From Clostridiaceae bacterium (GTDB taxonomy: Bacteria > Bacillota > Clostridia > Peptostreptococcales > Tindalliaceae): DNA of 64,000 bases. Below the pieces are notes generated by a model that saw only the letters and a list, made by a program, of their open reading frames with translations, made no database searches and was not told where the DNA came from. The stretch is taken from assembly GCA_024635995.1 (NCBI GenBank), contig JAGXHW010000006.1:1-64000 (forward strand), in the 5' to 3' direction. Shown here piece by piece: positions 1 through 64,000 of this stretch. Within the stretch, counting starts at the first letter, position 1. Each line of letters begins with the position of its first letter. The position numbers were made by a program, and so were the translations under genes.

Positions 1-200
1 CACACTTGATTTTACAACGTACAATTTGCAGAGAGCTGACATTGGAGTAATGGGGACGGAGGTAATGTAACCTTTTCCCGATGATCCTAATCCCATCACA
101 CTTGATTTTACAACGTACAATTTGCAGAGAGCTGACATTGAGTTAGCTCTCTTTTCTGTGTGAGGATTAATGGGGACAGAGGTAATGTAACCTTTTCCCC
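1..200. repeat. Tandem intergenic repeat: 44-bp unit at 1-44 and 97-140, plus a second unit TAATGGGGAC(G/A)GAGGTAATGTAACCTTTTCCC at about 48-79 and 168-199
   Basis: Direct reading: CACACTTGATTTTACAACGTACAATTTGCAGAGAGCTGACATTG occurs twice, each copy followed by the TAATGGGGAC... unit. Confidence 0.9.
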
Positions 201-520
201 AACCCCAAAATTTACAGCTCAACTACAAGAGTCATCCTCCGGGCTGGCTCTTTTTACGCTTAAAATTCATGAATTTCGTTGAAGGAGCCGGGCAGGATCT
301 GTCGAATACTATTAAGTAACTGATACATTCAGCGAATACACACAAACCAACAAAGGAGCGACAACATGCCACGGCAAATGAGGAAAAGAAGTTCAACTGG
401 AATTTATCATGCGAAAAGGGCATGTCTTCCAGGAATGGTTGACCTATCTTGTTTATATGAATGATTATATGTAAAATACAGGTGTAGTGTTAGGAATGGA
501 AATTTACGGAGGTGTTAGAT

Positions 521-982
521 ATGTTTGAATTTGTATTTGCAGCACTTTTTGGCACTTTTTTTCTGGTTATTATATTAATCGGCATTGGTTCTTATGTTCT
601 AACGGCTTATGGCTTGTTTACCATGGCAAACATTCGGAACATTGAAAATGCCTGGGTGGCGTGGATACCGGTGGCACAGTTATATATTTTGGGCAGATTG
701 ATCAAGACGCTGGATATTGCCGGCTATGAAATTCCCCAGATTGAACTGGCATTGCCCGTCATCGCTGTTGCGGGAACGATTTTTAGTGCAGTGCCGGTTA
801 TTGGAACGCTGGCATCCATTGCTTCTGTTATTGTAGGTCTTTTTGCCCTCCATAAACTATACACGATCTACCGTCCTGACCAGGCGACATTGTACATCAT
901 TCTCAGTATTGTGCTGCCTTTCATGGGTCCTGTGTTCATTTTTCTCATGCGAAATGATTCGCTGGTTTATGAGGAAATATGA
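521..982 (+). CDS. Small multi-pass membrane protein of unknown function
   Basis: ORF with several hydrophobic segments; SD GGAGGTG just upstream of ATG at 521. Confidence 0.7.
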   Translation: MFEFVFAALFGTFFLVIILIGIGSYVLTAYGLFTMANIRNIENAWVAWIPVAQLYILGRLIKTLDIAGYEIPQIELALPVIAVAGTIFSAVPVIGTLASIASVIVGLFALHKLYTIYRPDQATLYIILSIVLPFMGPVFIFLMRNDSLVYEEI

Positions 983-1060
983 TGTTATAATTATTTGGAA
1001 TACAAGTTCGTTGAAGGTTGATTCCTTTTAAAGCTGATTTATTTAACCCAGGGGTGCTAT

Positions 1061-1672
1061 ATGAAACTGTCAAGCATTGAAAAAATCAGTGTTATCATCA
1101 TTATTGCCATTATTTTTATGATTTTTAATCCCTTTGGGGCAGCTGTATATTCTGGTCCGGCCATGCTCGACGTGCCGGACCAGGTTACTTTGTCATCTCC
1201 ACAGTCAATAACGATGGATATCAAGGATGAAAGCATTAATTTGGAATTGTTGGCCACTTATGAAGTGAAAGCGGGTGTCAGAAGTCGCAAGAATTATTAT
1301 TTTGATGATTCATCCGCTGTTTCCCCCATGGACCTGGTTTTGGCCTGGGGCAGTTTAAACGAGAAAGAAGCAGTGGAAGGAGTCAATTACCGACAATCCG
1401 GCCGTTGGTACTATTACCAGACAAAAGAAGAGGCGCCGGTGACCTTGTCTTACATCAATGCTCATTCGGCCAACACCCATATCATTCCTGCCACCAAAGA
1501 AGTACATCGTCAACTGAAGAAAATGAGGGAAAATAATTATGTGGTGATGTCTGGCTATTTGGTCAATGTAAGTTTTCCATCAGGTGGTGTCTGGAAAACC
1601 AGCACAACAAGAACCGATGCCGGCAATGGTTCCTGTGAGATCTTTTATGTTGAATCTGTTGAAATCAGATAA
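1061..1672 (+). CDS. Conserved hypothetical protein with one N-terminal TM/signal anchor
   Basis: Hydrophobic N-terminus; motifs ...LAWGSL...QSGRWYYY...HSANTHIIPA...GYLVNV...GNGSCEIFYVESV resemble a widespread unnamed bacterial family (recalled, not searched). Confidence 0.7.
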   Translation: MKLSSIEKISVIIIIAIIFMIFNPFGAAVYSGPAMLDVPDQVTLSSPQSITMDIKDESINLELLATYEVKAGVRSRKNYYFDDSSAVSPMDLVLAWGSLNEKEAVEGVNYRQSGRWYYYQTKEEAPVTLSYINAHSANTHIIPATKEVHRQLKKMRENNYVVMSGYLVNVSFPSGGVWKTSTTRTDAGNGSCEIFYVESVEIR

Positions 1673-1712
1673 TATACATACTGGAGAATACCTTTTGAGG
1701 CAGGTGAAATCC

Positions 1713-2066
1713 ATGACGCTTTTTATGCGAGAACACGAAGCCTATATCAACCGGTTGATGGAAGCGTCCGGTGACATGTCAAGCGCATCCCTGGAAGAGC
1801 TGAAGAACTATCACCTGACACAGATCGGGTTTTTACAGCATGAACGCCTGGTTCACCTCATGGTCACCTTGGCCTTTGCATTCTTTTTTATTATCTCTCT
1901 GGCAGCTACGTGGTTTTACCTTAATTTTTTGCTATTGATCCTTGATTTGCTGCTGCTCATCCTTTTGTTATTCTATATCGTGCATTATTACCGACTGGAA
2001 AACACCGTGCAGCGATGGTACAGGCTTCACAACACGCTGTGTGAAATGAAGAAGCCATCCCACTGA
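1713..2066 (+). CDS. Small membrane protein (two predicted TM helices)
   Basis: ORF 1584-2066; ATG at 1713 is the more plausible start. Hydrophobic hairpin LMVTLAFAFFFIISLAATWFYLNFLLLILDLLLLILLLFYIV. Confidence 0.6.
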   Translation: MTLFMREHEAYINRLMEASGDMSSASLEELKNYHLTQIGFLQHERLVHLMVTLAFAFFFIISLAATWFYLNFLLLILDLLLLILLLFYIVHYYRLENTVQRWYRLHNTLCEMKKPSH

Positions 2067-2102
2067 CAGTCCTAACATGTCTTTGTCAGAGGGATGGCTT
2101 TA
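2053..2102. terminator. Probable bidirectional terminator between convergent genes
   Basis: AGCCATCCC...GGGATGGCTTT with inner CTGACA/TGTCAG pairing. Confidence 0.7.
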
Positions 2103-2110
2103 TTGATTGA

Positions 2111-2728
2111 TTACCATATTTCCCTGTTCTTGGAATAAACCACTTTACCAATGACCCATTTTTGATCCCATTGGTCAGAGTCAAACACCTGGTTTTTCAC
2201 CTCGTGATACTCCCCGTGGATGGCCACTTTTTTTTCCTTTTCATGAACAATAATTCTGCGAATCAGCACACCCTGTTCCGGGTGATTAACGACCACCACA
2301 TCACCGGAGACAATGGGGTGTTCTTTTTTTATGCATACCAGATCGCCCGGGTAGATGCGAATGCCTTGCATGGAGCTGTCTTTCGCAATAAGGCAAAAAG
2401 TAATTTCATCATCCGTTTTCACTAATTCAGTCCCTGTTTGATTGTCTGTTGTTTCCAGTGGTTCCCCCGGAGCAGGCAGCCGGTAAACCGGTACATAGGC
2501 AATATCGCCCATGTCATTCTTTAGTCCCATCAGCCATCCTGGGTCCACCTGTAAGGTTTGTGCCATCAGCATAAACACTTCTGCTGTAGGTGTCCGTTTT
2601 CCATCCTCATAAGCACCAATGGAGGTTCGATGAACCCCAGTGCTTTTACCTAAATCTATTTGCGAGAGTCCCAGTGCCACCCGTCTGCTGCGTAACCTGG
2701 CGGAAAAAGTTTTCATCATATCTATCAT
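2111..2728 (-). CDS. XRE-family repressor with C-terminal S24 (LexA/CI-like) domain
   Basis: N-terminal HTH (RRVALGLSQIDLGKSTGVHRTSIGAYEDGKRTPT); S24-like DSSMQGIRIYPGDLVCIKK...GDVVVV. Confidence 0.85.
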   Translation of the reverse strand: MIDMMKTFSARLRSRRVALGLSQIDLGKSTGVHRTSIGAYEDGKRTPTAEVFMLMAQTLQVDPGWLMGLKNDMGDIAYVPVYRLPAPGEPLETTDNQTGTELVKTDDEITFCLIAKDSSMQGIRIYPGDLVCIKKEHPIVSGDVVVVNHPEQGVLIRRIIVHEKEKKVAIHGEYHEVKNQVFDSDQWDQKWVIGKVVYSKNREIW

Positions 2729-2962
2729 TAACACACCTCCTGGTTACAAATTATATTAAATGTCTCATTATGTCAACATATATTTATGTATATTTTAATT
2801 ATTAACAAATTAAAGACACTTTTATGCATCATGTCGCAATATATTCCGTTGCATATAGTATTTTCATTTGTTATGATAGCAAAGTATCTTCCGTTAGTGA
2901 ATCATACAAGAAAGATTGCAACCAAAAACAGATGAATTCATCTGAAAACAGGAGGACAACTT

Positions 2963-3250
2963 TTGAAAAGCAAATGCACAGTCAACAATTCACAGGATCT
3001 GCCCAGAAAGACTGCATTAAAAAAACTCTTATATGAAAGGAAAATCACTCAAAAAAAGTTAGCTGCATCATTAGAACTTTCAAAGAAAGCTGTTGGCGAA
3101 AAGGTAAAAGGTACTACAACCTGGCGGCTGAATGAATGCTGTTACATCTGCCAAATGCTGAACCTGACCATTGAAGAGATCTTTATCCACGGCTACTCCC
3201 GAAAACACGAAGCGCCCATTCAAGCCGTCAAAAGGAGTGAAACCCCATGA
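2963..3250 (+). CDS. XRE/Cro-like small regulator, phage type
   Basis: HTH-like TALKKLLYERKITQKKLAASLELSKKAVGEKVKGTTTWRLNECCYICQMLNLTIEEIF. Confidence 0.7.
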   Translation: MKSKCTVNNSQDLPRKTALKKLLYERKITQKKLAASLELSKKAVGEKVKGTTTWRLNECCYICQMLNLTIEEIFIHGYSRKHEAPIQAVKRSETP

Positions 3251-5130
3251 TCAACCGCAGAAAAATGAAAGAAATTCGCATAAACCGTGTAAAAACCTGT
3301 AACTTTATGAACGGAAACATCGACATTGAGATGAAGAATGATCATATGTGCATCAGCGGTGCCAACGCCACGGGCAAAACAACGTTGATTAGCGCAATTA
3401 CTTATGGCTTCGACAACAAAAACATTGAAAATAGGAAGGATTTTGAGATCAAGGTACTGGATGAGGATGGTAATGTGGTACAGGGCCTTGACCACACCGT
3501 TGAGCTTGAGCTAACGGTGGACGATGTGCCTATCACACTGAAAAAGAATTACAGCGAAACCTGGAAGAAGAAACCCGGTACCAATGAAAAACAATTTGGC
3601 AGCAACAACACGGAATACTTTATCAACGGAGTGTCCACTACCATGACCGACTACCAGGCCTTCATCAACACCCTGGTGCCGGAAAACCTGTTTCGCATCC
3701 TTATCACCCCTTCAGGCTTCAATGAACTGCACTGGACAGAACGTCGCAGCATTCTGCTGGAAGGTTTTGGCAATGTTACCGACGGTGAGATCATCACCCT
3801 GAATCCGGCTCTGTCCGTGGTGCCGGAAATTCTTCAGGGCAGCACCATTGAGGAGACGCTGCCAGTGCTGAGGAAAAAGTTCAACCTCACTCAGAAGGAG
3901 CAGAAGAAGACCAACCTGCTGTTGGGTGAAGCCAAGCACAAAATACCGGAAGAATTATTCGAAGCCTTGGGAGAAGCAGAAATGAAGGAGAAGCTTCATT
4001 CAGTGATAGAACAAATCGCGACCACACGGCAGAAGCTGGAAACCTTGGTACATAACAACCACCGGGAGCACCTGCGTACCACTAAAAACCGTGCCCAGGA
4101 CCAGGTGGACGCCCTGGAACGGAAAATAAAACAACTGGTTCATCAACAAAATGAACTGGAAAACCGTATGATGCGCCTGCGGAACAAATGGGAAGTCAAG
4201 AACGAAGAAATCATCTCCTACACTGAAATTGCCACCTGTCCCCTGTGTGACCAAAGCATACCGGAACCGGATAGAAAAACAGCCAGGGAAAGAGCCATGA
4301 AAAGGTTTCAGGAAGAAAAGCAGCAGACCCTCACAGCCATCTCCAAAGAAGGCAAGGAGCTGAACCTTCAACTGGTAAAGGTAAAGGATGAACTGGTACA
4401 TCTGGCGGAAGAACAAGCGGCCTTTGCCCAGACCTTTAAAAAGCTGGAGGAAGAGCTTTCCACGCTAATCACCGCCAACACTCAGGAAGAAGCCCAGTTA
4501 CGGGATAAGCTGACAGCCCTGGACACCAGAGAGGCCGACCTGCGGCAGAAACTGGCCTATTCACTGTTAGCAGAACAGGCCCGAACCCGGGTGGCTGAGC
4601 TGCAGGAGGTATTGCAGCAGCTGGAAGCAGACTGCCAGGCTCTGGAAAGCCAGATGATGGCACTGGAAGAGTTTAACCGGGTGAAGATGCAGCTGCTACA
4701 GGACCGGGTCAACCAACATTTTTCTCTTTCTCGGTTTCGTCTCTTTAAGCAGCTTGTCAGCGGTGAAATGGTGGAATGCTGTGACACTCTGTACAAAGGG
4801 GTGCCCTATGGCAGTAATTTAAACCATGGCCACCGGGTTCAGGTGGGGATGGACATCATCAACGGCTTATCAAGACGCTTTGGTATTTCCCTGCCTCTGT
4901 TGGTGGACAACAGGGAATCAGTGGACCAATTACCCCCTACCAATGCTCAGGTTATCAGCCTGTGTGTCAGTCGTAAGGACAGTGTGCTGCGCCCGGAATT
5001 TGACACCAGCATTCAGCCACTGCCAGAGGAGGGATATAACAATACCTTTATTCCCATGGAGTACGAAGCAATACCGCCCGTGGTACACCAGGTTCAACCC
5101 CAGACACCGCCATCAGGCCCAGATTTTTAA
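3247..5130 (+). CDS. SbcC/Rad50-like AAA ATPase, phage recombination type
   Basis: Walker A GANATGKTTLISAI; long coiled coil; CPLC zinc-hook-like motif; C-terminal region PLLVDNRESVD. Confidence 0.8.
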   Translation: MINRRKMKEIRINRVKTCNFMNGNIDIEMKNDHMCISGANATGKTTLISAITYGFDNKNIENRKDFEIKVLDEDGNVVQGLDHTVELELTVDDVPITLKKNYSETWKKKPGTNEKQFGSNNTEYFINGVSTTMTDYQAFINTLVPENLFRILITPSGFNELHWTERRSILLEGFGNVTDGEIITLNPALSVVPEILQGSTIEETLPVLRKKFNLTQKEQKKTNLLLGEAKHKIPEELFEALGEAEMKEKLHSVIEQIATTRQKLETLVHNNHREHLRTTKNRAQDQVDALERKIKQLVHQQNELENRMMRLRNKWEVKNEEIISYTEIATCPLCDQSIPEPDRKTARERAMKRFQEEKQQTLTAISKEGKELNLQLVKVKDELVHLAEEQAAFAQTFKKLEEELSTLITANTQEEAQLRDKLTALDTREADLRQKLAYSLLAEQARTRVAELQEVLQQLEADCQALESQMMALEEFNRVKMQLLQDRVNQHFSLSRFRLFKQLVSGEMVECCDTLYKGVPYGSNLNHGHRVQVGMDIINGLSRRFGISLPLLVDNRESVDQLPPTNAQVISLCVSRKDSVLRPEFDTSIQPLPEEGYNNTFIPMEYEAIPPVVHQVQPQTPPSGPDF

Positions 5131-5158
5131 TGCCATACTTACACCGGGAGGAATCAAC

Positions 5159-6123
5159 ATGTCACATAAAGCAACAGCCAGCCCTGACGGGTGGCTGAAA
5201 CTATACCGAAACCTGATGCACAAACCCATCTGGACAGAAACTACTGCGGAACAGAAAGTGCTGCTCATCAGTCTGCTGATGAAAGCAGCCTTCTCAGACC
5301 GCACCTGGATTCACCAAGGCAGGGTGTTTCAGTTAAAGCCGGGGCAGCTGGTTACCAGCATCAATACCCTGGTGGAACTGGGAGGCCAGGGGTGACACAC
5401 CGAAAGGTGCGCACCGCCCTGGATTTGTTCGAAAAGTACGGATTTTTGACACGGGAAAAGACACAACAAAACACCCTCATCACTATTGATAACTGGGAAG
5501 CTTATCAGGGCGAAGGGGTTTTGCCGACACAAAAGGGGTCACAGGGACGACAAAGGGGCGACACGAACCCGTCACACCAGGCGACACCTATAAAGAAGTT
5601 AAGAAGTAAAGAAAGTATAAAGGGTGAAGAAGGTGGTGTTGCCACACCACCGCCGTCACCGTCGCCTGACACCATCCCCCACGAACGGATTGTGGCCCTG
5701 TTCAACCTGGTTTGCACCGGTTTGTCCAAGGTGCGAAAGTTGAGTGAACCGCGGCGACAGGCCATTGAGGTCACTTGGGAGCACTTGTCAGAACTGCTCC
5801 CCGGTAAAGATCCCGTTGAGGCCTACCAGCATCTCTTTGAAAAAGTCCAAGCCTCCGCCTTTCTCAATGGCAACAACGGCCTTCAGTGGCGGGCCGATTT
5901 TGACTGGCTAATGACAGGAGAAAAAGTGCAGCGGGTGATGGAAGAGAAGTATGATGATGTAAAGCCAGCTACACACCAGAGGCAGGTTTACAACCGGCAG
6001 CAAAATAAACCCTGCCGCACAGGCTTTCACCTGCCGGAGAGCAGGGGCAGCAACTACACCAATGATCAGTTGGAAGCCCTCTTGTTGGGTAAAAAATCCA
6101 ACGGAGGAAGGAGAAAGGGTTGA
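5159..6123 (+). pseudogene. DnaD-like phage replication protein, disrupted by a -1 frameshift at a G run near 5389-5392
   Basis: Frame 1 (5159-5395) gives MSHKATASPDGWLKLYRNLMHKPIW...LVELGGQG*. Frame 2 continues directly with VTHRKVRTALDLFEKYGFLTRE... Adding one G to GGGG restores a continuous GGQGVTHRKVRTALDLFEKY. Confidence 0.75.
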
Positions 6124-6437
6124 TGAACATGAAAAAAGCCACTGGTAACAGCAAACGAGAGCTGAAACGCATCATGGCCGACCTGCAGAAAGCAGACATT
6201 AAGGAACCAGGCGTGGTAATCCTGGAAGACATAGATTTTTACTGGTCGAAAAAGGAAATGGCAGTGTTCCTGGCCCGTTGGCTGCAGGGGCAGAATATCG
6301 TTACCATAGCCTATGCCCTGCGCCCTCACCTGGCACCATCAGATGCCGTGGATGAAGTCACATTACTGGCCTTCCATCTTCGCCGGCAAAAGAAAATTGC
6401 TTACACCATCAGCATGCAAAATGAATGTGGGAGGTAG
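6120..6437 (+). CDS. Hypothetical small protein, prophage-associated
   Basis: 105-aa ORF following the DnaD-like gene on the same strand. Confidence 0.55.
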   Translation: MMNMKKATGNSKRELKRIMADLQKADIKEPGVVILEDIDFYWSKKEMAVFLARWLQGQNIVTIAYALRPHLAPSDAVDEVTLLAFHLRRQKKIAYTISMQNECGR

Positions 6438-6490
6438 CCACGAAAATACCCTCTCCACTTTCAGGCGGAGAGGGCAGGGTGAGGGAGCCT

Positions 6491-6643
6491 TCACTCTTTT
6501 CCCCCCAACACTGTAATACTTTTCGCTAATTCATGAACACTGTCCGACAGGCCCTCAATCTTTCCCTCCAGGCGTACCAATAAATAAATGGACAGCACGA
6601 TAGGGAAACCAACGTTGGCCACCGGGGTTAAGAGTTCATTCAT
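6491..6643 (-). CDS. YvrJ-family small protein (50 aa; not in supplied ORF track)
   Basis: Manual translation MNELLTPVANVGFPIVLSIYLLVRLEGKIEGLSDSVHELAKSITVLGGKE*; SD GGAGGTG upstream; matches the YvrJ pattern NVGFPIV..YLLVR.EGK. Confidence 0.85.
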   Translation of the reverse strand: MNELLTPVANVGFPIVLSIYLLVRLEGKIEGLSDSVHELAKSITVLGGKE

Positions 6644-6681
6644 ATGTTTTCACCTCCGATCTTGATAAACAGGATTCTTAG

Positions 6682-6796
6682 CTTCTGGTGGAGTTTTAAC
6701 TCCATCAGAAGGTTAGAATGCGTTATCCAGGGACGTAGCACCGCTTATCTCCCTCTTGCAGAAGAGGGAGTCTTAGCGGTGGTAGTCATCGGATAA
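6682..6796 (+). other. Candidate structured RNA or palindromic element with nested stems
   Basis: Stem A CTTCTGGTGGAG/CTCCATCAGAAG (6682-6693/6700-6711). Nested stems TTATCC/GGATAA (6723-6728/6791-6796), CACCGCT/AGCGGTG (6739-6745/6775-6781), CTCCCTCTT/AAGAGGGAG (6749-6757/6762-6770). Confidence 0.7.
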
Positions 6797-6810
6797 AAGC
6801 TCTTAGTAAA

Positions 6811-6836
6811 TAAGGCGGGCTCATTGGCCCGCCTTA
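6811..6836. terminator. Terminator-like hairpin AAGGCGGGCtcattGGCCCGCCTT
   Basis: GC-rich inverted repeat between DUF2922 and the structured element. Confidence 0.6.
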
Positions 6837-6875
6837 GGTTTGCTATCTGAGACTTACTTAACAGTTCATTGACGC

Positions 6876-7094
6876 TTACTCAAAGTCATAATCCTGCACG
6901 TCTGTGGTCACAATCCGGGCGCCCATGGCCTGGGTAAGGTCATAACCTCCCGGCGCAAAGATATTTAACGTGATGATCTGGTCCATGGTGCTTTTCACAT
7001 CCACCGCCGCCAGGGTATCATTGGCATTGGGCAGTGAAATCCGCACCGTCTTGCCGGCAGCGTCCATAAAAATAAGTTCCAATCGCTTTGTCAT
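6876..7094 (-). CDS. DUF2922-family protein
   Basis: 72 aa; LELIFMDAAGKTVRISLPNANDTL...V...MDQIITLNIF resembles DUF2922; adjacent to DUF1659 and YvrJ. Confidence 0.8.
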   Translation of the reverse strand: MTKRLELIFMDAAGKTVRISLPNANDTLAAVDVKSTMDQIITLNIFAPGGYDLTQAMGARIVTTDVQDYDFE

Positions 7095-7181
7095 GGCTGG
7101 TTCCTCCTTTCCGTCAGTATTGTTTTACTAAAAATCCGTCATCCCAATCCCCATTGGGTTTACTCTTTTCGAAGCGTCTCA

Positions 7182-7400
7182 TTACACCTCAATCAGTTCT
7201 GCCCTGTCAACACGGTTCACATGCTTCAGGACTTTTGTCTGTAACATGCTCAGGGCCATAGCCGCCTGCAACAGACTGGCGTCAGTAGCCGCCAGCTTCA
7301 CGCCGCTTAAAGTGCGGGACACAAGCATTTCCCTTCCGTCCACCACTTCATTGACAAAGCGAAGCTGCAATTGACAGGTTTCGTTGATTCTCTCACTCAT
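7182..7400 (-). CDS. DUF1659-family protein
   Basis: 72 aa; LQLRFVNEVVDGREMLVSRTLSGVKLAATDASLLQAAMALSMLQ resembles DUF1659; SD GGAGGTG. Confidence 0.8.
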   Translation of the reverse strand: MSERINETCQLQLRFVNEVVDGREMLVSRTLSGVKLAATDASLLQAAMALSMLQTKVLKHVNRVDRAELIEV

Positions 7401-7435
7401 AAGGTTTCACCTCCCCTCCAGATGGATTCTATCTA

Positions 7436-7927
7436 TTAAAACTCAAAGGTTTTCAAAACCTTACTGGGGTCCACATCATCCTCCCCGTTTTCAAAGACCT
7501 TGGTTTCGATGTCATTTTCAAAGGCAGTTACATCACGATCCAAACTGCCGGCAGGAGATGCATCTAAACTGTAATCTATTGCCGACTTTTTGTGTGAAAG
7601 ATGATCAGGTTTAACCTGTCTTCCTCCCGACCCACCCAGACCATTTTCAGTCATACCCGTTGGCAAAGGTGCTGGTGTGGCATCAATGTCCTTGGCTAAT
7701 AAGGCCAGTTTCTGAGACTCTGCCAGATCTCCCACAGTCAACTGCAGGGTGGATAAGTTTACCATCACTTCTTCGTGAGGCCTGAAGTTTCGCAGGGCAC
7801 ACAAATTGACATCGGTCAGTTCAATTTCTCCTAAAGTTAATGTGATGTGCTGTTTCCAGTCTTCACCCAGAATCTTGTTTTGTATGTCTATCTTTTTGAT
7901 CTTGGCTAACACATTGGTTTTTGGCAT
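7436..7927 (-). CDS. Hypothetical protein
   Basis: ORF with SD GGAGGTGAACCAA before ATG at 7927; same strand as M15 peptidase and DUF1659. Confidence 0.6.
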   Translation of the reverse strand: MPKTNVLAKIKKIDIQNKILGEDWKQHITLTLGEIELTDVNLCALRNFRPHEEVMVNLSTLQLTVGDLAESQKLALLAKDIDATPAPLPTGMTENGLGGSGGRQVKPDHLSHKKSAIDYSLDASPAGSLDRDVTAFENDIETKVFENGEDDVDPSKVLKTFEF

Positions 7928-8034
7928 TTGGTTCACCTCCATTCACAATCTTTTCTCCGGGCATTGTAGCCCCTCTGGAGCGCCACTTATACAGCTCCTC
8001 TCCCCTCTGGGGAGAGGCTGGGTGAGGGGCATCT

Positions 8035-8358
8035 TCACCCCTGCCACCTTGCCGGCACCTTTCGCACATCTACATGGGTAAAGGTACTATACACACCAAG
8101 CCCATTAAATCCCACCTGCTCCGCCAGCTGAGCCACTTGCTGGGGGATGAAGCCCGGTATCTGTATGTCGACGGCCTTTCCTCTCAGGTGACGGCTGGTA
8201 GGGCTGCCACCAACTTTCTTGTTGTAGGCATCATTCCGGTAGCCAGAGGTGATGATCACCGGTTGACCGGCCAGTTCCCGCAGCTGCTGAAGTTTATACA
8301 GCAAGTCACTTTTTATGGAAACTTGGTAACTGCCATCCTTGCATTGAAATTCTTTCAA
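8035..8358 (-). CDS. Peptidase M15A-family (D,D-carboxypeptidase/endolysin-like) protein
   Basis: ITSGYRNDAYNKKVGGSPTSRHLRGKAVDI...FTHVDVR: conserved SxHxxGxAxD and HxD zinc ligands. Confidence 0.9.
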   Translation of the reverse strand: MKEFQCKDGSYQVSIKSDLLYKLQQLRELAGQPVIITSGYRNDAYNKKVGGSPTSRHLRGKAVDIQIPGFIPQQVAQLAEQVGFNGLGVYSTFTHVDVRKVPARWQG

Positions 8359-8786
8359 GTGGAAGTGTTGACTGACCTGGATGTTGTTGATAGATTTTCA
8401 TCCTTTCCAAGTAAATTCTGTTTTTGGCTGACTCGAAGAATATTGATTATAATCACTAATGATACATAAAATATATCCAGTAAGGCAAAATATTTTGCAC
8501 TACTGGTTTAGTCTAATGTCTAAAAGTATTAATAATACTTCATCACAGGTACAATTCAACTAAAATAATATTTTCATTTTTTATTTGTCTTTCTCATTAA
8601 TATACTTAATGGTCAACTTAATCAGCGATAAAACATATAAAAGTGTAGAAGGGTGGTTTAATCATATAGGTTTTATTATAATTTTCTGATACATGTTCTC
8701 ATTTAACGTGAAATAATTGATGATCTGGGTATAAAAAAAATAGTTATATTTATTTATCTGAAGACTGGAGAAATGAGTGAGAAATC

Positions 8787-9107
8787 ATGACATCTCAAAC
8801 CAATGATCGTTTACTGTGGTTATTACTTTTGGGAATTGGAGCATTTAATAAAGCGGATTTTATGCTGACCAATATAGCAATCAGTGAAGGTTATCAGGAA
8901 GCAAATCCAGTAATTAATACCGTGCTAAACACGTGGGGATTCCCTTTTCTTAAATTATTGGTTGTGCCATCTATCTTGATCGGTTTATGGATGATCCGCA
9001 GACGATTAAACAAAAGAATGTATGGTTATATCTGGGTTGGATTTATCGTTTACTTTATGTTGATGGTTCATTTTAAGCTGTTGTTATTTAGTGGTTACGG
9101 TTTTTAG
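8787..9107 (+). CDS. DUF5658-like small membrane protein
   Basis: Hydrophobic 106-aa protein with ADFMLTNIAISEGYQEANPVINTVL. Confidence 0.6.
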   Translation: MTSQTNDRLLWLLLLGIGAFNKADFMLTNIAISEGYQEANPVINTVLNTWGFPFLKLLVVPSILIGLWMIRRRLNKRMYGYIWVGFIVYFMLMVHFKLLLFSGYGF

Positions 9108-9396
9108 GTATAAATTTGATTCTAAGGATAATATCACACCATTATCATGATGGTGTAACAGAGTTGTCTTAATTTTGTCACAAGTTTCATGTATAATGAA
9201 CTGTAACAAGAATGCTCGTCATGAATTGTCATAATGTTTCAAAAATGTCATACTTTTTTCCTTGAGAGTGTGTTATAATCAATGCAAACCGGGTATCGGT
9301 ACTCTATAAAAAATCAGTAATACATTTATTCATAACATCAGCACTTATTTGCAATTCTTATCACATCATCCGATTGGTTTGAGAGGAGGATCACTA

Positions 9397-10731
9397 ATGT
9401 TTTTTATTCATTTGAAAAAAAATAAAGGCTCGGCGCTGTTAACCGTAATAATTATTATGGCATTTTTGTTTATTATTGGAACTTCAATCCTTTCTACAAG
9501 TGTTACAGAAGCAAAACAAGCTGTTCAACATTCCAATAAAGTGCAAGCAAACTATCTTGCACGTACCGCTGTTGATGATACAGCATATCGCCTTCTTGAA
9601 AACGACTCATTTACTCCATCATCTGATCCTTATGAATTAGACAGCAATTCTTCGTTTTCAGTTGTCATTGAAAATGTTGTAGTGGATACTGATGAATACG
9701 AGTCGGTAACAGGGTTCAGAGTTGTAGGCACTGGTTTGCAAAATAGTGTGCAGAGCAAAGTAGCATTAACTCTCTTAGAAGCCACTATTAGTATGGCTGT
9801 GGAAAGTGCTATTTATTCAAACACAGATATAGATATATCGCTTCTGGACGTTACAGGTACGGTTTCATCCCTTGGGGATATTAAGTATCACAAGAACAAG
9901 TTTGATGGTGATCACGCTCTGACTTTTGAAGATAGATTTGGATCTTTGTATTATGATTTGATTAAACACTACTTTTACTTTGAAGATGGTGTAGGAACCA
10001 CAGACTATGTGTTAGGATATCCTCATGGGCGAAGTGCTGGTTCATTTAACAATACATTAACGAATCTAGTTGACACACTAGCACCTGCAGTAGCAGACCC
10101 AGTAGAATTTACCGATGGAGAAGGGATAATTAGTGCAAGTGGTTCTTATGAAACTATGTATATTGATCAAAATAAGCTAATCATTGATACCACAAGTTAT
10201 GATTCTGCAACAAGTAGTCCTGAAGGATTTAGTGTTGGCAATCCTATGATTATTATTCTTGATTCATTGGACATGGACCCTCAAGGCAGCATTGAAATTG
10301 AAGGAGATGGACATGTCCGTATATATGTAAAAGATAGTATATATTCAAAAGGCGATTTTACCATTGGTAATGCTACAATGGAATTGTTTGCAGTTGACGA
10401 TGCATATTTAGAATTTCAGACTCCTTTATATTTGGACAGTAGTGCTGAAAGTGTAACAGATCCTGACAACGTTAGAATTTTACTTGATAAAGGAAGTACT
10501 CTTGAAATACAGGCAAACGGAGAGTTTAACGCTTATATTTTAGGCCCTGGTGCAAACATTAAGCTAGTCAGTAGCCAAACTACTCTTAATGGTTTTATTA
10601 TAGGTGATGTGTTTGGTGGAGAAACTAATGACAAACCAAATGGTATTGTTAATTACATTCCTCCCGATATTGATATGTGGAAAGACATTGATTTTCCTCT
10701 TACAAAATGGATGTATGAAAAAATCAGCTAA
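9397..10731 (+). CDS. PilX-like T4P minor pilin/assembly protein
   Basis: N-terminal KNKGSALLTVIIIMAFLFIIGTSILS...QANYLARTAVDDTAY; SD GAGAGGAGG before ATG 9397; followed by other prepilins. Confidence 0.75.
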   Translation: MFFIHLKKNKGSALLTVIIIMAFLFIIGTSILSTSVTEAKQAVQHSNKVQANYLARTAVDDTAYRLLENDSFTPSSDPYELDSNSSFSVVIENVVVDTDEYESVTGFRVVGTGLQNSVQSKVALTLLEATISMAVESAIYSNTDIDISLLDVTGTVSSLGDIKYHKNKFDGDHALTFEDRFGSLYYDLIKHYFYFEDGVGTTDYVLGYPHGRSAGSFNNTLTNLVDTLAPAVADPVEFTDGEGIISASGSYETMYIDQNKLIIDTTSYDSATSSPEGFSVGNPMIIILDSLDMDPQGSIEIEGDGHVRIYVKDSIYSKGDFTIGNATMELFAVDDAYLEFQTPLYLDSSAESVTDPDNVRILLDKGSTLEIQANGEFNAYILGPGANIKLVSSQTTLNGFIIGDVFGGETNDKPNGIVNYIPPDIDMWKDIDFPLTKWMYEKIS

Positions 10732-10763
10732 TTTTAAACCTTTGAATGTTAGGAGCGATTCTG

Positions 10764-11243
10764 ATGAAAGTCATTTCGAATAAAAAAGGACTAACTCTAA
10801 TTGAAGTCATAATTGCAATGGCTATTTTAGGCATTATATCTGTGTCCTTTTTAGGAATGTTTTCAAGTGCTGTTACTACTATCTACTTTATGGGAGATCA
10901 TAGTAAATCTGTTGCAGAAGCTCAAACCATTCTTGATCTGCTGTACGAAGAAACGGATCGTACTCCAGTTAGTCCAGTCACTTTTAGTGATGAGATTGCT
11001 TCAGTTATGACAAGTCTTTCATATGATAGTGGAGACTACTTTATTTATAATTATGTTGGTAATATTGAAGATACAGATTTTTACGATGGTTATATGGGCG
11101 AAAAAATTAAACTGTACTGGACTGAAAAAGATCTGATTGGTCAGGATGATGTTAAAACCGTCTCTATAATGATGTTTTATCGCAATAACAGTAGACATAT
11201 TAGCTTAACGACACCTATGCCTGATATCTCCGATTACGAATAA
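10764..11243 (+). CDS. Type IV prepilin-like protein (PilV/GspI-like)
   Basis: Class III signal KKGLTLIEVIIAMAILGIISVSFLGMF. Confidence 0.85.
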   Translation: MKVISNKKGLTLIEVIIAMAILGIISVSFLGMFSSAVTTIYFMGDHSKSVAEAQTILDLLYEETDRTPVSPVTFSDEIASVMTSLSYDSGDYFIYNYVGNIEDTDFYDGYMGEKIKLYWTEKDLIGQDDVKTVSIMMFYRNNSRHISLTTPMPDISDYE

Positions 11244-11257
11244 AGGAGTGAATAAAG

Positions 11258-12130
11258 ATGAATAAAGTTAATGCCCATCTTAAAAAAACTTCTGGTGTGA
11301 CGCTTATAGAAATGATAATTGCTGTTGCTATTGTCATGATTGTTATCGGTGCTGCATGGACTGTGTTTGCTTTTGGAAACACCACTTTCATAAGAGGAAA
11401 TACACAGTATGACATTCAAAGCGATGTGAGATTAGCAGCTGGGTATATCACTAACGAAGTCCGCTATTCAACAGTTGTTGAACTTATTCCAGAAATCAAA
11501 ACTGATTCATTTGAAAGCGGATTTGATTACATTACGATTAATCCTGCAACTGGACAATTACTGCATTTTGAAGCAGCTAATTTTGCCAGTCCAAAGGCTT
11601 ATGGGCTTAATTTGACAGACGATTTTTCTTTCAACTCAGCAAATGGAAATGAGCTTGAAGTGTTTCTATCAGGTAGTCACAGTGGCCAGGCCTTCTCATT
11701 GAATCACAAAATATCTTTACCTAATTTAGTTTTATTGAATAAAGATATTGTCATAGGTGCTGAGACTGAATATAAGACCATAAGATTCAACAATAGTGAT
11801 CCTGGTAGTTTCAGCTGGGATGATGGTGGTGGAACACCAGGCGGAACACCTGTTGACCCGCCTGGGGGTACTATTGATATTGAAATCGAACTGCCCAGTC
11901 ACAATAATCACCGAATCGTATACCCAGTAGGTGGATCAACTTATAGTGTAGACAATAAAACACTCAAGTATACTTTTGAAAACATTTTACTGAGTGCAGG
12001 GTCAACTTTTAGCTTCGATGTCCAATATAAAGATTCCGGATGGAATAAGTATGGAGAAACAAGAATTGTTGATTTAGATCCTGCTAATTTCGACGATGGC
12101 GAATCAACTTTTGCAATAAAAATCCCATAA
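11258..12130 (+). CDS. Type IV prepilin-like protein (PilW/GspJ-like)
   Basis: KTSGVTLIEMIIAVAIVMIVIGAAWTVF N-terminus. Confidence 0.8.
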   Translation: MNKVNAHLKKTSGVTLIEMIIAVAIVMIVIGAAWTVFAFGNTTFIRGNTQYDIQSDVRLAAGYITNEVRYSTVVELIPEIKTDSFESGFDYITINPATGQLLHFEAANFASPKAYGLNLTDDFSFNSANGNELEVFLSGSHSGQAFSLNHKISLPNLVLLNKDIVIGAETEYKTIRFNNSDPGSFSWDDGGGTPGGTPVDPPGGTIDIEIELPSHNNHRIVYPVGGSTYSVDNKTLKYTFENILLSAGSTFSFDVQYKDSGWNKYGETRIVDLDPANFDDGESTFAIKIP

Positions 12131-12167
12131 GGTTCATCGACATTATCAATTAGTTCAGGAGGTATAT

Positions 12168-12935
12168 GTGGAAATTCTTTTAGTTTATATCATGTTTATT
12201 TTGTTTTTATTAATCGGCTCTTTTCTTAACGTATGTATATACCGTATACCAAGAGAAGAGTCAATTGCCTATCCACCGTCTCATTGTCCTGAGTGCAATT
12301 CAAGGATAAAGGCCATTGATTTGATTCCGGTAGTCAGCTGGTTAGCATTAAAAGGGCGTTGTCGAACTTGTGAAACAAAGATTCCAGCCAGATATCCTCT
12401 TATTGAAATGCTGACTGGGATTATCTTATTACTCACATACAAGGTAACTGGCTTCAACATTAACTTCATCTTTACAGCAATATTAATAGCAACACTGATC
12501 ACCATTACCTTTATTGACCTTGACCACAAAATCATACCCGACGGGCTTGTAATTTTTTTATTCGCAGTCGGATTTATGGATAAAGTTTCTTCCGTAATAC
12601 AGAACCAACCGGCATTTTGGGTAAACAGCATATGGGGTTTGTTACTCGGAGGGGGCTTTTTTCTGTTGATTGCCGTTATTTCCAATGGCGGTATGGGGGG
12701 TGGAGACATTAAATTAATGGCCGCCCTTGGTTTTTGGTTTGGGTGGCGTGGGATTCTCATGGTGATGTTTTTATCCTTCATCATTGGAGGTTTCGTATCC
12801 GCAGGTTTATTGTTCGCCCGCAGTGCAGGCCGAAAACAGATGGTACCTTTTGGTCCTTTCATTGCAGTTGGAGCTTATTTAACTGCCCTGTATGGTACTG
12901 GTATATGGGATTGGTATTTATCCTGTTTCATGTAA
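12168..12935 (+). CDS. pilD: Prepilin peptidase (A24A family)
   Basis: SFLNVCIYRIPREESI...CPECN...CRTCETKIPARYPLIE; FIDLDHKIIPD and GGGDIKLMAALG catalytic motifs. Confidence 0.95.
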   Translation: MEILLVYIMFILFLLIGSFLNVCIYRIPREESIAYPPSHCPECNSRIKAIDLIPVVSWLALKGRCRTCETKIPARYPLIEMLTGIILLLTYKVTGFNINFIFTAILIATLITITFIDLDHKIIPDGLVIFLFAVGFMDKVSSVIQNQPAFWVNSIWGLLLGGGFFLLIAVISNGGMGGGDIKLMAALGFWFGWRGILMVMFLSFIIGGFVSAGLLFARSAGRKQMVPFGPFIAVGAYLTALYGTGIWDWYLSCFM

Positions 12936-12958
12936 AAGATGACAGGGGTTGATTGCCC

Positions 12959-14137
12959 ATGCGGATTACAAAACGAGAAAAAGTCTTGCTCGCATTGCTA
13001 ATTTTTGCATTGCTTTTTTATGCAGGTTACCGCTTTCTGGTGATTGACCAGTTGACAGAAATAGATGTCGCAACATCGGAATTGGCTTATTTGCAACAGG
13101 AAATAATACGCTTGGAGAGAATAGAAGAAGAACGCAGTAATCTTGAGCTTGAAATAGCAAGTGTACAAGAACAGCAGAGTAACATAAAGAACGACTTCTT
13201 TTCACTCATAGATGAGCAGGAAGAGATTATTTTGTTGCTAAATGAATTTTTGCTGAACCCTAATGTGGACGCCACTTCTGTTGCTTTTACGACACCAGGA
13301 ACAGAAACAGTAGAAGAGGTTGAACTTTATTTTATGGACGTGACCCTGTCTTACCAATCAGACTACCCTGCATTGTTACGATTATTCCGTTCGGTTTGGA
13401 ATTTTGAACGAAAATTGATCTTACACCAGGTGAATATGAATACTTCCGATGAACAGGAAATAAGTGGAAATTTTCAAATGCGGTTTTATGATCTTTCACA
13501 AATTACCGGCGAACTTGACCGATTGTTTTCATGGTTGCAGGTGATGGAATCAATCAAGAATGATCCCTTTTCCGGTATGGGTGACGGTATAAATATAAAC
13601 GAACGATATGATATGCTTGCACCTGTTGAGAGAGAAGAACCTATTGAAGCTGAACCGGAAGAGTTTACCGAACCGGAAGAAATCACAGAAGAAGAAATTG
13701 AGGAAGAAGTAGAAGAGGAGCCTGAAGACGATATTCCAGAAGTGGTAACACCACCTGTGGCTATTGAAGAACCTGAACCTGAAGCCCCTCCAGTAGAAGT
13801 TAGTCCGCCTGAAGCGGACCAAATCATTGACTTGATCCGTTCACTGGAAGTTTTAAATGCCACAAGCCAGTCACCTACGATTATCGCACCTATTACCACT
13901 GGTGATGATTCCTTCATGTTTGTGAGTACATCGGCAGGGCCGGGTGCAGCCGTTAACATTGCATTTAATGGAAGTAGTGCCACCGTTGTTCGAAATGTAG
14001 AACCAAACCAAAACCGGAACGGCAGCATTACCATTCGGGTATCAGCGAACGATGGCAGTACGGCTACAAAAACCTTTACAGTCTTGATTCCAAATGGTTA
14101 CAGTGAACCTTATAATGCTGTAACTGTCTTTGAATAA
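12959..14137 (+). CDS. PilO-like protein, paralog 1, with acidic/proline-rich linker and C-terminal beta-rich domain
   Basis: N-terminal TM plus coiled coil closely similar to the 15862 ORF; C-terminal E/P-rich linker then ...FMFVSTSAGPGAAVNIAFNGSSATVVRNV...TVLIPNGYSEPYNAVTVFE. Confidence 0.75.
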   Translation: MRITKREKVLLALLIFALLFYAGYRFLVIDQLTEIDVATSELAYLQQEIIRLERIEEERSNLELEIASVQEQQSNIKNDFFSLIDEQEEIILLLNEFLLNPNVDATSVAFTTPGTETVEEVELYFMDVTLSYQSDYPALLRLFRSVWNFERKLILHQVNMNTSDEQEISGNFQMRFYDLSQITGELDRLFSWLQVMESIKNDPFSGMGDGININERYDMLAPVEREEPIEAEPEEFTEPEEITEEEIEEEVEEEPEDDIPEVVTPPVAIEEPEPEAPPVEVSPPEADQIIDLIRSLEVLNATSQSPTIIAPITTGDDSFMFVSTSAGPGAAVNIAFNGSSATVVRNVEPNQNRNGSITIRVSANDGSTATKTFTVLIPNGYSEPYNAVTVFE

Positions 14138-14184
14138 ATCTATAAGAAAGCCTATGGACTTTTTCTAAAAAGGAGGTTACGGCA

Positions 14185-15294
14185 TTGGCGCGAAAAAAAG
14201 TGCTAAATTTGACAGGAAAAGATGTAGTGTCCATTGATATTGGTCAGCACACGACCAAAATCGTGGCAGGTAAACCGGGTAAGAATGAGATTACCGTACA
14301 GCATGCGGCGTCCATTCCCACACCACGGGACAGCTACGACAAGGGACGTATTACCAATTTCAATGGCATGCGGAAATCCATCGGGGGCTTGTTGGACTCA
14401 CTGAAGGTGCGGTCCCGGATGGCGCTGTGTTCCATTGAAAGCACCGAGGTGATCACCCGGGAGGTAATGATTCCTACCGCTTCTGAGGCTGAGATTGAAA
14501 AAATGCTGGAATTTGAAATTCAGCAGTACATGCCCATTGAAATGAAGGACTATATCGTACAGACGAAAAAACTGGAGGATGTGGTGGAGGACGGTGCTTC
14601 CAAGGTTCGTATGCTTGTGACTGCGGTGCCCAAGGAACTGGCACAGAACTATTATGAGCTGTTCAATTCCATGAACCTTCAACCGACGGTGCTGGACATT
14701 CAGTCTAACGCGGTGGACAAGCTGATTGACATGAACATGCAGATCAATGGAAACAGTGAATTGAAGGATCAGGCCGTGGCCATGATTGACATCGGCTTCA
14801 GCCACATTAACGTGATTGTGTTTGAAAACGGTCATTACAAATTCAACCGGTCCATCAACCTGGGGGCCCGAAATATTGACAGCAACCTGGCCAACTTTAT
14901 GGACATCACCTACGAAGAGGCTGAACAATACAAACTTGAGATTGATGACCTGAACCAGCCCCTGGACATGGAGGGCGACCTGAACCAGGACGAGGAAGCT
15001 GCTAGGAAACTGCGGGTGCTGAACATTGTACGCAACTCAATTGATTCCTGGATTGAGGAAATTGAACGGATTTTCAAGTATTACACCACCAGGAGCATTG
15101 GCAACACCATTGACGCCATTTACCTGTACGGTGGCACGGCAGAAATGAAGGGGCTGGACCAGTATTTTCTGGATGTGTTCAACATTCCTACCAGCTCTGT
15201 GAACAGCATGAGTAATGTGAAAATCAATCATTATGAGGGTGAGGCATCCTTATCGTCATACATTAATTCATTAGGCACCATGGTCCGTAGATAG
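14185..15294 (+). CDS. pilM: PilM-like actin-fold T4P assembly protein
   Basis: VVSIDIGQHTTKIVAGK...EVMIPTASEAEIEKMLEFEIQQYMP...AMIDIGFSHINVIVFENGHYKFNRSINLGA. Confidence 0.9.
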   Translation: MARKKVLNLTGKDVVSIDIGQHTTKIVAGKPGKNEITVQHAASIPTPRDSYDKGRITNFNGMRKSIGGLLDSLKVRSRMALCSIESTEVITREVMIPTASEAEIEKMLEFEIQQYMPIEMKDYIVQTKKLEDVVEDGASKVRMLVTAVPKELAQNYYELFNSMNLQPTVLDIQSNAVDKLIDMNMQINGNSELKDQAVAMIDIGFSHINVIVFENGHYKFNRSINLGARNIDSNLANFMDITYEEAEQYKLEIDDLNQPLDMEGDLNQDEEAARKLRVLNIVRNSIDSWIEEIERIFKYYTTRSIGNTIDAIYLYGGTAEMKGLDQYFLDVFNIPTSSVNSMSNVKINHYEGEASLSSYINSLGTMVRR

Positions 15295-15310
15295 AAAGGG
15301 GGTTGGTTAA

Positions 15311-15865
15311 ATGCGTGATTTCAACTTTTTTGAAGCCTTTGAACAAAAGAAAAAACGCAGTGATGGACCCCGCGTCGGGTATCCATTGGTGCTGATCCTG
15401 GTCATTCTGGCGGCGGCCGCCTGGCCTGCCTACAATTTTTACCAGCTTAGTCAGTTAAACACCAGCATTGCTGAGCATGAACAACGCCTTACCACAGACC
15501 CACGTTACCCGCTTTTCCAGGAAGTGGAACAGAAACAGGTGGAACTGGCAGAAGAACAGAGCCGGTTGCAGTCTCTGGAAGCCTCGGCAGAGCTGATTCA
15601 TTCACGGGAAGTGATTGATGAACTGCTGCTGTACACCATTGTCTCTTCCATGCCTGAAGACACTTCCCTAAATAGCATGAACATCTCTGGACGGAATATA
15701 AATGTTACCGGCACGGCGCGCAGTAAACCGGCCATTGCTGAATTTGAATATAACATCCGCAACACAGAACGGTTTGAAATGATCTTCATTCCTTCCATAA
15801 CCGAAAGCGAAGACATGTGGCAGTTTAACATGACCTTCTCTGTAAAGGAAGGTGTTGTAGAATGA
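15311..15865 (+). CDS. pilN: PilN-like T4P assembly protein
   Basis: Single TM plus coiled coil directly downstream of pilM. Confidence 0.8.
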   Translation: MRDFNFFEAFEQKKKRSDGPRVGYPLVLILVILAAAAWPAYNFYQLSQLNTSIAEHEQRLTTDPRYPLFQEVEQKQVELAEEQSRLQSLEASAELIHSREVIDELLLYTIVSSMPEDTSLNSMNISGRNINVTGTARSKPAIAEFEYNIRNTERFEMIFIPSITESEDMWQFNMTFSVKEGVVE

Positions 15866-17070
15866 GAATGACACGACGGGAAAAAGTGCTGTTAGCCATC
15901 CTGCTTTTTGCTTTGTTATTTTATGCCGGTTACCGTTTTCTGGTGGTTGACCAACTGGTGGAATTGGAACAGGGAGAGCAACAGCTATCTAATTTAAGAA
16001 CTGAAATTGCACGACTTGAAACCATTGAACAGGAAAAGGAAGACCTGGACACCCAGATTGCTGCGGTGAAAGAAGATCAGGAGGTTGTACGGGGCGAATT
16101 TTTCTCTTTAATAGAGGAGCAGGAAGAAATTATTTTATTGATTAACGAATTTTTGATGAACCCAGACGTGAACGCCACCGCACTGAGTTTTACACCACCG
16201 ACTCTTGAAACGGTAGAAGGTGTAGAAGGTGAAGAAAATGTAGAGTTGTCGCGTATGGATGTGACCATGTCGTACAACGCCAACTACCCGTCCCTTTTGA
16301 ATTTAATGCGTGCTGTCTGGCAGTTTGACCGGAAAATAGTCATTGGTCAGCTGAACATGAACGCAGAGGCTGAGGGTGAACTTTCAGGCAATTTCCAGAT
16401 GAACCTGTATGACCTGGCCCACCTGACGGGAGAAGTTGACCGTCTGTTCATGTGGTTCCAGGACATGGAGGCAGTGAAAACAAACCCTTTTTCTGATGCT
16501 GCTCCGGAAAGATTTTTCCAGGTCCGTTATCTGTTCCGCGATTCAGAGCAGGCCATTCTGGCGCAGCGACCCTATGTACCCTTTGAAGACCTTGAAGGTC
16601 ACTGGGCAGAAGAAGCAGTACATGCCCTGGGAGAACGCGGTGTATTTCCACCTTCCGGTAATATGAATTACATGCCGGAAGAACTGATTACGCGGGCTGA
16701 ATTTATTATTTTGTTGGACCGGCTGTATGAGTGGCCCATCCCTGAGATACCCCTTGACCTGACGGATTTTGATGACTATGAAGAAATCGGGCGCTACGAG
16801 AGCGCTGTGTCACGTGCGGTGTTCAGCGGTTATCTCCGGGGCTATATTGTGGGTTACCCGGACAACACCCTGCGGCCCAACAACCCCATTACCTATGAAG
16901 AAGTGGAGCATGTGATGAAAAAGGTGCTGGAAGACCAGACTTTTAACTGGTCTGACATTGCCAGTGAGATTGAGGAAGAAACCGGCCATGTTTCTGCAGG
17001 CATTGAAGACATTAACGCCAGCATGAACCGGGCAGAAGCCGCTTATTTCCTGTACTGGTTGAACCGATAA
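15862..17070 (+). CDS. PilO-like protein, paralog 2, with C-terminal S-layer homology (SLH) repeats
   Basis: PilO-like N-terminus (TRREKVLLAILLFALLFYAGYRFLVVDQL...); C-terminus FEDLEGHWAEEAVHALGERGVF...ELITRAEFIILLDRLYEW and SGYLRGYIVGYPDNTLRPNNPITYEEVEHVMKKVL are SLH-like. Confidence 0.85.
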   Translation: MRMTRREKVLLAILLFALLFYAGYRFLVVDQLVELEQGEQQLSNLRTEIARLETIEQEKEDLDTQIAAVKEDQEVVRGEFFSLIEEQEEIILLINEFLMNPDVNATALSFTPPTLETVEGVEGEENVELSRMDVTMSYNANYPSLLNLMRAVWQFDRKIVIGQLNMNAEAEGELSGNFQMNLYDLAHLTGEVDRLFMWFQDMEAVKTNPFSDAAPERFFQVRYLFRDSEQAILAQRPYVPFEDLEGHWAEEAVHALGERGVFPPSGNMNYMPEELITRAEFIILLDRLYEWPIPEIPLDLTDFDDYEEIGRYESAVSRAVFSGYLRGYIVGYPDNTLRPNNPITYEEVEHVMKKVLEDQTFNWSDIASEIEEETGHVSAGIEDINASMNRAEAAYFLYWLNR

Positions 17071-17174
17071 CACACTAAACGCCTGATGACAATTAACCTG
17101 ATAAAAAGAGAGGGTTGATGTAGATGACGGAAGGATGCAGGTCTCTGGTGGAAATTATTTTACTGGAATAACCT

Positions 17175-17244
17175 AAAACCGACGTAACCCATGTCGGCAG
17201 GCTTATTGTGATGCCTGCTCTGTTTCGGGTGACGCCGGTTTTTT
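17175..17244 (+). terminator. Complex terminator-like structured region
   Basis: Outer arms AAAACCGACGTAACCC/GGGTGACGCCGGTTTT, inner GCAGGC/GCCTGC hairpin, ends in TTTTTT. Confidence 0.55.
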
Positions 17245-17290
17245 AGTTTCCTTTTCTGTTGAAAGGTTGAAGTGGTAGGGGGGGGTAACA

Positions 17291-18535
17291 ATGGACAATT
17301 CATCGATTCAAAGCGAATTAGACCCTATGGTGCTGGAACAGATTATGAAAGCCTACCCCGGGGATGTGATGATTGTTGACAGGGAGTACACCATTGTGTA
17401 CACCAACATCAGTCCGCATCATGAGCTGACCCATGAGGAAAGCCTGATAGGTGAAAAATGTTACCATCATTGCAAATATTTACAGCGCGGATCCACGGAC
17501 TGTTACGCTAAAAAAGTGTTTGCCAGCGGAGAGCCGGCCAAGGGGCTTCATTATCAGCTTAAAACGGGAAAATGGCTTGAAATCACCGCTATTCCCCTGA
17601 GAAACCTGGATGATGAGGTGTACCTGGTAGCGGAGTTTATAGCAGACGTGACGGAGTACAAGCAACTGAACTTGTTGGAAGCCGAGGCTGAAGGGCTGCC
17701 TGTGAAAGAACGGCGGGCAATGTCTTTGGTGCCCAACCTAGTGGGGGAGTGGACTTGGTACCCCCGGAGCAATGACATGGATTTTTCCAATGATTTTTTG
17801 GAGATGCTGGGGTATGGTATCGGGGAACTGAAGCCAAGCTTTTCACATTTTACTGAATTGGTGCATCCCAAGGAGTTTGGTCCTTTGCTAAAGGAGCTGC
17901 AGGCTTTACAGAAACAGAAAAATGAGACTTTTTCCATGGAATACCGGATGAAGTGTGCCGACGGCCATTATATATGGGTGCAAGGGGAGGCAACATCCCG
18001 CCTGGACAGGGACGGCAGTCTTTTGGAGATCAAAGGAAGCCATAAAGACATTTCTGAGGTGAAGAAACGGGAAGAAGAAGCCCTGGTGCAGAAAATCAGG
18101 GATGAAGCCACGGGCCTTTACTCAAGGTTGTATTTTGAAGACGCCCTGGTCCGTTTGAATACGGATCGCATGCACCCCATTTCTTTGTTTTTCGTGGAAG
18201 CCAACCCGGCCACCATGGCAGAATACAAGGTGCGAAGTGCGGCCCACTTGATGCAATGCATTTTCCGAAAAGAAGATATCATTGCCCGGTGGGATGACCA
18301 CACTTTTGCCATTGTGCTGCCTAACACGGGAACAGATGTGACCGGGTCCATTTATAACCGCATTGTGGAGGCTGGCCATATGCAGGATAACCCCATGTCT
18401 GGCTATGACCTGCACATTGGGGTGGCCACCAAGCAAACAGTTTCCGATGACATGGAAGCGGTTTTTGCAGCGGCACGGGACCAGCTGGTTAAGCTGCGCC
18501 AGCAGGACAATGCTCCGCCGGCAGACAGTGAATAG
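17291..18535 (+). CDS. PAS-PAS signalling protein with degenerate GGDEF domain
   Basis: Two PAS-like regions; GGDEF-like C-terminus with FRKEDIIARWDDHTFAIVLP (DDHTF in place of GGDEF). Confidence 0.8.
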   Translation: MDNSSIQSELDPMVLEQIMKAYPGDVMIVDREYTIVYTNISPHHELTHEESLIGEKCYHHCKYLQRGSTDCYAKKVFASGEPAKGLHYQLKTGKWLEITAIPLRNLDDEVYLVAEFIADVTEYKQLNLLEAEAEGLPVKERRAMSLVPNLVGEWTWYPRSNDMDFSNDFLEMLGYGIGELKPSFSHFTELVHPKEFGPLLKELQALQKQKNETFSMEYRMKCADGHYIWVQGEATSRLDRDGSLLEIKGSHKDISEVKKREEEALVQKIRDEATGLYSRLYFEDALVRLNTDRMHPISLFFVEANPATMAEYKVRSAAHLMQCIFRKEDIIARWDDHTFAIVLPNTGTDVTGSIYNRIVEAGHMQDNPMSGYDLHIGVATKQTVSDDMEAVFAAARDQLVKLRQQDNAPPADSE

Positions 18536-18643
18536 GAAATCCAGACCATTTTGACGTATGTGATATCCATAGCACATGGTTTGTGTTAAGATGTAATCAA
18601 TTGTTTGGTAGAATGTTTTGTGAAAGCGTGAAAATATATCCTT

Positions 18644-20521
18644 TTGGTGAAAGTGGGGGATCTGATGTTAAACCTGAAAGAAGACAGGGACGGGATTCTG
18701 TTAAATCAGTTGCTGCAAAGTGTCATCGATATATTTCCCGGTGACCTGTCGGTGATTGACCCTGCTTATAACCTGGTGCACACCAACCTTAAAAACAAAC
18801 TGGATGGGTTTGGTACTAAAAGTTTAATTGGCGGTAAATGTTTTCGACACTGTGAATACATGAAAACCAGCCCAGATGAATGCTTTGCCAAGAAAGTGTA
18901 TAAATCTGGCCATCCTGTTATTGGCCAGGAATTAATGTTAAATGATGGTCGCTGGGTTGAAGTAAATTGCCTTCCATTAAAGAACCAGTTTGGCGATATT
19001 CGCATGGTGGTTGAGTTTATCTCTGATATCACGCAGTACAAAAGCACCGAGTTTTCCTTAAAAGAGAGCGAAGAACGCTGGTTACTGGCTTTGGAAGGGA
19101 CCAATGACGGTATCTGGGACTGGAACATTTCCACCAATGAGGTGTTTTTTTCGGACCGTTGGGCCCAGATGTTGGGTTACGAACCCCAGGATTTAAAACA
19201 CTCTTTCGGTACATACACCTCCTTGGTCCACCCAGTGGACATCGGAAAAGTGATGAAAGCCATTGAGGACCATATGGCTCAAAAATCTGAGCATTTTTCC
19301 ATTGAATACCGGATGCTTCAGAAAAACGGCCATTATATGTGGGTGCACGGCCGTGCCCAGGCCATCTGGGATGGCGCCGGCAATGCTGTGCGTATGACGG
19401 GATCTCATACGGATATTACGGACCGGAAAATTCGCGAACAGGAAATCAACTACCTCACCTTCCATGACAAGCTGACGAATCTTTATAACCGGGCCTATTT
19501 TGACGATGCGATGAACCGGCTGAATACGCAGCGCCAGATGCCGCTTTCGATCATTATCGGCGACCTGAACGGACTGAAAGTCACCAACGACGTTTTTGGA
19601 CACCAGGTGGGTGACGATCTGCTGTGCCTGGTTTCAGAGATTCTTAAGAACTGCTGCCGCAAGGAAGATGTGGTAGCCCGGTGGGGTGGGGATGAATTTG
19701 CCATTTTGCTGCCCCGCACGGATGAAAAGACTGCCTTTGAGATCTGCCGCCGCATCAGCGACACCTGTGACACATACCAGCATAAATTACTGAAACCCAG
19801 CATATCGCTGGGAGCGGCCACGAAGCTGACGCCCGATATATCGCTTCAGTACACCATCAAGGAAGCGGAGGACCTGATGTACCGACATAAGCTGCTGGAA
19901 AGCCGAAGTAACCAAAGTGTCATCATTTCGTCCCTGGAGAAAACACTCTTTGAGCGAAGCAATGAAACAGAAGAACACGCCCATCGCATGAAATTGATGG
20001 GCTTCCAGCTTGGAAAATCTTTGAATTTAACAGCAACAGAACAGGATGCCCTTAGTCTGTTGTGCGTGCTTCATGACATCGGCAAAATAGCCATCACAGA
20101 CAATATTTTAACGAAGAACGGCACGTTAACTTCGGATGAATGGCATCAAATGAAAAAGCATCCGGAAATAGGTTATCGGATTTCCAAATCATCAAACAAA
20201 CTGGAACACATTGCAGATTTCATCTTGTACCACCATGAAAAGTGGGACGGCACCGGTTATCCCAAGAGGCTGAAAGGAAAGAATATTCCCATGCTTTCCC
20301 GGCTGCTCACCATCATTGACGCCTATGACGTGATGACCCATGAGCGCGTGTACAAGGCGCCACTGCCTCACTCGGCAGCCATTAAGGAACTGAAACGCTG
20401 TGCCGGCACCCAGTTTGACCCGGACATGGTGAAGGCCTTCCTTAAACTTGACTGGAAAAAACTGATGGAGGAAGAAATGAAGGTCAGCAACAAGGATATT
20501 CTCCATACACTGCAGATATAA
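18644..20521 (+). CDS. PAS-PAS-GGDEF-HD-GYP c-di-GMP turnover protein
   Basis: CRKEDVVARWGGDEFAILLP; LLCVLHDIGKIAI...HHEKWDGTGYPKRLKGKNIP. Confidence 0.92.
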   Translation: MVKVGDLMLNLKEDRDGILLNQLLQSVIDIFPGDLSVIDPAYNLVHTNLKNKLDGFGTKSLIGGKCFRHCEYMKTSPDECFAKKVYKSGHPVIGQELMLNDGRWVEVNCLPLKNQFGDIRMVVEFISDITQYKSTEFSLKESEERWLLALEGTNDGIWDWNISTNEVFFSDRWAQMLGYEPQDLKHSFGTYTSLVHPVDIGKVMKAIEDHMAQKSEHFSIEYRMLQKNGHYMWVHGRAQAIWDGAGNAVRMTGSHTDITDRKIREQEINYLTFHDKLTNLYNRAYFDDAMNRLNTQRQMPLSIIIGDLNGLKVTNDVFGHQVGDDLLCLVSEILKNCCRKEDVVARWGGDEFAILLPRTDEKTAFEICRRISDTCDTYQHKLLKPSISLGAATKLTPDISLQYTIKEAEDLMYRHKLLESRSNQSVIISSLEKTLFERSNETEEHAHRMKLMGFQLGKSLNLTATEQDALSLLCVLHDIGKIAITDNILTKNGTLTSDEWHQMKKHPEIGYRISKSSNKLEHIADFILYHHEKWDGTGYPKRLKGKNIPMLSRLLTIIDAYDVMTHERVYKAPLPHSAAIKELKRCAGTQFDPDMVKAFLKLDWKKLMEEEMKVSNKDILHTLQI

Positions 20522-20561
20522 ACAGGATTCAGCAGGCTATTATCCTTGCATACAATTAATT

Positions 20562-20604
20562 CGGAAAGGCTGGTCGCTGGCTGGATGGTCTTTCCGTTTT
20601 TTTT
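20562..20604 (+). terminator. Rho-independent terminator
   Basis: CGGAAAG...CTTTCCG followed by TTTTTTTT. Confidence 0.8.
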
Positions 20605-20658
20605 ATGGTAAAATAAACACAATTATGAGATTTTTACCTTCATGTTTATGAAACGGGG

Positions 20659-22449
20659 ATGTTTATGCTGATCGCCAGTAATAAAAAAGAGCTGAAATGG
20701 CAAAACAACATGTTGCAGCGGGCATTTGAAATGCTTCCTGCCAACGTATCTGTGATTGACGCCAATTATAACCTGATCTTTACCAACCGGCGAACCAATA
20801 AGCGCGCTGATGACGACCCCACTCTGGAAGGGGAAAAGTGTTTCAAGTCCTGTCTGTACATCAAGCGGCCTGAGGACTGCTTCGCCAAAAAAGTCTATGC
20901 CTCCGGCGATCCGGTACTGGGACACCAGGTGCAGATCAAAGACGATAAATGGGTGGAGATTGACTGCCTGCCCATCAAGGATGAATTCGGCAAGGTCATG
21001 ATGGTGGTGGAGTATATTTCCGACGTGACTCATTACGAGAAGCGCATGGAGCGCTGGCAGCTGGCCCTGCGGGGAAACAAGGACGGGATCTGGGACTGGA
21101 ACATTCCCACCGGCGAAATGTTCTTCTCGGACCAGTGGCAGGAGATGTTGGGTTATCAACCGGGTGAAGTGGAAGGGCTGCTGAAAGGCTTCAGCAAATT
21201 GGTGCATCCGTCGGACATCGGCCTGGTGATGAAGAGGCTCAATGACCACATGGCGAAGAAAACGGACCGTTTTTCCATGGATTACCGGATGCTCTGCGCC
21301 GACGGCAAGTATAAATGGGTGGAGGGCCGGGCCCAGGCTGTCTGGGACAAAGACGGCAACGCCCTGCGCATGACAGGCACTCAATCGGACATTATGGAAC
21401 GAAAAAGCAGTGAACTGGAAACGATGCGTCAGACCCTGCACGATGATTTGACCGGACTTTACAACCGCACATATTTTGATGATTCCCTGGTGCGCCTGGA
21501 CACCCAGCGGATGCTGCCCCTATCCATCATTATGGGCGATGTGGACGGGCTGCAGGTAATCAATGATATTTTCGGCCGGATGGTGGCTGATCAGCTGGTG
21601 TGCAAGATAGCTGACATTCTGCGTAAATCCTGCCGCAAGGAAGACATTATCACCTCATGGGGCGGCGAACAGTTTGCACTGTTGCTGCCCAACACCTCGG
21701 AGAATACGGCCTATGCCATCTGCAGGCGGATTCAGGATACCTGCCAGGAATATGAGAAAGAAGTAATCCGGCCCAGTATTTCCATGGGACTGGTCACGAA
21801 GGTCAGCCTGAAACATTCGATCCATGATCTGTTGATGGAGGCGGAGGATGAGCTGCACAAGCAGCAGCTGGCGGAAACCCGCACCAGCCATAACATGGTG
21901 TTGGAAGCCTTGGAACGGAATCTTTTTGAAGAGAGTCATGAGTCGGAGGAACATGCCCGGCGACTGAGCCTTCTGGAATATCCTTTCGGGAAGCTACTCA
22001 GGCTCTCCGGATCCGATCACGATGCCCTGTTGCAGCTGTGCCGTTTTCACGATGTCGGCAAGATTGCCATTAACAACCAGATTCTTACCAAAAACGGTCT
22101 GCTGACCATGAAAGAGTGGGAGCAGATGAAAACCCATCCTGATATCGGTCGCCGCATCGCCAAAGCTTCTCCCAAACTGAAACACCTGGCCGAACTGATT
22201 TACACCCACCATGAGCGGTGGGACGGCAACGGGTACCCCAACGGCCTGAGAGGGAAGAAGATCCCCAGACTGACCCGAATGCTTGCCATCATGGACGCCT
22301 ACGATGTGATGACCAATGAACGTACTTACAAGAAAACCATGACACACACAGAAGCCCTTGAAGAGCTGAAACTCAAAGCCGGCACCCAGTTTGACCCGGA
22401 CATGGTGAAAATTTTTCTTCGAATTGACTGGTCAAATCTGAAACTATAA
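20659..22449 (+). CDS. PAS-PAS-GGDEF(degenerate)-HD-GYP protein
   Basis: CRKEDIITSWGGEQFALLLP; LCRFHDVGKIAI...HHERWDGNGYPNGLRGKKIP. Confidence 0.9.
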   Translation: MFMLIASNKKELKWQNNMLQRAFEMLPANVSVIDANYNLIFTNRRTNKRADDDPTLEGEKCFKSCLYIKRPEDCFAKKVYASGDPVLGHQVQIKDDKWVEIDCLPIKDEFGKVMMVVEYISDVTHYEKRMERWQLALRGNKDGIWDWNIPTGEMFFSDQWQEMLGYQPGEVEGLLKGFSKLVHPSDIGLVMKRLNDHMAKKTDRFSMDYRMLCADGKYKWVEGRAQAVWDKDGNALRMTGTQSDIMERKSSELETMRQTLHDDLTGLYNRTYFDDSLVRLDTQRMLPLSIIMGDVDGLQVINDIFGRMVADQLVCKIADILRKSCRKEDIITSWGGEQFALLLPNTSENTAYAICRRIQDTCQEYEKEVIRPSISMGLVTKVSLKHSIHDLLMEAEDELHKQQLAETRTSHNMVLEALERNLFEESHESEEHARRLSLLEYPFGKLLRLSGSDHDALLQLCRFHDVGKIAINNQILTKNGLLTMKEWEQMKTHPDIGRRIAKASPKLKHLAELIYTHHERWDGNGYPNGLRGKKIPRLTRMLAIMDAYDVMTNERTYKKTMTHTEALEELKLKAGTQFDPDMVKIFLRIDWSNLKL

Positions 22450-22471
22450 AAAACAACCTGGAGATGACACC

Positions 22472-22921
22472 TTGAGAAAATGCCTCGTTGCCAACCACAA
22501 AGGCTATACGTTACTTGAACTGCTCATCGTGATTGCCCTGTTGGGTTTGATGATGAGCATTGCTTTTCCTGACCTGTTCACTCTACGTGACAGACTGACC
22601 CTGCAAACCACCGCCCAGGAACTGGAAAGTGCCATTAAACTGGCCCGTCAGCTGAGCGCTGATGAAGACCGGGAGTATGTGGTGGAGCTGACCAGCGCAC
22701 GCTTTGCTGTGAGGGAAAACCGGTTGGGTTCCACACGGGTGGTGTCCCAGTATTATCCTGACGGCATCAAACGAAACCCCGCCTCAGACCACCGACTGGT
22801 GGTGAACCGGGACGGTCTCACCGGCTATAACAAATTTATTTTGGAAAATGGCAGGAAACAGCGAATTGATGTCGAAATACATATAGGTACCGGAAGAGTG
22901 ACGGTGTCACAGGTGTATTAA
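22472..22921 (+). CDS. Type IV pseudopilin (GspH/FimT-like)
   Basis: KGYTLLELLIVIALLGLMMSIAFPDLF. Confidence 0.85.
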   Translation: MRKCLVANHKGYTLLELLIVIALLGLMMSIAFPDLFTLRDRLTLQTTAQELESAIKLARQLSADEDREYVVELTSARFAVRENRLGSTRVVSQYYPDGIKRNPASDHRLVVNRDGLTGYNKFILENGRKQRIDVEIHIGTGRVTVSQVY

Positions 22922-22986
22922 CAGGATTCTTCTTATTAAAAACTGACATTTGAACCACAACTATTGTTCGCAACAGGGAGATCACA

Positions 22987-23466
22987 ATGAAAAATACACA
23001 TAACATCAGGGCCGGAAAGGCCCTGCTAAACCAACGGGGTTTTACCCTGATAGAGGTTTTAATTGCATTGTTAGTACTGGGAGTTATTATTGTCCCGGTC
23101 AGCAATGCTTTTTTGCAGTCAGTTCATTTAAACCAGCACTTGCAGCAGCAGGTGGCCGCTGTGCGGGAAGCCCAGACAGCCATGGAAGTGACCCTGTCGT
23201 CGCTGAGCGGGGCCTCGTTTGGTGCAACAGATGGTCATGAAGAAATCTGCAGTCTATTGTCAGAAATTGTCACATCTGGTCTACTTGAAGCGGACACTAC
23301 AGTTGAAATAGACTCGTTACATGAAGACAGCCCTTTTTTCGTCATAACAGTGGTCAGCAGCTATGAAACGAAAGATACTACTGGCAACTTCACCCTCACC
23401 TCTGTTCACCTGCCCGGCGAGGTGCCCTGGCTGACGCCTACAGAATACAGGGTGGTGACGCCATGA
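22987..23466 (+). CDS. Type IV prepilin-like protein (PilV-like)
   Basis: QRGFTLIEVLIALLVLGVIIVPVSNAFLQ. Confidence 0.85.
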   Translation: MKNTHNIRAGKALLNQRGFTLIEVLIALLVLGVIIVPVSNAFLQSVHLNQHLQQQVAAVREAQTAMEVTLSSLSGASFGATDGHEEICSLLSEIVTSGLLEADTTVEIDSLHEDSPFFVITVVSSYETKDTTGNFTLTSVHLPGEVPWLTPTEYRVVTP

Positions 23467-24035
23467 AGAAATGTAATGGCCAGTACCTCATAAACCAAAA
23501 AGGCCTGACCCTGATTGAAGTCATCATCAGCTTTGCACTGTTGTCACTGATTATGCTTGCTGTTTTTCAGTTTCACTTCTTTATCATAGTCAACAGCAAG
23601 GCACAGGCAGAAACCATGGAAACAGAACAAAACCTGCGACAGGCCATGGGGTTCATTGAAAAACGTCTTCGTGAGATGGACAACCAAACCCTGCAATACG
23701 TCCCTGCCCAGCAAACATTCAAAAGCCGTATGAAGCGAACCGACGGCCCTGGGCAGATCACTGTCTGGATGGACTTCAGCGGTAGAATCCGGAACAGTCT
23801 AAACACCTGGTTGTACCATGATAAAACGTCAAAAACCCTGCGTGTAAGCAAAAACAGGGAACACAATGTGCTTCATTTGAACATTGACACAGTGGAAGTG
23901 GAAGAAATCACCCCTGGCTCCCTCATCAAAATCACCCTGACGTCAACACCGGATCATAAAGGGAGCAATGACACAGCAGTTTCCCATTCCATGGTAATGC
24001 ACCTGAATTACGCACAAGAAGAGGCAGCGTTATGA
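23463..24035 (+). CDS. Type IV prepilin-like protein (PilW/GspJ-like)
   Basis: QKGLTLIEVIISFALLSLIMLAVFQFHF. Confidence 0.85.
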   Translation: MKKCNGQYLINQKGLTLIEVIISFALLSLIMLAVFQFHFFIIVNSKAQAETMETEQNLRQAMGFIEKRLREMDNQTLQYVPAQQTFKSRMKRTDGPGQITVWMDFSGRIRNSLNTWLYHDKTSKTLRVSKNREHNVLHLNIDTVEVEEITPGSLIKITLTSTPDHKGSNDTAVSHSMVMHLNYAQEEAAL

Positions 24036-24727
24036 GGCAGGGAGTGGGACAACCTCAAATGAAGCAATCTGAGAATTATTGTTTCGAAAGCTCCAAAAGC
24101 TGCACTGGTCAATGTATTAAAAAGAATGTCAGTATAAGTCTGGGATCCGGTGGCTACATCAGCCTCTTTGTGCTGTTAACGGGCATGATGTTAATCCTCA
24201 TCACCCTGTCTCTCCTGACACAACAGGTGAACGAGGTGATGGCGGTGGAATCTTTCCAGCATAAGACACAGGCTCATTACCTGGCAGACGCAGGCATGGA
24301 CATGGCCCTGTGGCAGTTGTATGATTGGTCAGAAGAAGCCATATCTACCTATGAAGAGGGTGTTGCCTTAGCGGCTGAAACAGGTGCGGCCGTGCCTTCT
24401 CTAAAAGACTATGTCAGAAGCCAGGTGATTTCTCAGCTTGACCAGTTTAATCAATACGACAATACACCCATGGACAATCCTTTGCAAAATGTAGACCATG
24501 ACCATAGTATGCGCTTCAAGGTCGAGACGTCCATCGACGAGGAGCAAGTCACTGTCACCGTCCAGGGTATTTGTGACAAAGCCCGGGTTACGCAGCAGGC
24601 CGTTGTGGCACTGCCCCGTGTGACACAGGTGACTTCTTTGGAAGCAGAAGGAGGAACTGGCAGCGAAGTGTTGATTCAGGGTTTGTACCTTATTTCCCGG
24701 TTTCAAACCTCGTCAATTTGGTATTAA
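24032..24727 (+). CDS. PilX-like protein, possibly C-terminally short
   Basis: SGGYISLFVLLTGMMLILITLSLL...HKTQAHYLADAGMDMALWQLYD; overlaps the upstream prepilin by 4 nt. Confidence 0.7.
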   Translation: MRQGVGQPQMKQSENYCFESSKSCTGQCIKKNVSISLGSGGYISLFVLLTGMMLILITLSLLTQQVNEVMAVESFQHKTQAHYLADAGMDMALWQLYDWSEEAISTYEEGVALAAETGAAVPSLKDYVRSQVISQLDQFNQYDNTPMDNPLQNVDHDHSMRFKVETSIDEEQVTVTVQGICDKARVTQQAVVALPRVTQVTSLEAEGGTGSEVLIQGLYLISRFQTSSIWY

Positions 24728-24815
24728 CGTAGCCTTTCTATAAATCTGCTATGTTGTTATATTTGTTGAGGCATGCCACAATTTTACTTAATTTTAGAAA
24801 TTGTTATACAATTGC

Positions 24816-24844
24816 TTGACAAATACCACAGATGGGATTAAACT
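24816..24844 (+). promoter_or_regulatory. Sigma-A-type promoter for the aromatic leader/operon
   Basis: TTGACA (24816-24821), 17-nt spacer, TAAACT (24839-24844). Confidence 0.65.
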
Positions 24845-24921
24845 GATGCTAATCTATTACAACAACCCGTGACAGAAGCTGTGGCACAACGCTGTGGCAA
24901 TTAAAACCGGAGATGATTTTA

Positions 24922-25053
24922 ATGAGAGATCTTACAATGACAAAAGTACATCAAAACGATTATTTCTTTTTTAGCTGGGGCTATTATTATTTTAGCGCCG
25001 GTACTTTTGCATTGAATAAATCCCTCCCCATTACGAAACACGGGTCTCCATGA
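24922..25053 (+). CDS. 43-aa aromatic-rich leader peptide (not in supplied ORF track)
   Basis: Manual translation MRDLTMTKVHQNDYFFFSWGYYYFSAGTFALNKSLPITKHGSP*; SD GGAG at 24909-24912; nine of eleven residues in YFFFSWGYYYF are aromatic; lies upstream of aromatic-pathway genes. Confidence 0.85.
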   Translation: MRDLTMTKVHQNDYFFFSWGYYYFSAGTFALNKSLPITKHGSP

Positions 25054-25138
25054 AGCTGAAGTGTTGATAGAATCGTTACAAACACTTTATAAGCAACGTT
25101 TAATCAGGAGGGATTTCAAACGAAATCTCTCTTTTTTA
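25018..25138 (+). promoter_or_regulatory. Transcription attenuator: antiterminator/terminator pair of the aromatic operon
   Basis: Terminator GAGGGATTTC(25108-25117)/GAAATCTCTC(25122-25131) then TTTTTTATTT. AAATCCCTCC (25018-25027, inside the leader ORF) is the exact reverse complement of GGAGGGATTT (25107-25116). Intervening stem AAGTGTT/AACACTT (25059-25065/25081-25087). Confidence 0.8.
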
Positions 25139-25248
25139 TTTGTCATATACTTGTCTTCACAAACCAGTTGCATTTTACACCTGGTTTAAATAAAATAAAG
25201 TGACAGAATTGCCAACACTCAATTCTGCAATGTGAAAGGGGAACTCAC

Positions 25249-26082
25249 ATGTCAACGTTAGAAGATTTGAGAAAAAAGATTGACCAGTGCGACCGCCAGT
25301 TGGCAGCCGTATTGGAAAAAAGACTGGAAATTATCCTGGAGATCATGGCCGAAAAAAAAGACCAGCGCATGCCCATTTTCAGTAAGGAACGGGAAGACAA
25401 GGTCATTAAACAAATTGGTCATTACGTAACCAACCCAGATCTCAAGGAAGAAGTGCGCTATATTCACCGGCACGTTTTACAGAGCTGTCGCCGCATTCAG
25501 TCAAAACGTTTATTCCCCTATCACATTACGTTGGTTGGCTTTATGGGCAGTGGCAAAACCACTGTTGGTGTTGAATTATCTAAAATGCTGGCCATGGAAC
25601 AGATTGATGTGGACCGTATGATCGAAGATAAGATGAAAATGAGGGTCAGTGAAATTTTCCAACTTTATGGTGAACAGGTATTTCGTCAGTTGGAAAGCAG
25701 TGCGATTGAAGAACTTTCAAACCAGGAGAACGTCATCATCTTCTGCAGTGGTGGCGGTGTGGTGTTGAACGAAAAAAACATCGAGAACCTTAAACGCACC
25801 GGCGTGGTGGTCTGGTTAAAGGCCACACCGGAAGAAATCTACAACCGTATTTCTGATGACAACAGCCGACCCTTATTGAAAGAAGGCATGAGTGTGACGA
25901 AAATTGAGAACATGCTTCAGGGACGACTACCTCTCTATGAAAAAGCAGCGGATTTGGTCATTGAAACCGATGGTAAAACGGTGGAACAGGTGAGCCTGGA
26001 TATTGTGGACCAGTTGATGCGGAGCGACCTGGAACGAAGCACTACAGGTAAACTGGCTGAGCAGCAGGTTAGCAATCTGTGA
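25249..26082 (+). CDS. Chorismate mutase (type II)-shikimate kinase fusion
   Basis: N-terminal LEDLRKKIDQCDRQLAAVLEKRLEIILEI (CM); C-terminal GFMGSGKTTVGVELSKML...DVDRMIE...CSGGGVVL (shikimate kinase). Confidence 0.93.
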   Translation: MSTLEDLRKKIDQCDRQLAAVLEKRLEIILEIMAEKKDQRMPIFSKEREDKVIKQIGHYVTNPDLKEEVRYIHRHVLQSCRRIQSKRLFPYHITLVGFMGSGKTTVGVELSKMLAMEQIDVDRMIEDKMKMRVSEIFQLYGEQVFRQLESSAIEELSNQENVIIFCSGGGVVLNEKNIENLKRTGVVVWLKATPEEIYNRISDDNSRPLLKEGMSVTKIENMLQGRLPLYEKAADLVIETDGKTVEQVSLDIVDQLMRSDLERSTTGKLAEQQVSNL

Positions 26083-26118
26083 AAGTGGAACCAGGATTAT
26101 TAGAGAGGATGGGATCCC

Positions 26119-26916
26119 ATGATTGAAATGAAAGAACCATTGAAAAAACAAATGAAACAAACCATAAAGGTCAAAGAAGTTGAACTGGGAACAGGCACAC
26201 CGAAGATTTGCGTATCCATTATTGGTAAAAACCTGAATCAGATTCGGGAAGAAGCGGAACACATTAAAACCCTTCCGGCAGACATTGTGGAATGGCGTTT
26301 GGATTTCTTTGAAGAAGTGACCGACCGTTCCAGTATCCAGGAAGCACTGGTAGAAATCGCAGGTTTGTTACCGAAACTTCCACTGATGGTCACTTTCCGA
26401 AACAAAAAAGAGGGGGGCAACAAACACGTCAGCCCTGCAGAATATGCTATGATTAACAAAAAGGTAATCACCTCTGGGTTGGTTGACCTGGTGGATGTGG
26501 AACTGATGACGGATGAAAGTGTTATCCGGGAGCTGATTACCACAGCCAAAGACCATAAGGTATCGGTGATTATTTCAAATCATGACTTTGAAAAAACGCC
26601 ACCGGTGGACATCATGGTGTCTCGCCTGGTGAAGGCGGCAGAACTTGGGGGCGACATTCCCAAGCTGGCGGTCATGGCCACCTGTCCCAAAGATGTGCTC
26701 TCTCTGATGGAAGCCACACGACAGGTCAGGGAAGACCACGGCATTGGCCCTCTCATCACCATGTCCATGGGTGGCATTGGTACAGTCTCACGGCTGTCCG
26801 GTGAAATTTTTGGGTCGGCGCTTACCTTTGGGTCGGCCAAAAAAGCCTCTGCACCCGGCCAGATTGATGCCGCTGAACTGAAAAAAATACTCGATCTGAT
26901 GCACAAGAGTTTGTAG
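26119..26916 (+). CDS. aroD: Type I 3-dehydroquinate dehydratase
   Basis: ADIVEWRLDFFE...VIISNHDFEKTP...KLAVMATC...MSMGGIGTVSRLSGEIFGSALTFGS. Confidence 0.95.
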   Translation: MIEMKEPLKKQMKQTIKVKEVELGTGTPKICVSIIGKNLNQIREEAEHIKTLPADIVEWRLDFFEEVTDRSSIQEALVEIAGLLPKLPLMVTFRNKKEGGNKHVSPAEYAMINKKVITSGLVDLVDVELMTDESVIRELITTAKDHKVSVIISNHDFEKTPPVDIMVSRLVKAAELGGDIPKLAVMATCPKDVLSLMEATRQVREDHGIGPLITMSMGGIGTVSRLSGEIFGSALTFGSAKKASAPGQIDAAELKKILDLMHKSL

Positions 26917-26954
26917 CAATCAAATCACAATACCTTACACAAATTACCGGAGGA

Positions 26955-28121
26955 ATGAAGGGCATGCAAAACAAAAAGACCCGCTTTTGTATCGTCACAA
27001 TTTTATTTTGGTTTGCCATGTACGCTTATATTCCTCAACTGCCAGGTTATGCCCGGCAAATGGGCGCCTCTTACCGCATGATTGGATTCATAACTGGGGG
27101 CTACGGTTTGACCCAGACTCTGCTGCGTATTCCCCTGGGCATTGGTTCTGACATGCTGGGGAAAAGGAAAATATTCATTGTCCTGGGATCCATGGTGGCC
27201 ACTACAAGTGCTCTTATTGTTTATTTCATGCCAAGCCCGGTCACATTGCTTGTGGCGAGACTTCTAGCAGGGGTTTCTGCCGCCACATGGGTCACCTTTA
27301 CGGTAATGTACGCCAGTTATTATCCCCCTTTGCAGGCAACAAAAGCCATTGGCATTGTCCAGTCCATGAACCGTATTGGCATGTTTACTGCCATGCTCGT
27401 CGGTGGCTATTTATCCACCCGGTTCGGTATACCATCCATCTTCATACTAAGCAGTGTGGTGGGTGTCCTGGCCCTGGTTACCAGCTTAACTTTGAAAGAA
27501 TCCAGTGACCTGGATAACAAGCGGGCCTTTCAAAAATCCGATATCCCAGCGCTGTTGCGGAATAAAAATGTCATGGCCATTTGTATATTGGGCGCTGTTT
27601 CACAGCTGATCATGTATGGTACCACCATGGGTTTCACCCCCATTGTGGCAGGTCAGTTGGGGGCCACCAACTTTCAGCTGAGCTTGCTGACCATGACCTT
27701 TATCTTTCCACAGATCATCATTTCGTTATTGTCTGGCACCACTTTTTTGAAACTCTTTGGAGAACGAAACACCCTGTTCATAGGGTTTTTCTTTGTGACC
27801 TTTACAAGTTTGATGACGCCCTTGGTACCCAGCCTGTACATTTTGTTTTTGCTTCAGCTCATTTCCGGTATAGGCACCGGCATTGTCTTTCCCTTGCTGA
27901 CAGGCTTGGTGATTCGGGATGTGGCGGAATACCTACGTAACACCACCATGGGTTTCTATCAGGCATTCTTTGGCCTTGGCATGATTGCCGGCCCCATCAT
28001 CCTGGGGTTTGTCAGCCAGGCATGGTCATTGACGTACGGTTTCTGGACCATCGGATTCATCGGCATTTTCGCACTCATTTTTGTCTTTCAACATCAGTTC
28101 ACAGTTGCTGAACAAGAGTAA
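26955..28121 (+). CDS. MFS transporter
   Basis: Twelve-TM-like hydrophobic pattern; GIGSDMLGKRK loop motif; within the aromatic operon. Confidence 0.85.
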   Translation: MKGMQNKKTRFCIVTILFWFAMYAYIPQLPGYARQMGASYRMIGFITGGYGLTQTLLRIPLGIGSDMLGKRKIFIVLGSMVATTSALIVYFMPSPVTLLVARLLAGVSAATWVTFTVMYASYYPPLQATKAIGIVQSMNRIGMFTAMLVGGYLSTRFGIPSIFILSSVVGVLALVTSLTLKESSDLDNKRAFQKSDIPALLRNKNVMAICILGAVSQLIMYGTTMGFTPIVAGQLGATNFQLSLLTMTFIFPQIIISLLSGTTFLKLFGERNTLFIGFFFVTFTSLMTPLVPSLYILFLLQLISGIGTGIVFPLLTGLVIRDVAEYLRNTTMGFYQAFFGLGMIAGPIILGFVSQAWSLTYGFWTIGFIGIFALIFVFQHQFTVAEQE

Positions 28122-28145
28122 CAGAAAGGTTATAGGAGTGATCAC

Positions 28146-29009
28146 ATGACAACACAGCAAATCACAGGGGCCACTGGTTTGGCGGCTCTGCTGGGATCCC
28201 CGGTGGAGCACAGCCAATCGCCCCTGATTCATAACACCGCTTTTCAGTACCTTCAACTGCCCTGCGTTTACCTGGCCTTTGATGTGAAGCCTGAGAACTT
28301 AGAAGAAGCCGTGGAAGGGCTCAAAGCTGTGAATGCCATCGGCTTTAACTTAACCATGCCCCATAAACAGGCAGTGATCCCGTATTTGCAGGGATTATCA
28401 GAAGAAGCGTCCATCATTGGTGCTGTGAACACAGTAAAGGTGGAAGGAATCCGACTGACCGGTTATAACACCGACTGCCAAGGCTTTCAACTATCCTTGC
28501 AGGATGTTGGGTTTAAAGCAGAAGGGAAGAAAGCGGTGATCGCTGGTTCCGGCGGTGCTGCCCGCAGCGTGGCCCTGGCTTTGGCAAAAGAAAAGGTGAG
28601 TCAACTGGTGCTTTTGAACCGCAGCCTCCATCGTGCGGAAGAAATCGCTGAGATGCTGCAGGAAGCCACTCCTGAGATTAACGTGAAAGTGGCCTCCCTG
28701 AACCAGGAAAACCTGGCAAGGGAGTTGGAAGAAGCGGAACTACTGGTCAACAGCACACCCTTGGGTATGGACGAAAGGGGTAGTGAAAGCATTGTGGAGG
28801 ATGTATCCATGTTAAAACCCCATTTACTGGTGTTTGACCTGCTGTATTATCCACCCCGCACTCATTTAATGAAGCAGGCGGAAGCGCAGGGATGTAAAGC
28901 CGTCAATGGGTTGAACATGCTGGTGTGGCAGGCGGCCCTAGCTTTTGAAATATGGACTGGAGTGCCCATGCCGGTAGAAATAGTGAAGAAACAATTTACA
29001 TCGCTGTAG
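28146..29009 (+). CDS. aroE: Shikimate dehydrogenase
   Basis: GSPVEHSQSPLIHN; LTMPHKQAVIP; GAVNTV; GYNTDCQGF; GSGGAARSV. Confidence 0.93.
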   Translation: MTTQQITGATGLAALLGSPVEHSQSPLIHNTAFQYLQLPCVYLAFDVKPENLEEAVEGLKAVNAIGFNLTMPHKQAVIPYLQGLSEEASIIGAVNTVKVEGIRLTGYNTDCQGFQLSLQDVGFKAEGKKAVIAGSGGAARSVALALAKEKVSQLVLLNRSLHRAEEIAEMLQEATPEINVKVASLNQENLARELEEAELLVNSTPLGMDERGSESIVEDVSMLKPHLLVFDLLYYPPRTHLMKQAEAQGCKAVNGLNMLVWQAALAFEIWTGVPMPVEIVKKQFTSL

Positions 29010-29020
29010 ACAAAAATAGA

Positions 29021-29054
29021 CTAAAGCCATGCAATTATTGCTGCATGGCTTTAG
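29021..29054. terminator. Bidirectional terminator between aroE and the LysR gene
   Basis: Perfect 13-bp inverted repeat CTAAAGCCATGCA/TGCATGGCTTTAG. Confidence 0.8.
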
Positions 29055-29068
29055 ATTTGCGTTCTGTC

Positions 29069-29953
29069 CTACTGTTTTCTGGAAGCATGATGGTCAATAA
29101 AGCTTTTTAAAGCCTGATTTGGCCGGCATTTGGTGTTCCACAGCAGGCAGATGGGCCTGCTTAGCTTTTGCCCTTCAAAGGGTATGGCTGTCACTTTGTA
29201 ATTGTCCAGGGATGGTATTCTGGGCATGATGGCCACTCCCAGCCGTGAACCGACGAAGGCGGCCATGGAATTGCATTCATCCACCTTAAAGGCAACGTCA
29301 GCCATTATGTTATGGTTGCGGAACAGGGTATCGGTTTGCAAATAAAGGTCGGTTTTTTTGTTAATCATGACAAATTTTTCTTCTTTGAAATCATCAATAG
29401 AGACGGAGGTGCGGCTGGCCAGCGGGTGATCATTGTACACTACCAGAAACAACTCCTGGTCAAACACAGGCAGGGCTTCTATACCGTCAGCCAACGCTTC
29501 CGGATGAGGTGCCATGACAACGTCCAGGGAACAGTCCAGCAGCTTCTCAACCAACACATTGGTCATGTTCACCTGAAAGGTAAAGTGAATGTTTTTGTTT
29601 CCCTCATGGATATAGAAATCGTCGATTAGATGGGGGATGGCATCGAAGCTGACACTGTAAATGTACCCCAGGTTAATGATGCCGCCATTGGGGCTTAACA
29701 TATTGGAAAGTTGTGTTTCTCCCTGGGCCAGTATGTTCATGGCACTTTCCGCATAGGGCAGAAACGCTTCGCCATACTCAGTCATGAACACTTTTTTTCC
29801 GTCTTTGTCAAAAAGAGGCACACCCAGTTCTTTTGACAGTTCTGTCAGGGCATAGCTCAAACTTGGCTGTGAGATGTTCATGTTTTCTGCAGCACGGGTG
29901 TAATGCAGCGTTGTGGACATTTCTATAAAATATTTCAATTGCTGTAACGTCAT
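29069..29953 (-). CDS. LysR-family transcriptional regulator
   Basis: MTLQQLKYFIEMSTTLHYTRAAENMNISQPSLSYALTELSKELGVPLFDK. Confidence 0.95.
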   Translation of the reverse strand: MTLQQLKYFIEMSTTLHYTRAAENMNISQPSLSYALTELSKELGVPLFDKDGKKVFMTEYGEAFLPYAESAMNILAQGETQLSNMLSPNGGIINLGYIYSVSFDAIPHLIDDFYIHEGNKNIHFTFQVNMTNVLVEKLLDCSLDVVMAPHPEALADGIEALPVFDQELFLVVYNDHPLASRTSVSIDDFKEEKFVMINKKTDLYLQTDTLFRNHNIMADVAFKVDECNSMAAFVGSRLGVAIMPRIPSLDNYKVTAIPFEGQKLSRPICLLWNTKCRPNQALKSFIDHHASRKQ

Positions 29954-30295
29954 TGTAACGCCTCCATAAATCATATTTTATATGTTTTAATGCAGATTCC
30001 TTTACCCGATCTTACCGCAGGTCATCGTTTTTCTGTTCCTGTTATTCATAACACTGATTAAAACTGATGATGCTTTACATTGATAGACATATTATTGTAT
30101 TGATGTGCTTTCTCATTACCGGGTTTTGAATAGATGCATTGCAATATCAACCGATGGATAGTTAAAAATATATCAAGTATCATAGAGAGATTCTATAAAC
30201 ATTATACAAAATGAGTATTAGACTTTCAAGGGTAAATACGATAATCTTTTAGTGACAAATAATAGTCAGAATAATTCGGAAAGGAGCCACAATAG

Positions 30296-31207
30296 ATGAA
30301 TCTTCCTTCACAGATTACCCTTTGCGAAGTGGGACTTCGTGATGGTTTGCAAAACGAACCAACCATTTTGGAAACCTCAGCTAAAATAGAGATTGCCAAT
30401 GAGCTGATCACAGCAGGATTAAAGGTTATTGAACTGGGTTCATTCATGCACCCCAAGGCAGTACCCCAAATGGCTGACACCGATGAGCTTTTTTTGCGGT
30501 TTAAAAATATTGAAGGCGTGGAACTAAGAGCCCTTGTGGCCAACAGAAAAGGCGTTGAACGTGCCATTGCTTGTGGTTGCCGTAAAATCAAATTAAATGT
30601 GTCTGCCAGCCTGGGCCATAATTTGGCCAACATCAACATGACCCCAGAGGAAAGCGTTGCCGGTTTTGAGGAAAACGTTAACTTGGCGGTTGAACACGGT
30701 ATTGAAGTATCCGGATCCATCTCCATGCCCTTTGGGTCTCCCTGGGAAGGGGATATACCCGTTGAAGACGTAAGACGAATTGTGGAAGCCTATGTGAACG
30801 TGGGCATCACTGAAATTTCACTCTCCGATGCCTCTGGCATGGCTGTTCCCAACCAGGTTTACAACCTATGTATGCAAATGCAGGAAGCCTTTCCTCAGGT
30901 GACATGGTGGCTTCATTTTCATAACACACGTGGCATGGCCATTGCCAACATACTTGCTGCCATGCAGGCGGGGATCACACGGTTTGATGCGTCATTAGGC
31001 GGTTTAGGAGGATGCCCCTTTGTTCCTGGAGCGGCCGGTAATGTTTCTTCGGAAGACCTGGTGCATATGTTTGATGAAATGGGCATAGCCACAGGCATCG
31101 ATATCGTTAGTTTGATGGACTTGGCCAGGAAGATGCAACAACTGGTTGGTCATGAAACCGATTCGTACTTACTGAAGGCCGGTCGCTCAAAGGATTTAAT
31201 AAGATAG
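30296..31207 (+). CDS. HMG-CoA lyase-like (DRE-TIM) enzyme
   Basis: EVGLRDGLQNEPTILETSAKIEI...ASLGGLGGCPFVPGAAGNVSSEDLVHMFDEMG. Confidence 0.85.
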   Translation: MNLPSQITLCEVGLRDGLQNEPTILETSAKIEIANELITAGLKVIELGSFMHPKAVPQMADTDELFLRFKNIEGVELRALVANRKGVERAIACGCRKIKLNVSASLGHNLANINMTPEESVAGFEENVNLAVEHGIEVSGSISMPFGSPWEGDIPVEDVRRIVEAYVNVGITEISLSDASGMAVPNQVYNLCMQMQEAFPQVTWWLHFHNTRGMAIANILAAMQAGITRFDASLGGLGGCPFVPGAAGNVSSEDLVHMFDEMGIATGIDIVSLMDLARKMQQLVGHETDSYLLKAGRSKDLIR

Positions 31208-31232
31208 CTTTGTAATAGTATAAGGAGGCCAA

Positions 31233-32702
31233 ATGATGAGCAGAATGAATTCCATGAAAGACACGTATGCAAAATTGACGGAAGATCAGATAGCTGAAAT
31301 CGAAGAAAAGTTTGCAAAAGCAGATGCGGCACAGAAGATTTTTGAAAAGTGGAGTCAGGAAGACATTGACCGTACCATTCAGGCCATTGCCTGGAAAGTG
31401 GCCAACACCCAGACGTTCAAAGAACTGGTGAAAATGAGCATCGAAGAAACCAATTTTGGTGACCCTGTCAGCCGCGAAAACAAACGTTTTAAAATCAGAG
31501 GCGTACTTCGTGATGCACTGCGTCAAAAGAGCGTGGGCATCATCGAAGAAATGCCCGAAAGAGGCATTGTGAAATACGCCAAGCCTGTGGGTGTCATCGC
31601 TTGTGTCATCCCCGCCACCAACCCGGACTTAACCCCTGCTGGCAACGCCATTTATGCCCTGAAGGCACGTAATGCCATTATCTTTTCACCCCATCCTCGG
31701 GGCGTTAAAACTGGCAGACGCACCATTGAACTGATGCGGGAAGGTTTGCGACAGGTAGGTGCACCGGAAGATTTGATTCAGATTTTAGGGGACACAAAAA
31801 TTAACAAAGAACTTTCTGAAGCACTTAACGCCAAATGTGACTTGGTCATCGCCACAGGCGGCCAGGGCGTTGTAAGAAGGGCTTATCATTCCGGTACACC
31901 TGCTTATGGTGTGGGTGCTGGTAACGCCACCATGGTCTGGGATGAAACCGCCCGTGAAGACCTGCATACAGCAGCTCACAACACCATGCTTTCCAAGACA
32001 TCTGATTTCGGATCAGGCTGTTCCGCCGATGGCAACGTGGTAATTCATGAAAGCATTTACGACGACGCCGTTAAAGCCCTTGAAGAAGTGGGCGGATACT
32101 TATTGAATGAAGAAGAGCAGGAAGCTGTGAAAAAAGTGATGTGGGATGAAGCCTGTCACCGTCTACCCAACTCCGTTGCCCAGTCACCTCAAAAAATGGC
32201 CGAAATGGCAGGGTTTTCTATCGGAGAAGACCGGAAATTCCTGGTGGCCAAAGGCACTGGTTCTTTCACAGAAAGCTATGAAGACGTTTGGTGCCGGGAA
32301 AAACTAACCACTTTATTGGCAGTTCACAAATATGAAGGTGATTTCCAAAACGCCATTGACATTGTCATGGCCATTCATGATGTTGGTGGCGTGGGTCACA
32401 GCGTGGGGATCTTTTCTTATGATACCGATCATATACATCGTTTGGCCATGGAAGCCCATGTTGGCAGAATCATGGTGCGTCAGCCTCAGTCAAAGGCCAA
32501 TGCAGGCGCCTTTACCAACGGCATGCCTATGACCTCCAGCATCGGGTGCGGTACCTGGGGCGGCAATGCCACCTCTGAAAACGTACATTTGCATCACTAC
32601 ATGAACACCACCTGGGTTTCGATGGCGATCCCCGAAGACAAGCCCAGCGATGAAGCATTATTTGGAGAATTCTACGAACCCGAACGAGAAGGTCGGGTGT
32701 AG
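31233..32702 (+). CDS. CoA-acylating aldehyde dehydrogenase (EutE/SauS-like)
   Basis: PVGVIACVIPATNP; SKTSDFGSGCSADG catalytic Cys; GCGTWGGNATSENV. Confidence 0.85.
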   Translation: MMSRMNSMKDTYAKLTEDQIAEIEEKFAKADAAQKIFEKWSQEDIDRTIQAIAWKVANTQTFKELVKMSIEETNFGDPVSRENKRFKIRGVLRDALRQKSVGIIEEMPERGIVKYAKPVGVIACVIPATNPDLTPAGNAIYALKARNAIIFSPHPRGVKTGRRTIELMREGLRQVGAPEDLIQILGDTKINKELSEALNAKCDLVIATGGQGVVRRAYHSGTPAYGVGAGNATMVWDETAREDLHTAAHNTMLSKTSDFGSGCSADGNVVIHESIYDDAVKALEEVGGYLLNEEEQEAVKKVMWDEACHRLPNSVAQSPQKMAEMAGFSIGEDRKFLVAKGTGSFTESYEDVWCREKLTTLLAVHKYEGDFQNAIDIVMAIHDVGGVGHSVGIFSYDTDHIHRLAMEAHVGRIMVRQPQSKANAGAFTNGMPMTSSIGCGTWGGNATSENVHLHHYMNTTWVSMAIPEDKPSDEALFGEFYEPEREGRV

Positions 32703-32717
32703 GGAGGAGGCAAAACC

Positions 32718-34550
32718 TTGAAAAAACTTATTTCTGAACAAATGGTAGATTACATGGAGCGCCGTGGCGTGGAGTACATTTTCGGCCTTTGCGGTCACAC
32801 CGTCATAGGTCTTTTGGATGCACTCTCCAAAACAGACAAGCTAAAATACATCTCATTCCGAAACGAACAGCTGGCCACCATGGCAGCCGATGGTTATGCC
32901 CGCATTAAGAAAAAAGCAGGGGTTGTCATGTGCCACCTGGGCCCCGGCCTGGCCAACACGGTTACAGGTGTGGCCAACGCATCCTTTGACTCCATACCCA
33001 TGGTGGTCATTGCCGGTGACGTGCCACGGTACTACTACGGCAAGCATCCTCACCAGGAAGTAAACATGCACGCCGATGGTTCCCAGTATGAGATCCTGCG
33101 GCCCATCGTTAAACGAGCCTGGCGTGTGGATGACCCGGAAGCCATGCCGGAAATCCTGGACAAGGCTTTTCGTCTGGCTGAAAGCGGCCGGCCCGGCCCG
33201 GTGTTAATCTCCGTGCCCATGGACGTTTTCTCCGTGGAAATTGAGGAAGATCTTTTTGCCCGTACCTACAAAGACAGCCATGAAACCATCAAGCCGGCTT
33301 TGGCACCATCAGCCGCCAAGGCCATTGCTAAAAAACTGATAGAAGCTGAAAACCCTGTGATTCATGCTGGCGGCGGAGTGCTGCTGGCAGGTGCTTCCCA
33401 GGAACTGGCGGATTTGGTGGACTTTCTGGACATTCCCGTTTCAAGAACCCTCATGGGTCAGGGATGCCTTTCTGACAAACACCCCCTGATGCTGGGACAA
33501 ACTGGCTTTTGGGGCCTTGAATTTACCCATAAGTTTACCGCCAATGCCGATGTAATCTTGGGCCTTGGCACCCGTTTTGCGGAAGCCGACAGCTCCAGCT
33601 GGTACCCAGGGGTTACCTTTGATATGAACAAAACCGAATTTTTACAAATCGACATTGATCCGGCAGAAATTGGCCGTAATTACCCTGTCAGCATCGGTGC
33701 CATTGCCGATCTGAAGGAAGCCTTGGCACAGATCCTGGAAGAAGCAAAGAAACTGAAACCTGAAGGCATTAACAAACCTGAACTTCGTCAAAAGATTAAG
33801 GATAACCGTGATGGGTTTAGAAATGACAACGTGGCCATCGCAGAAGACAGCCACTTTCCCATGACACCACAGCGTATTCTGAAGGATGTAAAAGAAGCCA
33901 TTCCTGAAGACAGCCTCATTTTTACCGACGTTGGCTGGAACAAAAACGGCATGGCCCAACAATTTGACATAACCCTGCCCGGCACCATTCACCACAGTTC
34001 CGGTCTGGCTACCATGGGCTTTGGCGCTTCCGCCCTTATTGGCGGTAAGCTGGCGGCACCGGAAAAAACAGTGCTGACCTTGGTGGGTGACGGCGGTTTT
34101 GGTATTAACCCCAGCACACTGGCCACCGCCGTTGAGCAGAACATCCCTGTTATCTGGATTGTCATGAACAACTCCGCTTTTGGCACCATTGCCGGTCTGG
34201 AGTACGCCAACTACAAAACCAAGTTTGGCACTGTCTTTACCACACCTGACGGAGAACCCTACAGCCCCAACTGGGCAGAAGTAGCAAAGGCCTATGGCGT
34301 TGAATCCATTTATGTAGATTCTGCGGAAGCCTTTAAACCGGCCCTGGAGAAAGCCATGGCAAGCAATAAGCCATTCCTGCTGGACGTGCCCATGGAAAAC
34401 ATACCTGTACCCACACCAGGCTGCTGGAACATCAACGACATTTACACACCCAAAGCCAACATCGAATTGGGTAAAGTACGTAAGAATGAGCAAGGCGAAT
34501 ACGTTGTACCTAGCCATTCCACTTCCCATAAACAGGGCAGCTCAAAATAA
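32718..34550 (+). CDS. Thiamine pyrophosphate-dependent enzyme, acetolactate synthase superfamily
   Basis: FRNEQLATMAADGYARI (catalytic Glu); HLGPGLANTVTGVANAS; GDGGFGINPSTLATAVEQNIPVIWIVMNN TPP motif. Confidence 0.9.
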   Translation: MKKLISEQMVDYMERRGVEYIFGLCGHTVIGLLDALSKTDKLKYISFRNEQLATMAADGYARIKKKAGVVMCHLGPGLANTVTGVANASFDSIPMVVIAGDVPRYYYGKHPHQEVNMHADGSQYEILRPIVKRAWRVDDPEAMPEILDKAFRLAESGRPGPVLISVPMDVFSVEIEEDLFARTYKDSHETIKPALAPSAAKAIAKKLIEAENPVIHAGGGVLLAGASQELADLVDFLDIPVSRTLMGQGCLSDKHPLMLGQTGFWGLEFTHKFTANADVILGLGTRFAEADSSSWYPGVTFDMNKTEFLQIDIDPAEIGRNYPVSIGAIADLKEALAQILEEAKKLKPEGINKPELRQKIKDNRDGFRNDNVAIAEDSHFPMTPQRILKDVKEAIPEDSLIFTDVGWNKNGMAQQFDITLPGTIHHSSGLATMGFGASALIGGKLAAPEKTVLTLVGDGGFGINPSTLATAVEQNIPVIWIVMNNSAFGTIAGLEYANYKTKFGTVFTTPDGEPYSPNWAEVAKAYGVESIYVDSAEAFKPALEKAMASNKPFLLDVPMENIPVPTPGCWNINDIYTPKANIELGKVRKNEQGEYVVPSHSTSHKQGSSK

Positions 34551-34593
34551 GTAAGTAAATACAAATAGAAAAGTTTCTAAAAGGAGATAGATT

Positions 34594-35415
34594 ATGCCAC
34601 GAAAATTTTCCCTCGCTTATTTAACGATCCCGGGCACAAGTCCTGTTGACCAGATTCGTATAGCAGCGGAAGCTGGGTATGATTGTGTCAGTCTTCGTCC
34701 CATACCAATGTTTCTGCCCAACGAACCACTTTTTCAACTGGACAAAGAACCTGCTTTGTTTAAGGCAACAAAAAACGCTTTGTCAGAAAACAACATTCAG
34801 CTGATGGACATTGAACTGGCCAGGGTGCAGGAAGATTTGAAGGCGGAAGATTTTGAACCGGCCTTTGCAGCTTGTGCAGAGTTAGGTGCCACTGACGTGC
34901 TTTCCAGTATCTGGACGGATGATAAGGCTTTTGCCCTGAAGAATTTTGAGAAAATTTGTGACCTGGCAGCGAAGCATAAACTGCGTGTCAACCTGGAGTT
35001 TGTCACATTTTCAGCTTTGTATGGGCTGGAAGGTGCTTTGGAAGTGCTTAACACGGTTCAGCGGCCCAATGCCTTCCTGGCAGTGGACACCCTTCACGCC
35101 CACAGATCAGGCGTAACCGCAGAAGACCTGGCCAGGGTGGACCGGTCAACCTTTGGGTTTATCCACCTGTGTGACGCTCCTGGCCGCATTCCCCCTATGG
35201 ACGACCCCGAAATGATTGGAGTCGCCAGAGAGGGACGGCTGTACCCCGGTGAAGGCGGCATCGATATCAAAGGTATGCTGCTGGCCATGCCGGAAAACAA
35301 TATTTCCATTGAACTGCCCAATGCAAAGGAAATGAGTGAACGGGGTGCTTTGGGTCACGCCATACAATGCCTTGTGAAAACCAAACTTTTCATGGCCGAT
35401 AACGGCATTTATTGA
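34594..35415 (+). CDS. Sugar phosphate isomerase/epimerase-like TIM barrel (AP endonuclease 2 family)
   Basis: IRIAAEAGYDCVSLRP...NLEFVTFSAL...LAVDTLHAHRSG...FIHLCDAPG...YPGEGGIDIKGML. Confidence 0.85.
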   Translation: MPRKFSLAYLTIPGTSPVDQIRIAAEAGYDCVSLRPIPMFLPNEPLFQLDKEPALFKATKNALSENNIQLMDIELARVQEDLKAEDFEPAFAACAELGATDVLSSIWTDDKAFALKNFEKICDLAAKHKLRVNLEFVTFSALYGLEGALEVLNTVQRPNAFLAVDTLHAHRSGVTAEDLARVDRSTFGFIHLCDAPGRIPPMDDPEMIGVAREGRLYPGEGGIDIKGMLLAMPENNISIELPNAKEMSERGALGHAIQCLVKTKLFMADNGIY

Positions 35416-36329
35416 AGGCTTTATTAGAAAGGAAAGGATGTGGGCAAACAGTGCCTGTTAATATTAACACCAAAATGATTGCCCTCCTGGGCAAACCATT
35501 ATCACAATCTTACGCCGCACGCATGCAAAACGCGGCCTACCGGGCTGCCGGCATCAACATGCTGTATTTCTATTCAGAGGTTGAAAACGATCATTTGCTC
35601 GACGTGCTCAATGGCATTCGGTACATGAGCTTTGCCGGTTGTGCCATTACCAAGCCCAATAAGGTGGAAGTTATGAAATATGTGGATGAAGTTGATCCGC
35701 TGGCAAAAAAAATGAATGCCAGCAACACCCTTGTATTGAAAGACGGAAAATTCATTGCCTACAACACCGATGGCTTAGGCTTTCTCAGGGCTTTTCAGGA
35801 AGATGCGCCTGAACACAACCTGCCGGACACCACCTTCATCACCCTGGGCGCCGGTGGCGCAGGCAGAGCCATTTGCAGTGTGTTAGCTTTCAACGGTGCT
35901 AAGAAAATCTACGTATATGACTTGAACACAGCCACCGCCGATGAACTTGTAAAAGACATCAACGACAATTTTTGCCCCATTGCAGAACGGGTGGACATTG
36001 AAGAAGCTGCTTTCTTAAAGGGAAAAGTGGCAGAATCAAATGTCATTATGAACAACACGGGCCTGGGTATGATTGGCAGTTCCGACAAAACACCTGTCCC
36101 GAAAGATTTTCTAAACCCGGACCAGCTTTGCTTTGACGCCACCTATAATCCGGCGAAAACCAGGTTTTTATTGGAAGCTGAACAGGTTGGCTGTAAAATT
36201 ATGAATGGCCTGGGCATGTCACTGTATCAGGGCGCAGAACAAATTAAGCTTTGGAGTGGACAGGATGCACCCATCGAAGTGATGCGGGAAGAACTCTTTA
36301 CCATCCTTTCTCACAGAGGCGATGTATAA
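35412..36329 (+). CDS. Divergent shikimate/quinate dehydrogenase-family protein
   Basis: LGKPLSQSYAARMQNAAY; AITKPNKVEVMKYVDEVDPLAKKMNASNTLV; AYNTDGLGFLRAF; GAGGAGRAI. GTG at 35451 is an alternative start. Confidence 0.85.
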   Translation: MKALLERKGCGQTVPVNINTKMIALLGKPLSQSYAARMQNAAYRAAGINMLYFYSEVENDHLLDVLNGIRYMSFAGCAITKPNKVEVMKYVDEVDPLAKKMNASNTLVLKDGKFIAYNTDGLGFLRAFQEDAPEHNLPDTTFITLGAGGAGRAICSVLAFNGAKKIYVYDLNTATADELVKDINDNFCPIAERVDIEEAAFLKGKVAESNVIMNNTGLGMIGSSDKTPVPKDFLNPDQLCFDATYNPAKTRFLLEAEQVGCKIMNGLGMSLYQGAEQIKLWSGQDAPIEVMREELFTILSHRGDV

Positions 36330-36377
36330 CACAATCCTGAGAAGGAAAAGACCACCAATGTTGAAAGGAGGCACAAC

Positions 36378-36956
36378 ATGAAAGTGCTTAAATGGGTTGA
36401 TGAGCATTTCGAAGAATCCATCCTCATCATTCTGCTGGCCACCATCTCCACTGTTATGATGGCTCAGATTTTGGCGAGAACATTTGCCAGTTCCATGCCA
36501 TGGCCTGAAGAATTTGCGCGTTACTGCTACATATGGACAGTGTTTCTTTCTTTGGGGTACACCATCAAAAAAGGCAACATGTTGCGGGTCACCATTATTA
36601 TGGACATGCTCCCCCACAAGTTGCGCAGGTCCATGGAAATACTGACCAACATCCTCATGCTTGTGTTGTTTGTCATATTGTTTCGCTATTCAATCACCTA
36701 CACAGGCATCTTAAAGACGACGGGACAAACTTCGCCGGCCATGCAGATTCCCATGTGGATGATGTATATATCCACCATCGTAGGGTTTGGCCTTGCTTCG
36801 ATCCGCATGGTGCAGGAAATCATCAGTAATTTTAAAAACTTTAATAATCCAATTGAAACAACCATTGAGACTACCCTGAAAGAAGCAAGAGAAGAAGTAA
36901 AAATCACCGGTGCAACCATTAAAGATGACACCAGTTTAACAGGAGGTGATGCGTAG
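36378..36956 (+). CDS. TRAP transporter small permease (DctQ-like)
   Basis: Four-TM small protein with WPEEFARYCYIWTVFLSLGYTIKKG; immediately upstream of the DctM-like gene. Confidence 0.9.
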   Translation: MKVLKWVDEHFEESILIILLATISTVMMAQILARTFASSMPWPEEFARYCYIWTVFLSLGYTIKKGNMLRVTIIMDMLPHKLRRSMEILTNILMLVLFVILFRYSITYTGILKTTGQTSPAMQIPMWMMYISTIVGFGLASIRMVQEIISNFKNFNNPIETTIETTLKEAREEVKITGATIKDDTSLTGGDA

Positions 36957-38239
36957 TGGCGTTTTGGATTTTTTTAGTGTTTATGGGCAGTTTGGTCTTA
37001 GCCATACCCATCACCATGAGCATGGTCTTGGGAGCCCTGACACCCCTCATGATGGGCGGCACGGGCAGTTCCATCCAGCAATTGATTGCCAACAGTTTTT
37101 CCGGTTCTGACACCACGCCGATTTTAGCAGTGCCCTTGTTTATTCTGGGCGGCGTACTAATGGCCGAAGGGGGTATTTCCCGTAGACTGTTCAACTTTTT
37201 CGCTTATTTCGTCGGAAACCTGCCAGGCGGGTTACCTTGTGCAGTCATCTTGACCTGTCTTTTTTACGGGGCCATCTCCGGGTCTGGTCCGGCCACCACT
37301 GCGGCTGTTGGTTCAATGACCATCCCGTTCCTGGTGGAAATGGGCTATAACAAAACCTGGTCTGCCGGTATGATTGCTACGGCAGGTGGCTTGGGGGTTA
37401 TCATTCCGCCTTCCATCCCCTTTGTTTTGTATTCCCTGGCCACCGGCGTTTCCACCGGCGCGTTGTTCCTGGGCGGTATTTTACCGGGGATCCTCATTGG
37501 CCTCTCCATGATGGTATATGCCGTTGTTTATTGCATTCGCCACGGGGAAGACAAAGAAAAAATTGCCCTTAAGATGACAGAACTACGTTCCCAAGGTTTG
37601 ATTAAACTGTTTCTTGAAAGCTTTTGGGCGTTACTCTCTCCCATCATTGTTTTGGGCGGTATTTACTCCGGTATTGTCACCCCCACAGAAGCAGCCGTTA
37701 TTTCGGTGTTCTATTCACTCTTTGTTTCACTGGTGATTTACAGATCATTTACGTTGAAAAGCATTATTCCCTTCCTGGGAAAAGCCGTGAAAACCTATGC
37801 ACCTTTGACTTTTGTGCTGGCATTCGCCATCGCCTTCGGGCGTGTACTGGCCCTGGCCAAAGCACCGGCTTTGATTGAAAATTTTATACTTAGCAACTTC
37901 AACTCGAGTTTTACAGTCTTAACAGGTATCGTTGTGGTCTTCCTGGTTTTGGGAATGGTCATGGACACCGGGCCAGCCATTGTTATTCTGTCACCGATCC
38001 TGCTTCCTGCAGTTCAGTCCATGGGCGTTAATCCGGTGCATTTTGGGGTTATCATGGTTTGCTGCCTTTCCATCGGTCTGGCAACGCCTCCCTTCGGCCT
38101 TGACTTGTTTGTAGCCGGCACACTGGCAGACACACCACCCATGAATGTGGCAAAAACGGCCATACCATTCATATTGGCTTTTGCCGTTGCATTGTTCATG
38201 ATCACGTATATACCTTGGTTCAGCCTGGTGTTCCTGTAG
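36956..38239 (+). CDS. TRAP transporter large permease (DctM-like)
   Basis: PLFILGGVLMAEGGISRRLF; GAISGSGPATTAAVGSMTIP; GLATPPFGLDLFVA. Confidence 0.95.
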   Translation: MAFWIFLVFMGSLVLAIPITMSMVLGALTPLMMGGTGSSIQQLIANSFSGSDTTPILAVPLFILGGVLMAEGGISRRLFNFFAYFVGNLPGGLPCAVILTCLFYGAISGSGPATTAAVGSMTIPFLVEMGYNKTWSAGMIATAGGLGVIIPPSIPFVLYSLATGVSTGALFLGGILPGILIGLSMMVYAVVYCIRHGEDKEKIALKMTELRSQGLIKLFLESFWALLSPIIVLGGIYSGIVTPTEAAVISVFYSLFVSLVIYRSFTLKSIIPFLGKAVKTYAPLTFVLAFAIAFGRVLALAKAPALIENFILSNFNSSFTVLTGIVVVFLVLGMVMDTGPAIVILSPILLPAVQSMGVNPVHFGVIMVCCLSIGLATPPFGLDLFVAGTLADTPPMNVAKTAIPFILAFAVALFMITYIPWFSLVFL

Positions 38240-38378
38240 AGGCACATTAACTCTGATTCAAGCAAAGTATACCTATCATTAAAGGAGGTTTTGCCATGGC
38301 ATAGGTCTTGTTATCCTGTTGATCAGGTTTCAAGTAATTCAATAATCAAAGTGTTAAAAAACAAAGGAGGAAGTAAAA

Positions 38379-39467
38379 ATGAAGAAACTGCTTATTTTAC
38401 TTTTAGTTGTGTCAATGTTATTTGCTGCGTGTGGATCACCAGCTCCTGAAGAACCAGCCGAAGAACCAATGGAAGAGCCATCAGCAGAAGAACCAGCCGA
38501 AGAACCAGCAGCAGAAGGTTTTGCCGCATTGGAACCAGTAGTTTTAATCGGTGCTGACAACTCAGGCGTAGGCGCAGCAGCACAGTTGTATGGTGAATTG
38601 GTTGCCGAGAAGGTATCTGCAATCACCGACGGTCAATTAACCGTTGATTACTTTCCTAACAGCCAGCTTGGTAACGACCAGGAGCTTCAAGGTCAAATGT
38701 TGGCAGGCGACATTGACTTTGTTATCGCACAAACCGCGCAAACCGTTTCATTTGTTCCTGAAGTAGCCATCTTTGACTTACCCATGGTCTTTGCTAAGTA
38801 CAGTGCAGAAGAAATTGACTATGCATTGAACGAAAGTCCTTTCTACGACATGATGAATGAAGCGTATGCAGCAAATAACATGTACATCCTGCATTACCTG
38901 CAAGGCGGTACCTTCCGTGAAACAACCTCAAATGTGGCCATCAATTCAATCGAGGACTTTAATGGCCTGAAAATCAGAACCATGGAAAACCAAAACCACA
39001 TGGCTTTCTGGCAATCACTTGGTGCCTCTCCCACACCACTGCCATGGCCTGAAGTGTATGTATCCCTGCAACAAGGTTTGGTTGACGCCCAGGAAAACGC
39101 CACTGACACCAACGTAGGTGCAAACTTCCAGGAAGTTCAGGATTACCTGATCATGACTCACCACATTCTGTATGCCAACCAATTCCTGATCAACGCAGAA
39201 AAGTTTGACAGCCTGGATCCTATGTATCAGGAAGCTTTAATGACGGCAGTAAAAGAAGCTGCAACTGAAATTGAAGCTGAATTGGCTAACATTAATGATA
39301 CCAACAAAGACATCCTTGTTGAGGGTGGCATGGAACTGGTTGAATTTGAACCAACCTTTGTCGATGAAGTGCTGGAAAAAGCACAGGGTGTTTATGATTC
39401 AGTTGGCGAAGACATTGGACAAGAATATGTTGACGCACTGCTTGACGCACTGGAAAACGCTGAATAA
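38379..39467 (+). CDS. TRAP transporter substrate-binding lipoprotein (DctP-like)
   Basis: Lipobox LLFAACGSP; acidic linker; FPNSQLGNDQELQGQMLAGDIDFVIAQT; GLKIRTMENQNHMAFWQSLGASPTPLPWPEVYVSLQQGLVDAQEN. Confidence 0.95.
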   Translation: MKKLLILLLVVSMLFAACGSPAPEEPAEEPMEEPSAEEPAEEPAAEGFAALEPVVLIGADNSGVGAAAQLYGELVAEKVSAITDGQLTVDYFPNSQLGNDQELQGQMLAGDIDFVIAQTAQTVSFVPEVAIFDLPMVFAKYSAEEIDYALNESPFYDMMNEAYAANNMYILHYLQGGTFRETTSNVAINSIEDFNGLKIRTMENQNHMAFWQSLGASPTPLPWPEVYVSLQQGLVDAQENATDTNVGANFQEVQDYLIMTHHILYANQFLINAEKFDSLDPMYQEALMTAVKEAATEIEAELANINDTNKDILVEGGMELVEFEPTFVDEVLEKAQGVYDSVGEDIGQEYVDALLDALENAE

Positions 39468-39518
39468 AAGAGTGTATAACATTTCAGCAGTAGCATAACC
39501 AGTACCATCTTAAAAAAA

Positions 39519-39557
39519 CTGGAGTGGAGATTTTATGGATCTCCACTCCAGTTATAT
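39519..39557 (+). terminator. Rho-independent terminator after the TRAP cluster
   Basis: ACTGGAGTGGAGAT/ATCTCCACTCCAGT 14-bp inverted repeat followed by a T-rich tract. Confidence 0.85.
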
Positions 39558-39694
39558 TTTTGTGTAAGGTCACCTGCTTTTACCGGTGTTGATTTTTGCC
39601 TGATATCTACTGATATCTGCACGCCCTGCACTGTTCAACCCACCCGGAATATGTTATACTTGTAGAGGTAAATAAATCAACAGGAGGGAAACCA

Positions 39695-40762
39695 ATGAAC
39701 CCAAGAATTGAGACAATTCGACAATGGATTTCCCAGGAAAAAGTGGACGCCGTGTTGCTGAACAAACCTGCCAACCGAGCTTACGCAGCAGGTTTTACCG
39801 GATCTGCCGGCACAGTGGTCGTGACACCTGATCAACTGTATATGATCACCGATTTTCGCTATAAAAGCCAGGTGCAGGAGCAGAGCCCTGCCTTTACCTA
39901 CCTGGAAATTGATAAAAACGAAACTGCTATCAAGTATATTAATAACCTTGGTTTCAAGCGTGTGGGAATCGAAGAGGAATTCATCAGTTATTCCCTGGCT
40001 ATGGATTATAAAGAGAAGATTCATGGCATTGAGCTGGTGCCCATGAAAAGCCAGTTGACAAAGATACGTTCCGTGAAGGATGCAGTTGAAGTGGACCATA
40101 TCAGAAAAGCCGCTGCTCTGGCAGATGAAGGCTGGGATATGATTCGGGAAAAGGTTCGGCCCGGGGTGTCTGAGAAGGAACTGGCCCTGGAGCTGGAGTT
40201 TTTTATGCGTAAAAAAGGTGCCGACAACGTAAGTTTTACATTTATTGTAGCTTCCGGCAATCGATCGGCCTTGCCTCATGGCATTGCATCTGATAAACTT
40301 GTTGAGGCTGGCGATTTCGTCGTTTTCGACTATGGCAATGTAATCAATGGTTACTGCTCTGACATGACCCGTACGTTGGTGGTGGGTCAGGCAACTGACC
40401 AGCAAAAAGAAATTTATGACACTGTACTGAAGGCACAAATAGCGTCTCTGGAAGCTGTAAAACCAGGCATCACCGGCGTTGAGCTGGACCTGATTGCACG
40501 AAACATTATCACTGAAGCCGGTTACGCTGAATATTTCGGCCACGGCCTGGGCCATGGTGTGGGCATCGAGATCCACGAACTGCCCCATTTGAATCACCTG
40601 GGTACTGAACCCATGGTACCTGGTAATATCATTACTATCGAACCGGGCATTTACCTGCCGGAACTGGGTGGTGTACGCATAGAGGACCTGGTACTGGTCA
40701 CGGAGGATGGCTACGAAGTATTGTCACATTCCGACAAGGCTTTGGTAGAAATACCTGTTTAA
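39695..40762 (+). CDS. M24-family Xaa-Pro aminopeptidase/dipeptidase
   Basis: FVVFDYGNVINGYCSDMTRTLVVG; GHGLGHGVGIEIHELPHL; ITIEPGIYLPELGGVRIEDLVLVTEDG. Confidence 0.93.
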   Translation: MNPRIETIRQWISQEKVDAVLLNKPANRAYAAGFTGSAGTVVVTPDQLYMITDFRYKSQVQEQSPAFTYLEIDKNETAIKYINNLGFKRVGIEEEFISYSLAMDYKEKIHGIELVPMKSQLTKIRSVKDAVEVDHIRKAAALADEGWDMIREKVRPGVSEKELALELEFFMRKKGADNVSFTFIVASGNRSALPHGIASDKLVEAGDFVVFDYGNVINGYCSDMTRTLVVGQATDQQKEIYDTVLKAQIASLEAVKPGITGVELDLIARNIITEAGYAEYFGHGLGHGVGIEIHELPHLNHLGTEPMVPGNIITIEPGIYLPELGGVRIEDLVLVTEDGYEVLSHSDKALVEIPV

Positions 40763-40797
40763 CCTGATTTGATCCTAAAAGAGGCGGAGGGAAAAAC

Positions 40798-41355
40798 ATG
40801 ATTTATGCAAGTGATTTTCGAAAGGGCAAAACCTTCCAAAAAGATGGCGAACCCTGTGTGGTGGTTGACTTTCAACACGTAAAGCCTGGTAAAGGAGCCG
40901 CTTTTGTGCGTACCAAGTACAAAAACCTGAAGACCGGTTCCATCCGTGAAGAAGCTTTTAACCCTAACGATAAGTTCGAACTGGCTATTATTGAAACGAA
41001 AGAAATGCAGTTCCTTTACTGTGATAATGACATTTATTATTTCATGGACAATGAAACCTATGAGCAGATACCCATGACGAAAGACATTGTTGAAGACGCC
41101 ATCATCTATCTGAAGGAAAATGACAACGCTACCGTCAAATTCTACCAGGGGAACCCGTTCCAATTGGATGCCCCCAACTTTGTGGAATTAACGGTGACCG
41201 AAACCGAACCTGGCATAAAGGGCGACACCGCTTCCAACGTGACCAAATCGGCCACGGTTGAAACCGGGGCAGTGGTGCATGTACCTCTCTTCGTTAACGA
41301 AGGGGATGTTGTACGCATTGACACCCGCACCGGCGATTATATGTCCAGGGTATAG
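40798..41355 (+). CDS. efp: Translation elongation factor P
   Basis: [45 protein letters not shown]...[24 protein letters not shown]. Confidence 0.97.
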
Positions 41356-41523
41356 ACAACCTTGTTGATCCTTGGCTGATTAATGCACTAACAACTGAAT
41401 TAACCTAAATGGGGAACACGTGACAAGGTGTGTCCAAAGACACATTTGGGCACCAACCTTTTCACAGATTTCATAGCATTTGAATCTATAAAAACAAAGG
41501 GTGTTAAGAAAAGGAGGCGTAAC

Positions 41524-42009
41524 ATGAACCATTTATTTGAAAGCGTCGCTTACCTGAAAGGGCTGGCAGAAGGCATGGACGTTAAAGAAACTTCCAAAGA
41601 AGGAAAATTGCTGCTGGGGATTTTAGACACCCTGGAGGAAATTATTTCATCCATGGAAGAGCTTCAGGAAGAACAGGATGATCTTGCAGAATACGTTGAA
41701 GCATTGGACGACGATTTGGCAGAAGTGGAAGAAAGCGTCATGGACGATGAAGATTTTGAAGATGACACGGAGGAAGAAGACATTGAATTCATGGAAATTG
41801 AGTGCCCTAAATGTGGGGAAATTATTTACCTGGATGAAGACATTCTTTATGATGACGATGCAGAGATTTTGTGCCCCAGTTGCCATGAACTCATTGAATT
41901 TGACTTAGACGATTTCATGGAAGACGAAGGCGGTTGCTGCTGTGGACATGGCGGTTGCTGCGAAGATGAAGATGATGAAGAAGAGGAAGTCGAAGAAACA
42001 AAGGAATAA
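41524..42009 (+). CDS. CD1247-N-like acidic zinc-ribbon protein with Cys/His-rich tail
   Basis: CPKCGE...CPSCHE zinc ribbon; tail GGCCCGHGGCCEDEDDEEEEVEETKE; SD AAAAGGAGG; downstream of efp. Confidence 0.75.
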   Translation: MNHLFESVAYLKGLAEGMDVKETSKEGKLLLGILDTLEEIISSMEELQEEQDDLAEYVEALDDDLAEVEESVMDDEDFEDDTEEEDIEFMEIECPKCGEIIYLDEDILYDDDAEILCPSCHELIEFDLDDFMEDEGGCCCGHGGCCEDEDDEEEEVEETKE

Positions 42010-42033
42010 ACACTGTCATTCACTAGTCTTAAG

Positions 42034-42068
42034 AGAAAATCCTTTGATTCGTCATGGGATTTTCTTTG
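42034..42068 (+). terminator. Hairpin terminator between the zinc-ribbon gene and the Asp23 gene
   Basis: AGAAAATCC/GGATTTTCT 9-bp inverted repeat followed by TTG TT. Confidence 0.6.
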
Positions 42069-42084
42069 TTAAGGAGGAGTCATC

Positions 42085-42465
42085 ATGGATCAAGAACATG
42101 AACAGGAACAAGAATCCATTGGTCAGGTAAACATTGCAGAAGAAGTCATTGCCACCATCGCCTGCCTCAGCGCCACAGAAGTAAAGGGTGTAGCCGGTAT
42201 GAGCGGCGGTATCAGTGGCGGTATTGCTGAAGTGTTGGGTAAGAAGAACCTTTCCAAAGGTGTTAAAGTGGAACTAAAACACAACATGATTTACCTTCAC
42301 CTGAACCTGATTGTTGACTATGGCATTGCCATTCCTGAAATTGCCTGGGAAATTCAAGACAAGGTGAAAAACATGGTGGAAACCATGACGGCTATGAAAG
42401 TGGCCACCGTGGACATTCATGTGCAGGCCGTTAAATTTCCTGATGGCGAAATTAAGGAAGTATAA
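42085..42465 (+). CDS. Asp23/Gls24-family protein
   Basis: INIAEEVIATIACLSATEVKGVAGMSGG...VELKHNMIYLHLNLIVDYG. Confidence 0.9.
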   Translation: MDQEHEQEQESIGQVNIAEEVIATIACLSATEVKGVAGMSGGISGGIAEVLGKKNLSKGVKVELKHNMIYLHLNLIVDYGIAIPEIAWEIQDKVKNMVETMTAMKVATVDIHVQAVKFPDGEIKEV

Positions 42466-42484
42466 TACACTGGAGGTACCCTGC

Positions 42485-43063
42485 ATGAAACGGAAAGAAG
42501 CAAGGGAGCTGTGTATGCAGCTTGTGTACGAAATGATCATAAAAAATGAATTCGGTTTGGCGGGGTATCAGTTCTACCTGGAAGAAAACCCGGAAGAGAA
42601 CCCTCAGGACGGTTACATTCGCCAGGTGTTGTCATCAGTGACTGATCACCATGACGACATGGACCAGTTGATTCATTCCTATGCCATTGGCTGGGAAATG
42701 GACCGTATTTCCCGTGTTGACATGGCCATTTTGCGGGTGGCCCTGGCTGAAATGCAGCATATCGACGACATTCCCAATTTTGTGTCGGTGAACGAAGCCA
42801 TCGAAATGGCCAAGAAATTTAGCACCGAAAATTCTTCTTCCTTTGTCAACGGTATTTTAGGCACGTACCTGAAAGACCGGGGGGAAGACAGACTCCACCT
42901 GGATGAACTTTCAAGAATAGCAGAAGCATCTCAGGTAGAAAAGTCCTCTCAAACAGAAAAAGTGTTAGACTCAGACAAAGCGTTAGAATCAGAAGAAACC
43001 TTGGAATCAGAAGAAACCTTGGAATCAGAATTAGATTTAGATGAAACATCTCAAAAGGAATGA
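42485..43063 (+). CDS. nusB: Transcription antitermination protein NusB with extended acidic C-terminal tail
   Basis: RKEARELCMQLVYEM...SVNEAIEMAKKFSTENSSSFVNGILGTYLKD; tail contains ESEETLESEETLESE. Confidence 0.92.
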   Translation: MKRKEARELCMQLVYEMIIKNEFGLAGYQFYLEENPEENPQDGYIRQVLSSVTDHHDDMDQLIHSYAIGWEMDRISRVDMAILRVALAEMQHIDDIPNFVSVNEAIEMAKKFSTENSSSFVNGILGTYLKDRGEDRLHLDELSRIAEASQVEKSSQTEKVLDSDKALESEETLESEETLESELDLDETSQKE

Positions 43064-44091
43064 ATCCTTTGAATAAAACAGATGTTGAAGCAGTGCTGGC
43101 CTTTGATACCAGCAATTATACAACTTCAATTGCAGTGATGGACCTTGCTGGCAACCTGCTGGACCATCACCGCCAGTTACTGTCTGTTGAAGATGGAAAA
43201 CGGGGCCTCAGACAATCTGATGCCCTTTTTCAGCATGTGCAACGTTTGCCTCTGTTAATGGAAAAACTAGCACCCATCCTGAAACAGGTGACCCTGAAAG
43301 CCATCGGCTACAGCGACCGTCCACGCAGGGTGGAAGGTTCCTACATGCCCGTGTTTCTTGCATGTGAGACTGTCGCCCGTTCATTGTCCGCTAGTCATGG
43401 AATTCCCTGTTATGCCTTCAGCCACCAGGAAGGTCACATTGCTGCTGGCTTATGGTCTTTAGGCATGCAGGTGGAAGAACCCTTTTATGCCCTGCACCTA
43501 TCCGGAGGCACAACAGAACTATTGAAAGTGACTCCACGCTCTGATCTTGGCTTTGACGAAGAAATCATTGGGGCCACGGCAGACATCAGTCTGGGGCAGC
43601 TCATCGACCGAACAGGCGTGGCACTGGGTTTGCCCTTTCCTGCAGGACCAGCCCTGGAAAAACTGGCCTTGGCTTGTAAAGAAGAACCTTTTGACATTCC
43701 TTTTTCTATAAAAAGCAATTCATCTGGAAAGAAAACAGATCAAACATCCAAAAGCAAAACAATAGAAATAAACCTGTCCGGTCCAGAAACCCATGTGCAG
43801 CGGTTACTGACAACCGAGTCACCTGAACGCATTGCCCTAAGCCTTTTCTATTTTGCCGGAAAACTGCTGGCCCGTCTGGTGATGAGAGCCCAGTCATCGT
43901 CGCCTCTGCCCTTTTTATTAAGTGTAGGAGGCGTTGCCTCCAACAGCATCGTGAGACGGGTGATGGAAGAAGAAGTGTACAGCGTACCACCTATTACTTT
44001 GCATTATGCCACACCAGCCCATTGCAGTGACAACGCCGTTGGAACGGCGGCACTCACCCTGCAGTCTTATACACGCTCATCACAGTCATAA
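43060..44091 (+). CDS. TsaD/Kae1-like paralog (O-sialoglycoprotein endopeptidase-like)
   Basis: LAFDTSNYTTSIAVMD; HQEGHIAAGLWS; HLSGGTTELL; GGVASNSIVRRVMEE. Confidence 0.8.
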   Translation: MNPLNKTDVEAVLAFDTSNYTTSIAVMDLAGNLLDHHRQLLSVEDGKRGLRQSDALFQHVQRLPLLMEKLAPILKQVTLKAIGYSDRPRRVEGSYMPVFLACETVARSLSASHGIPCYAFSHQEGHIAAGLWSLGMQVEEPFYALHLSGGTTELLKVTPRSDLGFDEEIIGATADISLGQLIDRTGVALGLPFPAGPALEKLALACKEEPFDIPFSIKSNSSGKKTDQTSKSKTIEINLSGPETHVQRLLTTESPERIALSLFYFAGKLLARLVMRAQSSSPLPFLLSVGGVASNSIVRRVMEEEVYSVPPITLHYATPAHCSDNAVGTAALTLQSYTRSSQS

Positions 44092-44185
44092 CAATTGTCT
44101 TGTTTTCATGACACAATAATGCGCATGATTTCTTCTTACATAAACGATGAACTCATACATCACTATGCTTAATCCCTATGCCTAA

Positions 44186-45415
44186 ATGTCTGGAGTTGAT
44201 TTAATGAAGATCAAAACACTGTCAGTCACACAACTAAACCTATATGTAAAACGACTGATCAATGCAGACCCCATCCTGCACATGGTGCAGGTGGCGGGGG
44301 AAGTGTCTAACTGCACCTACCACGGCAGCGGTCACATTTATTTTTCCCTGAAAGACGAAAACAGCCGGATTCGCTGCGTCATGTTCCGCAGCCAGGCCCA
44401 GGGCCTGAAGATCCGGTTAAAAGAAGGCATGCGGGTAACGGCCGCTGGTTCCATCACAGTCTATGAACGTGACGGCCAGTACCAGCTCATTGCCTCCCAT
44501 ATTGAAGAAACCGGCCTTGGTGACTGGTTTCTGGCCTTTCAGCAGTTAAAGGAAAAGCTCGACCGGGAGGGACTGCTTGACCCTTCCAGAAAGAAACCCC
44601 TGCCCCTTTATCCGGAATCCATCGGCCTTATTACCTCTGAAACAGGGGCGGCCCTGCAGGATTTTCTCACCGTATTGCACCGACGCTGGCCATCAGCTAA
44701 ACTGACACTGTTTGCCTCCCTTGTTCAGGGAGAAATGGCGCCCCAGTCATTGACCAAAGCCGTGAACAAAGCCCAGGATTATGATCTTGATTTAATTCTC
44801 CTGGGACGGGGCGGCGGTTCAATTGAAGAACTGTGGGCTTTTAACAGCGAATCCTTGGCTTACGCCATTGCCAATTCGAAAATACCCATTATTTCCGGAG
44901 TAGGCCATGAAACGGATTTTACCATTGCTGATTTTGTGGCCGACCAACGGGCCAACACCCCCACAGCGGCTGCAGAGCTGGCAGTACCAGACGCTAAACA
45001 GCTGGTACGTCAGTTGGACGGCCTGATGGCTGCCATGAAAAACAGGGTTAACCAGCACCTATCCCAGGAAAAACGGGCACTGGAAGCCATGACCCTGCGT
45101 GCGCCTTTCCGATTTCCCACACGATTTCTTGATGAACAGCGTCAGGCACTAGACACGCTTCAGCTACAACTGGTACAATTAATGGAAAAAGACTTTAAAG
45201 ATCGTAACACCCACCTGGCACACACAGGTGAAAAACTGCATCAACTGAGCCCCCTCAGCACCCTGGGCCGTGGTTATGCTTTTATCCAGGACGAAACTGA
45301 AGCGGTGATCACCCGCATCAACCAGGTAAGTCAGGAGCAACAGGTGACTGTCACATTGCAAGACGGCAGGTTCAATGCCAGCGTCATATCAATAAAAGAA
45401 GGGGGCACATCATGA
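44186..45415 (+). CDS. xseA: Exodeoxyribonuclease VII large subunit
   Basis: GEVSNCTYHGSGHIYFSLKDENSRIRCVMF; GRGGGSIEELWAFNSE; GVGHETDFTIADFVADQRANTPTAAAEL. Confidence 0.97.
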   Translation: MSGVDLMKIKTLSVTQLNLYVKRLINADPILHMVQVAGEVSNCTYHGSGHIYFSLKDENSRIRCVMFRSQAQGLKIRLKEGMRVTAAGSITVYERDGQYQLIASHIEETGLGDWFLAFQQLKEKLDREGLLDPSRKKPLPLYPESIGLITSETGAALQDFLTVLHRRWPSAKLTLFASLVQGEMAPQSLTKAVNKAQDYDLDLILLGRGGGSIEELWAFNSESLAYAIANSKIPIISGVGHETDFTIADFVADQRANTPTAAAELAVPDAKQLVRQLDGLMAAMKNRVNQHLSQEKRALEAMTLRAPFRFPTRFLDEQRQALDTLQLQLVQLMEKDFKDRNTHLAHTGEKLHQLSPLSTLGRGYAFIQDETEAVITRINQVSQEQQVTVTLQDGRFNASVISIKEGGTS

Positions 45416-45645
45416 AGAAAAAATCCTATGAAGCATCCTTTAAACGATTGGAAGAAATCATGTCCACTCTGGAAGACGGGCAGCTGGGGCTTGAAGAATC
45501 CCTGACGTTATTCCAGGAGGGTATCGAACTGTACCGTCAGTGCCGTGAACAATTGAACAAAGCAGAAGACACCCTTAAGGTGGTGTTGGCAGAATCCGGC
45601 CTTGAAACCATCAAACCCTTGCGGGAAGAATTGGAGGAGTCTTAA
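45412..45645 (+). CDS. xseB: Exodeoxyribonuclease VII small subunit
   Basis: SFKRLEEIMSTLEDGQLGLEESLTLFQEGIELYRQCREQL; overlaps xseA by 4 nt. Confidence 0.96.
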   Translation: MKKKSYEASFKRLEEIMSTLEDGQLGLEESLTLFQEGIELYRQCREQLNKAEDTLKVVLAESGLETIKPLREELEES

Positions 45646-46545
45646 GTGGAATGGAAGGAAACCCTGAGCCGTTACATTGATCTCACCAACGAAGCTTTGT
45701 CCACTTACACCGACATTGAAAACGGTGAAAACCAGCAGGTGATCAACGCCATGCAGTACAGTCTTTTTGCCGGCGGCAAACGGCTTCGGCCTGTGCTGAC
45801 ACTGGCGGCGGCAGAAATGTTGGGAGGCAGTGCAAAAATGGCTCTGCCCTATGCCTGCGCCCTGGAAATGATTCATACATACTCCCTGATCCATGACGAC
45901 TTGCCGGCCATGGACGACGATGACTTTCGAAGAGGCAAACCCACCAACCATATAGTCTATGGTGACGGCATGGCGATCCTGGCCGGTGACGGTCTTCTCA
46001 ACCTTGCCTATGAAATCATGCTGGACGACGCTACAAAACAGCCTAACCCCAAGCCTTGTCTCAAAGCTGCCCACACTATTGCTGTGGCGGCAGGGATTCA
46101 CGGGATGATTGGCGGACAATCTGCGGATTTGATGAACGAAGGTCAATCGAAACAGGAAGAACCTTCTGCCGATACATTAGCCTACATTCACGAACACAAA
46201 ACCGGTGCGTTATTGGCAGCTGCCCTGACCGCAGGTGCTTATGTAGCCGGTGCCACGGAAAAAGAAGCCGAAGCCATGAAATCCGCCGGCTTTGCCCTTG
46301 GCCTGGCCTTTCAAATTCAGGACGATTTGCTGGACCTGGAGGGTGATGCAGAAGAAATGGGAAAACCTGTAGGCAGTGACCTGAAAAATGAGAAGATGAC
46401 TTACCCAGCCATATACGGGGTGGAGGCCTCACATGAAAAGGTGAGAGCCCTGACCGACGGTGCTTTGGGCATCTTTGAAGGATTTGGATCTTCCTCTGCC
46501 TTTCTCCAGTCACTGGCCACTTATTTGATTTCACGCCGTTCCTAG
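45646..46545 (+). CDS. ispA: Polyprenyl (farnesyl) diphosphate synthase
   Basis: GGKRLRPVL; LIHDDLPAMDDDDFRRGKPTNH; FQIQDDLLDLEGD. Confidence 0.96.
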   Translation: MEWKETLSRYIDLTNEALSTYTDIENGENQQVINAMQYSLFAGGKRLRPVLTLAAAEMLGGSAKMALPYACALEMIHTYSLIHDDLPAMDDDDFRRGKPTNHIVYGDGMAILAGDGLLNLAYEIMLDDATKQPNPKPCLKAAHTIAVAAGIHGMIGGQSADLMNEGQSKQEEPSADTLAYIHEHKTGALLAAALTAGAYVAGATEKEAEAMKSAGFALGLAFQIQDDLLDLEGDAEEMGKPVGSDLKNEKMTYPAIYGVEASHEKVRALTDGALGIFEGFGSSSAFLQSLATYLISRRS

Positions 46546-46625
46546 TGGGTATCCCATAAAATATGAAACAAACAGCAAGGCATATGACACTTTGTTATGA
46601 ATCTGCTGCAGGAGGTGCATAGACA

Positions 46626-47081
46626 ATGGATACGTTTTTCCTTGAAATAGGCCAAAACAAAGTCTTGTGGATCTCCATGCTTGCCTGGTTCATCGCCCAG
46701 TCGTTAAAAGTGGTGCACACCCTTATTGTAGACAAACGTTTTAATGTGTTGCGGTTTGTTGGTTCAGGGGGCATGCCCAGCTCCCATTCTTCCTTCGTCA
46801 CGGCCATGACAAGCTCCATCGGCCAGATTCACGGCTTCAATTCCACCCTCTTTGCCATGTCCCTGGGCTTTGCCCTTGTGGTTATGTATGACGCTGCCGG
46901 TGTTCGTTTTGCTGTGGGAAACCAGGCCATCATCCTCAACCAGATGATTGAAGACTTTCACATGCGCCGGAAAGATAAAAAACTGACAGAACACCGACTG
47001 AAAGAACTGGTGGGCCATACCCAGTACGAGGTGTTGGTGGGCGCTATTTTGGGCATTCTCCTTTCTATACTCCTTGTTTGA
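46626..47081 (+). CDS. Divergent PAP2 family membrane protein
   Basis: AWFIAQSLKVVHTLIVDKRFNVLRFVGSGGMPSSHSSFVTAMTSSIG; RHAIILNQ-like VGNQAIILNQMIEDF. Confidence 0.9.
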   Translation: MDTFFLEIGQNKVLWISMLAWFIAQSLKVVHTLIVDKRFNVLRFVGSGGMPSSHSSFVTAMTSSIGQIHGFNSTLFAMSLGFALVVMYDAAGVRFAVGNQAIILNQMIEDFHMRRKDKKLTEHRLKELVGHTQYEVLVGAILGILLSILLV

Positions 47082-47106
47082 GTTTTTGCCTCAAACATGC
47101 TATAAT
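47078..47106 (+). promoter_or_regulatory. Promoter candidate for OLE RNA
   Basis: TTGAGT (47078-47083), 17-nt spacer, TATAAT (47101-47106). Confidence 0.6.
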
Positions 47107-47111
47107 AAAGC

Positions 47112-47735
47112 AAGGAACAGCAGTGGTGCAGTATTCTAGTCAGAACCACCGGTTACTGAGGGCGGGCCTAAAAATCCGCAAAAGGGCACATCGATGAAGT
47201 TCCTGGTTTGGGCTTGCGACGCCCAGTCGTGGGTCTTTTCTGGGAGTAAGAAGATGGGGGCGATCCGCAATGGCATGCGGGCGTTGACCCTCGCTTCGTG
47301 GAGGCCTATCTCGGATCAGACTGAGAAGGTAGAAACCTGCGTAGGCGTCTTGACGGACAGCAAAGCGCGCAGAGTAGCCTGCCTTGAGTGGGACGAGACG
47401 ATAGTAGGATCAGATTCTTGGAGCCAGGGCCCGGCAAAGAGGATAATTGCCTACTGAAACTCCTCCTGCAAAAGAGGCTAAGAACCGGTGACACTGTAGA
47501 GGAAATCTCCTAGACTGTTCGCAAGAAACCTTTTGGGGATTACAGTGCGGACTAAGTGGCAATCCAGTCCTGTGTATGGTGACATAGCAGAGGCTTCTTT
47601 AAAGGGAAACCGCTGTGCTGGCGACACGCAGTAGAGGTCGGGGAAAACTTACTGGACCTAAGCCGTAAAATTTACCTAACGGGTTACCACTGTGAGTTTC
47701 TGCTGATAGCCGACGCTATCAGCTTTTTATTTTTT
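47112..47735 (+). ncRNA. OLE (ornate large extremophilic) RNA
   Basis: About 620-nt non-coding, locally structured interval between the ispA/PAP2 genes and an OapA-like gene followed by dxs, which is the known OLE context. Terminal arms CAGTGGT (47121) and ACCACTG (47686); 3' terminator GCTGATAGC/GCTATCAGC plus T tract. Confidence 0.85.
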
Positions 47736-47743
47736 ATTTATCC

Positions 47744-47878
47744 CTTCTCCCCTCTTGGAAAAGGTTATGATTAAATCTAAATATTTCTAATGAATGTGAT
47801 TCCCTTTTTTGTGCCTTCTCCCTATGAGGAGAAGGTTAGGATGAGGGGTATAAGTAAAAGGTTAGGATGAGGGGCAGT
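47744..47878. repeat. Dispersed short palindromic repeat family (CTTCTCCC..GAGGAGAAGGTTAGGATGAGGGG), with related copies near 6451-6486 and 7993-8030
   Basis: Recurrent CTCTCC/GGAGAGG palindrome followed by G(T/G)TGAGGG-type tail in three intergenic regions; AAGGTTAGGATGAGGGG is duplicated here. Confidence 0.7.
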
Positions 47879-47903
47879 TGATGGAAAAACACTGGAGGGA
47901 ACA

Positions 47904-48533
47904 TTGTTGGGAAAGGATAAGTTACCAAGACCTAAACCGGTGCGCAACAGACGACCGGAACAGAACCACATCGAGGAACTTTTCAAAAAGTATAACCTAA
48001 AATGGGTTGTCACGGTGTCCATCTGGACATTTTTTCTGGCCGCCACGTTCAATTATCTTTCTGAACAGTTATTGATTCGGGCCAGCCTGGGGCCGGCTTT
48101 TGTCATTTTATTCATCATTATATTGATTGGTGTGATCTTCGATATGGTGGGCATTGCCGTAGCCGTTGCTTCAGAGAAACCCTTTCATGCCATGGCCGCT
48201 GACAAAGTGCCTTCTGCCAGGGCTGCCATTCGCCTGCTGAAAAACGCCGGTTCTGTTTCCAATGTCTGTAATGACGTGATTGGAGATATATGCGGTATCA
48301 TCAGTGGTGTGGCTGCAGCCACCATTATACTGAAGGTAAGTCCTGATTTGACACCACTGCAACTACTGGTGTTTACTTTAGTGTTGGGTGGTTTTGTAGC
48401 GGCCCTCACCGTGGGAGGAAAAGCTTTTGGAAAAAACATTGCCCTGGAGAAATCCCACGAAATCGTGAATGTCGTATCAAAAATAGCCAATTTTTTTGTA
48501 GGAGATAAACCTTCTGATAAAACCCTGAAATAA
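47904..48533 (+). CDS. oapA: OapA-like OLE-associated membrane protein
   Basis: 209-aa multi-TM protein with basic N-terminus directly downstream of the OLE RNA and upstream of dxs, as expected for OapA. Confidence 0.8.
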   Translation: MLGKDKLPRPKPVRNRRPEQNHIEELFKKYNLKWVVTVSIWTFFLAATFNYLSEQLLIRASLGPAFVILFIIILIGVIFDMVGIAVAVASEKPFHAMAADKVPSARAAIRLLKNAGSVSNVCNDVIGDICGIISGVAAATIILKVSPDLTPLQLLVFTLVLGGFVAALTVGGKAFGKNIALEKSHEIVNVVSKIANFFVGDKPSDKTLK

Positions 48534-48741
48534 TACTCTGATATGAAATAATTGCTCCGAATCTATTGTGTTTAATCAGTATGGGACATCTTGATTGACA
48601 CTTTTGACACCTAATAATTATACATTATGATTGATTACTTTCTTTCGAAAGGTTACAATAGAATCAGTTCAGGTTGTATATACAGATATGCATAATTATT
48701 ATAAATTTAGTAATCTATTTGTTGGAAAGCGAGAGGATTTT

Positions 48742-50685
48742 ATGGATTCATTGTTGGACCAGATTCAATCTCCGGAAGATCTAAAACCATTAAATGAAGA
48801 TGAACTGACACAGCTGGCAGGTGAAATTCGGCATTTTTTGGTACAAACAGTTTCCAAAACCGGTGGTCATCTGGCCTCCAACCTGGGAGTGGTTGAATTG
48901 ACCCTGGCGTTGCACCAGATGTACAACACTTACCAGGATAAAATCATCTGGGATGTGGGTCATCAAACCTATGTGCATAAAATACTGACAGGCCGTAAGG
49001 ATGCTTTTGACACCCTGCGCCAGTATGGTGGTTTAAGTGGGTTCCCCAAACGCCACGAAAGTGTTCACGACCACTTTAACACCGGACACAGCGCCACCTC
49101 CATCTCTGCAGCCCTGGGCATGGCCACTGCCAGGGATTTACGTAAAGAAACGTATGACATTCTGGCTGTCATAGGCGATGGTGCCCTGACCGGCGGCATG
49201 GCTTTTGAGGCTTTGAACCATGCTGGCCAAAGCCATGTGAACATGACCGTGGTCCTCAACGACAACAAAATGTCCATTGCCAAAAATGTGGGGGGCCTTT
49301 CCAACTACCTGACAAAAATCAGGACCATGCCGGTGTATTCCCGTCTGAAGGAAGACATCGAGCACATCATGGAACATTTCACTCTGGGTAAAACCGTTTT
49401 CAAAACAGCAGAAAAAGCCAAAGATTCCATTAAATATTTCTTTGTTCCAGGTATTTTGTTTGAAGAACTTGGCTTCACCTACATTGGTCCTGTGGATGGC
49501 CACAACATCAATGACCTGAAGGAAACGTTCCGTTTGGCAAAGCGTATAAACGGTCCTAAACTGGTGCATGTATTGACCATGAAGGGCAAAGGCTACCGAC
49601 CGGCAGAAAAGTACCCGGCTAAATTCCATGGTATCAGTGCTTTTCACCCTGAATCGGGACAAGTGAAAAGCCTGAAAAAGAAAATCACGTTTTCAGACAT
49701 TGCCGGGGCATCCGTTGAAAGAGCCGCTGAAAAAGACCCCCAAGTGGTGGCCATCACCGCTGCCATGCCCGACGGCACCGGACTTTCATCTTTTGAAAAA
49801 CGGTTTCCCCAGCGCTTTTTTGACGTTGGCATCGCCGAACAACATGCGGTGACCTTTGCCGCAGGTCAGGCAGCTGCCGGCCTCAAACCTTATTTTGCCG
49901 TTTATTCCAGCTTTTTACAGCGGGCTTACGACCAGGTGATTCATGATGTGTGCCTGCAAAACCTTAAGGTAACCTTCCTCATCGACCGGGCTGGCCTGGT
50001 GGGGCAGGATGGAGAGACCCATCATGGAGTGTTTGATTTATCCTATTTATCCACGGTGCCTCATTTAACCATGATGTCACCCGCTGACAAAACAGAACTT
50101 GAAAACATGATCGATTTTTCAGCAGAAATAGAAGGACCGGTATTTATCCGCTACCCCCGGGGAGAAGCTTTTACACTTGACATTCCTTCCACACCACTGG
50201 AAGTCGGTAAAGGACGCATGCTCCGTGCAGAAGGCACAGATTTTCTCATCATCGCTTTGGGCACCATGAACCAGACAGCCCTTAAGGTAGTGGAAGGGGC
50301 AAAAGAAGTGGGTCTCAAGGGCAGTGTGTTGGACCCTCGGTTTATTAAACCCCTTGACACAACCTTGTTGCTGAGTCAGGGTAGAAAATACAATCACATC
50401 TACGTATTGGAAGAAAATCAGCAAATTGGCGGCTTGGGTGACCAGGTGAAGGCATTGTACCAGACAAATGCCATCACAACACCGGTTGTCTCCATAGCCA
50501 TCCCAGATCACTTTACAGTGCAGGGAGATATGCACAGCTTGTATAATTTGCTGGGCATGACGCCGGAGCAGATCCTTCAGCAAATTAGTGAAAACCTTGA
50601 ACATGATGCAGTCTCAGAACAACAGGCAAAGGTGGTCAATTTGAAAGTGTCAGAGAAGAGGGCTTATGGCAAAACAGCGCATTGA
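48742..50685 (+). CDS. dxs: 1-deoxy-D-xylulose-5-phosphate synthase
   Basis: GGHLASNLGVVELTLALH; WDVGHQTYVHKILTGR; GDGALTGGMAFEALNHAG; VGIAEQHAVTFAAG; DRAGLVGQDGETHHGVFDLSYL. Confidence 0.97.
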   Translation: MDSLLDQIQSPEDLKPLNEDELTQLAGEIRHFLVQTVSKTGGHLASNLGVVELTLALHQMYNTYQDKIIWDVGHQTYVHKILTGRKDAFDTLRQYGGLSGFPKRHESVHDHFNTGHSATSISAALGMATARDLRKETYDILAVIGDGALTGGMAFEALNHAGQSHVNMTVVLNDNKMSIAKNVGGLSNYLTKIRTMPVYSRLKEDIEHIMEHFTLGKTVFKTAEKAKDSIKYFFVPGILFEELGFTYIGPVDGHNINDLKETFRLAKRINGPKLVHVLTMKGKGYRPAEKYPAKFHGISAFHPESGQVKSLKKKITFSDIAGASVERAAEKDPQVVAITAAMPDGTGLSSFEKRFPQRFFDVGIAEQHAVTFAAGQAAAGLKPYFAVYSSFLQRAYDQVIHDVCLQNLKVTFLIDRAGLVGQDGETHHGVFDLSYLSTVPHLTMMSPADKTELENMIDFSAEIEGPVFIRYPRGEAFTLDIPSTPLEVGKGRMLRAEGTDFLIIALGTMNQTALKVVEGAKEVGLKGSVLDPRFIKPLDTTLLLSQGRKYNHIYVLEENQQIGGLGDQVKALYQTNAITTPVVSIAIPDHFTVQGDMHSLYNLLGMTPEQILQQISENLEHDAVSEQQAKVVNLKVSEKRAYGKTAH

Positions 50686-51472
50686 CGTGCTATTGGTTGA
50701 ACAGGGATTCTTTCCAAGCCGGGAAAAAGCCCGTGCAGCCATCATGGCCGGTCAGATACTGGCGGACAGGCAACGGGTGGACAAAGCCGGCACGAAAGTG
50801 GACGTTGGGGTAGACATCGAAATAAAAGGAGATGTCATGCCTTATGTCAGCCGGGGCGGCCTGAAACTGGAAAAGGCTATGCAACAATTTGATTTTGATT
50901 TGACAGGTGCTGTTTGTATGGACATCGGTGCTTCCACAGGCGGTTTCACCGACTGTATGCTTCAAAACGGTGCTTCTAAAGTGTTTGCCATTGACGTGGG
51001 TTACGGTCAGCTTGATTGGAAACTGCGGAACGACCCCCGGGTAGTGGTGATGGAACGCACCAACATTCGCCACGTGACTGCAGAAGACATTGGAGAGCCC
51101 ATGGACTTTATTTCCATCGACGTTTCCTTTATTTCTTTGAAATTGGTACTTCCCGTGGCCAAAACATTGCTTGGCACACAGGGAAAACTGGTGGCCCTTA
51201 TCAAACCCCAGTTTGAAGCAGGGCGGCAGCAGGTTGGCAAGAACGGTGTAGTGCGTGACGCCGCCATTCATGCCCAGGTAATTCAACAGGTGGTTGGTTT
51301 CGCCCAGGAGCTGGGTTTAACCCCGGAAGGCCTCAGTTTTTCTCCCATTCGGGGACCAAAAGGAAATGTGGAATTTTTATTGTCATTGTCTCGGATGGAA
51401 CTTCCGCAAACTGTTGTAACAGCGGAATTAATTGATAAAATTGTCATGAACGCCCATGGAAACCAATGGTAG
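50666..51472 (+). CDS. tlyA: TlyA-family rRNA methyltransferase/hemolysin-like protein
   Basis: S4 domain RIDVLLVEQGFFPSREKARAAIMAGQI; FtsJ-like MDIGASTGGFTDCMLQNGASKVFAIDVGYGQLDWKLRND. Confidence 0.95.
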   Translation: MAKQRIDVLLVEQGFFPSREKARAAIMAGQILADRQRVDKAGTKVDVGVDIEIKGDVMPYVSRGGLKLEKAMQQFDFDLTGAVCMDIGASTGGFTDCMLQNGASKVFAIDVGYGQLDWKLRNDPRVVVMERTNIRHVTAEDIGEPMDFISIDVSFISLKLVLPVAKTLLGTQGKLVALIKPQFEAGRQQVGKNGVVRDAAIHAQVIQQVVGFAQELGLTPEGLSFSPIRGPKGNVEFLLSLSRMELPQTVVTAELIDKIVMNAHGNQW

Positions 51473-51507
51473 CAGTTTGTGTGATGGAAATTTGAAAGGA
51501 GGCAGCC

Positions 51508-51957
51508 ATGAAATATTTACGGCATGCGAAAATTTTGGAAATCATCATGAACCAGGACATCGAAACGCAGGAGGGATTGACGCAGGCATTGAAAAAGAAT
51601 GGGATGAACGTGACACAGGCCACAGTTTCCCGGGATATTAAAGAATTACGATTGATTAAACAAATGTCTCGCTCTGGACGTTACAAGTACGCCTCCCTGG
51701 CCAGCCAGGATGCCATGTTAACCGATCGGTTGGTGCGCCTGTTCAAAGAATCTATTGTGTCCCTTGACCACGCCGGCAACATTGTGGTGTTACGTACCAT
51801 TCCTGCCGCCGCCCAAGCCGCCGCATCGGCCATTGACGCCGCCAATTTTGACGAAGTGGTGGGTACCATTGCCGGTGACGATACCATCTTCGTGGTTGTC
51901 CGGGAAGCCAACCAGGCGGAAGATGTACAGGAAAAGTTCCGGAAACTGACAGATTAG
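51508..51957 (+). CDS. argR: Arginine repressor
   Basis: TQEGLTQALKKNGMNVTQATVSRDIKELRLIK; VVGTIAGDDTIFVVVR. Confidence 0.96.
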   Translation: MKYLRHAKILEIIMNQDIETQEGLTQALKKNGMNVTQATVSRDIKELRLIKQMSRSGRYKYASLASQDAMLTDRLVRLFKESIVSLDHAGNIVVLRTIPAAAQAAASAIDAANFDEVVGTIAGDDTIFVVVREANQAEDVQEKFRKLTD

Positions 51958-51996
51958 GATCATTTATGATCACCACTGAATAGCAGGAGGGACTCT

Positions 51997-53700
51997 ATGC
52001 TGCTGGAACTTGAAATCAATGATTTTGCTTTGATTGATCACTTGCAGTTAACCTTTGGCCCGGGTTTAACCATTTTGTCAGGTGAAACCGGCGCCGGAAA
52101 ATCCATTTTGATTGACGCCGTCAGCATGTGTTTAGGCAGCCGGGCTGACCGTGAATTGGTAAAATCAGGTCGTGAAAAAGCCCGTGTACAGGCTGTTTTT
52201 GAGATGGTGGAAAAACCTCTTTACAAAGCTTTGCTTGAAGAAGCAGGCGTTCCTTTAGATGATACGGGACAATTGATTGTATCCCGTGAAATACATAACA
52301 CAGGCCGCAGCATTGCACGGATCAACGGCACCACGATTACCCAACAGCTGTTGAAATCCATCATGCAACAGGTCACAGACCTTCATGGACAACATGAACA
52401 TCAATCGTTGCTGCAACAGGAAACCCATCTGCAACTATTGGATGCTTTTGGCGGCCCTTCGTTGCAACAGGTCAAAAAGAAATATGAAGAAACTTATGCC
52501 CAGGTGCTGTCACTACAGACAGAACTGAAAAAACTGGGGTCCAGTGAAACAGAGCGAGCCAGACAGTTGGATTTTTTGTCATACCAACTAAAGGAAATTG
52601 AAAACGCTCAACTGCAACCAGGGGAAGAAGAAGCCCTGTCAGAACAGAATGAATTGCTTCGTCATGCCCAGCAAATCACCAAAGTGTTGGGTACTTTTCA
52701 TGAAGAAGTGTATGAAGGCAGCATGAGCACCGCCGTACTGGACATTCTGGGACAGAATGTAAAAGCCCTGTTGGATGTGGCGCCCTACAGCCGTGACCTG
52801 GAAGCCTTTGCTTCGCAGGCTGAAGAACTGCAGATTCGCTTGCAGGACTTTTCCCGGGAGTTGAACCGTTACCAGGAACACATTGAATTTGATCCTGAAG
52901 AAATTGTTCAATTGCAGGAACGACTGGATTTAATCCACGACCTGAAACGTAAATATGGTTCTACGGTGGAAGAAGTGCTGTCTTTTGTTAAGCATCTGGA
53001 GCAGGAGAAGCAGGACCTGGTTAACAGCGAAGCCCGTTACCTCAAAATACAGGGTGAGTTGGACCATGCTGCTTCCCAAACCCTTACCCTGGCAGAGAAA
53101 TTGCACAATCTGCGGGTAAAGGCAGCTGCGCTCATGGAAACAGAAATGGTGACCGTGTTAAAGGAACTGCACATGGGCAAGGTGATTTTTGCTGTCGAGA
53201 ATACAAAAGCAGATGAGTGCCTGGCGAAAGGCGTTTTTGATGAAAAGGGTGTAGACAATGTGTCTTTTCTCATATCCACCAATCCGGGCGAACCAGTGAA
53301 ACCCTTGTCAAAAATTGCCTCCGGGGGTGAAATGTCACGGATCATGCTGGCTTTCAAAACCATATTTGCCCGGCTTGATGCCATTCCCACCCTTATTTTT
53401 GATGAAATTGATACGGGTATTAGCGGCAAAACCGCCCAGGTGGTGGGGGAGAAGATGAAATATGTGGCAAAGCACCACCAGGTCATCTGCATCACCCATT
53501 TACCTCAAATTGCCGCCCTGGCAGACACACACTTGCAGATACAAAAATCCACCAAAGCGGATAAAACCCTGGTGGAAGTGAAGCAATTGTCTGAAGAAGA
53601 ACGTTTGCATGAACTGGGGCGATTGCTGGACGGTGATGTCTCGGATATTTCCCTGACCCACGCCCGGGAGATGCGGGAAAAAGCACAACGTGCTCAGTAA
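51997..53700 (+). CDS. recN: DNA repair protein RecN
   Basis: LIDHLQLTFGPGLTILSGETGAGKSILIDAVSMCLG; KIASGGEMSRIMLAFKTIF; LIFDEIDTGISGKTAQVVGEKM. Confidence 0.97.
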   Translation: MLLELEINDFALIDHLQLTFGPGLTILSGETGAGKSILIDAVSMCLGSRADRELVKSGREKARVQAVFEMVEKPLYKALLEEAGVPLDDTGQLIVSREIHNTGRSIARINGTTITQQLLKSIMQQVTDLHGQHEHQSLLQQETHLQLLDAFGGPSLQQVKKKYEETYAQVLSLQTELKKLGSSETERARQLDFLSYQLKEIENAQLQPGEEEALSEQNELLRHAQQITKVLGTFHEEVYEGSMSTAVLDILGQNVKALLDVAPYSRDLEAFASQAEELQIRLQDFSRELNRYQEHIEFDPEEIVQLQERLDLIHDLKRKYGSTVEEVLSFVKHLEQEKQDLVNSEARYLKIQGELDHAASQTLTLAEKLHNLRVKAAALMETEMVTVLKELHMGKVIFAVENTKADECLAKGVFDEKGVDNVSFLISTNPGEPVKPLSKIASGGEMSRIMLAFKTIFARLDAIPTLIFDEIDTGISGKTAQVVGEKMKYVAKHHQVICITHLPQIAALADTHLQIQKSTKADKTLVEVKQLSEEERLHELGRLLDGDVSDISLTHAREMREKAQRAQ

Positions 53701-53714
53701 AGACTGATAAACCT

Positions 53715-54398
53715 TTAGTAACCCTCCGGATTATTCAACACTTCTTCAACGGCCCGTTGGGCCAAATCTGATTCATAACCCTTCTGGAAGAGTGACTGTA
53801 GAATTCGCTGCCGCAACCTGCCTTTTATCGGTTCTTTCTTGGCCCATTTGTTATGGGTTTTATAAGCCAACGCCAAGGCCTGTTGATAGCGGGCATCGGT
53901 TTCCTCATCCCTGCCGGCCGTCACATCAGGGTCATATTCCAACTTGCGGATGACACTGTGAATCACCTCACCAGTGAAGCCACGGCTGAATAACTTTCGG
54001 TTGATCTGGTCCAGGCACTTTTTCCATGGCTGGTCCAGGTTATTCATGGCGTGTTTATGTGCCAGGACCAGGGCTTTTTCTTCATCAACAGTTTCGTCAT
54101 AGGTTTCCATGGTTTGTTGAATCAATTCCTCAGGAATACCCTTCTGGTTTAGTTTACGTGGCATACTGTTCTTACCCTTGGCTGGATGCATGTGTGTTAT
54201 TTCAGACACCCGCTTGGCATAACCTTCATCATCGATGTAGCCATATTCCTGTAACTTAGTCATCGCTTCATCAATTTCAGCCTTTGAATATTCCTTTTTT
54301 TCCAGGTATTTGGTCATTTCCTTACGGGTCCTGGCCTGATACGAAAGATACATTAAGGCTTTGCTAAGGGCACTTTGTTGTTTTTTCAATGTTTCCAT
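53715..54398 (-). CDS. recX: Regulatory protein RecX
   Basis: ALMYLSYQARTRKEMTKYLEKKEYSKAEIDEAMTKLQEYGYIDDEGYAKR; KLNQKGIPEELI. Confidence 0.92.
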   Translation of the reverse strand: METLKKQQSALSKALMYLSYQARTRKEMTKYLEKKEYSKAEIDEAMTKLQEYGYIDDEGYAKRVSEITHMHPAKGKNSMPRKLNQKGIPEELIQQTMETYDETVDEEKALVLAHKHAMNNLDQPWKKCLDQINRKLFSRGFTGEVIHSVIRKLEYDPDVTAGRDEETDARYQQALALAYKTHNKWAKKEPIKGRLRQRILQSLFQKGYESDLAQRAVEEVLNNPEGY

Positions 54399-54543
54399 CC
54401 TTTCACATGTCACATCATATAGTGTCACATCATTTGTTGTATGCTTCTTTATTGTACAACAACCCGACACCTTGTCAATTGAAGCCAAAAAAGGTATGAT
54501 GGTTTCATGTAATAGGATCCACCGAAAGGAGCATGATTAACTG

Positions 54544-55071
54544 ATGGAAGAAAAAACACTGAATTCAGCACGTCTCTACGAAGGGAAGATCATCAACCTT
54601 CGAGTGGACACAGTGGAATTGCCCGACAAAAAATATTCCAAAAGGGAAATTGTAGAACATTCCGGTGCTGCAGCTGTTGTCCCATTAACCATGGATGGGC
54701 ATGTGATTCTGATCAAACAGTTTCGAAAGCCCATTGAAGAAATCATATATGAGATTCCTGCCGGGAGGCTGGAAACAAAGGAGACGCCCAAAAAATGTGC
54801 GCTGCGTGAGCTGGCGGAAGAAACTGGCTACTCTGTGGGCACGTTGGAAGAATTAGTCACTTATTACCCCAGTCCAGGGTTTTCCAATGAAGTGATTCAT
54901 ATCTTTGTTGCCCGTGACCTGACTGAAGGAACTGCCAAGCCTGATGAGGATGAATACCTGGAAGTTATGAAAATTCCGCTGGAAGAAGCCCTGAAAATGG
55001 TTGAAGATGGCACCATCAAAGACAGTAAAACCATCATCGGTCTGCTGATGGCTGAGAGAAGGTCGTTATAG
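54544..55071 (+). CDS. NUDIX hydrolase (ADP-ribose pyrophosphatase-like)
   Basis: EIPAGRLETKETPKKCALRELAEETGYSVG NUDIX box. Confidence 0.93.
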   Translation: MEEKTLNSARLYEGKIINLRVDTVELPDKKYSKREIVEHSGAAAVVPLTMDGHVILIKQFRKPIEEIIYEIPAGRLETKETPKKCALRELAEETGYSVGTLEELVTYYPSPGFSNEVIHIFVARDLTEGTAKPDEDEYLEVMKIPLEEALKMVEDGTIKDSKTIIGLLMAERRSL

Positions 55072-55137
55072 AATAATTGACGAATGTACGATAAAGAAGG
55101 TATACTAAAGAGAAAATGGACAGCAAAGGAGTTTGCC

Positions 55138-56013
55138 ATGGAAGCGTTATTACATGATTATCAAGCTTACCTAAAGGACAGCCGAAAATTATCCAACAAC
55201 ACACTGGAATCCTATCATCGAGATTTGAAGCAATTCATTCTTTATTTGAAGGATGAAGGCATTCGTCATCCTAAGGATGTCAGTCACACCACGCTCCTGA
55301 CTTATTGTACCAGTTTGGAAAAGAAAGGAAAAGCCGCCTCCACCATTGCCAGAAATGTGGCTTCGTTGCGCTGTTTTTACCAGTTTCTCTTCCAGCGAAA
55401 AGTCGTGGAGAACAATCCGGCGGAAAGTTTGGAAGCTCCTCGTGGGCCTAAAAAACTACCAAGCACCCTCTCCTTTGAAGAAGTTGACCGATTGTTAAAG
55501 CAACCTGTTGGCAAAGGCTTTAAGCCTGCCCGAGACCGAGCCATGCTTGAGCTATTGTACGCCACAGGTCTGCGTGTTTCTGAATTGATCACCTTAAATG
55601 TGACAGACGTTGACCTGAACCTTGGGTTCATCCGCTGTTGCCACGACCGTTCCAGGGAAAGGATCATTCCCCTGGGTACAAAAGCCATTGAAGCTGTCAA
55701 GGATTACCTTGATCACTACCGGCCAAAAAATGGTCAAAACAGGATATTCCTAAATGTACAGGGAAAACCCCTGTCTCGCCAGGGATTTTGGAAAATCATC
55801 AAAACTTATGCCAACCAGGCCGGCATAAACAAACCTATTACGCCACATACCCTGAGACATTCCTTTGCCACCCATTTATTGCAAAATGGGGCTGACATAC
55901 AGGCTGTTCAGGAAATGATGGGGCACTCAGATATTTCCACCACCCAGGTGTACGCTCAAATGATCCGCAGTCGTATCAAAGACGTATATAACAAAGCACA
56001 CCCACGTGCATAA
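55138..56013 (+). CDS. xerD: Tyrosine recombinase XerC/XerD
   Basis: ELLYATGLRVSELITLNVTDVDL; TPHTLRHSFATHLLQNGADIQAVQEMMGHSDISTTQVYAQ. Confidence 0.95.
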   Translation: MEALLHDYQAYLKDSRKLSNNTLESYHRDLKQFILYLKDEGIRHPKDVSHTTLLTYCTSLEKKGKAASTIARNVASLRCFYQFLFQRKVVENNPAESLEAPRGPKKLPSTLSFEEVDRLLKQPVGKGFKPARDRAMLELLYATGLRVSELITLNVTDVDLNLGFIRCCHDRSRERIIPLGTKAIEAVKDYLDHYRPKNGQNRIFLNVQGKPLSRQGFWKIIKTYANQAGINKPITPHTLRHSFATHLLQNGADIQAVQEMMGHSDISTTQVYAQMIRSRIKDVYNKAHPRA

Positions 56014-56130
56014 ATGACATCCAATATACATACAACGATCTGTTTATAACAGGTCACTGCTTCCCGGGTAATTTGAACCCTCACAACGCTCCAAATACAT
56101 TGCAATTATTTATTATATGCCTTTTTTATC

Positions 56131-56170
56131 AACCCGACAGTCTTTCATGGCCTTTCGGGTTTTTATTTTT
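56131..56170 (+). terminator. Rho-independent terminator
   Basis: AACCCGA...TCGGGTT followed by TTTATTTTT. Confidence 0.75.
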
Positions 56171-56379
56171 GGATTATCAGATGTCTGTCACCACTATGAC
56201 TCCCTGTGTGTTTTCCACAGGGACAAATAGGGTAAAATGTGATAAAATGAACATCTAAGACGAAGAGTAGAGCCTGTTTGCGATTATAAATCCATAAACA
56301 TGGTATTTATGTATTATAAGATTAATGATATCTATAAGTTGTGTGACCTTAACGCAACTGCAGCGAAAGGAGTAAAAAC

Positions 56380-57552
56380 ATGATTAAACGCGTTATACTG
56401 TTTATTTTGGATAGTGTTGGCATCGGCGCCCTGCCGGATGCCGAGGAATTTGGCGACGTGGGTTCCAATACCCTGGGCAACATCATCAAGGCTACGGGTG
56501 GCATTAACCTGCCCAACCTGCAGGCCTTGGGCCTTGGTAACATAGAAGGCATTGACGGGGTGGAAGCTGTGGCACAACCCACTGGGGCTTACGGCCGTTC
56601 CGAAGAAATTTCCAGCGGTAAAGACACCACCACCGGCCACTGGGAAATCGCCGGCATTCACACAAAAGAACCCTTCAGAACCTTCCCCGACGGCTTCCCT
56701 AAGGAAGTCATGGACCGGTTTGAAAAGGAAATCGGACGAGGAAGCCTGGGCAATTATGCCGCTTCCGGCACTGTCATTATTGAAGAACTGGGTAAAGAAC
56801 ATATGGAAACGGGCAAACCCATTGTCTATACCTCCGCTGACAGCGTTTTTCAGATCGCTGCCCACGAAGAAATCATCCCCATCGACGAGCTGTACCGTAT
56901 GTGCGAAATTGCCCGGGAAATCATGCGGGGAGATTTCGCACTGGCCCGGATCATTGCCCGGCCTTTTATCGGTGAGCCCGGTAATTTCTCCCGTACTCAC
57001 CGCCGCAAAGACTATTCCCTGGACCCGTCGGGTAAAACCGTGTTAGATTATCTGAAAGATGACGGCCAGGAAGTGGTGGGCGTGGGTAAAATAGAAGATA
57101 TTTTCAACGGTAAAGGCATCACCCAGTCGGTTCACACAGAAAGCAACATGGATGGTGTGGACCAGACACTGAACATGATGAAAAAGTTCCCCACTGGCTT
57201 AATCTTCACCAACCTGGTAGATTTTGACATGAAATTTGGCCATCGTCGTGATCCCGAAGGATACCGAAAGGCTCTGGAAGAAGCCGACGCCAGACTGCCT
57301 GAAATGATGGAGATGATGACAGACGATGACCTGTTGATCGTCACCGCCGACCATGGCAACGACCCCACCTATAAAGGATCCGACCATACACGTGAATATG
57401 TACCCATTCTGGTTGCCGGTGCACAGGTGAAAGCCGGCGCAGAGATTGGCACACGCCGCACCTTTGCCGACATTGCCAGTACCATTTCTGAAATGCTTAA
57501 CACGAAGGACACCGGCATTGGCACCAGCTTTGCCAAAGAAGTTTTAAAATAG
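56380..57552 (+). CDS. deoB: Phosphopentomutase
   Basis: RVILFILDSVGIGALPDAEEFGDVGSNTLGNI; DTTTGHWEIAG; LLIVTADHGNDPTYKGSDHTREYVPIL. Confidence 0.97.
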   Translation: MIKRVILFILDSVGIGALPDAEEFGDVGSNTLGNIIKATGGINLPNLQALGLGNIEGIDGVEAVAQPTGAYGRSEEISSGKDTTTGHWEIAGIHTKEPFRTFPDGFPKEVMDRFEKEIGRGSLGNYAASGTVIIEELGKEHMETGKPIVYTSADSVFQIAAHEEIIPIDELYRMCEIAREIMRGDFALARIIARPFIGEPGNFSRTHRRKDYSLDPSGKTVLDYLKDDGQEVVGVGKIEDIFNGKGITQSVHTESNMDGVDQTLNMMKKFPTGLIFTNLVDFDMKFGHRRDPEGYRKALEEADARLPEMMEMMTDDDLLIVTADHGNDPTYKGSDHTREYVPILVAGAQVKAGAEIGTRRTFADIASTISEMLNTKDTGIGTSFAKEVLK

Positions 57553-57633
57553 TGCTTTTGGAGCTAACGCAAGCACAGAATTAAGAACCTTTGAAGATAA
57601 CTAAAATATAGCGTATTGAAAGGACGTGACCCA

Positions 57634-58452
57634 GTGATTAGCATGGAAATGATCCAGGCAGCCGCCGCTGCCATTAAAGAGAAAAGCAGTCACCAACCTG
57701 AAATCGGTATGATCCTCGGCTCCGGCCTGGGAGTCATGGCCGATGAAGTTGAAAACCCCACCGTTATTCCTTATGAAGACATTCCTCATTTTCCTGTTTC
57801 CACCGTGGAGGGACACGCTGGAGAATTGGTCATCGGTACCCTCAGTGGAAAAGAAGTGGTGATGATGAAAGGGCGTTTTCACTTTTATGAAGGCTACGAT
57901 CCATCACTCATTGCTTTCCCCATCAGGGTGCTGATCGCCCTGGGCATAAAAAAGCTCATTGTCACCAACGCTGCCGGAGGCGTAAACGAATCCTTCAACC
58001 CTGGTGATTTAATGCTTATCACTGATCATTTGAACCTGGCGGGTACTAACCCTCTCATTGGCAAAAATGATGATCAGCTTGGGCCCCGTTTCCCGGATAT
58101 GTCCAATGCCTATGACTCGGCGTTGATGACACTGGCAAAAGAAACAGCTGCCCAGCAGGACCTGCAGCTTCAAAAAGGCGTATATGCCTGGTTCACAGGC
58201 CCCAATTATGAAACCCCGGCAGAAGTGCGCATGTCCCGGGTGCTGGGTGCGGATGCTGTAGGTATGTCCACAGTGCCAGAGGTGCTGGTGGCAGTTCATG
58301 GGGGCGTGAAGGTGTTGGGAATTTCCTGCATCACCAACATGGCCGCAGGCATTCTGGACAAGCCGCTTAACCATAAGGAGGTTATGGAAACCGCCCAGAT
58401 GGTGGAGTTACGATTTAAGCAGCTGATAAGGGATATACTGGCTAAAATGTGA
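57634..58452 (+). CDS. Purine nucleoside phosphorylase, copy 1
   Basis: GMILGSGLGVMADEVENPTVIPYEDIPHFPVSTVEGHAGELVIG; GRFHFYEGY; VTNAAGG. Confidence 0.95.
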   Translation: MISMEMIQAAAAAIKEKSSHQPEIGMILGSGLGVMADEVENPTVIPYEDIPHFPVSTVEGHAGELVIGTLSGKEVVMMKGRFHFYEGYDPSLIAFPIRVLIALGIKKLIVTNAAGGVNESFNPGDLMLITDHLNLAGTNPLIGKNDDQLGPRFPDMSNAYDSALMTLAKETAAQQDLQLQKGVYAWFTGPNYETPAEVRMSRVLGADAVGMSTVPEVLVAVHGGVKVLGISCITNMAAGILDKPLNHKEVMETAQMVELRFKQLIRDILAKM

Positions 58453-58595
58453 TGTGTCAATTAAACAAGCAAGAGGTTAATAAGGAACTAGTTAATAAGC
58501 AAGTTGTAAATTTATTACAGATTAAATAATTCATTGAATGAAATATCCGTTAAATCACATGGTCTCAAGCCTATAAGCCTAAAAGGAGGCACATT

Positions 58596-59420
58596 ATGTT
58601 GACACCACTTGAAATGGTTAATGAAACCACCGCGTTTTTAAAGGAAAAAGTAAAAGAACCACCCACCATTGGCTGTATTTTGGGGTCAGGTTTGGGAGAT
58701 TTGGCGGACCAGGTGATTGACCGTGTTGTTGTACCTTATGATACGATTCCCCATTTTCCCACCTCAACTGTAGAAGGGCATGCCGGTCAGCTGGTCTTTG
58801 GACGACTGGAGGGAAAACCCGTGGTCATGATGCAGGGTCGCTTTCATTATTATGAAGGCTATACCATGCAACAGGTTACTTACCCGGTTCGTGTGATGAA
58901 AGCTCTGGGAGTAAACCATCTCATCGTGACCAATGCCTGCGGCGGCTTGAACAAAAACTTCTATGCCGGAGGATTAATGCTCATCACAGATCATCTGAAC
59001 TTGACAGGCGACAACCCGTTGATTGGCGCTAATGTGAATGAATGGGGACCCCGTTTCCCTGACATGTCCAATGCTTATGACAAAAATCTTCGCACCAAAG
59101 TAATGGAAGTGGCCTACGCCCTAGACGTTGAGTTGTTTGAAGGTGTCTACGCCTCGATCAGTGGCCCCAACTACATGGCCAGGGCTGAGCTTACCATGCT
59201 CACCACCATGGGGGCAGATGTAGTGGGTATGTCAACCGCACCGGAAGTGATCGTAGCCAATCATACAGGCCTTAAGGTGGTTGGCATCTCCTGCATCACT
59301 GATATGGCTGTGCCTGATACCCTGGTCAGTATCTCCCATCAGGAGGTTATGGAAATAGCAGAACAAACCAAACCCACTTTTATGAAGCTGGTAAAAGCTG
59401 TGGTTAAAGAAGTTCTGTAA
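58596..59420 (+). CDS. Purine nucleoside phosphorylase, copy 2
   Basis: GCILGSGLGDLADQVIDRVVVPYDTIPHFPTSTVEGHAGQLVFG; GRFHYYEGY; VTNACGG. Confidence 0.94.
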   Translation: MLTPLEMVNETTAFLKEKVKEPPTIGCILGSGLGDLADQVIDRVVVPYDTIPHFPTSTVEGHAGQLVFGRLEGKPVVMMQGRFHYYEGYTMQQVTYPVRVMKALGVNHLIVTNACGGLNKNFYAGGLMLITDHLNLTGDNPLIGANVNEWGPRFPDMSNAYDKNLRTKVMEVAYALDVELFEGVYASISGPNYMARAELTMLTTMGADVVGMSTAPEVIVANHTGLKVVGISCITDMAVPDTLVSISHQEVMEIAEQTKPTFMKLVKAVVKEVL

Positions 59421-59481
59421 AAGATCATTCTAATAAGAGAAGGAGTTTTTCAAATCATACTTAAACAGATAAGGAGTAGTA

Positions 59482-60792
59482 ATGATGAGAATGCTTGATA
59501 TCATTCATAAAAAACGTGAGGGCTTGGAACTGACCCCTGAAGAAATTCAGTTTTTTGTCAAAGGGGTCACAGACGAAACCATTCCCGATTACCAAACGGC
59601 TGCTTTTTTGATGACAGTGGTGTTCCAGGGGATGAACTCCAAAGAAACCGCCCTGTTAACAGAAGCCATGATGCACTCCGGTGACACCATCGATTTGTCC
59701 TCCATCCAGGGCATTAAAGTGGACAAACACAGCACAGGCGGCGTGGGGGATAAAACCACCATCGCTCTGGGCCCCATGGTAGCTTCCTGTGGCGTACCAG
59801 TGGCCAAAATGTCCGGCCGTGGTTTAGGCCATACCGGGGGCACCATTGACAAGCTGGAATCCTTTCCAGGCTTTCAGACGTCATTACCCATCGAACGGTT
59901 CATCCAACAGGTCAATGACATTAAAGTAGCCGTAGCAGGCCAAACGGCCAACCTTGCACCGGCAGATAAAAAGCTGTACGCCTTGCGGGATGTGACGGAC
60001 ACCATCGAAAACATTTCCCTCATTGCCGGCAGTATTATGTCCAAAAAACTGGCTTCCGGGGCAGACGCCATTGTGCTGGATGTGAAAACCGGCAGTGGTG
60101 CCTTTATGAAAACCAGGGAAGATGCTGTGGCTTTAGGAAAGGCCATGGTGGAAATAGGCGACCACATGGGCCGTGAAACCGTGGCAGTGGTCACGGACAT
60201 GGACCAGCCCTTAGGACTGGCCGTGGGCAACATCCTGGAAGTGAAGGAAGCCATTGATGTATTAAAAGGTCAGGGACCTGATGACATTACTGAACTTTGT
60301 GTTCACCTAGGGGCCTGGATGCTGGTGCTTGGTAAAAAAGCCGGTAACCTGGAAGAAGGAGAACAGGCCATGCAGGACAGCATTTCTTCCGGCAGAGCCC
60401 TGGAGAGAATGAAACAGTTTGTGTCCAGCCAAGGGGGAGACAGTGGTTATGTGGAAGATCCCTCCCTGTTCCCTGCGACTAAGCATATGCTTGAAGTAAA
60501 AGCGACTTCAACAGGCATCGTAACCCAGATTGATGCTGAAAACATTGGCCGGGCTGCGCTGATTTTGGGAGCAGGCCGTGAGAATAAAGACAGCGTCATC
60601 GATTTATCGGTAGGTGTTCTCCTGCATAAAAAAACAGGTGACCCGGTGGAAAAGGACGAACCTCTGGTTACACTGCACGCCAACGATTTGGAAAAAGCGA
60701 AAGAAGCCGAAGCCGTTGTACTGGAAGCCTACAGCATTGGCCAGGAACAGCCTGCAAAGAAGCCATTGATTATCGAAGTAATACAGGCATAA
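59482..60792 (+). CDS. Pyrimidine-nucleoside (thymidine) phosphorylase
   Basis: VDKHSTGGVGDKTTIALGPMVASCGVPVAKMSGRGLGHTGGTIDKLESFPGF. Confidence 0.97.
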   Translation: MMRMLDIIHKKREGLELTPEEIQFFVKGVTDETIPDYQTAAFLMTVVFQGMNSKETALLTEAMMHSGDTIDLSSIQGIKVDKHSTGGVGDKTTIALGPMVASCGVPVAKMSGRGLGHTGGTIDKLESFPGFQTSLPIERFIQQVNDIKVAVAGQTANLAPADKKLYALRDVTDTIENISLIAGSIMSKKLASGADAIVLDVKTGSGAFMKTREDAVALGKAMVEIGDHMGRETVAVVTDMDQPLGLAVGNILEVKEAIDVLKGQGPDDITELCVHLGAWMLVLGKKAGNLEEGEQAMQDSISSGRALERMKQFVSSQGGDSGYVEDPSLFPATKHMLEVKATSTGIVTQIDAENIGRAALILGAGRENKDSVIDLSVGVLLHKKTGDPVEKDEPLVTLHANDLEKAKEAEAVVLEAYSIGQEQPAKKPLIIEVIQA

Positions 60793-60918
60793 CAATAACC
60801 AGGATAAATTTCATTATTTACATCTATCTAATCAATAGGTATCTGCCTCCAAATAGTACATTTGGAGCATCTACTTATGGATAACGGGTTTATGTCACAA
60901 AACTAAGGGGGCAGTTTC

Positions 60919-63591
60919 ATGAAACTGATCACCAGCCATCAGAATCTGGATTTTGACGGGTTGGCCAGCATGGTGGCCTGTTCAAAACTTTATCCAGAGG
61001 CCATGATGGCTTTTTCCGGTAATCTTGAACAGGAAGTGAAGCGGTTTTACAGCTTCTACAAGAACGTACTTCCCATTAAATTTTCCAATAAAATCAAAGT
61101 TGAACACGTAGAAGAGCTGATCCTGGTGGACATCCATACCTCCGACCGCATCGGTAAATTTGACGAGATCATCGAAAGGGTGCCCATTACTATCTATGAC
61201 CATCATTTCCCCAACGACAAGGCCATACCCGGGGCCAATCTCTTTATGAAACCCTACGGTGCCAACGTGACCAATATCATCGAAAATATCATTGAAAAGG
61301 ACATCCCCATCAATCCCTTTGAAGCCACCCTCTTTGCCCTGGGAATTTACGCGGATACCAACTGTTTAACCTTCAGCAACACCACCAGTCACGACGCCCA
61401 TGCGGTGGCCTGGCTGCTGGAAAAAGAAGCTAATCTGGAAATTGTCAATGAATACATCCGGGATGCCTGGAGCCACGAACATGAAACCATTTTTTCCATT
61501 ATGCTGGAGAACGCTGTTACCTACGACATTAATCAATTTCGCATTGGCATATCCATCTATGAAAGTGATGATTTCGTCAGTGAAATCAGCATCATCGCCA
61601 ACAAAATGCTGGAAGTGCTGCGTGCTGACGCTGTTTTTATGATTGTGCGGCTGGAAAATCGCTGCTACATTATTGGCAGAAGCCTTGAAAACAATATCAA
61701 CATCCCTTATGTATTGGAAAAATTCGAAGGGGCTGGTCACCCCCGAGCCGCTTCCGCCATCATTAAGGACGGAAAGCCACAGGAACTGAAAGCATTGCTT
61801 TTAACCGAACTGGAAGAGAAGGTAAAACCCCAGGTGGTGGCCCGGGAGATCATGAGTAAACCTGTAAAAACCATTGAGGAGCAGATCACCATTGATGAAG
61901 CCAACCGCATTTTGCTTCGCTATGGTCATACGGGTATGCCGGTAATGAATAAACAGCAGAAAATATGCGGCATTATTTCACGCACAGACATTGAAAAAGC
62001 TGTCAATCACAAACTGGGTCAAGCACCAGTGAAAGCCTTCATGAACCAGGACGTGATCAGTGTTCACCCTTCCACCTCCGTCACTGATATCAATGAGTTG
62101 CTGGTAACCCATAACATTGGAAGACTGCCTGTCATCGACAAGGGTGAATTGGTGGGCATTGTGACGCGGACTGATTTGTTGAAATACCTTCATGGCAGTC
62201 ATACCTCCTATTGGTACCAGAAAATATTCCTTGATTCAGAACAGGAATCCTTCAGTTGCAAACATGCCCTGGAACAGCTCTCCAAAAACATTTATGACCT
62301 TTTGATCACCGCTGGCAAAGTAGGGGATGAATTGGACCAAAAAGTGTACGTGGTGGGCGGATTCGTTCGGGACCTTCTTCTCCGGGCGGACAATTGGGAC
62401 ATCGACTTCGTAACAGAGGGAGACGGCATTGCTTTTGCCAAAGCCCTTCACCAGATAGTTGGAGGTAAACTGACCCTGCACCATCAATTTGAAACAGCTG
62501 TCATTCGACTCAACAGCCACATAACCCTGGACGTGGTCACTGCCCGTCGTGAATATTATGAATATCCTGCAGCGTTGCCGAAAGTGGAAAAAAGTAATAT
62601 CTGGAGCGATTTGTTCCGTAGGGATTTCACCATTAACTGCATGGCTATCAGTCTCAATGCCAACGATTTTGGGGAGATGATTGACTATTTTGGCGGCATG
62701 AAAGACCTTCAGAATAAGATGATTCGGGTGTTATACAATCTCAGCTTTATCGAGGACCCCACCCGCATTTTTCGGGCTGTCCGGTTTGCTTCCCGACTGG
62801 GTTTTACCCTGGAAACCTCAACCAGACAATTTTTGGAGCAATCCCTTCAAAACGATATGGTGACACGCCTCAGCAACGACAGGATACGTGAGGAAATGCT
62901 GCACCTGATCAGAGAGCAGGATTTTCTTCACAGAAGCATTGCCCTGATGCAGGAATTGGGTGTGTTTAAGGCATTGCACCCTGATTTTCTCGTTGGTGAA
63001 ACCACCCTGAGCCGGATGAAAAACATCCGCTTTTCCATGGAGGGCTTTCGACAATTATCACCTGCCTCCTTTAACCCCACCGTGGTCATGTTGCTGCAAC
63101 TGATGAGCGAAGTGAAGCCACAATCCCTGAAAACAGTGGCGCAAATGCTCATAGCCAACCAGACCCTCATCGACCAGATGGTTACCTCCATGGAGAAACG
63201 AAAAGTAATCTATGATACATTACAAAAAGATGAAGTGGACAGTTACAGAATTTACCAAATGTTGAAACCTCATACAGAAGAAGCTCTGGTTTTTTTCTAC
63301 AATGACTCAGACGACCCTTACATCCGACATTACATTGCCTATTACCTATTGAAATTACGGAATATCCAATTGCGCATCACAGGCAATGACCTGCAAGAGA
63401 TGGGTATAAAACCAGGACCTGTTTATAAACGCATTCTGGAGAACGTGCTGAAAGCCAAGGTGTTAGGACGTATTTATGACCGTGACGGTGAACTACAGTA
63501 TGCAGAAAACCTGTATCAACGGATGAAATCCAATGAGTTGTTGATGAAAGATGGATTTTTAGACAGAAAAGAAGCAAATAATGACGCATAA
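60919..63591 (+). CDS. DHH-CBS-CBS-tRNA nucleotidyltransferase (CCA/poly(A) polymerase family) fusion
   Basis: DHH phosphoesterase-like N-terminus (TIYDHHFPN); two CBS regions; VVGGFVRDLLLRADNWDIDFVTEGDG nucleotidyltransferase; IEDPTRIFRAVRFASRLGFTLE. Confidence 0.93.
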   Translation: MKLITSHQNLDFDGLASMVACSKLYPEAMMAFSGNLEQEVKRFYSFYKNVLPIKFSNKIKVEHVEELILVDIHTSDRIGKFDEIIERVPITIYDHHFPNDKAIPGANLFMKPYGANVTNIIENIIEKDIPINPFEATLFALGIYADTNCLTFSNTTSHDAHAVAWLLEKEANLEIVNEYIRDAWSHEHETIFSIMLENAVTYDINQFRIGISIYESDDFVSEISIIANKMLEVLRADAVFMIVRLENRCYIIGRSLENNINIPYVLEKFEGAGHPRAASAIIKDGKPQELKALLLTELEEKVKPQVVAREIMSKPVKTIEEQITIDEANRILLRYGHTGMPVMNKQQKICGIISRTDIEKAVNHKLGQAPVKAFMNQDVISVHPSTSVTDINELLVTHNIGRLPVIDKGELVGIVTRTDLLKYLHGSHTSYWYQKIFLDSEQESFSCKHALEQLSKNIYDLLITAGKVGDELDQKVYVVGGFVRDLLLRADNWDIDFVTEGDGIAFAKALHQIVGGKLTLHHQFETAVIRLNSHITLDVVTARREYYEYPAALPKVEKSNIWSDLFRRDFTINCMAISLNANDFGEMIDYFGGMKDLQNKMIRVLYNLSFIEDPTRIFRAVRFASRLGFTLETSTRQFLEQSLQNDMVTRLSNDRIREEMLHLIREQDFLHRSIALMQELGVFKALHPDFLVGETTLSRMKNIRFSMEGFRQLSPASFNPTVVMLLQLMSEVKPQSLKTVAQMLIANQTLIDQMVTSMEKRKVIYDTLQKDEVDSYRIYQMLKPHTEEALVFFYNDSDDPYIRHYIAYYLLKLRNIQLRITGNDLQEMGIKPGPVYKRILENVLKAKVLGRIYDRDGELQYAENLYQRMKSNELLMKDGFLDRKEANNDA

Positions 63592-63692
63592 AGCTGTGTT
63601 TTGGGTTATACTATTATAGTAGTGTTTTGAAAATTCTACTGAAAAAATACAGAATTGGTACTGAAAGAAAAACATACTATAGGAGGAAATGC

Positions 63693-64000
63693 ATGTTTAA
63701 TTTTGATTTAGCCCGCATGATTTACGTACTGCCGGGAATCCTGCTGGCCCTAACCGTCCATGAATTTTCCCATGGCTACGTCGCTTATATGATTGGTGAT
63801 TCAACTGCCAAGAACCAAGGCCGTTTAACCCTGAACCCCATTGCTCATATCGACCCACTGGGATTTCTCATGCTCATGTTTGCCGGCTTCGGCTGGGCCA
63901 AACCGGTGCCTGTGAACCCCTATCTTTTTGACATTGACCGTCGAAAGGGCACATTGATGGTTTCTTTGGCAGGACCTGTTTCAAACATCATCATGGCCAT
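63693..64000 (+). CDS. Site-2 protease family (M50) protein, truncated by window end
   Basis: Manual translation MFNFDLARMIYVLPGILLALTVHEFSHGYVAYMIGDSTAKNQGRLTLNPIAHIDPLGFLMLMFAGFGWAKPVPVNP; HEFSHG zinc motif; SD AGGAGG. Confidence 0.92.
   Translation, partial: MFNFDLARMIYVLPGILLALTVHEFSHGYVAYMIGDSTAKNQGRLTLNPIAHIDPLGFLMLMFAGFGWAKPVPVNPYLFDIDRRKGTLMVSLAGPVSNIIMA

Follow-up and report, generated by a model that had tools for sequence, protein, structure and literature searches.

A leader-peptide locus upstream of shikimate-pathway genes as a probable ribosome-mediated transcription attenuator of a mainly clostridial family

The window (the whole stretch of DNA analysed, 64,000 nucleotides of a Clostridiaceae genome) carries a short open reading frame rich in aromatic codons, followed by an intrinsic terminator and four genes in the same orientation. 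The features of this locus are as follows, with pairings between numbered RNA regions written as 1:2, 2:3 and 3:4.

24816-24844, + strand: promoter-like TTGACA-17-TAAACT (TTGACA 24816-24821, TAAACT 24839-24844; 10 of 12 matches)
24909-24912, + strand: Shine-Dalgarno GGAG of the leader ORF, 9 nt before the ATG at 24922
24922-25053, + strand: leader ORF of 43 codons, encoding MRDLTMTKVHQNDYFFFSWGYYYFSAGTFALNKSLPITKHGSP, of an unannotated aromatic leader-peptide family
24924-24949, + strand: region 1, pairing with 25001-25026 to give the 1:2 hairpin (from minimum free energy folds, the family swap test and a consensus with double changes)
24961-24993, + strand: control codons Y F F F S W G Y Y Y F, read from the sequence and containing the family core W-G-[FY]n-S-A-G in part
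24974-25002, + strand: apical hairpin P1 (CUGGGGCU / AGCGCYGG), with a G-G mismatch (24979 x 24997) and four aromatic codons in its loop
25018-25027, + strand: region 2, AAAUCCCUCC, the candidate antiterminator arm within the leader ORF, assigned by complementarity to region 3
25107-25116, + strand: region 3, GGAGGGAUUU, common to the candidate antiterminator (with region 2) and the terminator (with region 4)
25106-25137, + strand: intrinsic terminator 3:4 and U tract (stem 25106-25133, 12 pairs, 4-nt loop, -14.5 kcal/mol)
25249-26082, + strand: chorismate mutase-shikimate kinase (CM-SK) fusion of 277 aa (CM domain residues 4-84, SK residues about 92-258)
26119-26916, + strand: aroD, type I 3-dehydroquinate dehydratase (TIGR01093, 237 bits; cut-off 139)
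26955-28121, + strand: MFS transporter (PF07690, E 8e-47)
28146-29009, + strand: aroE, shikimate dehydrogenase (TIGR00507, 252 bits; cut-off 200)

The promoter, Shine-Dalgarno, 43-codon frame, aromatic run, terminator and 10-nt complement had all been described in a sequence-only reading of this DNA, and each was recovered base for base when the sequence was re-examined. Residues 14-24 of the leader (YFFFSWGYYYF) are aromatic at 9 of 11 positions, and the window DNA AAATCCCTCC (25018-25027) and GGAGGGATTT (25107-25116) are reverse complements without a mismatch. A second ATG in the same frame, at 24913, abuts the Shine-Dalgarno and is unlikely to serve as the start. The downstream genes, read earlier as a CM-SK fusion, aroD, an MFS transporter and aroE under an aromatic attenuator, are confirmed as such by domain and family matches. 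In the wider neighbourhood, three genes with prepilin-like N-termini (GYTLLELLIV, GFTLIEVLIA, GLTLIEVIIS) lie just 5' of the leader at 22472-24035, a SauS-like acylating aldehyde dehydrogenase (31233-32702; NF047625, 445 bits, below the cut-off of 600) follows a hydroxymethylglutaryl-CoA lyase-like gene, and a full-length OLE RNA (RF01071, 463 bits) occupies 47107-47706 on the + strand.

The leader peptide matched no Pfam or NCBIfam model, and none of the 4227 Rfam models matched the window leader at the gathering score or at E <= 1, bar a weak chance match on the opposite strand. This result bears on T-box-type control, in which codons in the P1 loop would read uncharged tRNA-Tyr or tRNA-Phe, a reading suggested by the presence of aromatic codons in a hairpin loop 5' of a terminator. 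No T-box was matched in the window leader at those thresholds, although the same search does find a T-box at another locus (L062); in addition, the sequence around the terminator shows no T-box consensus, and the reading frame stays open over its whole length. Control of this type is hardly credible here.

The orthologous CM-SK gene has the same leader, terminator and complement 5' of it in Anoxynatronum buryatiense (L002, of the same genus as the window) and in two loci from more distant genomes (L003 and L037), and the promoter-like hexamers recur with the same spacing 5' of the leaders in L002 and L003. Across the CM-SK loci the two arms change in concert, from AAATCCCTCC:GGAGGGATTT to AAATCCCTTC:GAAGGGATTT. 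This recurrence, together with the 124 curated loci described below, excludes a chance find in the window.

Scanning genome contigs with the CM-SK protein alone yielded no leader loci, whereas a degenerate DNA pattern of the leader core succeeded. In 40 of 297 genomes from the order, a 26-base core pattern matched 47 places, the reversed control matching about 3; the pattern assumes no reading frame, and the places it matched fall in open frames with a terminator 3' of them and, in most cases, aroF as the next gene. With one genome per species, the degenerate pattern returned 79 stretches, a few of them chance hits, mostly from Clostridium, Alkaliphilus-like and other Clostridia, but also from Megasphaera and Vulcanibacillus. 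Matches in Flavobacterium, Bacteroidetes and Marinimicrobia (L082, L095, L130, L148) were set aside as chance, as they score low against the profile and, where the terminator was looked for, lack a convincing one. A 32-column peptide profile placed members in 64 of 198 sampled genomes of the order (about a third) and in 6 of 398 genomes of a phylum-wide sample, the window's own included; the window leader scores E 1.9e-14 against profile A1, of which it is itself one row. Among the members are acetogens of industrial interest, namely Clostridium ljungdahlii, C. drakei, C. ragsdalei and C. magnum. The curated set comprises 124 loci and its non-redundant subset 87, with a core of W-G-[F/Y]n-S-A-G in which n = 2-7, and a Shine-Dalgarno-like motif precedes an in-frame start in 78 of the 87 family leaders. 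Conservation of the aromatic run and of the alternative pairing in relatives had been named as the check on the original proposal, and both are conserved (124 curated loci, with the 87 non-redundant ones used for the pairing test).

Most of these leaders stand before genes of the shikimate pathway. At 90 of the 121 loci with a readable next gene, that gene encodes an AroF-type DAHP synthase, and at another 15 it belongs to a mixed group of CM-SK, shikimate kinase and CM-prephenate dehydratase (PheA) proteins. The remainder are six sodium/solute symporters (L103, L107, L126, L206, L208, L209), three AroE, one AroQ, one BASS transporter, two loci that both lie upstream of one and the same AroA, and three loci (L050, L051, L052) each followed by a copy of one protein that has only a short Iso_dh (PF00180) fragment match and no NCBIfam match. 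The position of the leader before sodium/solute symporters predicts an aromatic or shikimate-related substrate for them. Tandem or neighbouring leader copies 0.3 to 1.5 kb apart were also observed (L207 at 430 and 720, L050 at 545 and 1501, and L057/L058), and in L062 a T-box (993-1253, minus strand) lies a few hundred bases 5' of the aromatic leader.

An intrinsic terminator lies 3' of the core in at least 126 of 129 leaders, about 90-165 nt away. Region 2 was picked by best pairing, a choice that biases descriptive counts, and the control row of the segment-pair test, towards 2:3; its median start in the family is 60 nt past the Trp codon (42 in the window), in or just beyond the ORF. Many aroF leaders have UCUAAUGAG as region 2, translated as S-N-E or L-M-S, or else CUAAGA, translated as F-L-R. 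When region 2 of each of the 87 loci was paired with its own or with a permuted region 3, the means were -10.44 and -8.20 respectively (sd 0.23, z about -10); none of 10,000 permutations reached the own mean, the best giving -9.14, and this comparison is free of the best-pairing bias because every swap was re-optimised. An aligned subgroup has 181 of its 199 cells paired, compared with 53-95 when the arms are slid against each other. The best region 2 is weak or unconvincing in three loci (L203, L210, L042). Across the family, these comparisons point to an antiterminator 2:3 that would exclude the terminator and is kept by covariation.

The own-vs-swap test also brought out a second pairing, between the upstream part of the ORF and the sequence that follows the core. 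The upstream part favours its own core-to-region-2 linker with z -17.3 and its own region 2 with z -9.9, while other segment combinations range from -3.0 to +3.8. Individual folds give a single long 1:2 hairpin, and in an aligned subgroup a consensus helix emerges that carries compensatory double changes. In the window this fold comprises 24924-24930 with 25020-25026, 24935-24949 with 25001-25014 and an apical stem of 24976-24983 with 24993-25000. In untranslated RNA of the family, the 1:2 hairpin is predicted to hide the antiterminator arm. Region 1 and this long hairpin, absent from the sequence-only reading, complete the classical attenuator. The protector hairpin holds for the family and is weak over region 2 in the window copy, where the lower 1:2 helix has a folding occupancy of about 0.2, so that untranslated RNA there may leak and be only partly terminated.

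Taken as a whole, the locus is very probably a classical three-state, ribosome-mediated transcription attenuator and a member of a mainly clostridial family. Leader, terminator, mutually exclusive pairings, covariation, geometry and gene context come from sequence comparison, and we infer translation, stalling, the amino acids sensed and the role of P1. When aromatic aminoacyl-tRNA is low, a ribosome on the leader would stall on the Phe, Tyr (and perhaps Trp) codons at the apex of 1:2, opening that hairpin and freeing region 2, which would capture region 3 once transcribed and before region 4 exists, allowing the operon to be read. With charged aromatic tRNAs, the ribosome would run over region 2 and the terminator 3:4 would form. 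In untranslated RNA, 1:2 would hold region 2 and the terminator would again form, a third state that is expected to be weak in the window copy.

The geometry of the leaders is consistent with this scheme. With ribosome footprint lengths set to textbook values, a ribosome with the last P1-loop codon in its A site reaches region 2 in 0 of 124 loci, and a ribosome at the stop codon covers or has passed region 2 in 123 of 124. The stop codon of the window leader lies 24 nt 3' of region 2, which means that masking must occur during passage of the ribosome and not while it is parked at the stop. A stop codon well past region 2 is unusual among trp-type attenuators. In folds of RNA ending before region 4, mean 2:3 occupancy rose from 0.23 when untranslated to 0.68 with a stalled ribosome, being higher in 70 of the 87 loci and lower in 4. 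In full equilibrium folds that include the terminator, a stalled ribosome does not keep the terminator from prevailing in most members, indicating that the switch must be kinetic and co-transcriptional. The decision is likewise kinetic and co-transcriptional in classical attenuators.

In 85 of 87 loci the aromatic codons are flanked by the apical hairpin P1, whose arms CUGGGGCU and AGCGCYGG pair around a purine-G mismatch. Its loop varies by whole F/Y codons and is otherwise not conserved. In 84 of 87 loci a C stands immediately before the Trp codon, at the wobble position of a codon that is otherwise variable; elsewhere in these ORFs, C ends 28% of the pyrimidine-ending codons (p 1.9e-41). 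The profile-found subset, which carries no pattern bias, has AGC directly after the aromatic run in 24 of 27 leaders, compared with a share of only 15% for AGC among the Ser codons of the genes that follow them. The stem is kept where the peptide changes: SA becomes CP in L203 and L210, turning the mismatch into a pair, as does SAG to GFG in L225; WG..SAG becomes WD..GAG in L058 and L226, replacing G-C by A-U; L204 and L205 have UUG..GCA, replacing G-U by U-A; and L223 reads the same 5' arm in another frame. Since the P1 stem is kept where amino acids or frame change, the conserved peptide W-G...S-A-G is largely a shadow of RNA structure.

These observations weigh on a nascent-peptide arrest, in which the W-G-aromatic-S-A-G peptide would stall the ribosome on a free aromatic metabolite, as in TnaC, and not on low charged tRNA. 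Conservation of the non-aromatic G, S, A and G across great distances speaks for this reading, but the fixed wobble positions (the C before W, GGC and AGC) indicate that conservation tracks the RNA, the stem survives the amino-acid and frame changes just described, and the peptides differ in how many aromatic residues they carry (2 to 7). Stalling at abundance would moreover switch biosynthetic genes in the wrong direction. Peptide arrest is therefore regarded as improbable.

Slightly less probable still is a riboswitch-like RNA that binds a metabolite or protein, with P1 and its purine-G mismatch as the recognition site and the ORF secondary. The near-invariant sequence of P1 does exceed the needs of plain pairing; however, the open frame, start codon and Shine-Dalgarno are kept, the loop changes in whole F/Y codons and is not conserved beyond that, and the logic of 1:2, 2:3 and 3:4 requires no ligand.

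Within ribosome-mediated attenuation, P1 most likely acts as a pause hairpin or timing element. A broader proposal treats P1 as an additional functional element of the leader: a signal for pausing or for ribosome/RNA polymerase timing, or else a binding site, by which polymerase would be coupled to the ribosome exactly at the aromatic codons. This would give one portable cassette that has spread to most shikimate steps and likely aromatic transporters across Clostridia; this is put forward tentatively, as a possibility with the odds against it. As signals, Phe and Tyr appear better supported than Trp, which is partly a structural residue of the leader. Conservation of W-G...S-A-G at the RNA level means that the conserved Trp alone is no proof of Trp sensing, and rare family members carry Leu, Arg or Gly in its place.

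The mechanism class is already known. As in the trp and pheA attenuators of Proteobacteria, a leader peptide rich in the amino acids of the pathway accompanies mutually exclusive 1:2, 2:3 and 3:4 pairings. In contrast to them, the clostridial leaders show no sequence relation (no Rfam match), mix Phe, Tyr and Trp codons, form one leader family for many shikimate genes, contain a near-invariant apical hairpin and usually have their stop codon past region 2. The sequence-only reading had assigned such layouts to Proteobacteria and mostly T-box or TRAP control to the aromatic genes of Firmicutes; the proteobacterial likeness stands, but the contrast was too strong, as earlier work describes leader peptides in Firmicutes and, in Acholeplasma, a Phe uORF 5' of aroF (PMC2965389, PMC8632094). 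The former are histidine leader peptides before hisS/hisZ in Bacilli (Naville & Gautheret 2010, PMC2965389), which are likewise leader-peptide attenuators of Firmicutes but differ in amino acid, genes and sequence. The latter, uORFC-13-1, is given as having 24 representatives, from Acholeplasma and environmental sequences only, with at least one Phe codon (Brewer et al. 2021, PMC8632094); compared by its published description only, it resembles the present family in placing a Phe-codon uORF and a terminator directly before aroF, with attenuation proposed. Two candidate uORFs with F and Y codons before shikimate genes were described in a survey of five genomes, one of them that of Clostridium novyi (Stav et al. 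2019, PMC6429828). The main text of that paper presents them without a 1:2 or 2:3 mechanism and, compared by description only, they may be earlier sightings of part of the clostridial family (PMC6429828). In Actinobacteria, trp and ilv leader attenuators are known and none was found for Phe or Tyr (PMC1262725); they are classical and Gram-positive too, but serve another pathway branch, with no sequence relation noted. The open full-text literature, with subscription papers outside its scope, yielded no description of the family, its 1:2/2:3 structure, its spread or a clostridial aroF leader peptide. The family is widespread and absent from Rfam, Pfam and NCBIfam.

The family provides an example of an attenuator in which RNA structure accounts for much of the sequence of a conserved leader peptide. 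The signature CUGGGGCU-[F/Y codons]-AGCGCYGG followed by a terminator can be used to annotate regulons and to predict the substrates of the unassigned transporters they control. Clostridia are better known for T-boxes than for leader-peptide attenuation, and the present results suggest a major control of clostridial aromatic amino-acid synthesis, acting on aroF and other shikimate genes, that is unlisted in curated RNA and protein libraries.
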